In this document: piece after piece, positions 1-64,000 of the stretch | Layout of the letters: the number at the start of each line of letters is the position of its first letter | Position numbering within the stretch: position 1 is the stretch's first letter | Notes under the pieces: model-generated | What the model was told of the DNA's origin: nothing | The model's database searches: none | Seen by the model: only the letters and a program-made list of their open reading frames with translations | Program-made: the position numbers and the translations under genes | Assembly (NCBI GenBank): GCA_008330645.1 | Contig: VLTN01000005.1 | Span: 124,001 to 188,000, forward strand | Origin: Cafeteria roenbergensis | Lineage: Eukaryota; Sar; Bigyra; Bicosoecida; Cafeteriaceae | DNA: 64,000 nt | Reading direction: 5' to 3'

Positions 1-207
1 CCGGAGCGCGCTGGGGCATTTTCGGCCCGCGCAGTTGCAGAAGCAATCGCTCGGAAGCGCGCTCGCAGCGCCAAGCTGTCGGCCCGACGCCCGCCCGCCC
101 GCAGGCGCGCGCCGGAGCGCACCCCGGCGCACTGGGGGGCGCAGGCGGCCGCGAATCCGGCCCTGGCCCTCGATGCGGCGATTGGCGACCTGCTGGGTGG
201 CGACTAA
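1..207 (+). CDS. C-terminal end of an unknown protein (5' end outside window)
   Basis: Reading frame 1 is open from the first base to a TAA at 205-207, giving 68 codons with no start codon needed. The first part is strongly basic (many Arg, Lys, Ala). The last stretch, ending LDAAIGDLLGGD, looks like a natural amphipathic C-terminus. The next gene starts about 100 bp downstream on the same strand. I do not recognise the family. Because the window is GC-rich, an open frame of this length could also be chance; the protein-like ending is the main argument for it. Confidence 0.4.
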   Translation, partial: PERAGAFSARAVAEAIARKRARSAKLSARRPPARRRAPERTPAHWGAQAAANPALALDAAIGDLLGGD

Positions 208-303
208 CGCGAAATCTAATCGCAGGCCAAAGATGCCTTGCAAAGTGACTCTCAGAGTTTCCCGCCGCGTTTCCAGCACTCAACAAGCGGCGTCCTTGTC
301 AGG

Positions 304-2286
304 ATGCTGTCAGTCATCGCTGCCCTCGCGTCCATCGCGGCGGCCTCCGCCGCCATCACGGCCGACCAGGGTGAGCACCGGGCGCGAGCGAACGCGGGCA
401 GCCGGGGCCATGTTGAAGGAAGCCCCCCAACCCACTGCTCCAGGCCGCCCCTGCGCCTGGCCCGGGACCCCTCGGGGCGCCCTGCCGTGACCAATCGATT
501 CGCGAGTGCGCACGGGGATGGACGGCGTGCGGCTGAGGCCGCCGGTTGCGCGGGGGGTCCAGGTCGCCGGGCCGCAGCGAGCGGGCAGCCACGGCCCCGC
601 CTCCGATGGGCGTTTGCGCCTCCGCACCTTTGCCTTGCCCCCACCGGCGGGCTTCGCCTCCCCAGCGGCCTGGGGGACTGTCCGCGCCTCGCTGGCCTGC
701 GTTCAGATGCCACTGCCTCCCTTGCGCGGCCCCTCGCGCGCGTCCTTTTGGCCCACTTGCAGTGACGTCTCTGCCCGGATGGAAGTCTGCCATGCCCTCC
801 AAGATGTGGTCCGGCTACCTCAACGTGGACTCGTCCACGAACCGGAACCTGCACTACGTCTTCTTCGAGAGCGAGGCCGGCGCCGACGCCCCCGTGGTCT
901 TGTGGCTCAACGGCGGCCCCGGCTGCTCGTCCATGGACGGCGCCTTCGAGGAGAACGGCCCGTTCCAGCCCCAGGCCGACGGCACGCTTGAGCTCCGGCC
1001 CACCCGCTGGACCCAGCGCGCGCACATGCTCTACCTCGAGGCCCCCGCGGGTGTCGGGTTCAGCTACTCGCAGAACCCCAACGACTACGTGACCAACGAC
1101 ACCAAGACCGCCAACGACAACCTCCGCGCCCTGGAGGTGTTCGCCAAGGGCTTCCCCGAGTACATGGCCAACGACTTTTACATCTCCGGCGAGAGCTACG
1201 CCGGGGTCTACATCCCCACCCTCGCCAACGCCATCCACCTGAGCGGCACCACCAGCATCCACCTCAAGGGCATCATGGTCGGCAACGGCTGCACCGGCAC
1301 CGAGGTCGGCACCTGCTCGTGAGGCTTGGATGGCGTTGCTCGGACGCGCGCTGCCGAGCAGGCAAACCTGCCCACGAGTCGTGCTTGTATTCTGCAATCT
1401 TGCCTCTGCAGTCTGCGCGAGCGCCTGCTTCCCCCTCCTCTCCTCTGACTTTTAGCCCGCGCCCACCCTTCCCGCGCCCACCCTTCCCGCCGCCCCCTCG
1501 TCATTTCCCGTGCTTCGCAGCGCTTACGGCGACATGTACCGCTTCGAGTACATGGGGGCGCACAACCTCTTCTCCATGTCCCAGCTCACCGCCATCAACG
1601 CCTCCTGCACCGGCCAGTGGGCCAACCCCGGCTTCGCGTGCCGGATGGCCCTGAGCAACGCCGCTGACGTCATCGGCAACATCAACATCTACAACATCGG
1701 TGCCGGCGAGTGCAAGGGCGGATCCCCCCTCTCCAAGTTCCGCGTCAACACCCCCTTCCTCAACATGCTCCACAAGCGTTCCCTCGCCCGCTCCGTCGAC
1801 TCCCAGGGCCCCGTTGCCTGCATCGACGCCGGCGTGATGACCAACTACCTCAACACCCCCGCCGTCACCGAGGCCCTGCACGTGGCCTCGGCCTCCAAGT
1901 ACTGGGGCCAGTGGGCCATCTGCTCCAACAAGCTCGACTACACCTCCACGGCCAAGAACCTCCCCCGTGACGTGTACCCCACGCTCGTGCAGAACTACCG
2001 CGTGCTCATCTTCAACGGCGACTACGACGCCTGCGTGCCCGTCATCGACAACGAGCTCTGGACCCAGGGCGCCGCCGCTGCCCAGGGCTGGGCCGTCAAG
2101 AGCGACTGGCATGCGTGGGTGACCCCGGAGAACCAGGTGGCCGGCTACGCCACCGAGTACTCCACCCCCGGAAACGGCTCCTTCGCCTTCACCACGGTGC
2201 ACGGCTCTGGCCACATGGTGCCCCAGTACCAGCCCGAGGCGGCCCTGCAGATGTTCACCACCTATCTGTCCGGAAAGTCCCTCTGA
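304..2286 (+). CDS. Secreted serine carboxypeptidase, family S10
   Basis: This is a lysosomal or secreted carboxypeptidase that removes C-terminal residues from peptides. Three exons fit in phase: 304-370, 763-1318 and 1521-2286, giving 462 residues, a normal S10 length. Exon 1 encodes a signal peptide (MLSVIAALASIAAASA). Exon 2 opens with VTSLPGW and SGYLNV, then the oxyanion segment WLNGGPGCSS, and the catalytic Ser (about residue 167) in GESYAGVYIP. Exon 3 carries the Asp in FNGDYDACVPV and the His in GSGHMVPQYQPEAAL, so the Ser-Asp-His triad is complete. Both introns have GTGAG donors and end in GCAG. A plausible protein runs across both junctions, which supports the splice model. Family assignment is secure; substrate preference cannot be read from the sequence. 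Confidence 0.93.
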
Positions 2287-2550
2287 GCAAGCCTTGAGCA
2301 ACAGCAGCAGCAGCTGTTGCCGTGGCCCGCGCGGACGGCCAGTGGCGTTGCATTCGAGGTCGCACGCGCGCGCGCGGCAATGCGCTCGCGCGAATAGTGA
2401 TTGGCATCGTGTGGCGCCGCGCCCCGTCTCGCTTTGCGGGTACCGCAACGAAGCGCTCGCAGCACTCGGAGGCGGCTCTGCGCAAGCGCCACCACCCTCG
2501 CCCGCCGCCCTTCCCCCACTCGGAAACCCGGCCCCTCTCCCGCGACCGCC

Positions 2551-3570
2551 ATGGCAGACGACCTCGCCGCCTTCGAGGCGTCGCTCGCCATGCTCGCGGA
2601 GCCGAAGGAGGAGGCACCCAGCGCGCCAGCGGCAAAGCGAATGCGGCCGGCAGAACCCGAGCCGGCTCCGGAGCCCCCAAAGGCAAAGGCAGCGCCCCAG
2701 CCTACCCCTGCGCCCGCTGCAGCTGCAGCCGCAGCCGGGCCGGCGCCCAGGCCAGCTGCGGTGGCGCCGGCGCGGCCTGCGGCAGTGGCGCCCACGCTGC
2801 CCGCAAGAGTCGGCCCGTCGAGGCCTGCGGAACGGGCAGCCAGGACGGCGCCCTCGCAGCATGCGGGCGCCCCAGCTCCCCCTGTGTGGCATGCTGCCCC
2901 GGCGGCAACTCCGGTGGCGGCGCCGGCCGCCGCCCACTCCGCTGACTCGGGCTCTGGAGTCCAAATCGGCCCCGCTGGCCCTCCGCCGTCATTCCTGGCC
3001 GCTGCCGCAGCCAAGGCCGAGGCTGCCGCCGCCGCAGCTGCAGCGGCAGCCAGGCCGAAGCGAAAGGACCTGCGCGTGGCCGGGGGCAAGGTGTGGGAGG
3101 ACAAGACGCTGGAGGAGTGGCCGGAAAACGATTTTCGGCTGTTCGTGGGCGATCTGGCCCCCGAGGTGGAGCACAAGGACCTTGCCGGGGTGTTTGCGGA
3201 GTACCCCTCGTTCCAAATGGCCCGCGTGATTTACGACAAGCCGTCTGGCAAGTCCAAGGGGTTTGGGTTCGTGTCGCTGATGAACGTGATGGAGGCCGCC
3301 AAGGCCATCCGCGACAAGAACCGCAAGTACCTGCGCTCCAGGCCCATCACCGTGCGCTGGTCGCAATGGCACAAGCGCTCGCTGACGTCGTTGTCAAAGG
3401 GCGAGCGCAAGGACCAGCTGCGTCTCGTCCAGGCCGCCTCGTCGATCAACCCGGCAGAGGCCAGCAAGCAGCGGCAGAAGGAGAAGCGAGCGCTCAAGCG
3501 CCGGGCCGACGGGGCGGGCAGGGGCAGGGGCAGGGGCAGGGGAGGGGGGATGCCGCCGGGCGGGCTTTGA
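2551..3570 (+). CDS. RBM42-like RNA-recognition-motif protein
   Basis: Single exon of 339 residues from the ATG at 2551 (MADDLAAFEASLAML). An in-frame upstream extension is open but looks like untranslated sequence. Residues 1-190 are low-complexity Ala/Pro-rich. One RRM starts near residue 195, with RNP2-like RLFVGDL and RNP1-like SKGFGFVSL, followed by KYLRSRPITVRWSQWHKR. A single C-terminal RRM after an Ala/Pro-rich arm, with the local pattern FVGDLAPEV and KAIRDKNRKYLRSRPI, is typical of RBM42, a nuclear/cytoplasmic RNA-binding protein linked to splicing and mRNA regulation. The tail is a Gly-Arg repeat (GRGRGRG) that may also bind RNA. It starts 264 bp after the carboxypeptidase stop, on the same strand. 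The orthology is inferred from pattern. Confidence 0.8.
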   Translation: MADDLAAFEASLAMLAEPKEEAPSAPAAKRMRPAEPEPAPEPPKAKAAPQPTPAPAAAAAAAGPAPRPAAVAPARPAAVAPTLPARVGPSRPAERAARTAPSQHAGAPAPPVWHAAPAATPVAAPAAAHSADSGSGVQIGPAGPPPSFLAAAAAKAEAAAAAAAAAARPKRKDLRVAGGKVWEDKTLEEWPENDFRLFVGDLAPEVEHKDLAGVFAEYPSFQMARVIYDKPSGKSKGFGFVSLMNVMEAAKAIRDKNRKYLRSRPITVRWSQWHKRSLTSLSKGERKDQLRLVQAASSINPAEASKQRQKEKRALKRRADGAGRGRGRGRGGGMPPGGL

Positions 3571-3867
3571 GTGTGCCGCTGCCTGGAGCGTGTGCTGGGG
3601 CGCTGGCTCGTTCCGCTTGGCAGCCGAGCGCTCGCTGGGGCCGATGGCACGCGAGTGAGGGTCCTGCGCGGCGCCTGTCTTCCAAGGCAGTGCATACGGG
3701 AGGGTCTTGGTTCACGCAGCGCGCCAAGCAGCAGCCCGGCGAACAAGGACGCACGTTTCACAGGCACACACTGACGCACACGCACTCGCTCTCGCGGACA
3801 CACACGGACAGGCCGCCCAGCTCGCGCCATCGCGAGCCCGGGGTGCAGCGGCGCGGCCCGGCAGCCA
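3571..3867. other. Convergent intergenic spacer with CA-rich simple repeat
   Basis: Gap of 297 bp between the converging 3' ends of the RBM42-like gene and IFT46. It holds a CA/CTC-rich low-complexity tract around 3763-3810. No gene or structured element is seen. Confidence 0.5.
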
Positions 3868-5656
3868 TCAGGAATAGCCCGGCGCCCCGGGGGCGGCCGC
3901 TCCGTCTCCCGCTCCCACCTGGAAGTGCTGGTTGGCCCGGAACTCGGCGAAGAGCGTGAAGAGAACGTGGAGGCTCTGCACGATGGAGTCGGAGCTGTGC
4001 ACGGGGACGCCGGTCAGCGCGCAGGCCACCCTCGCGTACTCCTCCAGCGACAGGTCAACGTCGGCAGAGGGTGCGTCCACGCTCTGAAGCACCGCCTCCA
4101 CCTCCGCCGGCCACTCCTGCATGAGCTCCTCGACGTCGGGCATGGGCTTGGAGTAGCGAACTTGCGTGGGGGGCTTGGTGCGGTGCAGCTCCGCGATGTT
4201 GTCGATCCACTTTTGGATCTCGCGCGGGTTCTTGTCCGCCTCGGGGATGGAGCGCACGGCGTTGGGCTGGATGTGGCTCTTCTTGGACAGAGCGCGCAGC
4301 TGCAGCTCCAGCACCGTGCTGTCTGACTGGGTGGCGGCGGGCTCGTCGAGACGCTCCATGCCAAGGGTGTCCCGCTCGCCGTCGGGGCGTACGGGCTTGA
4401 GGAAGGGGTCGATCTCGCCGACCGAGGGGACGAAGTCAGGGACGAACGGACGCAGGCGCGTGGGGAGGTCGTGAACGTGGGGCTTGTACCGTCCAATGTG
4501 CTCAAACAGCTCGCGAATCTCCTGCGAAACGCCAGCCGGAGCGGTACGGGGGGTGTGCCGGGAGCGTGTCGGGGCGGCAGAGCTGCAGAACTGCAGAGCT
4601 GGAGGGGTGGGGGGGGGCCAGAGCAACGCGCCGCATCTCAACAGGGCAGCCGCCAGGCGCACGCGGCTCTCACCTTGGACACCTTGAGGTGGGAGTACTC
4701 GGCGGGGTCGTACCCGCGCGGGGCCTTGCTGGCAGAGCCCTCTCCGCCGCCAGCGGCCCCGGCGGCGGCGCCCGAGCCTTGGCGCGCCGTGCTCCCAGCA
4801 CCGCTCGCCGCCATGCTCGCCACAGGCGCGCCTGCGCCGCTGGCCTCGTCCTCCGTCTCCTCCTCTTCCTCCTCGTCGCCGTCCTCGTCGCCGTCCTCGT
4901 CGTCGTCGGGCGCCGCGTACATCCCGCCCCGCACGCGAGCCCCCCCTTCCCTCTTGGGGATCTCAACGTCGTCGGGGGGGTAGCCCGCCCTGTCCACGCC
5001 GGAGCCGTCGTCCCTGGGCGGGCTGTCGCCCTGCTCGCCGCGGTGCCTGCCCGCAGCGGCGCCCTTGGGCCGGGCCGCCGGGGACGCCATGGACATGGAC
5101 TGGGCGTTGGTGTCCACGGACTCGTCCAGGTCTCCGCTCAGTTCGTGGGCCTCATCGAAGCGTTGGTTGGCCACGCGGCCGGCCTGCGGGGAGGAGGGGG
5201 TGCAGCAAGCGGGACGCCAGCACTCGAGCGCGCACCGCCTTCCAGGGCCCGGGGAGCCTCCGGCACGCCAGACACGACGGAGCCGTGCTCCAGGACACGG
5301 GACGGGCACGCTGCTGGCGGTGGCAACGCACAGTTGGCCGCGTGCGCGTTCGGAAGAGGTGGGGGCGGGGGTGGAGGGGGCGGGGCGCAGCCGTCTCAAC
5401 GCGTGCGATGGAATTGCAACGCGCCCGAGCAGGCTGCCTCACGGTGCGGCTGCCGGCCTCGCGGGCATCGGGCGATGCCATGCTCTCGCCGAAGGAATCT
5501 GCAAAGTCGCCCCCGTCGTCCTGCGGGGCTTGGGGGCGGGACAAGCAACAGGGCGTGGGCTCCAGCTGCGGCGGGGCGGCCGTTATCCAGGCAGCGGCGC
5601 GAGCCGCGATGCGCCGAGCAGCCGGTGAGGCACGGCCAGCTCACGCCAGACGCCAT
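3868..5656 (-). CDS. IFT46: Intraflagellar transport protein 46
   Basis: IFT46 is a core subunit of IFT-B, the train that carries cargo such as outer dynein arms into cilia and flagella. The main exons are 4674-5183 and 3868-4521. The junction reads HLKVSK then EIRELFEHIGRYKPH, and the C-terminal half shows FVPDFVPSVGEIDPFLKP, LMQEWPAEVEAVL, LSLEEYARVACAL and SLHVLFTLFAEF, all IFT46 hallmarks. Upstream, an exon 5443-5520 and a tiny first exon 5645-5656 (Met-Ala-Ser-Gly) keep phase and give a 417-residue model. These two are my inference from splice sites. The N-terminal third is acidic and disordered, as in other IFT46 proteins. It is divergent from RAD50 with 262 bp between starts. It shows that the organism builds a flagellum by IFT. 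Confidence 0.85.
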
Positions 5657-5918
5657 CGGTGTTGTGCAGGCAGATGAGTGCCTCTTGCTCCCAGGCGACG
5701 GCCCCTGGTCTTGCCGAACACTGCTGTGGGGGCCGGCCAGCGGGGCCGACGCAGGGTCGGCCGCAGCCGCCGTGGTTGCTCTGCAGGGGCGATTGCGAGC
5801 TGCTCATTCGGCGCCCACACGGGCGGCTTCGCGACCACCCGCGCGGCTTTTGGGCGGTTTGCCTGAGCCTTGACTGTGGCAGCACTGGCGCTGCTGCGCA
5901 GGCCCGTGGAGGCGCAAA

Positions 5919-8900
5919 ATGGCGTTCATTAAGCTGCTTTCCGTGCAAGGCATCCGGGCGTTTGACCCGCTGGAGGAGGCCGTGAGTGCCAGCAGGGAAG
6001 CTGCGCTGCGTGTGGTGTGCGTATTCGCACTGGCAGCGTGTGTGTGTGTTTTTTTTGGGGGGGGGTGCCCACGGGAGGGAGCTCGTGGGTCTGCGGCAAC
6101 TTTGCCCGTGCCGTCCCATGTGCCGCCGCGCAGCTCATCAAATTCGACAAGCCCCTCACCGTGATCGTTGGCGAGAATGGCTGCGGCAAGACGGTAAGCA
6201 GCTGCCTCTATTCGCCCGTCACGGTCGTGTGAGCGCTGTGCGGCGCGCAGCGTCTTGGTCAGCTCGACGCATCCGGGCCTCGTCTGCCGCTTCGCCGCAG
6301 ACCATTATCGAGTGCCTCAAGTACATCACGACAGGGCAGGCGCCGCCCAACACCAGCCGAGGCCGGGAGTTTGTGCACGACCCCTCGGTGAGGCGTGTAG
6401 GCGCGCGGAGGCACTCGCCCACCAGCTTTTGCAGGCGTGCCCGTGCAGCGCCACTGCCCCGCCGAGCCCGCCAGCCCGAGGACTGCTCCGCTGCCGCTGC
6501 CCCAACACCGCGCTCGTCCCTGGTCTCGCAGATCTTGGCCCTGAGCGACGTGAAGGCGCAGATCAAGCTGCGCTTCTGCGACGAGGCGGGCCGCAACCAC
6601 GTGGCGATTCGAAGCTTCCAGCTGAGCGCAGGGTCCGGCCGCAGCCGCAAAGCCACCCTCAAGACGCTGGACGGCGTGCTGGTGCGCTCGGAGCGCGCGG
6701 CAGACGGCACGATGGAAAAGGTCACCACCCAGATGCGCGCCTCCGCCCTGGACGAGGTGCTGCCGCAGCTGCTCGGGCTGCCCCGGCCCATCCTCGAGCA
6801 TGTGGTGTTCTGCCACCAGGAGGACTCCACGTGGCCGCTGCAGGAGGGCGCGGCCCTGAAGCAGCGCTTCGACGACATCTTCGCCACGACCAGGTACAGC
6901 AAAGCCATGGAGGAGGTGAAGAAGCGGAGGAAGGCCCTGCACGACGACGCCGTGACGTCGCAGGGGGACCTGCAGCGGCTCAGGACGCTCGCCGACGAGG
7001 CCAGGAGGCTCGGGCGCGAGAACGCGGCCGCGGACGCGCAGATCGCGCGGATCGAGGGGCGCCGGTCCGCGGCTACCGCGCGCGTGGAGGCCTGCGACGC
7101 CCGCTTGCAGCAGCTGCAGGGGGCGGTGGCGGAAGAGGCGGCGGCTCGCGAGGAGAAGGCTCGGCTGAAGCAGCGGGCCGCTGACTGCGAGGCCGAGGCG
7201 GGCCGTCTGCGAGCGCAGCTCGTCGAGGACTACGCGAGCGATCCCGACGCTGCTGCCATGGCCGACGGAGCCACGGTCCAGGCGGCGCTAGACGCTGCCC
7301 AGCGGCAGCTGGACGATGCCCGCGCCTCGGCCGCCGACATGGAGGAGCTGCGCGACGCCCTGCAAGATGACCTGCGCGCGGGCGACGCCTCGGTCGCGGC
7401 GGAGCGAGAGCGGCGGGCCAGGCTTCAGGGGCGCGTGATGGCCGTGCTGGAGGCCGCTTCCGAGCATGCCGCCGCCGTTCGCGCCTTCTGCACCGAGCAC
7501 GGCGTCGCCCCGCCCGAGCTGCCCGCGGTGGACTCGGAGCCCCCGCTGCGCAGCGGCGACACGGCGGCCTCGCACGCGTCCAGCGCCCAAGCTGCGCCCG
7601 CCTCCTCCGCGTCGGCCGGGGGTCGCGGCGTGTCAGCCAGCAGGGGCGCGTCGGCTGGCCCGGGGGGGCCTTCGTCCCGCGCGCTGCTGGAGCGAGCGCG
7701 TCGGTTTCACGCCGGTTCCGCGGCTCGGGAGGCCGCAATCGCGGCGTTCGCGCGAGCCGTCTCCTCGCGCGTCGCGGGCGCCGAGGAGGCGGCTCTGCAG
7801 CTGCGCAAGCGCCTGGAGGGCGAGGAGGCGGAGCTGCAGCGGCACGCGGACGACGCCCACGCCCGGAGCGCGAGACGCGAGGCGGCCGCCAGGTCGGCCG
7901 CGGCCTCGAGGCGGGCAGCGGAGGACGAGGCGGGCGAGGCAAGGGCGGCGCTGGCAGAGCTGGGGCTCGACGCCAAGGCGGCGGCCGACCGCGCGCTGGC
8001 CGAGCAGCGCGCCAAGGTGAGCCACCTCGTCCGCCGCACCGAGCGGGAAGCTGGGGCCGCGCGCGGGGGCGGGGCGGAGGCGTCGGCCAGGCAGGCGCTT
8101 GCGGCGCTCGACGCCACGGTGAGCAGGCTCAGGCGCTGGCTCAAGGCGGCGAGGGCGCGGGTGGAGGCGGCGCGGGGCGAGCAGCAGCGCGTGGCCCAGG
8201 CGCAGGCGGCGCGGGCGCGGGCGGAGGCGGCGCGGCGCGAGGCCCGCGGCGGGGTGGCGTCTCTCCGGAAGCGGGCGGAGGCGCTCCCAGGCGACTGCGC
8301 GGACGACGTCATTGCGGGAGCGGCGCTGGACGACCCGGCCGGCGCCGCTGCGGCAGTGGCGGAAGCGGTGGAGCGCACCCGTACGGCGTCGGCCCGGCTG
8401 GAGGCGGAGGCGGAGCGGGCGAGGGGGCGGGCCGAGGAGGCGCGGGCCAGAGCGGACGGGCTGCGGCACAGCTGCTCGGCGCTGGAGGCGTCCATGGCAG
8501 AGGCAAAGGCGGTGCTGTCGGAGGGCGGCGGAGGCGGGCCAGGCGCCCTGAGCGCGCACGGCGAGGCTGCGGCCCGCGGCGGGGACGCTGACGACGAGGG
8601 TTCGCAGTGGGACGCCGCGTCTGGGCGGCCGGCGCCCGTTGAGGACCTCGAGGAGATGCTGGAGGCAGCGCGGAACGCGTCGCGCCGCGCGGCCGCGGAC
8701 GGGGACCGCGCCGGCGCCGCGAAGGAGACGCTCTCCGAGCTGGAGGAGCTGGCGGTTCGCAAGTGCGCCTGCCCCCTGTGCGGCCAGGGCGTGGACGCAG
8801 CGGACGCGGACGCGATGGCGCTGCTGCGCCGCACCGTGAGGCAGACGATGCGGAAGCTGGCCGGGCGCTTCGGGGGCGCGTCCGAGGACGAGTGCGACGC

Positions 8901-11262
8901 TGCGGAACGGCGCGCTGAGCGGCTGGCAAGGCAGGTGGCTGCGGCCAGGCGCTGGCACGCCGACGCCGACAAGCTTGCCGATGCAGTTGCGAGTCGGGAA
9001 GCTGCTTGCGAGGACGAGGAGGCCGCGGCAGAGGAGGCCGCTGCGGCTGCGGCGGCGCTGCAACGGGCGCGGGAGAGGCTGGGCGCCTTGAACGACCTGC
9101 GGCCCGTGGCTGCTGCGCTCGAGCAGCAGTGTCGCGCCGCTCAGGCGGCGGACAAGGAGGCCGACCAGCTGGAGGGCGAGGCCGCGGCTCTGGGCGGCGG
9201 AGGCGGGGTGCTGTCGCTGGGCCCTGCCGAGGCCAGCGCGGACGCGCGCGACAAGGAGGCCGCCACTGCGCAGGGCGGCGGCGGCGGCGGCGGCGGCGAC
9301 GTCGACGATGGCGGCGACGACGGCGCCTTGGAGGAGGACGAGCGCGTGATCCGCTCGGCAGTGCGGGCTCCCGCGGGTGGGAGCGCGGCGGCGGACGCGG
9401 TGTCCGCCCTGGAGGTGCGGCTTCAGCTGCGGGAGGAGGACCGAGAGCGAGCCCGCGCCGCGCTCGCCGAGCAGCAGGCCCGCGCCGCGGCGCTGAGGGG
9501 GCAGGTGGCGGAGGCGCGCGCGGAGCAGGCCCGCCTCGAGGGCCGCGTGGCGGAGGCGGAGCGGCGGCAGGCCCGGGTTCGGGCGGCCGAGGCCGCCATC
9601 TCCAAGGCGGGTGCGGCTGCTGCCGCTGCGGAGCGGGAGGCGTCCGACGTCGCGGCCGCTCTGCGGAAGGCGGGGTCTGCGCTCGAGGCTGGCCGCGCCG
9701 ACAAGCGCTCGCGGACGGCGGAGGCCGAGGCCGCCTGCGAGCGGCTGCGGCGCGCAGCGGGCCGCGTTGGCGAGGCTAGGGCCCGGCTCGAGCGCGCGGG
9801 CAGGGAGGACCCGAGCGAGGCGCTGACGCAGGCGGAGGACCGGCTGGAGGCCGCCGGCAAGGCGGCGGGCTCGGCGCGGCGCCAGCTGGAGGACCTGGCG
9901 CCGCGCCTGGAGGCCGCGAAGGAGCAGCTCGCGCAGGCGGAGAAGGTCAAGGGCGAGGCCAGGCTGCTGGTGGCCTACCAGGGGCTGCGCTCGCGCAGGG
10001 CGGAGCTGAAGGGCCAGCTTGACAAGGCGAGGCTGCGGCTGCGGGAGCTGGGGCGCGCCGTGGCCGAGGGCAGGGTCGGCGGCGGCGCTGCGGGGGCCGC
10101 GAGCCGCTCGCGCGAGGAGCAAGAGCGCGAAGAGCAGGAGTACTGGGGCGACGAGGACCTGGCGGAGGATGACGCCGCCGCGGCAGGCGGTGTCGAGGAG
10201 GCCGAGGCCGACGCGCGGCGGGAGGCGAAGGAGGCGTCTGCCGCCCCGAGCAGGAAGCGAGCGCGCGCTGCTCGCTCGAGAACCATGGAGGAGGGTGACG
10301 ACGACGACGACGAGGAGGAGGAGGAGGAGGAGGAGGAGGAGGAGGAGGGCTCAGCGGCGGCTCCGGAGACGCGCGATCGGGGCGCCACTCAGGAGCCGCC
10401 CGCCCGGCAGTTCCAACGGCCGGCTGAGCTGGAGGGCGTGGAAGCCCGCATTGAGCGCTTGCAGGCGCGGCTGCGCCTGCTCCGGGACGTGGCCGCCTCC
10501 TGCGGCGGCCAGCTCAAGTCCCTCCTCCAGGCGCGAGAGGCCCGCGAGGCGCGGCTGGCGAGCGGGGAGCTGGAGGGAATCGAGGAGCGGCTGGCCCGCG
10601 AGAGCATCAACGAGACCACGCTCAAGATGGCCGTTGCGGACCTGGACGTGTTCTACCGCGGGCTGGACCGCGCGCTGATGCGGTATCACGAGCTGATGAT
10701 CGAGGACGTGAATAAGTCCATCCGCGACCTCTGGAACATGACCTACCAGGGGAGGGACATTGACTGCATCCAGATCCGGTCGGACGCCTCCGACGTCGCC
10801 GCAGGCGCCGCTGCCGGCAAGCGCCGCTCCTACAACTACCGCGTCGTCATGTCCAAGGGCGGCACTGAGCTGGCCATGCGGGGGCGGTGCTCCGCGGGCC
10901 AGAAGATGCTTGCCTGTCTGATCATCCGCCTCGCGCTCCAGCAGGCCTTCGCGGCCACCAAGTGCGGCGTGCTGGCGCTGGACGAGCCGACGACCAACCT
11001 GGACGAGGAGAACAAGCGAGGCCTGGCCCAGGCCATCGCCATGATCCTGCAGAGCCGCGCGGCCCAGTCCCACTTCCAGCTGATCATCATCACCCACGAC
11101 ACGGACTTCGTGAACGAGCTGAACGAGGCGATGCAGACGCTGGGCACGGGGGACTGCCGGCCGGAGCACGTGTTCCGCGTTTCGCGCAGGGAGCACCCGG
11201 GCTTCCGGGGCAAGTTCGTGAGCAGCATCACGCGGCACGAGTGGGGCACGATGATGCGGTGA
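5919..11262 (+). CDS. RAD50: DNA double-strand-break repair ATPase RAD50
   Basis: RAD50 is the SMC-like ATPase of the MRE11-RAD50-NBS1 complex, which tethers and processes DNA ends. Four exons keep phase: 5919-5981, 6134-6193, 6301-6387 and 6532-11262, giving 1,646 residues. Exon 1 gives MAFIKLLSVQGIRAFDP; Walker A is GENGCGKT; exon 3 continues TIIECLKYITTG. The Q-loop region reads FCHQEDSTWPL. The zinc-hook Cys pair is CPLC, about residues 817-820, in the middle of long Ala/Glu-rich coiled coils. The ABC signature (CSAGQKMLACLIIRLAL), Walker B (LALDEPTTNLDEEN) and an ITHD H-loop lie at the C-terminus. Usual length is about 1,300 residues; the surplus sits in the coiled coils, including an acidic Glu run coded around 10,290-10,347. 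All catalytic motifs look intact. Confidence 0.95.
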
Positions 11263-11290
11263 GCGGCAGCGAGGGTGCCGCAAGCGAGGC

Positions 11291-11317
11291 GGGGGGGGGG
11301 GGGGGGGGGGGGGGGGG
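11291..11317. repeat. Poly-G run (27 G)
   Basis: Uninterrupted run of 27 G in the 116-bp gap between the converging 3' ends of RAD50 and ATG12. The length may be uncertain because of sequencing or assembly error in homopolymers. Confidence 0.9.
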
Positions 11318-11378
11318 CGCGGGAGCGGGGGCGCAGCACACTAAGTGACGCATTCGTTGGCGGAGCCAGCCGCACTCG

Positions 11379-11854
11379 CTACCCATACGCCTCGGCCTCG
11401 CCACAGTACAGAACAAGACTCGATCCCGAACAAAAGTGGTCAAACAAGTCGCCCATGGACTCGTCCGCTGCCGGGGAAAATGCCTGCTGCACGTAAATGA
11501 ACAGCTCCTTGTCGTCCGCGGTCTTGAACACGCTCTTCCTCAGCTTCCGCACGACCTGCGCTCAGCACACGGGCGCCACGAACATGCACCACTCTCTGGG
11601 CCACAGCGAGTGCTGCGAGGACGGGAGGGTTCCGCAGCGACGCTCTCCCGTCGAGCCGGGGCAGTGAATCAAGTTCTCACCTCTCCAAACTTGCTGGTGC
11701 GGGACACCCAAAACTTTGAGGCCTTGGGCTGGCGCATGGTTCCGACAGTTTTCACCTCCACGCGCACTTGGTCTGCCTTGCTCGCCTTTCGGGGCGCAGC
11801 AGGCGTGGGCGATTTCTCCTTGTGGCCGCCGCCGCTCCCTGCTGCGGCCGCCAT
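11379..11854 (-). CDS. ATG12: Ubiquitin-like autophagy protein ATG12
   Basis: ATG12 is conjugated through its C-terminal Gly to ATG5 and helps lipidate ATG8 during autophagosome formation. Two exons, 11681-11854 and 11379-11555, join in phase for 116 residues. Exon 1 contains the start of the ubiquitin-like fold (VRVEVKTVGTM, KASKFWVSRTSKFGE). Exon 2 continues VVRKLRKSV, then ELFIYVQQAFSPAADES, MGDLFDHF and SLVLYCGEAEAYG. It ends directly in Gly, as expected because ATG12 needs no processing. The pattern K-L-F-I-Y-V...F-P/S-P...L-F/Y matches ATG12 rather than ATG8. The short N-terminal extension is Ala/Ser/Lys-rich. It lies tail-to-tail with RAD50 and downstream of the archaemetzincin-like gene on the same strand. 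Confidence 0.85.
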
Positions 11855-12066
11855 GTTGGCTGGACCTCAGCGCCTGCCGGGAAGGGGGGGGACGGGAAGA
11901 GGTGCGGAACGGCTTTCTGTTGCGGCCAAGGGGCGCTCCCTTCCTGCGAGGAAGGCGCTGTGTGGCGCCGCTGGGTGCGCGCGTGCCAAGGTTTCTGGAC
12001 AGCAGCTCTGTTCAAGCATTCCGGGAAGCTGCACTCACGCAGCCCTCGGCTTCGCAGCCGGCCCGC

Positions 12067-13953
12067 TCAGTCGCGCTCCCAGGGCGCCCCCGCGCCCCAC
12101 CCCATCTGGCGCCTGCGCGCTGCAGCGGCTGCCGCTGCGTTTCTCCTGGCGCTGGCAGCTGCCTGCTCGGCGTAGCTGCTCTCGCCTGAGACACACTCCG
12201 GAGCCGCCAATGATTCTCGGCCTCTGGCCGCGCCCCCGTCGCGGCCCAACGCCGGGTCATGCTCCTGTGGGGGGTGCCCACAACGTTGCAAACCACAGGC
12301 GGCGCGCTGAGCGCCAGGACGAGGCAGCTCGCCCGCAGGCGCGGCTTCTGCAAACCAAGCGCCAGCGCTCGAAGGGACGCCGGCTCGGCGAGCATCCCCT
12401 CCAGGCCCAGCGCGCACAGCCATCCCCTCTCCGTGGACTTGGCGGGTGCCTGCTCCAGCGTCTGCTCGGGCGTGCCGCCTGTCAGGCTGCTCCCAACGGC
12501 TTGGCCGATGCTCGCACCCGGCGCCGTTCCATCCGGCCGGCTCGGCGACTCCGGCCATGAGGCGCACGGTCGCGCGCTCCGCGGGACGCCCCTCCCGCCC
12601 CTCCCACCCCTGTGAGCTCCGGTCCCTTGCCCCGGCCGCCGGGCCGTGCCTTGCGTCGGCAGCCGGGCCGGCTGCTGCTGCTGCTCCTGCTCCTGCTGTT
12701 GCCGCCGGGCCCGCACGCACCCGCTCATGCGCGGCAGGGGCAGGGGCAGCGGGGAGTGCTGCCGGCCGTCTGGTCAGGGCGTCTGCCGCTGCCGCTGCCT
12801 CTGCCTCGTCGTCCAGCGAGTCAGGCTCGTCCGACGCGGCGGGCGGAGCCACCCCAAGCACGACCAGAGAGGCGGCTCGCTCACGCAGCCATACGCGCTC
12901 CGCCGCCACCGCCGCGGCCGCCGGCGAGGCAAGCGGCGGCCAGACCCCGTCCCGCGCCGTCAGCCACAGCGCCAGCTGGGCTCTGAGCGCGCGGTACCTC
13001 CCCACTATCCTGCTCGCCGAGGTCCCCATGCCACCAGGCACCGCCGCCGACAGCACCCCCAGCTTCCGCGTGCAGACAGGGCAGTCGTGCAGCGGGCGGC
13101 CCCTCGGCGGGCGGCAGGACCCTCCCGCGGCCTCGAACAGGCACCTCGCTGCGCCGCAGGGGCGCGCCCCCAGCATCCCCGCGAGTGCCCTTGCCAGGCA
13201 GGCTGCCGCCGCCGTGGGGTCGGATGCGGCGCCTGGATAAGCTGGGAGGGACAGCAGCGCGGCAGGCAGCGCTTCCAGCTCGGCGCTGCCCCGGGCGCCG
13301 CGCGCATCGCTTGACACGTCTGCGGCGGGGTCGCATGCCAATGCCACCCCGTCGGGCAGGCCAACCGACCCCACCAGCCCGAACGCAGCGCGGCTGCGCG
13401 CCCGGGAGTCGGGCTCACGGGCCGCCAGTGCGCGGAAGGTGACCCCGAGGGCACATACCGTGGAGGCGAGCTCGGAGGAGCCGGAGGCGCCGCTTGGCCC
13501 GGACCTGTTGCACCGCACAAGGGCGTCGCGCACGGCGTGCGCATCCATGCTCCCGCCGCCCAGCGGGCAGGCAGTTGCAGGCAGGACGAACGAGCGCGTC
13601 CCAGCCTCCCCGAAGGTCCGACCCACTGGGTCTCTCGCGGACAGCCTCAGCGGGTCCAGAACAACGACGGGGCAGTTGCCCAGCAAGACCTGCAGCAGTG
13701 GAGCCAGGGCCTGGAGCCTTTTCGTTTCGTTGCTGTCGCAGCCCACCGAAACGATGGTCAGGCGGCCCCGCAGACCCTCGCGGAACGGCGTGGTACGCAG
13801 GAACATGGAGAAGTCTTGCGTTTCGCACTCCGGGGCCGCTGCTGCCGGCTCCCAGAACCTGTGCTCGGCGCTGGGGCGGAGGCACGCTCGCAACGCCTTG
13901 TCAAACGGCAGCGGACCCATGCTGCGAGCGATGGCATCGGACACGCCCGCCAT
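12067..13953 (-). CDS. Archaemetzincin-family protein with a degenerate zinc site
   Basis: Start taken at the ATG at 13953 (MAGVSDAIARSMGPLPF). Archaemetzincins are metalloproteases with the motif HExxHxxGx3C-x4-C-x-M-x17-CxxC. Here the aligned segment reads RALAGMLGARPC, GAARC, LF, then 17 residues and CPVC followed by TRKLG. Every spacing and all four structural Cys are kept, but the three His ligands and the catalytic Glu are replaced. This points to a catalytically dead member that may still bind the second zinc. The upstream part (VVVLDPLRLSARDP, VCALGVTFRAL) fits the family N-terminus weakly. The region below about 12,720 (Ala/Gln-rich, then a poorly protein-like frame) may contain an intron of about 113 bp, or the gene may switch frame by splicing there, so the C-terminus is uncertain. 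Confidence 0.62.
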   Translation of the reverse strand: MAGVSDAIARSMGPLPFDKALRACLRPSAEHRFWEPAAAAPECETQDFSMFLRTTPFREGLRGRLTIVSVGCDSNETKRLQALAPLLQVLLGNCPVVVLDPLRLSARDPVGRTFGEAGTRSFVLPATACPLGGGSMDAHAVRDALVRCNRSGPSGASGSSELASTVCALGVTFRALAAREPDSRARSRAAFGLVGSVGLPDGVALACDPAADVSSDARGARGSAELEALPAALLSLPAYPGAASDPTAAAACLARALAGMLGARPCGAARCLFEAAGGSCRPPRGRPLHDCPVCTRKLGVLSAAVPGGMGTSASRIVGRYRALRAQLALWLTARDGVWPPLASPAAAAVAAERVWLRERAASLVVLGVAPPAASDEPDSLDDEAEAAAAADALTRRPAALPAAPAPAAHERVRAGPAATAGAGAAAAAGPAADARHGPAAGARDRSSQGWEGREGRPAERATVRLMAGVAEPAGWNGAGCEHRPSRWEQPDRRHARADAGAGTRQVHGEGMAVRAGPGGDARRAGVPSSAGAWFAEAAPAGELPRPGAQRAACGLQRCGHPPQEHDPALGRDGGAARGRESLAAPECVSGESSYAEQAAASARRNAAAAAAARRRQMGWGAGAPWERD

Positions 13954-14195
13954 GGCGGCCAAGCGTCCCACGCCAGTTGTCCTCTCGAGCGGGCTCGCTG
14001 CGGTGGCAGGTCCTCGGCGCGGCCGCTGCCGTACAGCGCAGGTCCAGGGGCGCGGGGGCGGCGGCAACTCCACGTGCGGGCTCTGCCTTGCGCTGACGGA
14101 ATTCTGCAGGATGTCACTCCGCCCGGGCCTCCCGGGAAGCCGCCACGATCGCCGGGCGAGCCACCAGGCTCTCTAGGGCACTCGCGTCCCGCGCA

Positions 14196-17100
14196 ATGGC
14201 CTCGTCCGTGGCAGCTCCGGCAGCCCCGCGCGCGCTCCCCACGTACCCCGAGTCCAAGCCGTCCGACACGGCTGACGTACTCCACGGCACCACTGTGCCC
14301 GACCCGTTTCGCCACCTTGAGGAGGTGGGCAGCGACGAGACGAAGGCATGGGTTGCCGCGCAGGTCGATTGCACCCAGGGCTACTTTGAGTCGGCTGGCA
14401 TTGCAGGCCGCGCCTCAGAGATCGCCCAGAAGCTCACGTCGGTGTGGGACTACGACAAGGTGTACCCCCCGCACAAGGAGGGCGAGTGGTACTACTTTGC
14501 CAAAAAGGTGGGCACTGCCAACCAGCCAGTTGTCATGCGCGCGCGCGAGGCGACCCTCGAGGGGCTGGCGTCCGCCGAGCCATTCCTCAACGTGAACGAG
14601 GACTACCCAAGCGGCACCGTAGCCCTCTCGGCCATCGCCTACTCGGACGACGGCAAGTACGTGGCGTACGGCCTCTCCAAGGGTGGCAGCGACTGGTTCC
14701 AGATCCGGGTCCGGTGAGCACACGGGCGGGCCTGCTGGTTTCGTTGCTGTCGCAACCACCACCGGCGCCGCCACTGTTGGGACCCCGCTCGCCCCCCCCC
14801 CCTCTAGCCTTTGCGAGTGCCTTGCCGGTGGGCCTCCCCCCCCGCCTCCGCAGTCGCACGTCTGACGGCGTGGACCTGGAGGACATCGTCCCCTGGGCGC
14901 GGTACTCCTCCATCTCGTGGCGCAAGGATGGCGCCGGCTTCTTCTACAACCGCTACCGCGCAGACCCTGGCGTGACCCTTCCGAACCTCAGGCGCGAGGG
15001 CGAGCCAGCGCCCACTCTCGCGGACCCGAGGGCGGACGCGGCGGCTTCCGCCCCAGCCGCTGCTGGAGGCGGAGGGGTCGAGGCCGGGATGGAGACGGGC
15101 GCCAACACCGACCAAATGGTCTATTACCACGAAATTGGCACCCACCCCTCCTCCGACAGGCTCGTGTACCAGGCGGAGGACCCCGAGTGGTGAGCAGGTC
15201 GGCAGCCGCCGCACGCCGATGAGGCGGCCTCCGTCTGCGCGCTCAGAGCAGGATCCCTCCCACAGGCGCGTTCGCCGCTCGCCCGCCCAGCCGCGCAGCG
15301 TAGCGCTCCCGCCGCGCAAGCTCGCCGCGCAAGCCACCGCACCGATGCCTCCGCAGGATCATGGGAGTGGAGGTGACGGACGACGGCAAGTACCTCCTGG
15401 TGTGCCCCGGCAGCGGCTGCGACCACGTCAACCGCGTGTTTGTGGCGGACATCAGCGGCGAGGCGTGGGCGGCGTGGCTGGCCGCCGCAGACGAGGCCGC
15501 CGCTGCCTCGCCCACGCCCGGCGCCGTGGCGGTGGGCGAGGGCCCCCAGATGCCGCTCCGCCGGCTAGTGGACGACTTCCGGGGGGAGTTCGAGTACCTT
15601 ACCAACGAGGGCACCCTCTTCTGGTTCAAGACCAACCTGGACGCTCCGAGGGGCAGGGTCATCACGCTGACGCTGCCCGGAGCGGACGCCGACGACGTCG
15701 CGTGGCTTGCCGCCGGGTGAGCGCGCCCCCGCCCTTGCCCCCGCCCCGCTGCTGGCTCAGCAAGGCGCCCCCGGGCGCAGCCGCACCGTCTGCCGAGGCC
15801 GCCGCGCGCCGCTTCCAACCAGCGAGCATCCCGCCCCGCCCTCTCCCCGGGGGCGAGAGCTGGTCCCGTGCGGCAGTCAGCCTCGGGCCGTCGTTGCTGC
15901 GCCCGCTCGGCACCGTGGCGCATCGGGCCACCCGCCTCGCGCCATCGCCCCCTTCCCCTCGTTTCGCTTCGTCTCGCTGCGCCTCGCTGCGCCTCGCGCA
16001 GTTTCGACGCCGAAGTGGCGGTGCCGGAGAGCCCTACTGGGCGCGGCGAGGTGCTGGAGTCCGCCTGCATCACCGGCGACTCGGGGCTGGAGGGCGCCCG
16101 CCCAGTGCTCATCCTGCGCTACCTCGCCGACGTCGTATCCTCGGTGCGCATCTACGACCCCTCCAACACGGCCGCGGGCTTCTCGGAAGTCGCTCTGCCC
16201 GCCCCCGGCAGCGCGTCGCGCACGAGCGGTGAGCCGCGCGCTCGCCCCCTCTCTGCGCCCCCCCCCCCGCGCGCACGCGCCGCGCGCGGCCGGAGTCGGC
16301 GTCGGTGGGCCCACCCCATCCCTCTGACTGCAACCGAACTGCTGCACATAGCCCCCGGGAGCCGCCAGTCAAGCGCGCCCTGCCCCTCCCCACTGCCCTT
16401 CCCCGCCCCGCGTGTCCCCGCAGCCCGGCGCGACGCCTCGGAAGTCTTCTTCGCCTTCGAGTCGCTCGTGCACGCCGGCTCGGTTCTCCGCCTCGGCCTC
16501 GCCGACGCGGCTCCGCTTCTCACCCCAGGAGCGAGCATCGCCTGCGAGGCGGTGCTCCACACCGCGGTTCCCGGCCACGACCCCAACGACTACGTGTCCG
16601 AGCAGTCCTTCTTCGAGAGCAAGGACGGCACCAAGGTGCCCCTGTTCCTCTGCCGGCACAAGGACGCGGCCCTCCCAGCGCGCACGCTGCTCTACGGGTA
16701 CGGCGGTTTCACCATCTCGCTGCCCCCCTACTTCTCCGCGGCCCGCACGGTGTGGATGAAGGAGCTGGGCGGCGTGTACGCGCTCGCCAACATCCGAGGC
16801 GGAGGCGAGTACGGCGAGGAGTGGCATCGCGCCGGCTCCCTCCGAACCAAGCAAAACACTTTTGACGACTTCTGCGCGGCGGCCGAGCACCTGCAGCGAA
16901 CGGGGGTGACCACGCCGGCCCTGACCGCGATCCAGGGGGGCTCCAACGGCGGGCTCCTCACCCTCGCCTGCTCGCTTCAGCGCCCCGAGCTCTTCGGGGC
17001 AGTCATCTCGCAGGTGCCCGTGGCCGACATGCTGCGGTTTCACCGATTCACCATCGGCTCGGCGTGGTGCACGGACTACGGCAACGCCGAAAAGTCCGAG

Positions 17101-17406
17101 GAGGACTTCCGGTACATGCTAACCTACTCGCCGCTGCACAACGTCAAGCCAGTCGCGGAGGGCGGGCAGACGCTGCCTGCCACGCTCATCTGCACGGCGG
17201 ACCACGACGACAGAGTGGTGCCTCTGCACACGTACAAGATGCTTGCCACGCTGCAGTCCGTGGCGGGCGCTTCCCCGGGCCAGACCCGCCCGCTCCTCGG
17301 CCGCATCGAGGTGGATGCCGGGCACGGAGCCGGAAAGCCGCTGTCAAAGGTCATCCAAGAGGTGGCGGAGCTATACGCGTTTATGGAGCACGAGCTGGCT
17401 GCCTGA
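14196..17406 (+). CDS. Prolyl oligopeptidase, family S9A
   Basis: This cytosolic serine peptidase cleaves short peptides after proline. Five exons keep phase: 14196-14713, 14854-15189, 15357-15716, 16002-16228 and 16424-17406, for 807 residues (family about 710; the surplus is Ala-rich insertions). The N-terminal part has the usual opening (YPESKPSDTADVLHGTTVPD, then PFRHLE) and a seven-bladed propeller. The catalytic Ser (about residue 654) is in QGGSNGGLL, the Asp in the ADHDDRVVP motif and the His in DAGHGAGKP. Junction peptides such as DPEW/IMGVEVTDDGKY read naturally. Introns are 140-285 bp with GTGAGC donors and CGCAG acceptors. No signal peptide is seen. It is divergent from the archaemetzincin-like gene, with 242 bp between starts. 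Confidence 0.94.
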
Positions 17407-17735
17407 CCGATGCCCTGCCTGAGCGCCCGGCCTTGCCACAGAGTGGGGAGGCCAAACGTGCCACTCGCCTTCCCCCCCCTTCCCCCCTCCTCAAACGGGT
17501 TTCGCCGCTGTTCGTGGGCTTGACCAGAGTCCAAGATGCCAACACAGCGGTCTGGCCATGCAGGTGCGCTCACCAAGCCGCTCGCACGCAATCAAGGCAA
17601 TTACGATCAACCCTCGACAGAGTCGGAATCTGCCCTTGATACACCTGACTCAAGCAAAACTCTGCGCCTGGCCGTGGGTACCGCCAACGCACACAACTCC
17701 CGGCTCGGGACCCGGGTGGTGGACCGCCGGGCCTG
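17407..17735. other. Intergenic spacer, nothing recognised
   Basis: Gap of 329 bp between the prolyl oligopeptidase stop and the start of the CABLES-like gene, both on the plus strand. I see no RNA gene, repeat or clear promoter element. Confidence 0.4.
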
Positions 17736-18761
17736 ATGAAGCCCGCAAAGCCGTCCCAGGCGGTGGACAGGGCGCAGCTGCGCCGTCAGCGCTCGGCCCA
17801 GGGGCTGCGGCTCCGTGCTGCGCTCGAGTTTCTGACAAACATCCCGCTCGAGCCACACGCGCAGCGCAAGGACGAGCGCGCGTCAGAGGCAGTGAATGTT
17901 CCCTCCCGTATGAGCGGCGTGGTCGTCTCGCTGCAGGGCAAGCCTTTCGTGAGCCTGGCGCGCGCGCTTGGTCTGGCGCTTTGGCGTGCTTCAAGTCCGC
18001 CCGCGCCCCGCCCCTTGCTGCTCCGGCCCGGAGGGCAGGGGCTCCGCAGCGCGCAGCGCGATCGCTCCGCGCGTTGCGCCTTTCTTCGCGTGGTCCTTCC
18101 CTTGCAGCGGCACGTTGTGGCACGAGGGATGCTGGAGACGGAGCAGTTCCAGCGAGCGCTGATGGCGGACGGCGCCCTCAAGTCACGCATCTTCTTTGCG
18201 TGCCAGCGGGCGTACCCCGTGGCCGTCTTGTCCATTCGCGGGTACGAGCGCTCCACTGAGCAGGCTGAGCGGCACCGGCCGTCGCATTCCGGGGCCGTCG
18301 CGGGGCGCCTGCTGCTCAACTACGAGGTGCAGCACCTGGCCGACGTTCAGACCTACGCGGCCAACGGAACGGCCCCTCGCTCTGCGACGCGCTACTTTGA
18401 GCGAATCGTTCGCCCAGGCTGGGTGCGCTCCGGCTATGCCGCGGAGGCCGAAGCCGCGGGGCAGGACAAGGGCCGCGGCCAGCACCGCGACGTTGCCGGC
18501 CGCGGCCGCGCGCCGCTTGCCTCCAGATCCGCCGCCGGGGCACGCCGGGGGGCGCATGCAAGAGGCAGCTCGACGCGTTCCGCCGCCCCCCCGGCCCTCC
18601 CTGACCGGCGGGGCGAACGAGCCGGCGCTGAGCCGGAAGGGGCGGGGAGGGGCGGGGGATCGCAGGGGCGCTCCGGCGCGGATCCGGCCCGCGGCAATGG
18701 CTCGGCGGGGCGTCCAACGACTGGTGGCGCGGAGGAGGCCGTCAAACAGGCGGGCGAGGAT

Positions 18762-18799
<38 letters not shown>

Positions 18800-21050
18800 G
18801 AAAGATGCGGCTGCCTTTGCGCTGGGAGCGCTCGAGCGGGCTGTGGCCAAGGACTCGGGCAGGGACCCCGTCGCAATCCTCGGCGAAGACCACGCCGGGG
18901 GTGACATGCCGCCAGCCGGGACGACAGCGGGTTCGGATATGCCGGGGCAGGGCTTGGAGGCTGCGGGCACGCGGGCGGCTGGGCAGCGCATGGACGGGCC
19001 ATGCGACAGCGGCCCTCATGCACAGGCAGCTCGATCCCACACAGAGCCGGCGCGTCTCGATGCGGGCAGGGTCATCGAGGAGGAGGAGGAGGAGGAGGAG
19101 GCGGAGGCGGAGGACGACGATGTCGCCTCTGCTGGCCGAGGCGCCGAGGAGAGCAAGTCTGCGTGCAGTGAGGGGGACGACATCGACTCTGACAAGACCA
19201 ACGATTCGGTGAGTTCTGGCGAGGAGGCGGCCCAGCTGGGCGTGAAGGACGGACGCGCGTTGGTGGCGAACGCGCGCGACCTGATCAGGCTGTATACGCC
19301 TATGGAGCTAGGGGACTCCCTGGAGAGCAAGCCTGCAGACCGGCGGTTCGAGCGGTCCCTGGAGGCGCTCGGCGTGCGCGCCTCTGTGCTGGGCTACCTG
19401 CGGCCGGAGGTGCGCGAGGAGCAGGCCCAGGCGGCCTTTGAGGAGCATCACTCGTGGATTTCGCAGGACCTGGGGCTGCGCCTCATTGCGCTGCAGCGGC
19501 TTCGCGCGCTGCTTTTCCGGGTGCGGGAGGACTGCCGCCTGCAGCTGGTCACCGTGGCTCACGCGTGGTGCCTGCTTGAGATGCTGGTGTGGCGCTCGCG
19601 GATCAACGCGGCCAATATGTCCGTCGCGATGGGGGCGTGCATCCTCCTCTCGGTCAAGTTCATGGAGCCGCCGCGCGAGCCTGGGCCGCTGGCTGCGCTC
19701 CTGCCAGACGGGCAAGAGGACCCCGCTGCGGCGCCCACTGGCGCTGGAGGAGTGGCTGCCCGGTGGCTCGGAGCTGGTGCAGCTGCCGCCGCCGACGGCT
19801 CGGGCGACGACGCCAGGGCACAACCTGGCCCTGCGCTCGGAGGCGCGACCCCCGACGAAGAGGGAGGCGCCGGGCGGCGCGACGGGGCCACGCTGTGGCG
19901 TAGAGTGTCAAGCCGGATCTCGGGAGTGGCCCGCGCGGTCAGCAACCGGTCTGGTGTGCGCCGCTGGGCCACGAGGAGACGGGAGAACGACGCCAGGGCC
20001 AGCGCGTCGAGGCAGGGCGAGGACCCCGCCACCACTCCCGCGGGGCAGTCAGACTCGCAGCCTGGCTCCAGGTTCGGACGCTCCAGGCTGGACACTCCGG
20101 CGGGAGGCGGCTCCACGGCGTCCCTCCCCCGCGCGGCCGGCCGAGGCAGCGCGACGGACGCCGCCCAGTGGGAGGAGGGCGAGCGCGCGCGCCACGTCGA
20201 CGGCGAAGACGGCGAGAGCTGGGAGAGCCCGGCAAGGTTCCCTGCCGGCCTTGGCGCCGCAGGCGCAGCCGCAGGCGCGTCAGCCGCTGCGGCAGCCGGC
20301 GCATCTGCCGGCCCGCCCGGCTTCGGCCGGGAGGCCGGTCGGGGGCGCCGCATTAGCCTTGGCGACTATATGCCTGCGCTGCCCCCAGGCAACACGCCGC
20401 TGCGGTCCGCTCGGGCCCTGCTGGCCGCGGTGGAGGCCAGGATGGGGGCCTCCCCTGCCGACGTGCTGGCCGTGGAGATGGACGTCTTCGCGCTCCTTGG
20501 CTTCTCCCTGCACCTGCCCCTGCGGATCCTGCTGCCCCAGGTGGCCTCCATGCGCCGCGCCGATCGCACCCGTGCGTGGGACGTGCCTGCCCAGCCCCCG
20601 GCCGAGCTGCTTCCCTCTGGCCAGCGGTTTGCCGCCACCCGGAGCGAGAGGCGGTCGGCCTTCCTCCACACCGCTCGCAAGAAGTGGCAGGACGCCTTCG
20701 AGGCCAGCAGCGTGCCCGAGACGGCCTTTTACGTTCCGATTGCGGACGCGGCAGGTGACGTCTCTTCGTCGAGCGACGACGAGGACCACGGCCGCGCGAC
20801 CGGACACAGCCAGCACAGCAGGTCGCTCGGCCGGGGCGGCGAGGACGACGAGGACGACGGCATCGAAGGCATCGACGGCGAGGACGAGCCTGAAGAAGAC
20901 GAGGGCCAGGCGCGGCTGCCGGAGGACCTGCGGGCCGAGATCCTTGCCAAGCGCGCTGACGCGATGGGGCAGCAACAGCTTCCCCAGGCCGCAACGGCCG
21001 AGCGCTTCCTCGATCCCGAGGCGGAGGGCGTGCCCGCCGAGCTCGCCTGA
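17736..21050 (+). CDS. CABLES-like protein with a split cyclin box
   Basis: CABLES proteins link cyclin-dependent kinases to tyrosine kinases in animals. Three segments match the family. The N-terminal RLRAALEFLTNIPLE corresponds to the CABLES RRRQAALSFLTNISL element. A cyclin-like helix block runs from YLRPEVREEQAQAAFEEHH through VTVAHAWCLLEMLVWRSRIN and SMGACILLSVKF-type sequence. The second block is ALLAAVEARMGASPADVLAVE and MDVFALLGFSLHLPL. About 230 disordered residues (coded around 19,680-20,390) separate the two halves of the cyclin fold. A 159-bp in-frame intron at 17949-18107 (GTGAGC...TTGCAG) is likely; with it the protein is 1,051 residues. A poly-Gly tract (around 18,768-18,800) and several Asp/Glu runs are present. 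Partner kinases in this organism are unknown. Confidence 0.65.
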
Positions 21051-21328
21051 ATTTCGGCCGCTTGCGTTGGGAAGAACAAACCAGTGTAGTGTCGCCGCTC
21101 TCGAGAGCGATTGTGAGTTGCGTTTCATGCTTGAATCCGCAAGCAAGCTTCAAATGTGTGGGGAGCACGGCAATGCTTGTTGGGGCCGAGTCGGTGTTTG
21201 CAAAGGGCGAGGGCGAGGCCAACACGCACGCAGTTTGCCGCAACGCCCGCAAGAAGCAGAGGCTCCTGCTCAAGAGGGTAGGGGACACCAGCGCCCCTCG
21301 TCCTAACACCGAGGCAGAGCCAGACAAC
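21051..21328. other. Convergent intergenic spacer
   Basis: Gap of 278 bp between the converging ends of the CABLES-like gene and the EGF-repeat gene. No feature recognised. Confidence 0.4.
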
Positions 21329-24274
21329 TCAAGCAGACGAGCCGCCGCCGCCGCGAGCAAGGGCGTTCTGCTCGGAGCACTCGGGCCCGGTGTAGCCGGC
21401 GTAGCAAGAGCACTCGCCGGAGGAGGCGTCGCACACACCGCGGTCGGAGCAGCTGGGGCGGTCGTTGAGGCCGTTGGTGCCGAACTGGATGTAGTACATG
21501 TTGGCGCCGTTGGTGCCGCAGGGCACGCGCTTGTCGAAGTCGTTGCCGTCGTTCCAGCGCAGCAGGATGCGCAGGGCCTGCCAGCGGGCGTCGTCGTCCT
21601 CGAGGTCGCTCACGTAGTCGAGGGCGTCCGGGAGCTTGGTGAAGTTATCGTTCGCCGAGGGCACGGGGTAGCCGGCGCCGTTGTTGTCCATGAAGGAAGA
21701 GTCGCCGGCAAACTTCCAGGCAAAGGTGTCAGGGCTGGAAGACGTGGCCACGATCTTGAGGACGAGGGTCAGAGACTGGTTGACCGCCTCGTTGTCGACG
21801 TAGGCGACGTCGATGCTGTCCACGCCGGTGGACTTGACCACGATGGGGGTCTTGGGGGTGAAGGCCACGAAGGAGGCGTTGGCCTTGAGCTGGAACTGGC
21901 CAGGCGTTGAGGTGTTGGTGAAGGCGATGGTGGGCACTCCAGTCTTGAACTCCTCGGGCACGCGATATCCGTAGATGGCCTTGTTGAGGATGAGGTCATA
22001 GAACGCGCTGCCCGCGTCGGTGATGGCAATCTGCTCGTCGATGAAGGCCACGTGCTCGTTGTTGAGCAGGAGCTCGAAGCGAGCCCAGGCCACCGGGATG
22101 GTCTGGGCCGCGCCGTTCACGGTCACGCGCGTCTTCATGTTGTTGCGCATCTCCACCTTCATGTCGTAGGCGGGAGTCGGGTCGGTGGGACGGTTGAACC
22201 AGATGGGGTCGGCAGAGACGGTGGAACCTCCGTCGTCGAAGGAGCCGACGGGGATGCGGGTGCCGTTCGCGTAGGTGTTCACCTGGCGGATGGAGCGCCA
22301 GAACGCATCGGCGGATTCCAGCACCGAGGTCGGGTTGGAGACGGTGATGGCGGGGATGGGGTCGTAAGTGAGCAGGTAGATGACATTGGGTGGGAACTCG
22401 CCCGGGTTGGTGAAGTCGCTGGACCGGATGTCGGTGGCCGTGGTGGTGCCCGTGCCGTCGCCGCCCTCGAAGTAGAACTGCAGGAGGGCAGCCTCGCGGT
22501 CGAAAGTGCCAGCGTTGTCAAAGACAAAGGCGTCCGTGGCGGAGGAGGTCATCACGTGGGGGATGAGCGCGTCCGAGGCGAGCGGGGTGAAGTTGTCGCC
22601 GTACACGGTGTAGTTGAAGACGTCGGGGTCGTCGCCACCAGTCGAAGCGTCAAGGCGGACATGCACCTTGAAAAGCAGCTTCTTGGAGGGGCCGTCGCCG
22701 ATGGCGGACACGGCCACGTTCTCGAAGGTCTCGAAGCCTCCGAGGCTGGTGTCAACGTCCAGAGCGTTCTTGCAGAGGAAGTTGGGGTGGGCCACGACCT
22801 CCACCGGGGCGACGTCGCCGAGCGCGCTGTTGAAGGTGATGGCCACGCGCCAGAACTTGCTGGTCTCGAGGGCCGAGATGGACACGGACTGGAGGCGGTT
22901 GGAGATGCGCACGCCGTCCACGGTGTAGTCAGCGAGCACGTCGTTGGGGAGGGCCTTGAGCATGGCCTCGACCTCGCTGGCCGTGGCCGTGGACAGGTCA
23001 AAGTAGGGGGTGTTGTACCGGTTGCTGGTGTCCGGGTCGGTGTAGGTGATGGACACAAGCGGGTTGATGGCGGTGCCGCCGAACTTGCAGCGCACGTCCA
23101 CGTGCTGAACCTCGCTGGTCTCCGTGAGGCCCTTGTTGTACTCGGCACGAGTGGTCATAGTGGTGAGGGGGTCGTCACCGCGGGGGCATTCGCGAGAGCC
23201 GCAGTCGAGGCCGGTGAAGCCGGCATCGCACTGGCAGCGCATGTGCTTGGACGCCTCCCAGAGGCGGTACCACTCGATGTCCTTCGGGAGGGTCTCCGCC
23301 ACGGAGCGGCAGATGCCGTGGCCGGAGCAGTCGTTGGGGCACACGGTCCGGTTGCAGGCGGTGCCGCCGAAGCCGGGGAAGCAGCTGCACTGGCCGCTGG
23401 AGCGGTCGCACAGCCCCACGCCGGCGCACTCGGACATGAAGTGGCCCTCGTCCTCGCGGACGGCCATGGTCAGGGTAGCCACCTGATCGGCAGTGCCGTA
23501 CAGCTGGGACGGGTGGCGCTCCCAGAAGCCCTGGGGGCGGAAGTCGGGGTTGAGCGCGGACCCGGTAAGGATGCCCGAGGGCTGCACGGCCGCCGTGTGG
23601 TCGGCGCCACCGCTGTCGAGCTTGTTGTCGTGGGTCAGATCACCCTGGGGGAGGTCGATGAAGGCCGGGGCGAAGGGGCACACGCGCAAGCTGCAGTCGG
23701 CGCCGGTGAAGCCTGCGGGGGAGGGCAACGACGCGGGCGTTGAGCGGGGCGCGGGCTTGTGGTCGGGCCCGTTTCGCGGCGACCATCAGCGCGGCCCGGA
23801 GGCAGGCCGGCCGCCACAAGCCGGCCGTGCGCAGTTCCCGAGGCACGGGGCCTGGCATCGCCGGACCCGGCTGCCGGGGACGGCGAGCGGGCGGGCCGCG
23901 AGCCGGCGGCCGATCCAACGAGCCCGGCAGAGTCGCTCTGGCGCGTTGACGAGGGCGCGGGGAGTCGAGGCCGGCCTGCCGCGAGGCCGGGCGCCTGGCC
24001 GGGTGCTCACCCTCGTAGCACTTGCAGAAGTCGTGGTTCGTGGAGCACTGGCCTGCGGAAGCGGGGGACGGGGCAGCGTGCAGCGAGCCGCGGGCGCGAG
24101 GCGTTGGGAGGCGAGCCGTTGCCTGCGCCCACCGTCGTTGACCAGCGCGTTCCGCGCGCGCGGGCGCGTGCTGCCAGCCGCGGGCTCACCGTTGCCAGAG
24201 CAAGCGTTGGGGCAGTCGGCCGTCACAGCCACGAGGCTGGCGGCCGCCACCATGGCGGCGAGAGCGAGCTTCAT
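21329..24274 (-). CDS. Secreted EGF-repeat protein resembling tubular mastigoneme proteins
   Basis: Three exons keep phase: 24190-24274, 24011-24052 and 21329-23712, for 836 residues. Exon 1 gives a signal peptide (MKLALAAMVAAASLVAVTA) running into a Cys-rich EGF module completed by exon 2 (CPNACSGNG/QCSTNHDFCKCYEG). Further EGF modules follow in exon 3 (CAGVGLCDRSSGQCSCFPGF, CPNDCSGHGICRS, CQCDAGFTGLDCGSRECPRG ending GDDPLT). A long Cys-poor region of beta-rich sequence comes next, then a last EGF module near the C-terminus (CSDRGVCDASSGECSCYAGY). This layout of EGF modules around a large domain resembles Ocm1/Sig-type proteins of stramenopile flagellar hairs. That role is inference; a general adhesion or matrix protein is the alternative. 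No transmembrane segment is seen. Confidence 0.75.
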
Positions 24275-25342
24275 GGTTCTCAGCTCCGCTGAGCGAGGTG
24301 GCGTCTCTTGCCGTTTTCGCTTGGCTTGCGTTTGCAGGGCGGCTCTGCACGCCCGGCAGAGCGCCAGTCTGTTGGGGAGCTGATTGGCAGCAGCGCCGCC
24401 GCGACTCAACGCCAAGACCGCCCGCGCGGGACAAGGGGAGAAAGGAAGGGGGGAGAGGGGGCTCCTTTGCGCGACGCGCTCGCTGCCGCGGCCCCGTGCA
24501 GGGCCGCAGCCAGCCAGGCGATGGTGGGTCCTCTTCGACGCTCACTGCAACCGCGCCCCTTTGCTCGCTGCAAACAAGTGTCGGTAAGGACGCCCAGTAC
24601 GGCCGCGAGCCGTTTTTCCCGGCACGTTGCGCTGCCCAGATTGTTTCGTGGGGTTGGGCGCGGCATGTTGTCCTGACTTGAGTGGTGGTATCGCTTGTAA
24701 CCATAACCCTGGCAAGGGCATTTTCGAGCATGCAACGTTGCCCGCAACTCGGCCAAGTGGCTCGGATCGGTGTGGCGCATGCTGAATCGATCCTTCCCAA
24801 GACACGGAACCAGGTATGCCAGTCGAGCTCGGCGGCCGAGCGCCCTCATCGCCGCCCTGACAATAGATCGCGATTGAGCAAACTTCCTACTGAACGGCAG
24901 ACGGGACGCCGAACCTCGCACCCCTGGCTCGCAGGCCCGGGTATCCACTGCACCACTTTCATCGCCTGCGACTGCTGCTGCGGCCGTTCCTGCTCACAAG
25001 CTTGGGTTGTCACTGGCGTGACGCCTCGGATGCCAAAAACGCCCCAACAAAAATTGTGACGATCTGAATTGTTCAGACGCGGAGCGCCTCGAGAAGGAGC
25101 GCTTGCGCCACGGCCCTCGGTATCTGCTTGGCTGGGTCGCACACTCGAACGCTCGGTGGATCCGGAGGTAGGGGGGTTGGGCCTGCCCGCTCGCGCTGTC
25201 GTTGGCGACGAGCATCGTTGCCCCCCAACCGTTGCCAAAGCAGAGCCAGGAACCGTCGACGAGGCTGCCGCCAAGCCGGAACACCCGGCGCGAGCGGCTT
25301 CGGACACCCCCCCCCCGAGCGGCCAGCGGCGCGGCCGGGGCC
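24275..25342. other. Long divergent intergenic region
   Basis: About 1.07 kb between the divergent starts of the mastigoneme-like gene and the Slo-type channel. It is somewhat less GC-rich than its surroundings around 24,680-25,060 and should hold both promoters. I found no convincing gene; a tRNA-like stretch on the minus strand around 24,905-24,975 does not fold properly. Confidence 0.4.
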
Positions 25343-28300
25343 ATGTCCAACACAAGCGTCATTCCGGATGGCTTGGCGTGCCGGACCAACTTTGGAGCCG
25401 GGCGCGCCTGCGTGGTGTGTGAGTCGCTTGTTGCCGCGCTCGCCACCCGTGGCAGCTTGAGTTGCCTCGCGCTCCCGCTCGCGACGCGCGCGCGGCTCGC
25501 CGCGCCCCGGTGCCGGCCTTCGCAGCATGGGACTTCGTGTGGCCGATGCTGTGGATCAGCGCCGTCGTGTGGGGGCTGATGCTGGCCGTGGCGTATATCG
25601 CGGAGCGTTGCCGCGCAGCTTGCCTGTGCCGCCGCGGCCGCATCAGGCGCCGGGCGGGCTCTTGGCTCCAGGGCAGGCAATGCTGCACCAACGTCTCTTC
25701 TCTGGAGGCTTGGCTGCTGCTGCGCATCTGGCTGCAAATCCTGCCCTCCATGTTCGAGTTTGTCATCTGGGCCGTGCGGGCCTCGCTGCGGCGCTCGGAC
25801 GAGTGGACGGTTGTGGCCTCGCTGACGATCAACAGCATTGCGATGGTGCTCACTCTGGTGCGCATCGCCGACTCGAGCAGCCCGTCGAACGCAACAGCCA
25901 ACTGGTGGACGGGAATCGACGTGCTGGCCCTCGTCTCGACGATTGTTGCCACAACGGAGACGTGCCAGTGGCCCGACTCCGGGTCGACGGAGGGCCTGAC
26001 CGGGGTGCGGTGCGAGGCATTCGCGACGGGCGTGGTCGCGCGCACCTGGTTCACTTTCGGCTTCCTCAAGAGCCTCTACGCCAGGCAGGCCTTCGCGGTG
26101 GCTGAGCAGCTCGTGCTCGGCGGGAAGACGCTGGCAGACATCAAGGCCGCGCAGGCCGACCTGCTGGACGACGATCCCGCCGCAGCGACGTCCCTCTCCG
26201 AGGCAGCGGGCTCCAACACCCGCAAGGAGCGGGCGGCCAGGCGTGCGGTTGCCATCGCCCAGGCCGGGGCGAGGCCCGACGGCGCCCCACAGACCGACAG
26301 AAAACTGCACCTGGCGCCGCACAGGCGAGACCCCTGCGACAAGAGCCAGGATTCGGGCTTGGATACCGCGCACCCGCGCCAGACGAGATCCACGACCAAC
26401 AAGGACTCCGGCCTGCCCTCGAGCAGCGTGGACGCGCCCCCGCAGCCCTCCTCGAACCGGCGGAACCCCGCTTACGAGCACATGATCCGCCAGTACGGCT
26501 CGGGCTGGGACGCCCGCGCCGCGCAGTTGGTGCAGAGCTCCGCCTGGGCCGTGGTAGACCTCTCCCTCCGCGGCGCCGCCGTCATTTTCGTGCTCGCGTG
26601 CACCTTCTACGTGCTCGAGCTCATCGGCGACCCCGGGCCGTGGTGGCAGGCGGAGAGCGGGTTTTGGTACATGTTCCAATGTGACGATGGAACGGTGACT
26701 GGCACGCCCTCGCCCTTTTGCTCGAGCGAGGTCCTTGCCCCGTTTTCTGCCATCTACTTCGTCCTGGTGTCCATGACGACCGTAAGCAGCACGGCGACCA
26801 GCGCAGGGGGGCGCCGCCTGCCGCGCGCATTGCGCTCGCCCGGCCGGCCTCTGCCCGTTCCTTGGCCCCTGCTGCGCTCGTTCGCCTCGGGGTGGAGGGC
26901 GCGGGTGAGCTGTCGCCACATCGCTGCCTCCGTTGTTTGCTCGCGGCGACGGGTCGCGCTCGCAGGTTGGATACGGCGACTTTAGCCCCTCGGGCTCGGT
27001 GTCGCGGCTCTTCCTCATATTCGTCCTCATCCTTGGCCTGGCCGCCTTTGCCAACCAGACCTCGCAGTTTCTCGAGCTGGTGGCCCAGGAGAAGCGGCAG
27101 CCCAAGTCGATTCGCCGCGCCCTCGGCAGGGGTGCCCGGTTCGGCCACGTCCTCGTCATCGGCGACCCTTCCAGAACCCAGGTCCAGGCCTTTCTTAGAG
27201 AGTTTTTCCACGCCGACCACGCCCCGCAGTGCGAGCGCCCGGTGGTGTTTCTGCTGCACCGGCCCTCCCCCGACGTTCGCGAGCTGCTCGAGGACCCGCA
27301 GCCGTCCTGGAGCGCCCGCACCATCCTGCTGGACGGCTCACCGGCGCGCGACGCCGATCTGTACCGCGCCGCTGCCGAAAAGGCCTCAGCCATCGTCGTG
27401 CTGCCCCGCCGGGGGCGCGCTGGCGGGAGGGGCGAAGACCGCTCCAACCTGCTGCGCGTGCTGCGTATCAAGCGGTACATCGCTCAAATCTCCGCCCACG
27501 AGCGCGCAGACAGCGGCCCTCGCAGCTGCCTGACTGGCGCGCTGGCTTGCTTGGTGTCCACGTGCCAGCGGTGCGGGGGCACGGGCACCTCCGACGGGCT
27601 CGACGACCCTCTGGAGGAGGACGCCGCGTCCACGGCCAGCGGGGCCGGCAGGCCCACGCGCGTTGTTCAGGCGATGCCCCGCTTCCTCGTGGCGGTGCAA
27701 GCGGCCGAGAGCCGCAAGTTCGCTGCGGCCTGCGGCCTCCACGAGGTCGTGGCGCGCGACTCGCTCGACTACAGCCTGCTGGGGCAGAGCACGGTGACGC
27801 CGGCGGTCTCGACGCTCATCTCCAACCTCGTTCGCTCCTCGGACAGCGGCCTGCTGCACCAGGACCAGGCGTGGTCGGTGGAGTTCAAGACGGGGGCGGA
27901 GTGCGAAGTTTACACGGTCGGGGTGGACGCTCGCCTCGCCGGGCTCACTGTGGGGCGGGTTGGGTTGGCGCTGGCAAGGCGCACGGACGGCGCGGTCCAC
28001 GTGCTCGGCTGCACCGTGGCCGACGCGCGGTACCTAGGGCACACCCAGCTCATGGAGCGCGCTGTTGCCGCGGTGGTCGGTGAGACTGACGACGGGGGCG
28101 CCCCGGCAGAACGAGCCCGCACCGCCTTCGGGGAGCGGCCTGGGGCTCGCAGCCGCGCGCAGGCCTCCCGCGCTGCCAACGTGGCCGCGCTCAACTCGAC
28201 AGCGGGCATGGTGCACAGCCGCCTGCTGCTGGGACTGCCGTCGGTGGTGCTCGCTGCCGGCTGCCGCCTCGTCGTGCTCACCGACAGCCTGGTCACCGCC

Positions 28301-31300
28301 AAGTCGTCGGTCGACTCGATATCCGACGTGCTCGAGGACGAGGCCAAGTGGGTGCGGCACGAGCGCGCAGCGCTGCGGGAGCGAGCCCGTGCCGCGCGCG
28401 CGGCGTCTCAGCGGCCAGCCGGAGCGGACCTGGCAGCGGCGGCTGCCGGCGCTGCCTCCCCGGCGGGCTCTGGTGCCGGTGCGGGTGGCGGAGGTGCTGC
28501 TGCTGCCGCGGTGTCGCCGGAAGGCGGCCCAGCGTCGCGGGACAGCAGCCCTGAGGCGGGCAGAGGCGCCCAGTTTGCCGGCCCGCCGATTTCGCTGGTC
28601 GGCTCGGCTGACGGGGCCTCCGGCTTCGCCGCCCGCCGCCCGGCTCCCGGGCTCAGCCGCGCGGAGTCGACCAGCGCCGTGGTTCGCCGCCACCGCGACG
28701 CCTCGTCCGACGCGGAGCTGGGGCTGGCGAGCGGTGGCGAGCAGCCCTGTCCTGCGCGAGCCCTCAGCGAAGGCCGGGCCGACGACGTCGACAGCGACTC
28801 CTCGTGCAGCGACCTGTCCGCCCCGAGCATGGCGCTGCTGGATGGGGAGGCCATCGGCGACGAGGCCCTGGTGCTGGGCGGCGTGGTGTCGGCGGCAGGG
28901 CCAGGCGACGCTGCCAGCGACGGCTCGCAGTGCAGCAACGCGTCACTGGAGCGGTTTGTGGCGGGCGTCTCCATGGACCCTCTCGAATGTATGGAGCACC
29001 TCAACATTCGGCCCAGCTCCAGCGTCGCCGCCGCCAGCGTGCCTGCGGGCGACCATGGGGCGAGGCACGCCGGTGCCGGCGGAGTGCTGGGCGACCTGCC
29101 CGACGAGGACGGAAGTGACCGGGATGACGAGCAGGGGAGCGGGGACGGCGGCCAGGGCGACGACGACGACGACGACGACGCTGGCTTTGGCAGCGCTGGG
29201 GACAGGGACAGCCGCCAGGGCTCGCTCGGGATGGGCGCTGGAACGGACGAGGAGGGCGATGCCGACGGCGCAGACTCGCCGGCAGCAGGCAGCGCCCCTG
29301 CGGCGGCAGCCCGCGCAGCAGGGCAGTCGGGCGAGGCGCTCGCTGGCAAGGTGGCCCCGCCGGCGATTCCGTCTGCCACCGTGGCAAGGCCAGGCGCGGG
29401 GGCGGGGGCGGTGCCCGGCTCAGGGACGGGAGGCCGGGCTCGCTCCACCTCCACCAGCGCCGACGTCGCTGCGGCGGCTGCCGCGGCGGCGGCCGCGGGA
29501 GCTGTGGGCGCAACGCCCACCGTGAACCCCGCCGCTGCCGCCGCCGGCATCTCCCCTAGCGGGGCGGCAGTTGCCGCAAGAAACGCCGCGGCCGCCGGCG
29601 CCGCCGCTGCGAGTCCCCAGCCAGAGATGTCCCGATCCCAGACGCAGCCCCTGCGCGGCAAGAACGCCTCCCGCCCGCCGTCGTCCGGCGGCCGCGACGC
29701 CTCCACCGCGGCGCCCGGCCTGCCTACGAGCAGGCGCCGCGACGACAAGGTCATGCGAAACCTCATCATGGACCTCACCCGGTACCGCCTCACCGCCAAC
29801 CCCGCCACCAACGAGCGGGAGCTGGAGCCGCCCGCGCAGCTCCTCGGGCGCGGGGGGCACGTCGTGGTGCTGTGCCCGCCGTCCGTGGACTGGCTCCAGC
29901 TCATTCACGTGCTGCGACCGCTGCGCCGCTCGCGCAGGCTGCCGGGAATCGTGATCCTTCACCCGACGCGGCCGTCGCGTCGCGAGTGGGCGCGGCTCCA
30001 GGTTCGCGCAGCGGCCCGCAACGCGGCAGCAGCGAGCAACCACAGGCGGCGCGTCCTCGGCTGGCGCGCTCTGCCAGCGCGCGGTGCCGGCGGCGGCAGC
30101 GCCGTGCTCCCGAGAGCGATCCAGCAGCCCAAGGTGGAGGGCGCCATGTCCCCTGCGTCTGCCGCCGCGTCGGCGGAAGCGGCCGCCAGCTTCGAGCGAC
30201 TGGCCCACGACATGGCGAACACGGTCACGCGGTCCACCCCCGTGTACCTGGTGGTGGGCAGCCCGGAGGACAGCATGGACCTCGGGCGAGCCGGCGTGCA
30301 GACGGCAGCCAGGGTGCTGGTGCTGTCGGGCCGCTCCGAGGCTGTGCCAGGGGGCGACCCGCGCAGCTCGGCCCGCCGGTCCTCCTCCGACCAGGACATC
30401 GTGCACGACGCCCTCACCGTCTTCACGGCGCAGTCGATCCGCTCCACCCTGCTGCAGCGCTCGCCGCCCATCGTCATGGAGCTGCGGCAGCCCCTCCACC
30501 TCGAGCTCGTCGTGGCCATGACTGCGAGCGTCAACGCCGCCTGCCACGTGGCGAGGGTGGCCGACTCCAAGCGGCGGCGCCGGGGCGGCGCGGGCCCTGC
30601 AGCCCAGTCCCCTGCGGCTGTGGTGGGTGCCCGTCTGCCGCCCCGCAGCCTGACGCTGTCGAAGATGTCGCCGCTCGTGCGCGCCCTTGCCACGGGGGAC
30701 TTCCAGCGCAGGCAGGCCGTGCTCGCGCAGCAGGCCGCTCGCTCGCGGGGGCTGCTCCAAGAGGACAGCGAGACGTCGGACGACGACGAGGAGGACGACG
30801 AGGACGAGGAGAACGCCGTGTTCGCCCTCCCGGACATGGCCGACGGCTCGGTGTACGCGTCCACTATGCTCGAGGGCCTCATGGCCAAGTCCTTCTTCGA
30901 CATCACGGTCATGCCGATCATCTACGAGCTTGTGTGCGGCAGGGGGGCGCGGTTTCACCTCACGGGCGTTCCGCTGGACCCGTCCGTCGTACGCAGCCAC
31001 ATCCGCCGCTTCCGCGCCACGCCCCACTCCAGCCTGCCGGCCTGGCTGGCCGAGTCGCCGACCCCCGACATGGCTCTGCCGCACGACCCGCTCAGGTACG
31101 GCGAGATGTACGAGTACCTGCAAAGCTTTGGCCTGCTCCCCGTGGCCATCTTCAGGCACGGCCGTCTCGCTTCCGGGCTGGGCAGCGCCAACGGGCGCCG
31201 GCAGCGCACGCCCGGCGCGCCGGGGGCCCAAACTCCGGGCTCAGGGTTCGGCGCGGGCGGCGGCGCCAAGGGCCACAACGCGGCTGGCTCCTCCGCGTTC

Positions 31301-31690
31301 AGCGGCGCTGCCGACTCCTCCGGGATGGCCTTCCTGACGGGCCTGGACATGTTCCGTGCGGAGCGCGAGGAGGCGGAGGCTGGCCCCGAGGACCTGCCGA
31401 TGCGCCCGTACGTGTACTCGGCCCCGCCGCTCGAGTGCACGCTCTCGCACGACGACTGCGTCTTCGTGCTCTCGCAGCCGGCGCTCAACGCATCGCCGCT
31501 CTTCGCCGCGCTCACAACGATCCAGAGGGCCTTCCGCGTGGGGCTCGTCTTCAAGCGCGCTCGGGAGCGGGAACGCGCCAACCGGCGAGCGCGCAGCCGC
31601 CTCATGCAGCGGCGCCGCTCGGCTGGCTTCGGAGCTGCCACAGGCATCCCGGCCCCGCCTTCGCGCGCCAGCCGGCCACCTCGCGCCTAG
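25343..31690 (+). CDS. Slo/BK-type potassium channel subunit with two RCK domains
   Basis: Three exons keep phase: 25343-25418, 25526-26781 and 26966-31690, for 2,018 residues. Exon 2 holds the voltage-sensor-like helices (WDFVWPMLWISAVVWGLML, AWLLLRIWLQILPSMFEFVI, VVASLTINSIAMVLTLVRIA) and S5 (AAVIFVLACTFYVLELIG). The selectivity filter is made across the second intron: SMTT then VGYGDFSP, followed by S6 (RLFLIFVLILGLAAFANQ). RCK1 starts at FGHVLVIGDPSRTQ and contains VAVQAAESRKFAAACG and YSLLGQSTVTPAVSTLI. RCK2 starts near LLGRGGHVVVLCPPS and includes STPVYLVVGSPEDS and YASTMLEGLMAKSFFDI. Between them lie about 500 disordered Ala/Ser/Asp-rich residues, making it nearly twice the usual BK length. 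A K+-selective, ligand-gated channel is expected; the Ca2+ site cannot be judged. Confidence 0.88.
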
Positions 31691-32212
31691 AGCGGGTCGA
31701 GCAACTGCGCCAGTCGCCCCTTCCCGACTGCGGGGGCAAATGCAGCCGGCACCGAGCTTCGTTCCCGGATGCCCGCTTGCCCTGTCCTCGTGGCAGCCGC
31801 CCACGCCCGTGGCTTGTCCCTGGCAAGGTCAGTGCCCGCGGCGAGCTCAACGGGTGCGCCCCCCCCCCCCCCCCTTTCCTGCTCTCGCACGAGCGGCGAT
31901 TCTGCTGTGTGGCCTGCGTGGCTCCCCTTCCTGCGCCTGGCCGCATCGGCCGCGGGTGACGGTGCGGCGGGGGGCGGATTGCGGGGCTTGTGACCAATCC
32001 ATGCTTTCAATCAAGGCAGCCAGCCGCTGGCGCGCAAGGCTGCAGCCACGCGGCGAACTATCTCACTCGCACACGGCACCCGCACGCGTTGCCCTTCGGC
32101 CTGCTGCTCTGACAACCCAGGGGGGGGACCCGCTGCTTCTCTTGGGCGTTGCACCGAGTGCCTTCTGGGCCAGATTCGCAGCCTGACTGGCCCTCTCTGG
32201 CGGCCGGTCCCC
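31691..32212. other. Convergent intergenic spacer with poly-C run
   Basis: About 520 bp between the ends of the channel gene and the small hypothetical gene. It contains a run of 16 C at 31859-31874. Nothing else is recognised. Confidence 0.4.
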
Positions 32213-32974
32213 TCAGCTGCGGCGGGATCCAGATGCCGCGACTCGAGCTCTTGCCTCCTGAGCCCACGCCACCACGTAAGCGGGATCCAGCGCGGCCGCG
32301 TCCACGATGGCTCGCTCGTCCCACTTGCCACTGACGTGCCAGCTGGCGGACACGCCGGTCGCAGTCAGTGGGGCATCCCTGGTGGGGAGACGCGGCCAAG
32401 GAGTCGACGAGCTCAGCGGAAGTGCCAGCGCGAGGCGCTGCCGCGACGGCGCCGTGCGCCGGCCGGCGGCCGCACCGTCAGCCGTGTCGCAACTGCGGCT
32501 GCTCCGAACCCCGCCCTGGCGCCGTCGCCTAGACTGGGCACCCTCTGTAGCGCCAGAAGGGCATTTGCGCGGCCCAAGCTGCTGCATCGAGGCGGACTCG
32601 AGCTCCAGCTGGCGCCGGCGCAGCTCGGCCAGCTCCGCGTTGACGCGCTGCATCTCGGCCACGTCGTCTGGGACCGGCTGGGCCGGCCTGGCAGACTTCC
32701 GCACCAGCATGACGGCACTTTCGCGAACCCTACGCATCGACCCGGGGTGAGGCGGCCTTGGCGGCGGCTGGCTGGGCCGGGGCCGCGGAGTCGCGCGAGC
32801 CACCACTCGGTCGCGGGACGCGCTTGGAGCCAAGTAGACCTGCATGGCGTCCAGCGCGGAACCGGGCAAGCCGCGGGTGCGATGGGAAGCGCAACGCTTG
32901 CGTGCGGCTGGCTCTTCCCGGGCGGAGGCGCGCGCGGCGCTCACCTTGAGGGATGTGTCCATGCCGCTCGACAT
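32213..32974 (-). CDS. Hypothetical basic protein
   Basis: Two exons keep phase: 32945-32974 (MSSGMDTSLK) and 32213-32839, giving 218 residues. The intron has a GTGAGC donor and an ATGCAG acceptor. The protein starts with a Pro/Arg-rich basic stretch. A short helical segment rich in Glu, Leu and Arg follows (VAEMQRVNAELAELRRRQLE), likely a coiled coil. Then comes an Arg/Ser-rich disordered region and a more folded-looking C-terminus (VSASWHVSGKWDERAIVDAA). No known domain is recognised. The small size and weak signal leave a real chance that the model is wrong, but the in-phase splice and the coiled-coil segment favour a gene. Confidence 0.45.
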   Translation of the reverse strand: MSSGMDTSLKVSAARASAREEPAARKRCASHRTRGLPGSALDAMQVYLAPSASRDRVVARATPRPRPSQPPPRPPHPGSMRRVRESAVMLVRKSARPAQPVPDDVAEMQRVNAELAELRRRQLELESASMQQLGPRKCPSGATEGAQSRRRRQGGVRSSRSCDTADGAAAGRRTAPSRQRLALALPLSSSTPWPRLPTRDAPLTATGVSASWHVSGKWDERAIVDAAALDPAYVVAWAQEARARVAASGSRRS

Positions 32975-33317
32975 GCTCAGCCTCGGGCGGTGCGCGTCTG
33001 AGGTGCGCAGTGAGGACCAGACGAAATGCGGCCAAGTTGCGGGCTGGTCTGGGGGCGGCGACGGATGCGAGTTCGTCCTCTGGCGGGGTGGGCCGCGGGG
33101 GTTGCAATGGAGCGCGCGAACTGCGCGCTCGTGGTGGTTTCCGACCGGCAGAGCCGCTGGCGGTGCACAGCAACTTGCTGCTGCTGCGCTGCCGCACTCT
33201 CCCGGGCCGGTCTGGCGGGGCCCCAAGGCGCCGGAGCTCGGCCAGCGCTTGCGTGCAGACTTGCCGTTGCTGCGCTGCTTGCTCGCCCCAGCCGTCGCAG
33301 CCGGCGCTCGTCGAAGC
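32975..33317. other. Divergent intergenic region
   Basis: Gap of 343 bp between the starts of the hypothetical gene (-) and the GT17-like gene (+). It probably holds both promoters; no motif stands out. Confidence 0.35.
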
Positions 33318-34661
33318 ATGGAGGCAACGGCGACCCGGCGTCGCGGGGTGTCACACGACGACGAGCCAAAGGCCAGCACCCGCCGCAGGCCCGCGCACGG
33401 GAAGCCCTTTGACCGCCTGGCGTGGTACAGCTCGGCGCTGCGCCGGGCGGCACCGGCGTTGTGCTGCTCGCTGGTGTTTGCTGTGCTCGCGGGCGTTCTG
33501 GTGATGCGAGCCGAGCACTCGAACGAGTTCCAGTCTGGCTCCTACACCGTCACCCTGGGGTCCAAGTGGGCTGCCAAGTGCGAGCTTCACGGCCTCAAGT
33601 CGCTGGCCGACTCGCGGAACCGCCTCATCGACGTGACGGCGTTGGAACCAGGGGTCACAGATCCGACCCTGCTTCGCCTGCGGTACATTGAGCTTGACAG
33701 GAACGTCGAGTCGTTCATTTTGGTCGCTCAGGGCATGGCCGATCCAGGCGGGGGCGGGTCGTCCTCACCCTGGGTGTGGTCTGATTCTGGCGACAGAGCG
33801 CAGGAGGCGTTTCCCGCGGCCAGCCTCCCGGCGATGCGGCGGCTCATCGCCGACTACCGGCACAAGCTGACGGTGGTCATCGTCCCTCCGGCGGCCGTTG
33901 CCAAGGCGCGGCAGGGCTCTCTCTCCAGCGGTCTCCGCGGTGGCGGCCGCTCGGCGCTGCGCGGCGACGAGGCAGTTGCCCGCGCTCTGCTCCGGGCTGC
34001 CGGGCCGCTTGCAATGGAGTCCGCCGGCGCATCGCTGGACACGCTGCTTGTTCTTGGGCGCTCGTTCGAGATCCCCCGCGCTTCGGCGCTGGAGCTGCTG
34101 CAGTCGTGCTCCGCGGACGGCCCGCCGTTCTGCCTCGCGACGCCCACGTTTGTGCTGTCCTTCGAGTTCCGCAAGCCGGGCGCGTTCAAGCACACGCCCC
34201 TGGTGGTCAGAGTGGCGGATCTTGTGGCCAAAGCGGGCGGCGCCGAGGCGGCCGGCTCGGAGGCGCAACCCTGGGAGCAGCTCGACCTCGGGTCGTTCAA
34301 CTCGGCCGGGCTGTCCTGCCTTGCAGAGGCTGGCTGGTCCTGCGAGCACTGCACGCAGGACTGGTCCCTGCTCGAACCGGCCGCCGTGTCGTCGCTCCGG
34401 TCGTGGGTGGGCGCGGGATTTGCCAAGCGCTCGCCTGGAAAGGCGGCCTACAGGGCCATGTACGAGGCATACTGCTCTGGGGAGGACCCGCTCGGAGCGA
34501 GCCCCATCCGAGGGCTGGACGTGCAAGTCTCGGCCATTGGTGTGCCTCTGGCCGTCAGCGACGGCATCGCGGGCTTCTACCACCTGCTGCCGGGGCGGTG
34601 CGAGGGTGGCAAGGGTGCCGAGATGCTCTGGAAGCTCGTTGAGTCTGCACCGGCAACCTAG
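33318..34661 (+). CDS. Type II membrane protein, GT17-like glycosyltransferase
   Basis: Single exon of 447 residues from ATG 33318. A basic N-terminal tail is followed by one membrane anchor (APALCCSLVFAVLAGVLVM), the layout of a Golgi glycosyltransferase. Features like family GT17 (MGAT3-type N-acetylglucosaminyltransferases) are LRLRYIELDRNVESFILVAQ, EIPRASALELLQSC followed by FVLSFEFRKPG, and LAEAGWSCEHC followed by a helical stretch. In GT17 the EIPR element is normally preceded by acidic residues (DxDEIP-like); here the preceding residues are LGRSF, so the metal/donor site looks altered. The assignment rests on remembered motif patterns, and the protein could be an inactive or strongly diverged relative. 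Confidence 0.5.
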   Translation: MEATATRRRGVSHDDEPKASTRRRPAHGKPFDRLAWYSSALRRAAPALCCSLVFAVLAGVLVMRAEHSNEFQSGSYTVTLGSKWAAKCELHGLKSLADSRNRLIDVTALEPGVTDPTLLRLRYIELDRNVESFILVAQGMADPGGGGSSSPWVWSDSGDRAQEAFPAASLPAMRRLIADYRHKLTVVIVPPAAVAKARQGSLSSGLRGGGRSALRGDEAVARALLRAAGPLAMESAGASLDTLLVLGRSFEIPRASALELLQSCSADGPPFCLATPTFVLSFEFRKPGAFKHTPLVVRVADLVAKAGGAEAAGSEAQPWEQLDLGSFNSAGLSCLAEAGWSCEHCTQDWSLLEPAAVSSLRSWVGAGFAKRSPGKAAYRAMYEAYCSGEDPLGASPIRGLDVQVSAIGVPLAVSDGIAGFYHLLPGRCEGGKGAEMLWKLVESAPAT

Positions 34662-34897
34662 CCAGCGCCCTCTCGTTGTCTAATCACGAATTGCGGTGTT
34701 TGTCGCAAGCAGGTGCTGAGTTTGCGGGCGCACACGCTTTGTTGGGGTTGCGTTGGCTCGCTGCAGCTCTCTCGCTCTCTCTCTCCCTGCGGGCTTGCTT
34801 GGCTGTCGTCTAACTTAAGCTCCGAACAGCTCGAATATGCAAAGCCAAAAGCTGGGACCTCGCTCCAAACCTGCCCGACTCGCAGCGCACTCGCGTC

Positions 34898-36124
34898 ATG
34901 GACGCCGTGTTCAGGCTCGCCAAGAGGTTCAGAGGGGCGCTGCAAGACGATGAGGTGTACTTGCACACGTGCGGCTACCTGCTAGGTGTGGCTTCCGATG
35001 CCAAGGAGGCTCGGCTGTCCTCAGCGGATCCGGAATTCCGTGCCACCGTCGGCAAGCACCCGACGGGGCTGGCCTTGCTCCAAGCCATGATGTTCGACGT
35101 GATAACAGACACGCCAAAGCCCTCGCCCGGCGATGGCAGCTCGGCGGCTGCCCCGGCGGAGACGCCGGCCGAGCCTGCTGCAACTGGCGAGGCCAGCGCT
35201 GCAGGCGGCGCGGCCCCGGAGGCATCGCCGAGCGAGAAGGGGGGCGCTGTGTACGGGTTTGTGGGCACGGACGAGGACGCCGGACGCTTGCCGGCAGTGA
35301 TCGCGGCGCTGTACGAGGTGCTGGACCAGCCGATGCCGCCGGCACCGAGCACCGAGGACGCCGCACCCGCGACCGCGGACGGCGACGACGACGGCCTGGA
35401 CGAGGCAGCCCGCGCAGTGCTGGCCCAGTGCGTCCCCTACAAGTTCTTTGAGGTCGACCTGACCTCCGGCGACGCGTCCCTTGCGACCGATGAGAGCCTC
35501 GCCAAGCTGGTCGACCACGGCGGCACGCTCATGACGCTGATCAAGTCGCTGCTCGAGGCCAATTCCCTCGGCGAGGCGATCGACTTTCTCAAGACCCGCA
35601 CAGACGCGGCATCCGCCCACACGACCGGGCCCAATGCGGCTCGCGAGCGCGCCTTGCACCAGCTTCCCGAGCGGGCGCGCGGTCCCGTGCTCTCGGCCAT
35701 GGTGACGTCCGTCGTGGCCTACGCGCTGGCGTGCCGCTGGTCCCTCGCGCTCAAGAGCCGGGCCCTCACCGCGGATCAGCTCTGCCAGGGCATCCTGCGG
35801 CGCGTGGGCAGGCGGCTGCACATGCAGCAGGGCGAGGGGGCGGGAGCGCGCCTGCTCGCCATGCTGCGCGCGTGGCCGCTGCTGCGCAACCCCGCGCCCT
35901 ACGCAAAGCTGGAGGGAGTGCCGGAGCTCGACGAGGCCGAGGTGCGCCGCGCGGAGCAGGAGGAGGCCATCCAGAGCCTGCAGGTGGCCGACTCGGATGT
36001 GGACGTCGCGGTTGTTGCGAAGGAGCCTTGCAGCGCGGCGCAGCTCGAGGCTGTGTCGCAAGCGGTGCTGCTGGCGAGCCACCGTACCGACGTCGCCCGC
36101 CGGCTCGCGGCCCTTGGCGAGTGA
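34898..36124 (+). CDS. Hypothetical acidic protein, possibly PUB-like at the N-terminus
   Basis: Single exon of 408 residues. The N-terminal segment (LAKRFRGALQDDEVYLHTCG, then LLGVASDAKEARLSSADPEF and GLALLQAMMFDV) is a helical block of a size and pattern that faintly recalls a PUB domain, a p97-binding module. This is weak. An Ala/Pro/Glu-rich linker follows, then a second short block (AVYGFVGTDEDAGRLPAVIA). The C-terminal half is helical (LIKSLLEANSLGEAIDFL, AMVTSVVAYALACRWSLAL, LCQGILRRVGRRLHMQQ). No catalytic motif, signal peptide or membrane segment is seen. It starts 236 bp after the GT17-like gene on the same strand. I do not assign a function. Confidence 0.6.
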   Translation: MDAVFRLAKRFRGALQDDEVYLHTCGYLLGVASDAKEARLSSADPEFRATVGKHPTGLALLQAMMFDVITDTPKPSPGDGSSAAAPAETPAEPAATGEASAAGGAAPEASPSEKGGAVYGFVGTDEDAGRLPAVIAALYEVLDQPMPPAPSTEDAAPATADGDDDGLDEAARAVLAQCVPYKFFEVDLTSGDASLATDESLAKLVDHGGTLMTLIKSLLEANSLGEAIDFLKTRTDAASAHTTGPNAARERALHQLPERARGPVLSAMVTSVVAYALACRWSLALKSRALTADQLCQGILRRVGRRLHMQQGEGAGARLLAMLRAWPLLRNPAPYAKLEGVPELDEAEVRRAEQEEAIQSLQVADSDVDVAVVAKEPCSAAQLEAVSQAVLLASHRTDVARRLAALGE

Positions 36125-36508
36125 GCGACTGTGTGTGCCCTCGCGTGGCTGCCGCGTGCCAACGGGAGCCGGAACCAGAGCCAGCCAGTCCCGCGGCTGT
36201 GCGCGTTCTGCGATGCTGCCGCGTCGCGGGTGCACGAGCCCAGGCCGCCATGGTCAGCCGCGCCTCAAGTGTGTGTTGTGCATCGCGCCACACGTGCGTG
36301 TTGCCGGAGGCGTCAGCAGCCGCAGAGCGCAATCGGGGCAGGTGCTGCTGCTGCTGCTGCTGCTGCTGCGCGTGGTGTGGGGGAGACAGCCTGCGCGTCT
36401 CTGTATTGGCCAGTTTGGGAGCCACTCCGCCACACAGACGCAACCGCGCGCGCCCCGCCCCCCAACCTGCTCCGGCAGCTGTTCCCTGCATCGGCGTTCG
36501 GGGCGAGG
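36125..36508. other. Convergent spacer with TGC trinucleotide repeat
   Basis: Gap of 384 bp between the 408-residue unknown and the lyase/AlaX fusion, tail to tail. It contains nine perfect TGC units at 36343-36369. Nothing else is recognised. Confidence 0.45.
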
Positions 36509-39085
36509 TCAGGCAAGCACGATGCCCTCGATGTCGTACGAGACCTTGGTGCTGCCCTTCTTCCCCTTGATGCTCTTGATCGTCAGGCCGGCCAGCTCGC
36601 CAGCGTGGCCCACGTGGGTGCCGCCGCACGGGCACACGTTCCCCCTGGGCCCCACTGCGACCACTCTCACCGTGGACCCGGGCATGAAATCGTCGGCCTC
36701 CTCAGCCGTCAGGCCGGCCTCGCGCGCCGCCGCGCTGTCCCCGGCGGTGAAGACGCTCACCGAAGTGGGCGCGGCTTCGGCCACCAGGCGGTCGACCTCT
36801 GCTTGCAGCTTCTCGATCAGCTCCTCCGCCTCGGCCGCGGGGACCCTGCCAGCGTACGACACGCTCGGCCTGTCCGGGAAGTGGTACCCGACGGTTGGCC
36901 GCAGCTGCGGAGCGTGCTTGCGCACCGCCGCGTCCAACAGGTGCCCCGCTGAGTGCAGCTTTGCGGCGGCAGCGCGCCACACGGGGTCCACGCGCACCAG
37001 GCAGGGGCTGCCCGGCGACGGAAGCGCGGCGCCTGCGGGAGCGTCCTCCTCGCCCTCGAGCGGCTCTGCCGGCCCCACAACGTGGAGGATGGCCCCGCCA
37101 AGCGCCTCGGAGTGCGCCGGCCCCTTGGTCACGTGCACCAGCGGGAACCGAGCCAGTCGGCCGGACGGGAGGCAGCAGACGAGGAAGCCCTTGTCGGCCG
37201 GCTGGCCGCCGCCTTGCGGGTGCGCCGTGGTCTCGTCCAGCACGACGACCGCCGCCCCCGCCGCCGCCGCGCCCTTGAGCTGCACCTCCTCGCCGTTCAG
37301 CACGGCGGTGGGCGCCTCCTCGTCCTCGCTGGCAGGGGATATGGCCGCCGCTGCCTCCACGCGCGACACTGCCACGAGGAGGTCAGTGGCCTCGAAGTAG
37401 AGCCGGCCCGTGCCCAGCGGGGCGGCCGCTGAGGGCGCGTCGGCGGCCGCGCCAGCGCCAGCGCAGGCAGCCGCCGCCCCGGCCACTGCGCCCTCCAGCG
37501 CCACTGTCCCGTCCTCGTCCACGGCCGTGTCTCTGCCCGCGCGCATGTCCGCCACCGTCTCCGCAATCGCCGCCGCCGCAAAGGCCAGCTCGTCGTCCGT
37601 CGTGTGCTTTCCCAGGCTGAGGCGCAGCGTGCCGGGGGCCATGCACGGCTCCAGGCCCATGGCAGCCGCCACCCCGCTCGGCTTGGTCGCGGCGCCGAGC
37701 GTGAGGCAGGCGGAGCCCACGGACGCCGCAAGCACCAGGTCGAGGCGGCGGAGCAGCTCCGCGGCGCTCAGCCCTCTGAAGCTGATGCTGAGCGTGTTGG
37801 GGAGCACGGCGCCCTCGTGGGAGGGCCCGTTGGGGACGGGCGGCTCGGTGCCCAGCCGAGAGCACTCCGCTGCCAGCGCGGCCGCCAGCCGCTGACGCAT
37901 GTCCCAGAGGTGAGCGGTGCCGCCTGCTGCAAGGAAGGCGGCTGAGAGCTTGGCCGCAGTCCCGAGCGCAACCGCCATCGCGACGGACACCGTGCCTGCG
38001 CGGCGCCCGTCCTCCTGCGGCGCCCCCAGCACGAGAGGGGGCGGGACCCCCCAGGCCGCGCCCGGGCTGACCACGAGGGCGCCGCAGCCTGGGGGCGCGT
38101 ACATCTTGTGGCCGGCCACCGTGAGGTAGTCGCAGCCGAGGTCCGCCACGCTCACGGGCAGCTTCCCCACAGCCTGGGAGGCGTCCACGTGCAGCGCCAC
38201 GCGGCGGCGGCCGTCGGGCCCGGTGAGGCCGAGCTCCGCCGCGCGGGCGTCGAGCAGCCGCGCGATGTCGGCCACGGGCTGCATGGACCCAGTCTCGTTG
38301 TTCGCCAGCATCACGGTCACGACGCACGTCTGCGGCGTGACGGCGGCAACCACCTCCTCTGGGCTGCACACGCACTGCTTGTTGACAGGCACGGCCGTGA
38401 AGGTGGCGCCTTCGGCTCCGCCGGATGCGGCGGCGCGGGCCTGCAGCCAGCGGCACGTCTCCAGCGTGGCTGGGTGCTCGATCGACAGCGTGACGATGTG
38501 AGGGATGCCAGCCGGGGCGGCGCCGGAGGCTGCCTCGCCGGCCGCTGCCCGCCAGGCGGCCACGGACCCGCGAATGGCCCAGTTGCTGGCCTCGGTGCCG
38601 CACGAAACAAAGGTCACGCAGTCGGCGCTGGGGGCGTCCAGCAGAGTGGCCAGCGAGGCGCGAGCCGAGGCCACAGCGACCCTGGCACGGCGGCCGAACG
38701 CGTGGGAGCTCGACGGGTTGCACGGCAGCCCCAGCCCCGCGCCCATCATGGCCTCCGCCACTTTGGGGTCGATGGGAGTCGAGGCGTTGTAGTCCAGGTA
38801 CACCGGGGGGTCTGGGCCCAGCGCAGATTTCACGAACAGAGCGTGGCGGGAGTCCCTGATGGCCCGCAAGCGGGGCAAGAGCGACTCGCGCGCGCCCGAG
38901 GCGGGAGGGGCGGCCGCCGGCGCAGAAAGCGGGGCCGTGGGCATGCGTTCCAGGGCCTCGCAGAATTCTGCGGCGGCGCTTGCAGCAAGTGCATCTCCCT
39001 CCAGAAGAGCCTGGATGCGCCCCGCCCTGCCGGACGCCGCCGGCGCCGTTCCCGAGCTGTCCGCTGCCAGCGCTGCAGATGCCAT
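36509..39085 (-). CDS. Selenocysteine lyase/cysteine desulfurase fused to an AlaX-type tRNA-editing domain
   Basis: Single exon of 858 residues from ATG 39085. Residues about 90-560 form a PLP-dependent NifS-fold lyase: VYLDYNASTPIDPKVAEAM, NPSSSHAFGRRARV, SIEHPATLE, NNETGSMQPV, the PLP Lys in TVAGHKMYAPPGCG, and the active Cys in ASVGSACLTLG. That last segment is closer to selenocysteine lyase (ASVGAAC) than to IscS. Such enzymes yield alanine plus S or Se. After an Ala-rich linker, residues about 620-858 match AlaX / the AlaRS editing domain: HPQGGGQPADKGFL, HxxxH in LHSAGHLLDAAV, and CxxxH in CPCGGTHVGHAGEL, the expected zinc ligands. AlaX clears mischarged Ser or Gly from tRNA-Ala. Both halves keep their catalytic residues. 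It is divergent from TrpRS with 230 bp between starts. Confidence 0.88.
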   Translation of the reverse strand: MASAALAADSSGTAPAASGRAGRIQALLEGDALAASAAAEFCEALERMPTAPLSAPAAAPPASGARESLLPRLRAIRDSRHALFVKSALGPDPPVYLDYNASTPIDPKVAEAMMGAGLGLPCNPSSSHAFGRRARVAVASARASLATLLDAPSADCVTFVSCGTEASNWAIRGSVAAWRAAAGEAASGAAPAGIPHIVTLSIEHPATLETCRWLQARAAASGGAEGATFTAVPVNKQCVCSPEEVVAAVTPQTCVVTVMLANNETGSMQPVADIARLLDARAAELGLTGPDGRRRVALHVDASQAVGKLPVSVADLGCDYLTVAGHKMYAPPGCGALVVSPGAAWGVPPPLVLGAPQEDGRRAGTVSVAMAVALGTAAKLSAAFLAAGGTAHLWDMRQRLAAALAAECSRLGTEPPVPNGPSHEGAVLPNTLSISFRGLSAAELLRRLDLVLAASVGSACLTLGAATKPSGVAAAMGLEPCMAPGTLRLSLGKHTTDDELAFAAAAIAETVADMRAGRDTAVDEDGTVALEGAVAGAAAACAGAGAAADAPSAAAPLGTGRLYFEATDLLVAVSRVEAAAAISPASEDEEAPTAVLNGEEVQLKGAAAAGAAVVVLDETTAHPQGGGQPADKGFLVCCLPSGRLARFPLVHVTKGPAHSEALGGAILHVVGPAEPLEGEEDAPAGAALPSPGSPCLVRVDPVWRAAAAKLHSAGHLLDAAVRKHAPQLRPTVGYHFPDRPSVSYAGRVPAAEAEELIEKLQAEVDRLVAEAAPTSVSVFTAGDSAAAREAGLTAEEADDFMPGSTVRVVAVGPRGNVCPCGGTHVGHAGELAGLTIKSIKGKKGSTKVSYDIEGIVLA

Positions 39086-39315
39086 TGCCGAGCAGTGCCG
39101 CCCGCTTGCAAGTGGGCGTGACGCAGCAGCGTCGAGGGCGCGGCGGCCAGCTGTTCCGGAGCGCTGCGGCAGAGCTGGCCGCTTGCTTGTCGAGGCGCGA
39201 CGATTCCGTGACCCGCGCGCAGGCCCAGGCCAGGGCGGGCAGACAAACCACCGTTCGCATCGTAGCCCCCGAGTGGTTGCGCCTGGCACCTGGGCGTGCT
39301 GCGGGACTGGGAGTC

Positions 39316-40542
39316 ATGAGAGCCGCACTTCGGCTCGCGCCCGGGCCTCGCTGCGCTCGGGCATTGTCTGGCTCGGCCACGGCGCGCCCTGCGCAGATTC
39401 TGAGTGGCATCCAGCCCACCGGGGTGTTCACAATCGGGAACATCTTGGGCGCGGTGGACAACTGGGCAGCACTGCAGGCGGCCTCGGAAAGCAGGTGCTT
39501 GTTCATGGTGGCCGACCTGCACGCGATGACCATGCCTTACGACCCGGCACTGCTGCCCCACCGCTGCCGCGTGCAGGCGGCGTCCATCATGGCCTGCGGC
39601 GTCTCAGAGGAGAAGTCTGCCATCTTCCGGCAGTCGGCCATCCGCGAGCACACGGAGCTGAACTGGGCGCTGGGCGCGATCACGCCGCTGCCGTGGCTGC
39701 AGCGCATGACGCAGTTCAAGGACAAGTCCAAGGCAGTCAAGGGCAGCCGCAAGGGGACGGGCGGGGCAGCTCCCATGCTCAAGCGCTCGTCGGAGGCCGG
39801 GCTGGGCCTGTTGGCGTACCCAGTGCTGCAGGCCGCCGATATCCTCGTCTATCAGGCCACGGCCGTGCCGGTGGGCGACGACCAGAGGCAGCACCTGGAG
39901 CTGACGCGCGACGTGGCTCTGGCGTTCAACTCGCTCTTCTGCGGCGGGTCCGGGGCGGCCACGGGGTCGGGACCCTCCGGCTTCTCGCTGACCGTCCCCG
40001 AGCCGATTTACCCGCCCGGCAACACCGCCCGCATCATGAGCCTGCGTGACGGTCGCAAGAAGATGAGCAAGAGCGACCCCTCGCCCATGAGCCGCATCGA
40101 CATCACCGACAGCCCCGACACCGTCCGCGCGAAGCTCCGCCGCGCCAAGACCGACGCGCTCCCCGGCCTAGTCTACGACAAGGAGACTCGCCCGGAGCGC
40201 ACCAACCTGCTCGACATCTTCTCCGGCGTCACCGGCCGCCCCGTGGCGGACCTCGTCGGCGAGTTCGAGAGCCGCGACTCCCTGCAGTTCAAGGAGGCCC
40301 TCGCCGAGGCCGTGGTGGCGTACCTGTCTCCCATGCAGGCGGCCATGCGCGAGCTGCTGGGCGTGGAGGACCTGGAGGCGCTCGCGACCGGGCTGCGGGA
40401 GGGGGACGCCGCGGCCGTGAGCGGCCTGCTGACCGACACGGCCAAGATTGACGGCGTGCTGAAGCGGGGGGAGGAGTTTGCGAGGGAGCGCGCGCAGAGC
40501 ACGATGGAGAGCGTGCGGGCGGTCTTGGGCCTGGCGCGGTAG
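39316..40542 (+). CDS. Tryptophanyl-tRNA synthetase, bacterial/organellar type
   Basis: This enzyme charges tRNA-Trp. Single exon of 408 residues from ATG 39316. The first 25 residues are Arg/Ala/Ser-rich (MRAALRLAPGPRCARALSGS), consistent with a mitochondrial targeting peptide. The class I HIGH-like motif is in TGVFTIGNILGAV, and KMSKS is intact in KKMSKSDPSPMSR. Family signatures include LSGIQPTG, MVADLHAMT, YPVLQAADILVYQA, VPVGDDQRQHLELTRDVA and FNSLF. A small insertion (GGSGAATGSG) sits just after. The nuclear cytosolic TrpRS is a different, eukaryotic type, so this is most likely the mitochondrial enzyme. Confidence 0.93.
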   Translation: MRAALRLAPGPRCARALSGSATARPAQILSGIQPTGVFTIGNILGAVDNWAALQAASESRCLFMVADLHAMTMPYDPALLPHRCRVQAASIMACGVSEEKSAIFRQSAIREHTELNWALGAITPLPWLQRMTQFKDKSKAVKGSRKGTGGAAPMLKRSSEAGLGLLAYPVLQAADILVYQATAVPVGDDQRQHLELTRDVALAFNSLFCGGSGAATGSGPSGFSLTVPEPIYPPGNTARIMSLRDGRKKMSKSDPSPMSRIDITDSPDTVRAKLRRAKTDALPGLVYDKETRPERTNLLDIFSGVTGRPVADLVGEFESRDSLQFKEALAEAVVAYLSPMQAAMRELLGVEDLEALATGLREGDAAAVSGLLTDTAKIDGVLKRGEEFARERAQSTMESVRAVLGLAR

Positions 40543-40622
40543 GGGCGCGCGCAGGGCAGGTGCAGCGGGAGGCAAGCCCTGCGTGGGATTGCATGCCGGC
40601 GCCGTGATGCGTAGGAGGCAGG

Positions 40623-40840
40623 CTCGCCGCGCCGTTGCTTGCGCCAGACGAGCAGCGTCACACGCACTGGATGCCTAGCAATGGCCGCTGACACTCGCCG
40701 CGCCGTTGCTTGCGCCAGACGAGCAGCGTCACACGCACTGGATGCCAAGCAATGGCCGCTGACACTCGCCGCGCCGTTGCTTTCGCCAGACGCGAAGCGT
40801 CACACGCACTGGATGCCTAGCAATGGCCGCTGACACTCGC
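40623..40840. repeat. 71-bp tandem repeat, three copies
   Basis: The unit starting CTCGCCGCGCCGTTGC recurs at 40623, 40694 and 40765, with a partial start at 40836, a fixed period of 71 bp. Copies 1 and 2 are almost identical; copy 3 has a few substitutions. The array fills most of the gap between the converging ends of TrpRS and the TRPML-like gene. Confidence 0.9.
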
Positions 40841-40862
40841 TGCGCTCCACAGCGTGCCCGCG

Positions 40863-42626
40863 TCAAAACACCCACCACGGGGCGTCCGTGGCCGAGAGGC
40901 AGGCCCTGAGCCGCGCCCCCAGCACGCGCGAGCGGCCCGACCGCAGCGGGGCCAGCTGCTTGGACCAGGGGTCCTCTGCGTCCTGCAGGGACTGCGGCTG
41001 AGGCTCCTCGTGGCCTTCCGCGACGTGCTCGGGGTGAACGAGGCTCGTGCCTCCCTCCACGAGCGGCACGTCGTGCGCGGGCCGCGCCAGGACGAACGCC
41101 TCCTCAAGCAGCGACACGCAGCTGGTTAGCACGATGAACAGCATCAGGATGACAAACACGAACAGGAACGCGGTGGCCGCCAGCGCGGCCCACTCGGGCT
41201 GCGCGTCGCCCCCCGCCGCGGCCAGAAACGTGTCACGCATCACGTCCCCGTTGACCACCGCGAAGAGTGTGCGCGCTGACCCGGCGATGGTCGCGAACCT
41301 CGCGGCGTGGCCGCCGACGGATGCCACGGCAAACGCGACAAAGGCCAGAAACAGCGGCGACGCGCCAGCAAGAAAGCCGAAGAGGGAGGAGGAGGAGCCG
41401 ACGAGCGTGCGCTGCGCGGCGCCGCACGCAGGCCTGTGCCGCGCCGCGCGAACGAGGCTGACCCACGCAGCAGCGGATGCCGCGCCGCCAATGTACCTGC
41501 CTGCTGCGGATGCCAGCAGCGCGTCGCCCCCCGAGGGGCCCGCGGCCGAGCAGGCGCACGCCAGCCCGCCCACCAGCGCAGCCGCGGCCGCCACGCCAGC
41601 CTCGCCCGAGCCGCAAATTGCCAGGAACGCCTGCCGGGCGGCATGCCGCGGCACGGCGTCTCGATTGTCGCCGCGCCGCGCACCGCGGAGCCACGGCGGG
41701 ACGCACACCAAGAGAGGCACGTGCTGCTTGCCGGCCGTCTTGCGAGCCAGGCTCGCGACGCTAGCCCGCGCCTTGGTTGAGTCTGCTCGCACGAGCGCCT
41801 CAGCGGCCTCGGCCGAGGCGGCGACCGCTGCGACCTGCGCCGCCGCGGAGCGCGCAAAGACCAGCCGCAGGGCAAGCTGCACCAGAAGCAGCACGCAGCC
41901 GGCGATGGCCGTGGCAAGCGTCGCTGGGAAGGGGGCCTCCTTGGCTCCGCTGCGGCAGGCGTCCGTGCACTGGCCGACCTGCGTGTTCACGCTCAGGGCC
42001 AGCACCCCTTGCCCTGCCGCCTCCGCAAACACCTCCACTACAGCCTCGCGCTCCGGGGTTGCGTCTCCGAGCAGCCGCAGGCGCATCGGTGCGCTCAGCG
42101 TGGCCTGGAGCAGTGACTCCACGAACCTCTCCGCGCTGCTGCTGTTGCCCAGGTTCTCGTCGAGCCACACCTCTGCGTCGGCATCCGAATGCAGCGTCGT
42201 CGTCAGCGTTTCGGGGGGCCCCCAGTACGAGCCCGAGCCTGGCGCGCCCGCGGTGCGGCGGACAACGACCAGAGTTGCTGGCCGCTCCACAACCACGCGT
42301 GCCGCTTCGAGGGCGAAGGTCCTGCCGCCAGAAAGTGCCCGCAGCGGCACACGCAGCGCGTTGACAGCCGCAGCGAGCGCGCGAATGTCCAGCGTGCCTC
42401 CCTCGTCCGGGAATTCGAGGTCCGGCGCCGCCAGTTCCAGGTCGCGAAAGGACTTGAGCACGTCCAGGGCGTCGCGGCGCGCCTCCACCATAGCGCCCAG
42501 GAAGAACGTCCACGAGAGCGCGATGGCCAGCTGCAGCACCAGAATGATGGGCGGAGCCCTCCGACCGGACAGCGCGTCCAGCTCGTCGTGCGCCGCCGCC
42601 GCGAGCGCCGACCGTCGCCGGCACAT
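40863..42626 (-). CDS. TRPML/polycystin-like cation channel
   Basis: Single exon of 587 residues from ATG 42626 (MCRRRSALAAAAHDELDAL). The first membrane helix (IILVLQLAIALSWTFFLGAM) is followed by a large extracytosolic loop with two Cys close together (CTDACRSG), as in mucolipins and polycystins. Several hydrophobic helices come next. The pore region reads ATIAGSARTLFAVVNGDVM, very like the mucolipin pattern in which LFSLINGDDM follows the selectivity loop. The last helix is FVFVILMLFIVLTSCVSLLE, then EAF and a short cytosolic tail. The family call rests mainly on the NGD-M pore segment and the six-helix topology with a long first loop. Ca2+-permeable organellar or ciliary channel activity is inference. 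Confidence 0.6.
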   Translation of the reverse strand: MCRRRSALAAAAHDELDALSGRRAPPIILVLQLAIALSWTFFLGAMVEARRDALDVLKSFRDLELAAPDLEFPDEGGTLDIRALAAAVNALRVPLRALSGGRTFALEAARVVVERPATLVVVRRTAGAPGSGSYWGPPETLTTTLHSDADAEVWLDENLGNSSSAERFVESLLQATLSAPMRLRLLGDATPEREAVVEVFAEAAGQGVLALSVNTQVGQCTDACRSGAKEAPFPATLATAIAGCVLLLVQLALRLVFARSAAAQVAAVAASAEAAEALVRADSTKARASVASLARKTAGKQHVPLLVCVPPWLRGARRGDNRDAVPRHAARQAFLAICGSGEAGVAAAAALVGGLACACSAAGPSGGDALLASAAGRYIGGAASAAAWVSLVRAARHRPACGAAQRTLVGSSSSLFGFLAGASPLFLAFVAFAVASVGGHAARFATIAGSARTLFAVVNGDVMRDTFLAAAGGDAQPEWAALAATAFLFVFVILMLFIVLTSCVSLLEEAFVLARPAHDVPLVEGGTSLVHPEHVAEGHEEPQPQSLQDAEDPWSKQLAPLRSGRSRVLGARLRACLSATDAPWWVF

Positions 42627-42905
42627 GGCCCTGTGGCACCCAGCCGGCCGCGAGAGCGACGGGGCCCGAGCCCAGGCAACCGAGGGCTCGCGGCGGCAGT
42701 GGCGGCGTGCGGCCAGACGGGGGCGCACTCGCGCCCGGTGTGTGTGAGGCCGGACCTTGCGCGCGAGCCTCTTCAACTTGCATGCGCTAAGTTGTGCAGA
42801 CTGCAACTCGAAGACTCTAGCTGGGCCGCAGCCCCCACACAATGCAACAAGCCACGCATCACAAGCGGGGAGCCGCGCGGCGACAAGCAAGCGGCAAGCG
42901 CCCCT

Positions 42906-45900
42906 CTATCCTTGGCGCGAACGGCGGCGCTTGGCCGGCACCATGAGCGATGGCGGCTGGTCGGCTTCAAACTCGTCCAGCACGGCCTGGTCGACGTCGT
43001 CGTCCTCGTCGTCTGTGTCGTCCTCGCCTGCCTCCTCGTCTCCGTCGTCGTCGTCGTCGTTTGAGCGGCTCGCGGCGTACTGATCCGCGGCCGAGGCCAC
43101 CGCCGAAAGGTCCACCTCGCCGCCGCTGGAGCGAGCCGTGAGCGGCTTCCTGGCGCGCTTCTCGCTGGCCAGCACGGCCTGCGAGTACTCTGGGTTGTGC
43201 TCCAGCGCGTAGGAGGCCAGCCCGGACTGGTCAGTGATCACCTCCCACGTCAGCTTGGGTCGCAGGGGCTCCGGGTCCGAGGGAAGCACGGCGGTGCCGC
43301 CCCCGACCGCCAGCTTGGGCGGGGGGGTATGCATCAGCACCTTGCGCAGCAGCGGCACGCGGCCGATGCGCTCAATGCGGAAGCCCTGCGACAGCTCCAC
43401 CGCAGACAGCCGGACGCGCTCGTAGCGGGCCGTCACCTGAGAGTACGTCTCCCCCCTGCCCTTTCCGCAGCAACACAGGCACAGCAGGCAGGACAGCCAC
43501 CCGGGCAGAATCTCCCGGCAGGTGCGGCGCCGCCAGAGGTCGGCCCGGTCGTCCAGCGCGCGACCGTAGAAGCCGGAGAAGGGGGCGCTCCACTTCCTGG
43601 GAGGCAGCCCCTGCGCCTCCTCGCTGCAGCAGCTGCAGGAGCAGAGGTCTGCGAGGCCGCACGACGCGATGGTGTTCACCACCGTCTTCCACACGATGCC
43701 GCGAAGGACGAGGAACAGGAACAGGCAGGTGCCGAAGACGGCGAAGGCGATGGTGTTCCACCTGGCGATGCGAGGCCCCAGCCCGATCGCGTCCAGGCGC
43801 TGAGCGCCAGTCAGGGCGGCGCTGAGCGAGCCGCTGCCGTCGGCCGCGTCGAGGATCGACTTGACGGTGGGGAGGGCGTGGGAGGCAAGGACGTCTGGCT
43901 GGCCGAACATGAGGACGGCCATGGCGCAGTGCGCGACGATTGCGTACGGGAGCAGAGTCACCGCGTACCGCGCCAGCTCGCCCGAGTATGCCGGGGGCTT
44001 GCGCTGCAGGCGCAGCAGGCAGAATTTGTCCAGGGCGTACGTGGCCCAGAGCGACGCGGCGGCCACGGGCGCCAACAGCGGGACGCCCGCGCTGTAGACG
44101 AGCGCGACAAAGGCCATTGCGAGCATGGGCGGGTATCGCTCGTCCAGCCGCGGCGCCTTGTCGAGGAAGAGCTTGTTGAGCTGGCGCTGCGTGGGCACGG
44201 TGCCGCGCTCAGCAATGGCGGCGGTGCTACCAACCCGCCACCGGCGGAAGCGCTTGAGACAGTAGCCGGCCACCGGGAGCAGGGCCGAGAGAACCGCTGT
44301 GACGGCCAACGTCGTGAAGACGCCGAAGCCCACGCCGACGTACCACTGCCACGTCATCGAGTCCAGCGTGCCCTGCAGGATGCCCAGCTCCTTCAACACG
44401 GGGACGTTGTCGGACGCGCCGTTGGGGAGCTTCATCTGCACCAGCAGCATCACAGCGGCCGTGTTGAAGATCTGCGCGACGGTGGTCTTGGATACCAGGG
44501 CGCGGGATCGCTTGCTCACGCTGATGTGCCGCTCGAACTCGACGAGGGCCTTCATCAGCTTGGCCAGGAGCACGTTGACGATGGCGGCGGAGAGCGACGC
44601 GACGATGGTGAGCGCCTGCGTCTGGGCGTAGGAGGCCGCAAAGTTGCCGCACACGTCTTGGTGGAGCTCGACAAACTTGGACGTGCCTCCGATGGCGCCG
44701 TCAGACGCGAGGAGCCGCTGGAAGGCCGTGAGGCAGAAGCACCCCACGATGGTGTTCACCGGCCAGGTCTCGCAGCGCACCTCCTCGGATCGCAGCGACC
44801 TATCGAAGCACGCGAGGTTGGAGCAGCGCGCCGTGGACGACGGCTTGATGCAGGGGCACTGGCCGCTCAGCTTGGTCACCGGGTTGGGGCACGACGGGCT
44901 TTCCAGCACCACGTCCGGATCGAGGCCGGAGCCGCCAGAGGGGTCCGCGGACGCGCACGCGCTCGCGATGGCCGAGGCCGAGGAGGAGGACGGGTAGCCG
45001 CCCTCCACGTACGCCTTGAGCCGGGGGTCGAGGTAGCCGATGAAGAAGGAGCCCGAGCCGCAGGCCTGGTCAATGACGCCCTGCTCGAGGCGGGACACGC
45101 CGAGCGCGAGCGGCCGGTCGAACACCACGGGAGAAGATGTCCCGAGCGACACGGCCGCCTCGGCGCCGCCAACGTCGGCTGCGGCCGACGTGACGTTGCT
45201 CGCGCTGCCGAAAAACGCCTGAGGGAGCGTGGAGTCGCAGTCGGCCAGGTCAGGCACCTGCGCGGAAAGCCGCTCCTTGGCCGCCTGCGCAACGAGCACG
45301 AGGACAATGGCGCCGATGAGGACCAGCAGAGCCGCAAGCGCGGTGAAGCAGCGACGCAGCTGCCGGCTCCGCGCGGAGGTCCCGAGGTACTCCCACAGCA
45401 GGTCCGACGGGTCGGGCGCCTGCTCCACGTGGAGCTTGTGCTTGCCGCGGAAGCGCAGCTGCGGAGCCTGGCAGCAGCGGAAGTACCAGTGCTGGCTGCC
45501 GCGGTAGGCCGCCACAGCCCGGAGGAAGGACTCCTCGTGGTTGAACGTGACGAACACGCCCCGCACGTCGGTGCTCGTCGGGTTGTCCCCCGTCGCCGTC
45601 GCCATGAGCGACGCCATGGCCCCCACGGCAGAGCCTCCGAAGCTCTGCCCCAGCTTGGCGGACTGGGCGTGCAGCGTGTCGCTGGTGGCCTTGGCCGCCC
45701 CCACCCTCTCTCGCAGCAAGGCGATACGCGAGCCCAGCCTGTCCACCTCCATGCTGGCCTTGACCATGCGCTTCTCGTCCCCGCGGTGGCTGCAGACGCT
45801 GTCCGGTCGAGCCATCTTCATTTGGGCGCGGGCCGAGCGCAGCTTGTGGGTGAGCTCCTCAGCCCGCTTGAAGGCACGCAGGCTCGAGCCGTCGCCCTCC

Positions 45901-48707
45901 ACCAGCGCCACGTCGGCGACCCAGGAGCCCAGGCTGTCAAGCTTGCTGCTGTGAGTCACGTCCAGCACCGGGTGCACGCCGAGCCGGGCCGAGCTCCCGT
46001 CCATGGCGAAGGGGGAGGCGGCGATGACGCGGATCTCGTCCGCCACCGGCGCCTTGCCCTTCTTCCCCCTGCGCCCGCCCCGGGTGGGGGTTCCGCTCCC
46101 GGCCGAGTCAGCGCCGCTGCTGGACCCCGCCTTGTGGCCCGGCGTGGGCGCGCTTGCGGCAGGCTGGGCGCCCTGGGGCGTGGACAGAACGTGCGCAGCG
46201 TGGGGGCTGCCGGACTCCGCCCCTGCCTCGGGGAAGGCCGAGAAGTCCGGGCTCTTCTGCGGGCTCACGCTCGGGTGGAAGGCGGGAACGATTCGAACGG
46301 CCGCCGCGGCGCTCATGGCGCCCTCTGCGGCGTCCCCAGCCGACGTCCCAAGGTTTTGCAGCTCCGTGAAGTCGAAGCGGCGCCCGCCGGCCCGCGTGGT
46401 GCGGCCGCCTTCGGCGCTGGAGCGGCCGACGCTGGCCGTCGGCGAGGCCATGCCGCTGGACCCGTTGTCGCCGAAGGCGTCTTCCATGTCCAGCACGCTG
46501 GCCACAGCGTACACTGCCAGCCTGTCGCGCACCGCCTTGCGCAGCTGCTCGTCCTCTGCCTCGTGGCCCGGGTTGCGGCGGGAAGGGAGCAAGCTGCCCA
46601 CGCCGACGACGCTGATGTCCGTGACCTCCCTGGTGTGCGTCGTTGGCGCGGCACGCCCCTCCCTGCGCGCCTTGCGCTGGGCCGCCCGCAGCCGCATTCG
46701 CTCCTTCTTCTCGAACTCGGGCAGCTTGTACGCCACCGACCCGCCCGGGGTGAGCTGGTCCGAGCCCGGCGTCCCGGGCATGGCAGGCGCCTGCGTTCCA
46801 GGGCTTTGCGTCTCCAGCGTCGGGGGCAACGCCGGCCCGACGGTCGGCGAGGCCTGAACCAGCAGCAGCGCGTCGGCGAACGATGGCTTGCTTCCGGGAT
46901 CCCCCCCCCCGGCTACCCCCGCCGCAGCACCAGCAGCAGCGGCAGCAGCTGCCCGCGCCGGTTTGGCGTCCCCAGCTCCCCCCGCCGACGCCGCGTCGGC
47001 GCTGTCGCCGCTCGGCTTGGCAGACCCTCCCGCCTCGATGAAGCCCGATGTGTCGCTGGCTCCAATCTTGATCGCAGGCTTGACTGCGAAGGCCTGGACG
47101 CCCGCGCGGAGCACCGCGGCCTTCCGCACACGCTCCGCAACGCGCGAGCGCGCGGCCGCTGCTGCCTCCCCATGCTGGCGAATCCGCTGGAACATTCCCG
47201 CCTTGGCCGCGTCCATCTCGGCGGCCAGCTCCGGGCTGACCTCCTGGCCGTCGAGGATTCGGAACTGCGCATCCAGGTCGTCGAGCGAGAACCGCTCGGA
47301 GAAGAAGTCTCTCACTTCGCCCTCGCTCGTGTCCTCGGGCAGGCCCCGCACGTAGATGGTGAAGTCGCGCGCCCGCACCACGTGGCGCTCTGCCTCGTCG
47401 ACGTCCTTGTCGATGCGCTGAGCAAACACCACGAGAACCACCGTGAAGAGCACCAGCACGCCCAGATCGACGAAGGAGACCACGTAGCTCGCCTCGTAGC
47501 CGGAGAGCACCATGCTGCCCAGCGTCGCAAAGGCGGGGTTGGAGCCCACGACGGCGTCTTGTTCGACCGCTGCGAGGCTGCGGGAGCCGATGTTGCCCAG
47601 AGTCAGCCTGGCGGCCGACAGCGGGTCCATGAACGAGTTGGGGATCCTGGAGCCGTTGCCGAAGATGATGAGGGCGGGGATGTACATCAGCGTGGCCAGC
47701 ACGAAGAAGCTGGCGAGCGTCCGCAGCAGCCGGAAGTAGAGGCTGACGCCCACGCCCATCACGGCAAAGTCTCGCTCCTTGGTGGCGCAGTAGGGGGCGG
47801 TCCCCGACGCGAAGATGCTGTCGTGCCGCTCGCGGTAGGAGCGCGCGATGGTGGGAGCCACCCAGGGGCGCGGGTCGTCGTCCTCGTCCAGACCCTCGTA
47901 CGCGAACTTGTTGATTTTCGCGCGGCGGGCCTCCTTGGCCAGGGCGCGGGACACCTCCACGGGCGGCTCCCACTGAGACTGGCCAGACCGCTTGTTCTGG
48001 TAGTACCGCTGCATGGTCACGCCGTCGAGCGAAAAGCTCCAAACGTGCCAGCCCGCAATTGTGCGCACCAGCTCCGAGGCGTCAGCGATTTCCGCCCACT
48101 GTGCCTCCGACAGGCCGCCGCCCCAGGCATCGGCATCGGTTTCCGAGGCGCCGTCGTCCGGGACTTGGTTGTAGAAGTCCGTGTCCGAGTACCTGTGGCC
48201 TCGCGCGCCGGCGACGGTCAGGCTCGCGTCGGGAGTTGCACCAGCAGCCGCAAGCCCCGCGCCGGCCTGCCACTCGGTACCGTCGTAGTCCCCGTCTGCG
48301 ACGCCAGCATAGTCATAGTCGGCCTGGCCGTCGGCGTAGCCTGCGTAGTCTCCGTCGCCGGTGCCGCCGCCTTGCGCGGCGGCTTCGGCAGCATAGGCTG
48401 ACTCGTCGGCCTCGCCGCCGGCCGCTTGCTCGCCCTCCGCCCAGCCGTGCGTGGCCGGCCCAGAAGCCTCCTGCGGGTCGCCTGCAAGTCCAGGATCCGC
48501 CCCGCTGCTGTCATACAGGGCCTCGTCGAGTTCCAGAGCTTGGGAAGGAACGTGAGCAGCAGTCATGAGACCCACACCTTCCCCGCCAGCGGCACCACCG
48601 GCCGCCCACGAGTCGGCGTACCCCAGCTGCTGCTGGCCAGGAGCGGCGGAGCCGTCGCCCGCCGGCCACGCGTCGCCGCCTTCCTGCTGGTGGGAGGGAG
48701 CGCTCAT
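42906..48707 (-). CDS. OSCA/TMEM63 (CSC1)-like mechanosensitive channel with N-terminal WW domain
   Basis: Single exon of 1,933 residues from ATG 48707. Residues 1-215 are acidic, Gly/Ala/Tyr-rich and disordered. A WW domain lies at about 220-250 (WHVWSFSLDGV, YYQNKRSGQSQWEPP). Membrane segments follow (LASFFVLATLMYIPALIIFG, VDLGVLVLFTVVLVVFAQ), then the RRM-like cytosolic domain typical of OSCA/CSC1 proteins (FTIYVRGLPEDTSEGEV). That domain carries several hundred disordered residues and ends with FVTFNHEESFLRAV and a DPSDLLWEYLGT linker. Then comes a multi-helix membrane block (CFTALAALLVLIGAIVLVLV; MLAMAFVALVYSAGVPLLAP; WNTIAFAVFGTCLFLFLVL). The C-terminus is acidic. Usual OSCA length is about 750-1,000; here the cytosolic insert and tails double it. 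Stretch-gated cation flow is known for the family and inferred here. Confidence 0.72.
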   Translation of the reverse strand: MSAPSHQQEGGDAWPAGDGSAAPGQQQLGYADSWAAGGAAGGEGVGLMTAAHVPSQALELDEALYDSSGADPGLAGDPQEASGPATHGWAEGEQAAGGEADESAYAAEAAAQGGGTGDGDYAGYADGQADYDYAGVADGDYDGTEWQAGAGLAAAGATPDASLTVAGARGHRYSDTDFYNQVPDDGASETDADAWGGGLSEAQWAEIADASELVRTIAGWHVWSFSLDGVTMQRYYQNKRSGQSQWEPPVEVSRALAKEARRAKINKFAYEGLDEDDDPRPWVAPTIARSYRERHDSIFASGTAPYCATKERDFAVMGVGVSLYFRLLRTLASFFVLATLMYIPALIIFGNGSRIPNSFMDPLSAARLTLGNIGSRSLAAVEQDAVVGSNPAFATLGSMVLSGYEASYVVSFVDLGVLVLFTVVLVVFAQRIDKDVDEAERHVVRARDFTIYVRGLPEDTSEGEVRDFFSERFSLDDLDAQFRILDGQEVSPELAAEMDAAKAGMFQRIRQHGEAAAAARSRVAERVRKAAVLRAGVQAFAVKPAIKIGASDTSGFIEAGGSAKPSGDSADAASAGGAGDAKPARAAAAAAAGAAAGVAGGGDPGSKPSFADALLLVQASPTVGPALPPTLETQSPGTQAPAMPGTPGSDQLTPGGSVAYKLPEFEKKERMRLRAAQRKARREGRAAPTTHTREVTDISVVGVGSLLPSRRNPGHEAEDEQLRKAVRDRLAVYAVASVLDMEDAFGDNGSSGMASPTASVGRSSAEGGRTTRAGGRRFDFTELQNLGTSAGDAAEGAMSAAAAVRIVPAFHPSVSPQKSPDFSAFPEAGAESGSPHAAHVLSTPQGAQPAASAPTPGHKAGSSSGADSAGSGTPTRGGRRGKKGKAPVADEIRVIAASPFAMDGSSARLGVHPVLDVTHSSKLDSLGSWVADVALVEGDGSSLRAFKRAEELTHKLRSARAQMKMARPDSVCSHRGDEKRMVKASMEVDRLGSRIALLRERVGAAKATSDTLHAQSAKLGQSFGGSAVGAMASLMATATGDNPTSTDVRGVFVTFNHEESFLRAVAAYRGSQHWYFRCCQAPQLRFRGKHKLHVEQAPDPSDLLWEYLGTSARSRQLRRCFTALAALLVLIGAIVLVLVAQAAKERLSAQVPDLADCDSTLPQAFFGSASNVTSAAADVGGAEAAVSLGTSSPVVFDRPLALGVSRLEQGVIDQACGSGSFFIGYLDPRLKAYVEGGYPSSSSASAIASACASADPSGGSGLDPDVVLESPSCPNPVTKLSGQCPCIKPSSTARCSNLACFDRSLRSEEVRCETWPVNTIVGCFCLTAFQRLLASDGAIGGTSKFVELHQDVCGNFAASYAQTQALTIVASLSAAIVNVLLAKLMKALVEFERHISVSKRSRALVSKTTVAQIFNTAAVMLLVQMKLPNGASDNVPVLKELGILQGTLDSMTWQWYVGVGFGVFTTLAVTAVLSALLPVAGYCLKRFRRWRVGSTAAIAERGTVPTQRQLNKLFLDKAPRLDERYPPMLAMAFVALVYSAGVPLLAPVAAASLWATYALDKFCLLRLQRKPPAYSGELARYAVTLLPYAIVAHCAMAVLMFGQPDVLASHALPTVKSILDAADGSGSLSAALTGAQRLDAIGLGPRIARWNTIAFAVFGTCLFLFLVLRGIVWKTVVNTIASCGLADLCSCSCCSEEAQGLPPRKWSAPFSGFYGRALDDRADLWRRRTCREILPGWLSCLLCLCCCGKGRGETYSQVTARYERVRLSAVELSQGFRIERIGRVPLLRKVLMHTPPPKLAVGGGTAVLPSDPEPLRPKLTWEVITDQSGLASYALEHNPEYSQAVLASEKRARKPLTARSSGGEVDLSAVASAADQYAASRSNDDDDDGDEEAGEDDTDDEDDDVDQAVLDEFEADQPPSLMVPAKRRRSRQG

Positions 48708-49311
48708 GGCTCAGCGTTGAGTGCAGAAACGAATCGCTCGCCGTGTCGAGCGCCTCGGCAAAGGTCGCTCGGTGCCCTTTCCAAGCCGGCTGCTCGCGCT
48801 CGGCGCAGGCAGACCCCAGCCGGCAGGCGCGCTGCGTGGCGGCTGAATTGGCTGGCGCGGCGAGGGCGGGGGCTCAGGGTGGCCAGTCCGCGAAGCAACT
48901 GCAGCGGCGGCGGCTGCCAAACGGACAGAGCCGTAGCTGTGCCCATCAGGATTGTGCGTTGTTCGGCTGCAGGCCCTGCTCCGAGGGAGCTTGTGTCAGG
49001 CAGGGCCTGGCGGCCCTCCCTGGGGCTTGTCGCCCCGGTGTGGCCTTGCCGGGGTAAGGCGTGCGAGTGGGGGCGCGAAGCGCGGAGCAGAACCGCGCAG
49101 ACGCCGTGCTCAGCATGGTTCGCACGCCGAGACACACGAGCTCGCAGCGCAGGCGGTTCCAGCGCAACTGGCGCACGCAAACGGTTAACGCAAGGGGAGA
49201 TGGCGCTCATGCAGCTGTCGGTGCCAAAGGAGGCACAGCGTGGAGCCCGGACCGCAACCAAAGGGTGGCCGGGGCAAGCCGAGAGATGCGCCGACTGGCG
49301 CTGCACGCAGC
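48708..49311. other. Intergenic region, nothing recognised
   Basis: About 600 bp between the start of the OSCA-like gene and the end of the GBP-like gene, both on the minus strand. It is less GC-rich in its middle. No ORF with protein-like composition, RNA gene or repeat is seen. Confidence 0.4.
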
Positions 49312-52300
49312 CTAGCGACGTTTGTGCGACGATCCGGGAAGGGCGCGCGTCGACGATATGTCTTGCGAGGGAAGAGGAGCTCGGGCACCTCGCTGGGCGA
49401 CGGGCGCCTGCGGGGCCCACTCACCATCGCTCTCTGAATCGTCGCTGCCCTCGGCGTCCGAGCTGTCGCTCGCCGTGCCGGCCCCCCCCACTGCAGCGAG
49501 GGCCCCCGCCACGCTAGCAGCCTCCGCAGTCCCAGTACGGGAGTGGCCTCTGCTCGCCACTGGGCCGGACGCTGCGCGCAGGTGAGCAGCCGCCGCCCCC
49601 ACGGGGCGCGGCGCGTCGTCCTCGTCCTCGTCCTCGTCGCTGTCAGTCCGCACGTCCCCTGCGTCGCTAGCGTCCTCCGCCCCGGAGCTCGACTCCCCGG
49701 CTTCCTGGATGGCCTTGATGGCCGCGCCGTGCCTGCCAGCCACCGCGCCGGGGGCCCTGCCGCTTCTGGCCACCGAGGACCGAGCGATGCTGGTCGCGTC
49801 GGAATCGCCGTCGTCGTAGACGTCCCCAGAGCCAGCCCCGCTTTCGGAGTCGCTGTCCCCCATCACCATCATGCCGCCCCTGGCCCCGGGCGCGACGGCC
49901 AAGCTGAGCCTGGCAGCCGCGTACCCGGCAGCGAGCTGGCCGGCGCCTGGGGCCGGCGGCGCCGGCGGCCTCGCCTGCCGCTGGGCCGGGGCGGTCGCCT
50001 GACTCGCGGGGGCCGTTCCCGCACGTGCATCTGCCGCGACGGGCCGCGGGGGGGGCGCAACGGGGCTGCGCCGGGCAGGTGGGGGGGGGCTGGAGCGCTT
50101 CGGGGCGAACGGGTTTCCCGGCGCTGGCGCCGCCGGCGGAGGAGCTTGCTGGGCCGGGGTTGCAAAGGGATTGCCCGGACGCGAAGTGGGGGCGGGTGGC
50201 ACGACAGCAGCGGCGCTCGCAAACGGATTGCCGGGAGCTGCCACTGCCGGCGCGGCACCGCCGCCTTGCTCGGGCAGCTCGGCCTCGTGCGGCGGCCCAG
50301 AGCCGACCGGGCGAGGATCTGCCCGCTCTGCCGGGACAGCGGCGCCAAGGACGGGGGTTGGGTCCTGCACGGCGCCGCTGAAGGGGTTTCCAGGCTGCTG
50401 GTGCTGCGGCTGCGCTGCGAAGGGGTTTCCGGGAACAGGGTGCGCGCCCGGACGCCGCGGGGCGTCGCTATCATCCGAGTCGGACTCGTCGGCGCTGCCT
50501 GGGCGGGCCTGCGATTCGGCCTCGGCCCCAGCCCGCTGGGATGGCCATGTCTCTGCCGGCGCGCGCGGGCTGTCCTCGGGGTTCGAGGCAGACGAGGGCG
50601 ACTGGCCACGCGCGTCCCTGCCTTCCGCGTGTTGGCCTGCCCTGCTGCGCGCGGCGGAGTCAGAGGCTGAGCGCTCTGAGGAGGCGACGGACCGCGAAGA
50701 CTGCGCGACGTCTGCGCGCCGCTCCGCGGCCTGCCAGGACGGGAGGGCATCGCTTGGGTGGCCACGGCTTGCTCCAGGAGCAGCGGCCGGCTCCGCGGCA
50801 GTTGGCCGGACCGGGCTTTCGTCGTCGTCGCTGCTCCCGTCGGGAGTCGAGTCTGAAGCTGTGTCGCCGTCCGTGTGCCTCGCTGCGACAGGGTCTGGCT
50901 GTTGCTCCAACGCCGGCAGCACGGCGCCGGCCAGCCGCTCCGGCAGGGCCGCACGGCGGCCGTCGCTCCGAGCATCGGCGCCAGCAGCGACCTCTCCGAC
51001 GTCCCCCCATTCCCCGCCGGCTTCCCCCGGCGCAGGGTGTGGCGCGCTGCCGGCCTGCCGCGGCACGGATGCCACACCGCGAGCCTCAAGCGTTGCGCCG
51101 CTGCTCCGGAACCCAGGCGACGCCGCAGCAGCGCCCGCCGCCGCCGCCCCCGTTACTCGATCCGGCGACACCGTTGCGGCAGCTCCGGCGCCAGGGGTGC
51201 CTCGGCCCCAAGCGTACGCCTCGCGCTCCGCTGCCCGCTTCGAGCGTGCCTTGCGCAGCTTGCGCAGCGCTGCCGCGAACAGCTCCGCCGCGCACGCGAC
51301 GCGCGCGGTCTTTCTTGCGCCCTCCAGGAGCTCGGAACAGGCGCGCCGCACAGCCTCGTCGGAAGGCTCCACGCCCGGGGCGAGGCTGCTGCTGGCCGCC
51401 TGGCGCAGCCGGGAGCCCGCCGCCTCCAGCTTAACCACGACCCTAGACGTCTCTGCCGAGCTGACGCCCTGCTCCCGAAGCAGCAGCGCCCTGAGGGCGA
51501 AGACGGCCGTGACTGCGTCGGCGCGCGAGCGGAACTCGAAGTCAAACGAGCGGCTTCCCGCCCACACGCTGGCACACCGGGACCAGTCCCTGGGAGGGGC
51601 GGGGGAATGCCGAAACCCTGCCCCGCTGTCCGCGCCCAGCGAAACGCCGCGCACGTCGGCGAGCCACAGGCCGTGCGCGACAGCCCCGGCGACCGCGGGC
51701 CCCCTCGACTTTGGGGCCGACCCGCTGGCATCCCCGCCCAGGGCGGGGCAGCCGCCCGCGGGTCCCTCGTACCAGACCAGGCGCCACTGCGGCCGCCGGT
51801 CCTCGCCGGCCAAGTCTCGCACGCCGCCGCCCGAGGGCGCTCCGGGGTTGGAAGCCCCTGCCAGGGAGAGCGACCCAGCCGCTGACGCGCTGCGGCGCTG
51901 CGACGAAGCGGCTTGGATGACAGCCGCGGCCGGGAAGTCGCCCACCGGGGCCTGGAGCAGCGGGTCCAGCCTCCCCCGCGCCTGCGCAGGCACGAGCCGG
52001 AGGACCCTGTCGGTGGCCACGCGCAGCGTGCGCGCGTTGTGCTTGCTCACAGCCATGCCCCCGGCCAGCGCAGCCACGGCCGCGGCCGCCTCCCCCACGC
52101 GCCGTCCGAGTGCAGCCGACACGCGCAGGGACGTGCGCAGCGAGGACACGACGGCGTCCCGTCGCCTGATGGATGCGGCTGCCCGCTGAGCTGCCGCCGC
52201 GAGGGCCTCGTCACCGAGCGCTGCATCGGCACGGGCAGCTTCCGCCTGCTCTGCGCAGGCGGCCGCCTGGGCCCTGAAGGCCTCTGCCCTGGCCATCTCC

Positions 52301-55300
52301 TTCGCCACGCTGCGCCGGGCCAGGGCCGCCTCCTCCTCCGCCTCCTCCGCGGCGGCCCGCACAGCAGCCAGCCGCCGGTCCGCCGTCCGCGCTCGTTCCT
52401 CGGCAAGCACCCGCCCGTCTTCGGCAGCCTCGGCAGCCTCCGCAGCGGCCTTGGCCCTCGTCTCCGCCGCAGCGGCCTCCGCCTCCGCGGCCTGCTTCGC
52501 CACTTCGGCCGCCGCCCGCGCGGCCTCAGCAGCCTCTGCTCTGGCCTTCGCCTCAGCCTGCCCGTCGGCCGACCGCTGCGCCGCCGCCTCCGCGGCCAGC
52601 TTGGCCTGCCGCGCTCGCTCCGCCTCCTCCAAGGCAGCCGAGGCTGCCTCGCTCTCCTCCTCGACCCGGCCCATCAGCTCCTCCATTGAGGACGAGGCCT
52701 CCAGAATGGCCGCCTCCGCCTCCTTCTCCACCCGCGCCCGCGTGGCCACCTCGGCCTGCAGCTGCGCCCGCAGCTGCGCAAGCTCGGCGCGCAGCCCCGA
52801 GGCTGCGGCCTCCATCGCCTGAGCGGCCTCGGCTGCCTCCCGCTTGGCCGCGCTCTCCCGCTCGCCGGCGAGCAGCTGCGACGCCTCGAGGTCGTCTTTG
52901 GCGTGTTCCAGCGCCGCCACTGCGCGGTCGCGCTCCTCCTCCGCCAGAGCGGTCGCGCGCTTGGCCTCTGCCACCGCCAGCCGCAGCTCCGCCTCCTGCC
53001 TGGCTGCCTCTGCCATGTCCTCAGTGGCCTGCTTTCCCCGGCTCCGCAGCTGCGCCTCCAGCTCCGCCGCCTTGGCGCGAGCCGTGAGGAGCTCCTGGGC
53101 CTGAGCCGAGCTCTCATCGGAGGCAGCCTCTGACGCGCGCTTCAGCTCCTGCAGTTGGTGCTCCGCCGACGCCACGTCGGCTTGCAGCTGCGCCTCTGCC
53201 GCCTCGGCCTGCAGCCTGGCCGCCTCCGCAGCCGCCCCGGCCTTCTCGAGCTCGGCCTCCAGCTCGCCCACGCGCTTCGACAGACGCGCCTCTTCCTCCC
53301 CCGCGTCGTCCCGGGCAAGCTGAAGGTCTCCCGCCAGGCGGGCGGTTTCAGCCGAGAGGGCCGCCTTGCTGGCCTTGAGGTGGCCGGCCTCCTGCTCCAG
53401 CTCCGCCATCCGGGCCGCGGCCTCCGCAAGCGAGGCTCGCAGCTCAGCCGTCTCGGCGTCAGCGGCTGCAAGGGCGTCTGCGTGTGTCTTGGCCGCCTCG
53501 TCGCTCGCCGCCCGCAGCTCCGCGATGGTGGCCTCCAGCGCAGCCGCCCCCGACGTCCCCGCTGCGGCCGCAGCTCGCGCTTCCTCCGCCTCGGCCTTGG
53601 CGGCCCTTGCCTCCCATTCCGCAGAGTCGCGAGCGCGCTGCGCCTCCGTGGCCGCCTCGCTGGCGGCGTCGCGCTCCGTCTCCGCCTCTGCCGCAGCAGC
53701 TGCGGCGGCAGCCTCCGCCGCCTTTGACGCGGCTGCAGCCGCAACCGCCGTCTGCCGCTCCGCCTCCGCCGCCTCCGCCTTGGCCTGCGCCTCGTCGCGC
53801 CCCGCCTCCGCCGCCTCCGCCTTGGCCTGCGCCTCGTCGCGCTCCGCCTCCGCCTCCTCGATCGCCGTGGCGCTCGCCTCCTCCATGGCGCGCACCGCAG
53901 CCTCGGCCTCTGTCGCCCGCTTGGCTGCGGCTGCCGCCTGCTCTTCGGAGGCCACGAGCTTCTTCTCCAGGCGCCGGATCTGGCCCCGCAGCTCGAGGTC
54001 CGACCCTTCGCGCAGCCGAACGGCGTCCCTGAGCTGCTTGCGGAGCTGCTCCTGCTCTGCCAGCGCCTCCTCCAAACGCTTGGCTGTGCCCTCCGAGGCC
54101 TCCGTCGTGGACCCCAGGCGGGCGGTGAGCGTTGCTACCTCGTCGCTCAGTTCTTCGGCCCTTGCCCCAGCGTCCTGGGCCTGCTGGGCAGCGGCGCGCG
54201 CCTTGCCCTCTGCCTCCACGCGCGCCTTGGCCTCCGCCGCCCGCCCAGCCTCTGCAGCCGCGGCTTGGGCCTTGGCCTCCGCCGCGGCTTCCGCCTCTCG
54301 CGCCGCCTTGGCCTCCGCCCGCTCCTGCCTCGCCTTCGCAGTCGCCGAGTCCGCCTCTGCCGCGTCTGCGGCCTCCCTCGCCTCGGCGGCCTGCTTCCTC
54401 GCGGCATCGGCCTCCGCTCTGGCACTCTCGGCAGCAGACCGTTCCCTTGCCGCCTCTGCCTGCCGCATGCTTGCCTCTGCCTGCGCCGTGGCGGCGGCCT
54501 CCCTCGCTCTGTCCGACTCCGCGGCCGCCCGGCGGGACCTCCTCGCCTCCACGTCGCGCACCGCGCGCCACACCTGCCGGCCCGCGGCCACTGCCCTCTG
54601 CCGCGCCTTGGCACACGCCTCGGCCTCCCTCAGCAGCATCGGCACCCCCTCTTGCAGCAGCGTCTGCCCCGCTGCCGGCCCCTTGGCCAGCCTTCCGTAG
54701 TCCGTCGTCATCCCGTGCCACGCCTCAACCAGCCCGCGGACGCCAGCCTCCTCGCCGTCCGCGCCGTCCCCGAACACGGCGTCGTCGGCCTCTTCCAGCA
54801 CCTCCGTCGCGGCAGTGGTGGCGGCATGCACCGAGTCTTCGGCGCAGGCCTGGGCTGCGGCAGCGGCCTCCCCCCTCGCCATCACGTCCGCCGCGGCGCT
54901 GCCCGCGGTGCGCTCCGCCGCCTCAGCGGCCCGCCTGGCTGCCTCGGACTTGCTACCGAGCCTGGCAGCCGCGAGCTCCCTCACGACCGCAGCGCACGCC
55001 TCAGCGGACCGTCTCGCGTTGGCCTTGGTCAAGTCGGCGTGCCGCGACGCGACGCGGTCGCGGAATCGTGCCAGGGCCGCGCCTGGCTCCCCGCCCCCGC
55101 CGCCGCCCCCGCCCCCGCCGCCGGCTCCTGCGGCTGCGCCCTTGGCCCCGGGAATGAGCTCCACGAACCGCCCCCTGCCCTCCTCCGCCGCGGCGCCCAC
55201 CGCGCTGTCAAGGGCCGCCTGGTCGATGGGCAGCTCAGCCGGGGCGGCGGGGCCCTTGAGCAGAGCGGCGTCGAACGCCGCCCACGCCTCCTCCTCTGCT

Positions 55301-56763
55301 CGCCTGCACTGCTCGGCCTCCGCCGCCTTCCACGCGTCCGAAATGACGGGCACGCCGCCCTCGTTGATGGCCTTGCAGTAGGCTCGCGCCAGCCGCACGA
55401 GCATCGGGCCCGTCACGGCCCGCGAGGCGTCTCCAACAGTCTTGGGGTTCGCGTGGTCGAGGAGGATGCGGCGCAGACGTGACACGCCCGCGAGGAACTC
55501 CGCGCGAAGCGGGGGTGCGGACCCGCCCCCGCTGGCGTCCCCCAGGCGTTGCAGCTCGTCCTCGCCCTCCACGGGCCTCACGAGGGCGGCACACCGCCTG
55601 TTCCTGAAGAAGGAGCGAACGGCGTTGCGCGTGCCGTTCCGGCGTAGCGTCTCCTGGTCAAAGCCGTCCTGGTCTCGGAGGCTGGCCTCCATGTACTCGT
55701 CCTCGCTCATCTGAAGCCCGTCCTCGTCGTACAGGCCCAGGGTGAAGTCTCGCAGCACCCACACAAACGACGGAAGGAACCTGCCGAGCTCGTCGGGAGA
55801 GTGGCCCTCTGCGCCGTCGGACCCCAGGCGGATGGAGCGGCTCAGGCCGGCGATGAACCCCAGGCCCTGAATCGCGGTTTCGTCGATTGTGGAGCCGCCG
55901 TTGTACACGAGGGTCGAGCAAAGCAGCACCGCCAAGGTGAAAATGCGGCTGTCGTACTGCTCGTCCTTGCTCGTGTCTCCCAGCCCCTCGGAGTCGAGCA
56001 TCACCACTGGCAGCGACCTTCCGTCCTCGGCCGTCCCGCGCAGGACCTCCCTGCTGAGCCAAATCCCCTGCGACGGCAAGAGCGGGAGAGAGGTACTCGC
56101 GGGAAGGCAGCGAGGGGTGGGTAGGTGCGAGAGGGGTTGTGCGGGGGGAGGATGGGGGCTCCCCGGCACCGGGCAGGGACAGGAACTGGCAACCAAGGCC
56201 GCAGCAAACAGCCCCACGCAGCACCTGCGCCTCACCTGGGTGTGCCCTTGAACGGTGTGCCCCACGGAAAACTCGCCCGGGCGCCCGGTGAGCTGTCCCA
56301 TCAGCAGGCTCTTGCCGCTGCGGTACCGGCCGGCAATGATCACGGTTGCTGCGTGACGGCGACAGACGGAGAGCGCGCCAAGCAAGAGGGGCTTTCGCGA
56401 GCCACTGCCGCTGGCCTACGCAGACGATCTCGCGAGGACGCGCGGCCGCGCTCGCCGGCACGACGAGCAGCGCGCACGCGCAGCCGGAACGCGACCGCTG
56501 TCGCCGGCTTGGCACCCACGCGGCAGGGAAACGCCGCCGCAGCTTCCCCCGCTGCGCCCCCAACCCCGCCCAGCCTGCGTGTCTGCGACCCTATCCTGCG
56601 CTCTTGCACCGCCTTGGAGCCGGCTGCGCGCCTCACCGAGCTGCTCGTCCATGCCCTCCAGGAACTCCGCTGCCTCGGGGCCAACGTCAAACCGCTCCGT
56701 GGCGGAGTCGTAGACGATGAATGGCACCGCCGGAGGGTGCCCGGCCTCCGCCGCGGCTGCCAT
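49312..56763 (-). CDS. Guanylate-binding-protein-like large GTPase with long coiled coil and NPF motifs
   Basis: Three exons keep phase: 56637-56763, 56236-56348 and 49312-56067, for 2,331 residues. The GBP/atlastin G domain is at the N-terminus: P-loop GRYRSGKS (about 49-56), switch region GHTVQGHTQGIWLSREV, DxxG in MLDSEGLGDT, and the GBP guanine motif in WVLRDFTLGL. Helical residues follow, then about 1,000 residues of Ala/Glu/Arg coiled coil with a 15-residue tandem duplication (coded around 53,750-53,850). A later segment (WRLVWYEG, SRSFDFEFRSRADAVTAVFA) may be a PH-like domain. The tail is disordered and contains repeated GNPF motifs (six NPF in all), ligands of EH-domain endocytic adaptors. 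GBP proteins act on membranes; a membrane-trafficking role here is inference. It is divergent from the C39-like gene by 175 bp. Confidence 0.8.
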
Positions 56764-56938
56764 GGCCGCCCTGCGCGCGGCTCCTGGACGCCAGGGTGGG
56801 CTGGCCGCGGCCGCTGCGGATGGGACGGCGGCGCCGTCGAGCTCGGGCGCCAGCAGAGCCCGCAGAGCCCTCTCTCAGTCCCAGCATCCGACCCCGCCGC
56901 GCCTCTGTGCCCCACTCCGGCCCCTGCTGCTCCGAGCC

Positions 56939-58278
56939 ATGCGACTGGTTGCTGCGGCCCTTCTGTCTGCAGCACTCGCCTCCACTGCCCTGGCGCGCAG
57001 CCTGCCTCGGTTCCCGCTGTACAAGCAGTGAGCGAGGCGTCAAGCGTGGGCCGGAAATGCAACTCCGAGCGCACACCACGCCCGCGGCTTTGCGCGCGCC
57101 CCAGGGCGGGCGGCAACCAGAACCCGCGAGCGTCGCAGGGACCGGCCGTCGAACTAGCGAGTGGTGGCCCCGCTCCATGGCACTGTTGCCCCCTGCGCCC
57201 CTCGCTGCCTCCACCCGCAGGTGCGACTCGCGCTGGGGCTCCGCGTCAATGGGAGAGTCAGACGCCTTGCAGCACCGCACCCTGTGCAGCGACGGCAGCG
57301 CCGTGACAAGCGTCGCCATGGCCCTCGCCGGCCTGGGCTCGGTCATCGCGAACGCCGCAGCTCGCCCTGACAGCGTCAACTCCTGGCTCCAGTCCAGCGC
57401 CGCGTGCGTGGCGGACAACTGCAACGACCTCGAGTTGAGCCCAGCGAGCCTCGTGCCTGGGTCCCCGCTGCAGTACGTCGGCAAGCGCTTCTCCCCTGAC
57501 CCCGAGGTTCTCGCCAGCGCGCTTGAAGACGGCAACGCCGTCCTCATCGGTGAGCCGATGCGCGGTTGGCGGGCGGGACCGCAAACTTTGCCGTGTTGAA
57601 GTTGAAGTGGCAGCTCGGCAGGCAAAACCCAACTTGCACAGCCAGCCTGAACTTGTTTTCCCTTGCTTGTTGATTGCCTTTCGTGCCACCGCGCCAACCC
57701 GCAGCGCGGGTGCGCGGCAGCGAGCGCCATGTGCTGCTCACCGGAGTTGCCAGCGAGCTCTCCGCCACCTTTGCCGTGCACGACCCCGCCAGCGACGCCG
57801 AGACGCTGGCGTTTGCCGACGTCGCGGATGTGGTCGAATTCCGAGTCGCTGCCCAGAACGCTCTGCTGCCTGTGAATCTGCGGGGCAGCGTTTTGCCCGT
57901 TCAAGAGCCTGCATGGAACCTCGAGGTCACAGGGGGCAAGTTCGTCATTCCGCACGCCATGCCCCTCTTCAAGCAGTGCGACAGCCGTTGGGGCTCCAAG
58001 ATGATCAGCACCAAGACCATTTGCCAGGTGGGCTGCTACATGACCTCCGCCGCAATGGCACTGGCCGGGCACCACATCAAGGTTTCGGGCAGCGGAGCTA
58101 CTCCGGCCAACCTTAATGCTTGGCTCCGGTCCCACAACGGATACAGCGGCAACCTTCTCATCAGCAGCGCGATTGTCAACATCGACCGCAGCCACATTTC
58201 GTGGCCCTCGGACGCTCACCACCCCAAGAATGACGTGTCACTCTCTGCCATCCAGAAGATGCTCAAGGACGGCAGGCC
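56939..58278 (+). pseudogene. Secreted protein with two C39-like peptidase domains, interrupted by insertion
   Basis: Exons 56939-57027, 57221-57549 and 57705 onward keep phase. Exon 1 gives a signal peptide (MRLVAAALLSAALASTALA). The protein contains two related papain-fold (peptidase C39-like) N-terminal halves. The first reads FPLYKQ/CDSRWGSASM, then LCSDGSAVTSVAMALAGLG. The second reads MPLFKQCDSRWGSKM, then ICQVGCYMTSAAMALAG. In the second copy the Cys of VGC is the expected nucleophile; in the first it is Ser (DGS), so that copy looks inactive. The host frame breaks at KMLKDGRP near 58,279, before the expected His/Asp part, and continues only 17 residues into the palindrome to a stop at 58331-58333. 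The missing 3' part may lie beyond the inserted element. An intact allele could exist elsewhere. Confidence 0.78.
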
Positions 58279-58374
58279 CTGTTGTAGTTTAATATATTAC
58301 TGGGCAATTGGTCCGCGGACTAACTATAGTTAGTCCGCGGACCAATTGCCCAGTAATATATTAAACTACAACAG
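58279..58374. repeat. Perfect 96-bp palindrome at the host/element junction
   Basis: Two 48-bp arms, 58279-58326 and 58327-58374, are exact reverse complements with no spacer. The centre is TAACTATAGTTA and the outer ends are CTGTTGTAGTTT and AAACTACAACAG. Symmetry stops exactly at the outermost pair (C against T at 58278/58375). It may represent an opened terminal hairpin or two fused terminal repeats of the element. Confidence 0.95.
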
Positions 58375-58399
58375 TAATCATCACTAATATATGCATATT

Positions 58400-58705
58400 C
58401 CCCAATAAGTCATCAGTCTAAGCACAATAACACGTTATACAAAGGAGTAAGTACCGATAAGTACCACGTAAGTACCGATAAGTACCCCAATAAGTCATCA
58501 GTCTAAGCACAATAACACGTTATACAAAGGAGTAAGTACCGATAAGTACCACGTAAGTACCGATAAGTACCCCAATAAGTCATCAGTCTAAGCACAATAA
58601 CACGTTATACAAAGGAGTAAGTACCGATAAGTACCACGTAAGTACCGATAAGTACCCCAATAAGTCATCAGTCTAAGCACAATAACACGTTGTACAAGGG
58701 TATAA
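58400..58705. repeat. 85-bp tandem repeat, three full copies and a diverged fourth
   Basis: Units start with CCCCAATAAGTCATCAGTC at 58400, 58485, 58570 and 58655, period 85 bp. The first three are identical as read; the fourth diverges after CACGTTGTACAAGG. Each unit contains smaller internal repeats of AGTACCGATAAGTACC. It is AT-rich and noncoding, just inside the terminal palindrome. Confidence 0.95.
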
Positions 58706-58776
58706 TATACCCCGGTACCACCAAAAATAATCCCCGGAAACGTCAACGGGTATCACGGGAAGGCTATGGCGCCATG

Positions 58777-58831
58777 GTGTCACACGTTCCGTATATCCCC
58801 CCTATAGAGTGAACTACGGAACGTGTGACAC
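58777..58831. repeat. Hairpin 1 (17-bp arms)
   Basis: Arms GTGTCACACGTTCCGTA and TACGGAACGTGTGACAC are exact reverse complements, separated by a C-rich loop ending in AGAGTGAAC. The loop closely matches those of the two hairpins downstream. Confidence 0.9.
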
Positions 58832-58861
58832 TTCCAGACACCCAGGCGCCGAAAATAGCCC

Positions 58862-58891
58862 GTGGGGATTTCAGCATGCTGAAACCCCCAC
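58862..58891. repeat. Short near-perfect palindrome
   Basis: GTGGGG and CCCCAC flank the 16-bp perfect palindrome TTTCAGCATGCTGAAA, with one A/C mismatch per arm. It is followed by a short run of repeated CCGAAAAT(A/G)G units to about 58937. Confidence 0.8.
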
Positions 58892-58943
58892 ATGCAAAAA
58901 ATAGCCGAAAATGGCCGAAAATAGCCGAAAATGGCCCGCCGCC

Positions 58944-59003
58944 GAAGTGGCCACGTTCCGTATCTTCCCCCCTAAAGAGTGAACTACGGAACGTGGCCAC
59001 TTC
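58944..59003. repeat. Hairpin 2 (19-bp arms)
   Basis: Arms GAAGTGGCCACGTTCCGTA and its exact reverse complement TACGGAACGTGGCCACTTC flank a 22-nt loop with CCCCCC and AGAGTGAAC. It is repeated 135 bp downstream. Confidence 0.92.
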
Positions 59004-59078
59004 CAGACGCCCCTTCTCTCCTCGTGGCCACGGATTAACTGCGCTCCACCTGAAAAACAGCCAACGTCTTGCCCCACC

Positions 59079-59138
59079 GAAGTGGCCACGTTCCGTATCT
59101 TCCCCCCTAAAGAGTGAACTACGGAACGTGGCCACTTC
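59079..59138. repeat. Hairpin 3 (19-bp arms), copy of hairpin 2
   Basis: Same arms and loop as hairpin 2, followed by the same CCAGACGCC flank. The sequence between hairpins 2 and 3 is not repeated. It lies about 150 bp beyond the 3' end of the nearest S74 gene. Confidence 0.92.
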
Positions 59139-59288
59139 CAGACGCCGAAATACTGGTGCACGGGATGGCCTAAAAAAAGACCCCCGAAGAGGTCGATATT
59201 TTGCCCGCCGACATACTGGCGGAAATGACGGAATTGTTATGATTGCACCGTTTCTGGGTGTGTGTTTTAACAAAAATGATACGAATTC

Positions 59289-61952
59289 TTATGATTCTGG
59301 TGTTTTCTCAACGCAAGCTCGCATATTGGTCGCGTTCTTTTCCAGTTCCAACAATTTGGCTTTGAGGGACGCCACTTGACTAGATAGTTCCTGGATGGCC
59401 TTAATCATTGGGCCAATCAGTTCCTCGTAGCGCAGGAAGTAGTTGTAGTCCTCAGTCTCAATCAGGGGTGGTTTCGTTTTGTTGTCGTCCTTAGGCTTGA
59501 CCCAATCAGGGTCTGGGATCATCTTCTTTGCCTTAACCACGATGGCATTCCCCTTGCCATCTGTGTCACCCATACTTTTGTGCAATGCCTCCACCTCTTG
59601 GCTAATGAGTCCACAATGAACGCGACCACTTGTACCGTTCTTCATCTTGAACTCGACGGGGCGCAATCTGACAATGTAGTCGAGTCCCTTGGTAATATCT
59701 ACGATGTCGTCCTTCTTGGTCTTGTCTGAGGTGGTGATGACAGAACCTGTGGCATAGACATTACGCCATGCAAACGATGATGCCCCAAGGTCAAAATTAC
59801 CTGTAGTTGTTGGCCTGACATATCGAATCCCCGTCTCCGGTCTGTAGTCAATGAATAGGCTGTCGTTGAATTCCACAGAACCGTCTAAAGCATTCATCGC
59901 CATCCATGATCGCGAATACCCTGTGGCGCTACTTCCAAGATGAGTATCGATTGAAAACATGTCCGTTGACGAGCGTTGATCTACGACTTGACGCCACCGT
60001 GTTTTGGATTGGTTAATGACGCGCTCCCCTGCGTGGTGATACCCATTCCAGTTAATCGCACTCCATCCTGAGTTTGCACCATCAGTTGTACGCCCTGCTT
60101 CGATAAATATTTGACCAGATTCTGTTGACTCACATCGTGAATCGTGGATCTGTAAAGGATGCCCCATTGTTGACTGGTCGTATCGACCAAATGTCGCAGA
60201 ACCAGCAGTCAGTTTCTCACTGTGAATATTTGACCATCGGTGAGTCAAATCACCCAATGATGCTGATGATGTTTCGATTGGTCGAAGAGACCCGTTCCCA
60301 AGTTGCAAAACCTCTGAAAACGTTGCTGTCCCGGTACTACTGTCAAATTGCATCCACGAATCAACCCCACTTCCCGTTGTTGACTCAATCGAAAATCGGT
60401 CAGTGTCTCCTCTCTGATCACAAAGAAGTCTCCAAACTAGTTTTCCCGGATTTGCACGGACATAACTCGACGCGAGATATCCGTTGAATGACAAAGACCC
60501 CCATCCACTTCGCCCACCAACACTGTCTGTGCCCGCCTCAACAAAGAGTTGGCCCCCAGCAGTCGCGTTTGGTGAACGGAAATGTGCACTTAAATGCGCG
60601 GTTGGGATTCCGCCACCATTACAGGCTAGTTGATTTACCTGGGCTTGTCCATTTCTCGCGTCGAGATTTCCATCGTGGACAAAGATGCTTCCGTAAATAT
60701 TTAGGTCTGCAGGGGTTACCGGTTGCCCGACAGTCATATTGCCTGTAAATGCTCCTGTACTTCCACTGACGTTTCCATCAACAGCGAGGTCACTGAGGAC
60801 TGCCCCGTCAATGTGAATGTCGCCGCGAATTCTAACGGATGATACGTCCACATCTCCTGTGCTCAAAATACCACCCGGTGTGGTCAGAAGCCCGCTGAAC
60901 GTGCCGGTTCCCGCGTTCAAGTTTCCCGACGATACCGTGAGACCATCCGACGCGGTGAACAGTCTCGAAGAGCGTACTGGTTGAATAAAACTCGTAAAGT
61001 ACCCGGGGTCGTCATAGATGCATGGATCTCTCATGTTGTCAAACTGAAACATCGTGTATTCGTTCTGATTATTCGAAGTACAAACAGCCTTTGCACCAAC
61101 GTTGAATCGAATTGGCTGGCCGATGCCACCTGTTGTCAGATTCCCGACCGTGATTCGGAAATCGGGGTAGTTGTCGCCCATGTACTCTGAGGTTCTGGAA
61201 CACATTGTAAGCATCGACCCAGTGTTCGTGTAGTCGTTTGACGAGTCTCCTCCGCAAATCTTCAGTTCACATGCCTGGCTACCATCAGGGTTCCCATTTC
61301 CAGCCCGCACAAGTTTCATGGAACCATACAGGACATGTTCTTCATTGTCGTCCTCTGGAGAACCCACAGCCAGATTGCCCGCTACATGTACATCACCTGA
61401 GAATTCCGCAGATAACGCACGCATAGTACCAGACGGCACTGTGAGGCCATTTGACGCAGTGAGATGCCCCCCGACGTCCATCGCGCCCTGGATGGATGCG
61501 TCTTGTGTCGTGAACCCACTGAGTGCCGAAACGAGTCCCTCGAATGTGGCAGACTTAGCGTCCAAGTGTCCCGCTACATCAGCGGTCGACGCCGTGAGTC
61601 CTCCGTTTGCAGAGAGAATCCCACTGACGGAGGCATTTGTTGTAACAAGTCCGCCAAATGTGGCAGATCCCGCACCCAGTGTCCCCGTCACCGAGACACT
61701 GGGTGCCACCAACTCTTCCTTCAGGACAAGACCGTTCGCCGTCAACACACCATCGCCTTCGAGTGTCCCAAGCGTCAGATTGCCATAAATCACAGCGTCC
61801 TCGTTCACACGAAGCGACTCTGATGCGATCCCACCTTGTGCCGTGAGAGATGGCCCACTATCTGCAGAACCCACGATAAGCCCATTGGGTAATTCTTCGC
61901 CATTAGGGGCTGTAATCACTTTGGTGATTGTTACAATTGCAGTTGCAGACAT
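59289..61952 (-). CDS. Fibre-like protein with C-terminal S74 intramolecular chaperone domain
   Basis: Intronless, 887 residues from the ATG at 61952 (MSATAIVTITKVI); the frame is open further upstream, but this Met starts the protein-like sequence. The body is built of short beta-type repeats of the pattern LGAGSATFGGLV, LDAKSATFEGLV, LNAGTGTFSGLL, as in trimeric tail fibres. Middle segments MLTMCSRTSEYMGD, FRFNVGAK-like FNVGAK and EYTMFQFDNM are shared with the neighbouring gene. The C-terminal 147 residues begin TSDKTKKDDI (Ser742 and Lys747 are the likely self-cleavage dyad), then LRPVEFKM and CGLISQEVE, and end in a coiled coil. S74 domains help fibres trimerise and then cut themselves off. 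It is probably a virion attachment or appendage protein; that role is inferred. Confidence 0.85.
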   Translation of the reverse strand: MSATAIVTITKVITAPNGEELPNGLIVGSADSGPSLTAQGGIASESLRVNEDAVIYGNLTLGTLEGDGVLTANGLVLKEELVAPSVSVTGTLGAGSATFGGLVTTNASVSGILSANGGLTASTADVAGHLDAKSATFEGLVSALSGFTTQDASIQGAMDVGGHLTASNGLTVPSGTMRALSAEFSGDVHVAGNLAVGSPEDDNEEHVLYGSMKLVRAGNGNPDGSQACELKICGGDSSNDYTNTGSMLTMCSRTSEYMGDNYPDFRITVGNLTTGGIGQPIRFNVGAKAVCTSNNQNEYTMFQFDNMRDPCIYDDPGYFTSFIQPVRSSRLFTASDGLTVSSGNLNAGTGTFSGLLTTPGGILSTGDVDVSSVRIRGDIHIDGAVLSDLAVDGNVSGSTGAFTGNMTVGQPVTPADLNIYGSIFVHDGNLDARNGQAQVNQLACNGGGIPTAHLSAHFRSPNATAGGQLFVEAGTDSVGGRSGWGSLSFNGYLASSYVRANPGKLVWRLLCDQRGDTDRFSIESTTGSGVDSWMQFDSSTGTATFSEVLQLGNGSLRPIETSSASLGDLTHRWSNIHSEKLTAGSATFGRYDQSTMGHPLQIHDSRCESTESGQIFIEAGRTTDGANSGWSAINWNGYHHAGERVINQSKTRWRQVVDQRSSTDMFSIDTHLGSSATGYSRSWMAMNALDGSVEFNDSLFIDYRPETGIRYVRPTTTGNFDLGASSFAWRNVYATGSVITTSDKTKKDDIVDITKGLDYIVRLRPVEFKMKNGTSGRVHCGLISQEVEALHKSMGDTDGKGNAIVVKAKKMIPDPDWVKPKDDNKTKPPLIETEDYNYFLRYEELIGPMIKAIQELSSQVASLKAKLLELEKNATNMRACVEKTPES

Positions 61953-61984
61953 GCTATTACAACCCGGTGTTAAAACCCATGACT

Positions 61985-64000
61985 TCATTTGCCAATGTTT
62001 GCTTCCAAAAACGCTACTCTTTCTAAAAGTTGTTGGCACGTCTTTACAATTGGGGCAATGAGTTCACTATATCTCAGGGAGTATTGGCATGTACCGTCTT
62101 CGCGTGTCTCGAAATCGACAATGCCGTTCCCCTTCCCGTCAATGTCTCCTAAATCTGCAAATGTTTTTTCAACTTCTTGTGCAATAAACCCATAGTGAAT
62201 GCGATTACTTGTTCCACTTTTGAGCCTGTATTGTGTTGGTCGGAGTCTTTCGATAAGATTGGTACCCATGCAAATGTCATGAATATCCTTCTTTAGGTTC
62301 AAATCAGAGCCCTCTGAAACATGCGTAAAATACCCAGTTCCGGAGCAACGCATATTGCCTCTAATGTCAAGGGGGTAACCAGGGTCACTCGTCCGAATTC
62401 CAAGTCTTCCATCGGATGAGGAGTCGGGATTTACAACAACACTTGTGGCCTCGGTATTCGAAGCACCACGAAAGGTTCCTGATGTTGCTGACACATCATG
62501 AAATGATCCCGTATTCGCATACACCGTATGTTCAAATGCACCCTCGCTTGCCCTCACACCAACCGAAAATAACCCTGTACCGGTCACACTTATACCGTTC
62601 GAGAACTCTGCTGTGTCGGCCTTAACACTGCCATTCACATGCAATGTGGCTTCTGGATTGTCCGTCTGTATTCCGACACGACCACCTTTAACACGCATGG
62701 TCTCTCTAAGACTGGTTCCGGGTGCATATATCCCATCTTGTGCTCTAAAAATTATATTCCCCTGCACGCCCGTATCCCCAGCGACCATTGCAATTTCACA
62801 TGTGCTCGGAAATGGTGTGGTCTCGGATGGGATCTCAACTCCAAAATCATATGCGTTAAATGCAATTCGCCTTTCATCCCTCCGCTCCTCACTTTGTTCA
62901 CGGGTGTTTAGTATCAAGTCTCCCTCCTGAATAATGACATTTCCACCAGATGTTTCTTTGTGTGTCGTTACACCATCCTCATTCAAAACATCGATTTCCT
63001 TACCAATGACAAGGTCACCTTCTGGAATTGTAAAATTGCCATGATGAGTTGTCGCCGTTGGACCTGCCTCCGTTCCAACCCGCACGCCGTCTCCAGATAC
63101 TACCATACACCCCGCAATGGACGCCGTATCAGATACTATCAGACTCTGTGTATCACAGGGTGACCCGGTGACAACAATGCCCTGAGACGCGATGAGCGAT
63201 TCGGTGAAACTCCCACTACCTGCCTTTAGAATGTCAGGTGAAATTGTTCCAACATCCAGCGTTCCCGTGACTATTGCCGATGAACATTTGATATCGTTGT
63301 TGAACAGTACATTTCCGTTGAACATTGTGAATGCATCGGTTATCTCAAGTCTATTTACACCAGGGGTGGCTGAAAAGACCGTGAGAGAATCGGTTGTCAT
63401 TGTACCAGCGCCCAAACCACCGCTAATTACTGCATTCGTCGCCCCCAAACTACCTGTTTGTAACAAACCATCGATTACTGCAGACCCCGCGTCTAATTGA
63501 CCCCCAACTTCTAGGCTCCCCGTTGTCAATTTATCACTGAATATTGCAGAGGTACCGTCGACTTTAAACACTTCTCCTGAATCTGAGACAACCGAGAGAC
63601 CACCAACAGTTACACTGTCGCCGAACATTGCAGAGGTGCCAAAGAGCCCTCCCCCAATAGTAACTGAATTGGTTGTAGTAAGAGGTTTTGTCATTGTAAC
63701 GGGGCGCAAGAACGATGTGTAATATCCCGGATCTTGGTCTGTGGAGGGGGTCTTGTCCTCGAGATGATCAAACTGAAACATTGTGTACTCGTTCTTACTC
63801 CCTGTTGTATCTTTGGCACCGACATTGAAACAGATAGGCTGTTGACCTTCCGGGTATGTCACATCGGGGAATGCAAATCGAGCATCTGGCAGTTTCCCCA
63901 TCACGGCGATTCGGAAATCTGTAAATCCATCTCCCATGTATTCAGTCGATCCAGTGCACATTGTGAGCATGCTTGCTGGTTGAAAAGAATCGCCATCGCC
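61985..64000 (-). CDS. Paralogous S74 fibre-like protein, 5' end outside window
   Basis: The frame is open from the right window edge to a TGA at 61985-61987, at least 671 residues, so the start lies outside. The residues before the Met at 63970 (DGDSFQPAS) already align with the paralogue, so that Met is not the start. Shared segments are MLTMCTGSTEYMGD, CFNVGAKD, EYTMFQFDHL and YTSFLRPV. Repeats of the type LDAGSAVIDGLL follow, then GRVGIQTDNPEATLHVNGSV, a typical fibre segment. The S74 domain has EGSDLNLKKDI with the Ser and Lys five residues apart, LRPTQYRLKSG and YGFIAQEVE, ending in a short coiled coil. Only 32 bp separate its stop from the start of the downstream paralogue, a virus-like spacing. 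Confidence 0.85.
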   Translation of the reverse strand, partial: GDGDSFQPASMLTMCTGSTEYMGDGFTDFRIAVMGKLPDARFAFPDVTYPEGQQPICFNVGAKDTTGSKNEYTMFQFDHLEDKTPSTDQDPGYYTSFLRPVTMTKPLTTTNSVTIGGGLFGTSAMFGDSVTVGGLSVVSDSGEVFKVDGTSAIFSDKLTTGSLEVGGQLDAGSAVIDGLLQTGSLGATNAVISGGLGAGTMTTDSLTVFSATPGVNRLEITDAFTMFNGNVLFNNDIKCSSAIVTGTLDVGTISPDILKAGSGSFTESLIASQGIVVTGSPCDTQSLIVSDTASIAGCMVVSGDGVRVGTEAGPTATTHHGNFTIPEGDLVIGKEIDVLNEDGVTTHKETSGGNVIIQEGDLILNTREQSEERRDERRIAFNAYDFGVEIPSETTPFPSTCEIAMVAGDTGVQGNIIFRAQDGIYAPGTSLRETMRVKGGRVGIQTDNPEATLHVNGSVKADTAEFSNGISVTGTGLFSVGVRASEGAFEHTVYANTGSFHDVSATSGTFRGASNTEATSVVVNPDSSSDGRLGIRTSDPGYPLDIRGNMRCSGTGYFTHVSEGSDLNLKKDIHDICMGTNLIERLRPTQYRLKSGTSNRIHYGFIAQEVEKTFADLGDIDGKGNGIVDFETREDGTCQYSLRYSELIAPIVKTCQQLLERVAFLEANIGK

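Follow-up and report, generated by a model that had tools for sequence, protein, structure and literature searches.

Perfect terminal palindromes of mid-GC EMALEs and a virus-derived element in a host exon of Cafeteria

Introduction

At this locus a host exon breaks off and DNA of another base composition begins. The questions are whether this is a true insertion, to which kind of element the inserted DNA belongs, and how such an element might copy its ends. The window is the whole stretch of DNA that was analysed, 64,000 nucleotides long (C5:124001-188000). The assembly searched holds 36,303,456 bp in 167 contigs. The original prediction was that a virus-like element had been inserted into the exon of a secreted C39-like gene, and that its tandem S74 fibre genes might mark a different kind of element.

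An inserted element with two ends

GC content drops at about 58 kb, from 0.67-0.76 to 0.46-0.52 (1-kb windows, from 50 kb on). The element occupies C5:182280-197885, is 15,606 bp long and starts at window position 58280. Its GC content is 50%, against 71% in the host part of the window (1-58279), and the change falls inside the exon as predicted. The predicted palindrome is also present at the junction, a perfect one of 96 nt at 58279-58374. The C/G pair at its outer edge arises by chance, from a matching host base; the element therefore starts at 58280 and not at 58279 as first proposed. The features of the host junctions and the element are as follows.

Window 57674-58279, plus strand: left part of the host C39-like exon; the frame resumes at C5:197891 (L010:2891)
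Window 58275-58279: target-site duplication GGCCC; second copy at C5:197886-197890
Window 58280-58373: left terminal palindrome, 94 nt, 100% self-complementary, TGTTGTAG...CTACAACA
Window 58400-58697: 85-bp tandem repeats, 3.5 copies, within the terminal inverted repeat
Window 58777-58831, 58944-59003 and 59079-59138: three stem-loop repeats, with similar ones near the right end
Window 59289-62039 (C5:183289-186039), minus strand: fibre gene S74a, 916 aa counted from GTG
Window 61985-64000, open at the edge (C5:185985-189860), minus strand: fibre gene S74b, with a C-terminal S74 domain
C5:190182-190796, plus strand: ORF of 204 aa
C5:190859-191686, plus strand: tyrosine recombinase (YR)
Between YR and helicase: three ORFs of 121-145 aa
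C5:193061-196069, plus strand: helicase, 1,002 aa (Herpes_ori_bp, PF02399, E 2.7e-9)
Past the helicase, to C5:197885: right terminal repeat and palindrome
C5:197794-197885: right terminal palindrome, 92 nt, perfect

The right junction reads as the 92-nt palindrome, GGCCC and the remainder of the host exon. When the element and one GGCCC are removed, the joined host flanks form a single open frame that reaches a stop. A virus-derived element inserted in the host exon is thus supported by both ends, the 5-bp target duplication and the open empty-site frame. The matching inverted end and the missing part of the exon, both expected beyond the window, lie on the same contig. The assembly contains no allele without the insertion, which had also been sought. 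Support for C39 is weak, the match (PF13529, E 7.8e-4, 20.5 bits; cut-off 24) being below threshold and confined to the left part of the exon.

Adjoining the insertion, a large open frame on the minus strand (window 49312-56385) has an N-terminal GTPase-like stretch and a long coiled-coil-like part. By eye, the N-terminal stretch resembles a guanylate-binding protein or a dynamin.

Gene content and identity

The noncoding repeats and the tightly packed S74 genes of the prediction are both present, the former as the tandem and stem-loop repeats listed above. The left and right terminal regions share longest matching blocks that are 71-77% identical. The two minus-strand fibre genes match PF13884 (E 1.4e-9 and 1.3e-12). 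S74a has its first ATG at 61952, is phage tail-fibre-like and ends in a C-terminal S74 chaperone domain. Between S74b and the ORF preceding YR, head-to-tail repeats of a CTGCAAAACTCGCACATGTCAAA-like unit are seen through their repeating translations (L009:2854-3248, C5:189854-190248). None of the four small ORFs reaches a Pfam E-value below 0.02. The helicase domain resembles that of origin-binding proteins. In an alignment, the N-terminus of the helicase carries the motifs FDID, KHSxH and RxFRxxGQS, which are presumably primase-like. The structure model of this N-terminus (pLDDT 35) was left out of the analysis. Over long matches the helicase is about 22-29% identical to those in the other loci compared.

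Capsid, packaging-ATPase, polymerase or integrase genes were to be sought beyond position 64,000. Pfam recognises no capsid, penton, ATPase, protease or rve integrase among the 10 protein pieces of the element (ORFs of at least 100 aa). These pieces also have no match in L061 or L063, where the C149 and C1 elements have their capsid blocks. There are 31 rve matches in the genome, C149 among them, and none on C5. In the C149 element, used as a positive control, the search finds MCP_V20_C (E 1.5e-6) and, below threshold, minor capsid V18-19 (E 0.0018). It does not name the C149 ORFs taken here to be ATPase and protease from gene order and motifs.

The element is a mid-GC insertion with terminal inverted repeats and host DNA on both sides, as in EMALEs. 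It has homology to EMALE proteins, a YR, and neither rve nor morphogenesis genes, which is the pattern of EMALE type 8. Other EMALE contigs carry homologues of its YR and helicase. The core of virophages of the mavirus group (MCP, penton, ATPase and protease) was not recognised in it. Because the contig number and the gene content match the published BVI_005, the element is very probably EMALE08 of Cafeteria burkhardae strain BVI, which is already published. Contigs 29 and 55 of the present assembly hold a mid-GC and a low-GC element, respectively; the main text of Hackl 2021 (PMC8547959) lists BVI_029 as EMALE06 and BVI_055B as EMALE04. There, EMALE08 is a truncated mid-GC virophage without capsid genes and is already said to depart from the usual core. 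With EMALE08 and the mid-GC EMALEs of types 5-8 in that text, the element shares its contig number, GC content, YR and lack of capsid genes, as well as terminal inverted repeats, short target duplications and insertion into an exon. The words S74, palindrom and hairpin do not occur in the same main text.

The C1 element has a full layout: palindrome, rve, capsid-type ORFs, S74, YR, helicase and palindrome. Its capsid ORFs are assumed to be such from their order and motifs. EMALE08 looks like this layout minus the block from rve to ATPase, and with two S74 genes. The idea that an entire giant virus had inserted was rejected, since the element is 15.6 kb long and has two ends.

The S74 genes of EMALE08 are ordinary. 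Genome-wide, 33 places carry the domain above cut-off, EMALE08 accounting for two. A stretch homologous to S74a occurs in 18 of the 19 other S74 loci compared, low-GC and mid-GC alike, the exception being L047 on C6. The text of a 2025 paper (PMC12220804) describes S74 as ubiquitous among the polinton-like viruses found in most groups of eukaryotes. The idea that the fibre genes mark a new kind of element was therefore rejected on the 33 places and the homologues in other EMALEs. What stands of that idea is the departure from the usual core, with no capsid, ATPase, protease or rve recognised. Searches of IMG/VR with S74a, the YR alignment, the helicase, the palindrome-arm pattern and the C149 MCP returned no relatives, from a search that may leave out near records. 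Two S74 domains, at C6:16516-16698 and C2:1336177-1336359, belong to reading frames that stay open for 5438 and 5014 aa, far longer than EMALE fibres.

Palindromes at the ends of mid-GC EMALEs

In EMALE08 the two arms are identical within each end, but an alignment of the left arm with the right one agrees in 38 of its 47 columns. Each end is symmetric and the two ends have drifted apart, so homogenisation acts within an end. The termini read TG...CA. Open, blunt-ended EMALE molecules would stop at TGTTATAG.

Similar ends recur across the genome. A perfect palindrome at the genome ends, as a hairpin-telomere replicon would have, is seen in 26 of 32 mid-GC ends, where it measures 90-138 nt and sits at the junction. 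Five further ends are imperfect or rearranged, and one is a truncated remnant. Several of the 32 were found through the palindrome pattern itself. The unbiased set consists of 27 ends found by inner-repeat DNA, together with C149 and C137, both reached through their YR, and C35, which came from a search with a second repeat type. The query for the 27 was inner terminal-repeat DNA with the palindrome left out, and it matched from its first base at each place. Read outwards, 21 of these places are perfect, 5 imperfect or rearranged and 1 truncated.

Twenty ends were fetched outwards, and 19 bear a fully paired, perfect palindrome of 130, 132 or 134 nt that begins at the flanking DNA; at C34, about 20 bases of one arm are left. 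The 130-134-nt palindromes come in four variants, in which both arms have changed together. Among the other seven of the 27, C4 and C23:18.7k are perfect, C29:7.1k is nearly perfect, C58:30.4k and C108 have rearranged centres, C76 has diverged arms, and C110 has a third arm. The second terminal-repeat type occurs at four places. C137, C149 and C35 are perfect 90-mers, and C151, matched only from query position 21, is outside the count. The palindrome pattern has 7 matches read forward and 0 read backwards. All ten contigs with a YR match bear such a palindromic end, truncated on C34.

Three places show further detail. At C58:11506-30457 (L074, L069), one end is a nested 134-nt palindrome and the other a contracted 89-nt one with a TCC centre. 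At C110:20730-20965 (L095), an extra half copy precedes the terminal palindrome, giving three arms, as might come from fold-back over-replication. On C29 (about 7046-7076, L065, and 32899-32930, L073), both ends of the element are flanked by one and the same 31-base host sequence, in opposite orientations. Either host DNA was duplicated in inverse orientation, or the assembly went wrong across the terminal repeat.

Five low-GC ends (L041, L042, L044, L048 and L050) have short imperfect inverted repeats near the junction, judged by eye, with a longest perfect arm of 8-10 nt. They come from 12 low-GC S74 loci that were profiled, six of which were printed, and they were kept without EMALE typing. 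L043 was dropped, as its boundary carries a retrotransposon-like repeat also seen at C29.

The palindromes might in principle be made by long-read fold-back, or the element might be a free virus joined to host DNA. Such an artefact is most improbable judging from the assembly, which also lends no support to misassembly with a free virus or a bacterial contig, the case that would have undone the original prediction. The inverted flanks on C29, which may be misassembled, speak for it. Fold-back would copy host DNA too, but the palindrome stops at differing flanks (30 distinct 14-mers among 31, the two C29 ends sharing one), and the C5 element has host DNA on either side and a target duplication.

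The main texts of the openly available literature searched yielded no account of palindromes at EMALE ends. The string palindrom is absent from the text of PMC8547959, PMC10945749, PMC11172284, PMC11071308 and PMC12220804. In the second of these, a 2024 PNAS paper, the text also lacks hairpin, S74 and EMALE08. The ends suggest a way of copying them, common to EMALE08 and its relatives, for which that literature gave no description either.

The tyrosine recombinase and the mode of integration

The YR has R148, K179, R238, H263 and Y272 invariant in 7 of 7 sequences, residues taken here to be the catalytic ones. A Gln stands where the usual His sits, three before the second Arg. Pfam gives no integrase match. 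The top 37 VIA-align rows carry titles of recombinases, integrases, type I topoisomerases or the regulators YopR/MrpR. Both the R...K...R-H-Y series and the Cre/Xer fold of the superfamily are present. In comparison with the telomere resolvases TelN, TelK and ResT, only the shared superfamily fold is seen; no telomere resolvase is among the structural rows, an absence that does not count against one. Over 264 codons, a YR pair differs at 156 third positions, against 62 first and 57 second positions; the gene is under purifying selection.

A 5-bp target duplication with TG...CA ends is found in all three elements checked (C5, C1 and C58). This is the signature of an rve-type integrase, and EMALE08, lacking rve, would need one in trans. 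In the main text of Hackl 2021 (PMC8547959), EMALE target duplications are mostly 3-5 bp, YR is found in types 5-8, and a protein-primed polymerase is present in low-GC types and absent from mid-GC ones.

Discussion

The best explanation as a whole, tentatively preferred at somewhat under an even chance, is that EMALE08 is a capsid-less, rve-less mid-GC virophage with hairpin-copied ends that depends on a helper. Its replicating form would be linear DNA with ends folded into hairpins. Copying round the hairpin would leave identical arms at each end and a full palindrome after integration. Fold-back hairpin copying predicts the perfect arms, the joint change of arms between elements and the unlike ends of EMALE08. 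Hairpin ends would stand in for the protein-primed polymerase of low-GC EMALEs. An rve integrase from another EMALE would integrate EMALE08 in trans, and YR, dispensable for rve-type insertion, would resolve the replicated ends. Particles would come from a helper EMALE or a giant virus and be equipped with the retained S74 fibres, making EMALE08 a non-autonomous satellite. What we infer is that the hairpins are closed, that YR acts as a resolvase and that a helper builds the particles. The wider claim, that mid-GC EMALEs are hairpin-telomere virophages with their own resolvase, the first such among virophages, and that EMALE08 is their satellite, borrowing integrase and capsid, is doubtful.

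EMALE08 may instead be simply truncated and decaying, its palindromes being inherited terminal repeats for rve that say nothing on replication. It is apparently single-copy, no capsid or integrase genes are recognised in it, and BVI_005 is called truncated in the main text of Hackl et al. (PMC8547959). Its main genes are open, though, and the YR pair is under purifying selection. The helicase is too diverged, at the identity given above, for a recent deletion of one of the compared elements, and arms so perfect need homogenisation before integration. Plain decay is unlikely. It is quite unlikely that the ends are self-primed and form no closed hairpin, the palindrome folding back, priming synthesis and then being nicked and unfolded, with YR having some other job. 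Fold-back self-priming is the principle of rolling-hairpin replication in parvoviruses. It would account for the identical arms and the loss of the protein-primed polymerase, and also for C58 and C108, where the centre is rearranged, and for the extra arm at C110. Pfam identified no nickase among the ORFs submitted to it, and in sequence self-priming and a closed hairpin look the same.

YR and palindromes occur on the same contigs, and polinton-like virus YRs are thought to integrate circles (text of PMC12220804), so the palindromes could be attachment sites at which YR integrates a circular form. This is very unlikely. If a circle joined two such ends and were cut once, a complete palindrome would not be expected at each end. 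The same text says that tyrosine recombinases make no target duplication, against 5 bp and TG...CA in the three elements checked.

Several known systems resemble the preferred hairpin-copying model in part. The text on a phaeovirus telomere resolvase and telRL-like site in Ectocarpus (PMC13236599) describes an integrated virus of a stramenopile alga with a tyrosine recombinase and a palindromic site, proposed to give closed hairpin ends. That virus is a giant virus with an internal palindrome and excision by YR at CC sites, whereas EMALEs carry theirs at the ends and seem to insert in the rve manner. Dishui Lake virophage 3 has palindromic repeats towards its two genome ends according to the text of a review (PMC10301787). 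It is a freshwater metagenomic virophage with asymmetric repeat positions, and is likened here by description only. Cryptophyte polinton-like viruses (PMC12220804) share S74 fibre proteins and have either rve or YR integrases, but YR is taken as the integrase and their main text lacks palindrom and hairpin. Phage N15 and Borrelia hairpin telomeres are described as having palindromic junctions resolved by a tyrosine-recombinase-like enzyme. These systems are bacterial, and the likeness of the enzyme to the EMALE08 YR is one of superfamily fold only.

The end palindromes bear on how linear virophage genomes copy their ends and on why some carry both rve and YR. Their conservation, together with the co-occurrence of YR and the loss of the protein-primed polymerase, suggests a direct and testable answer. 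The palindrome is also an end signature for finding complete elements. If the wider claim is true, EMALE08 keeps a replication module and fibres, and would add a further layer of parasitism to host, giant virus and virophage. EMALE08 is also a natural case in which to ask whether virophages themselves have satellites.
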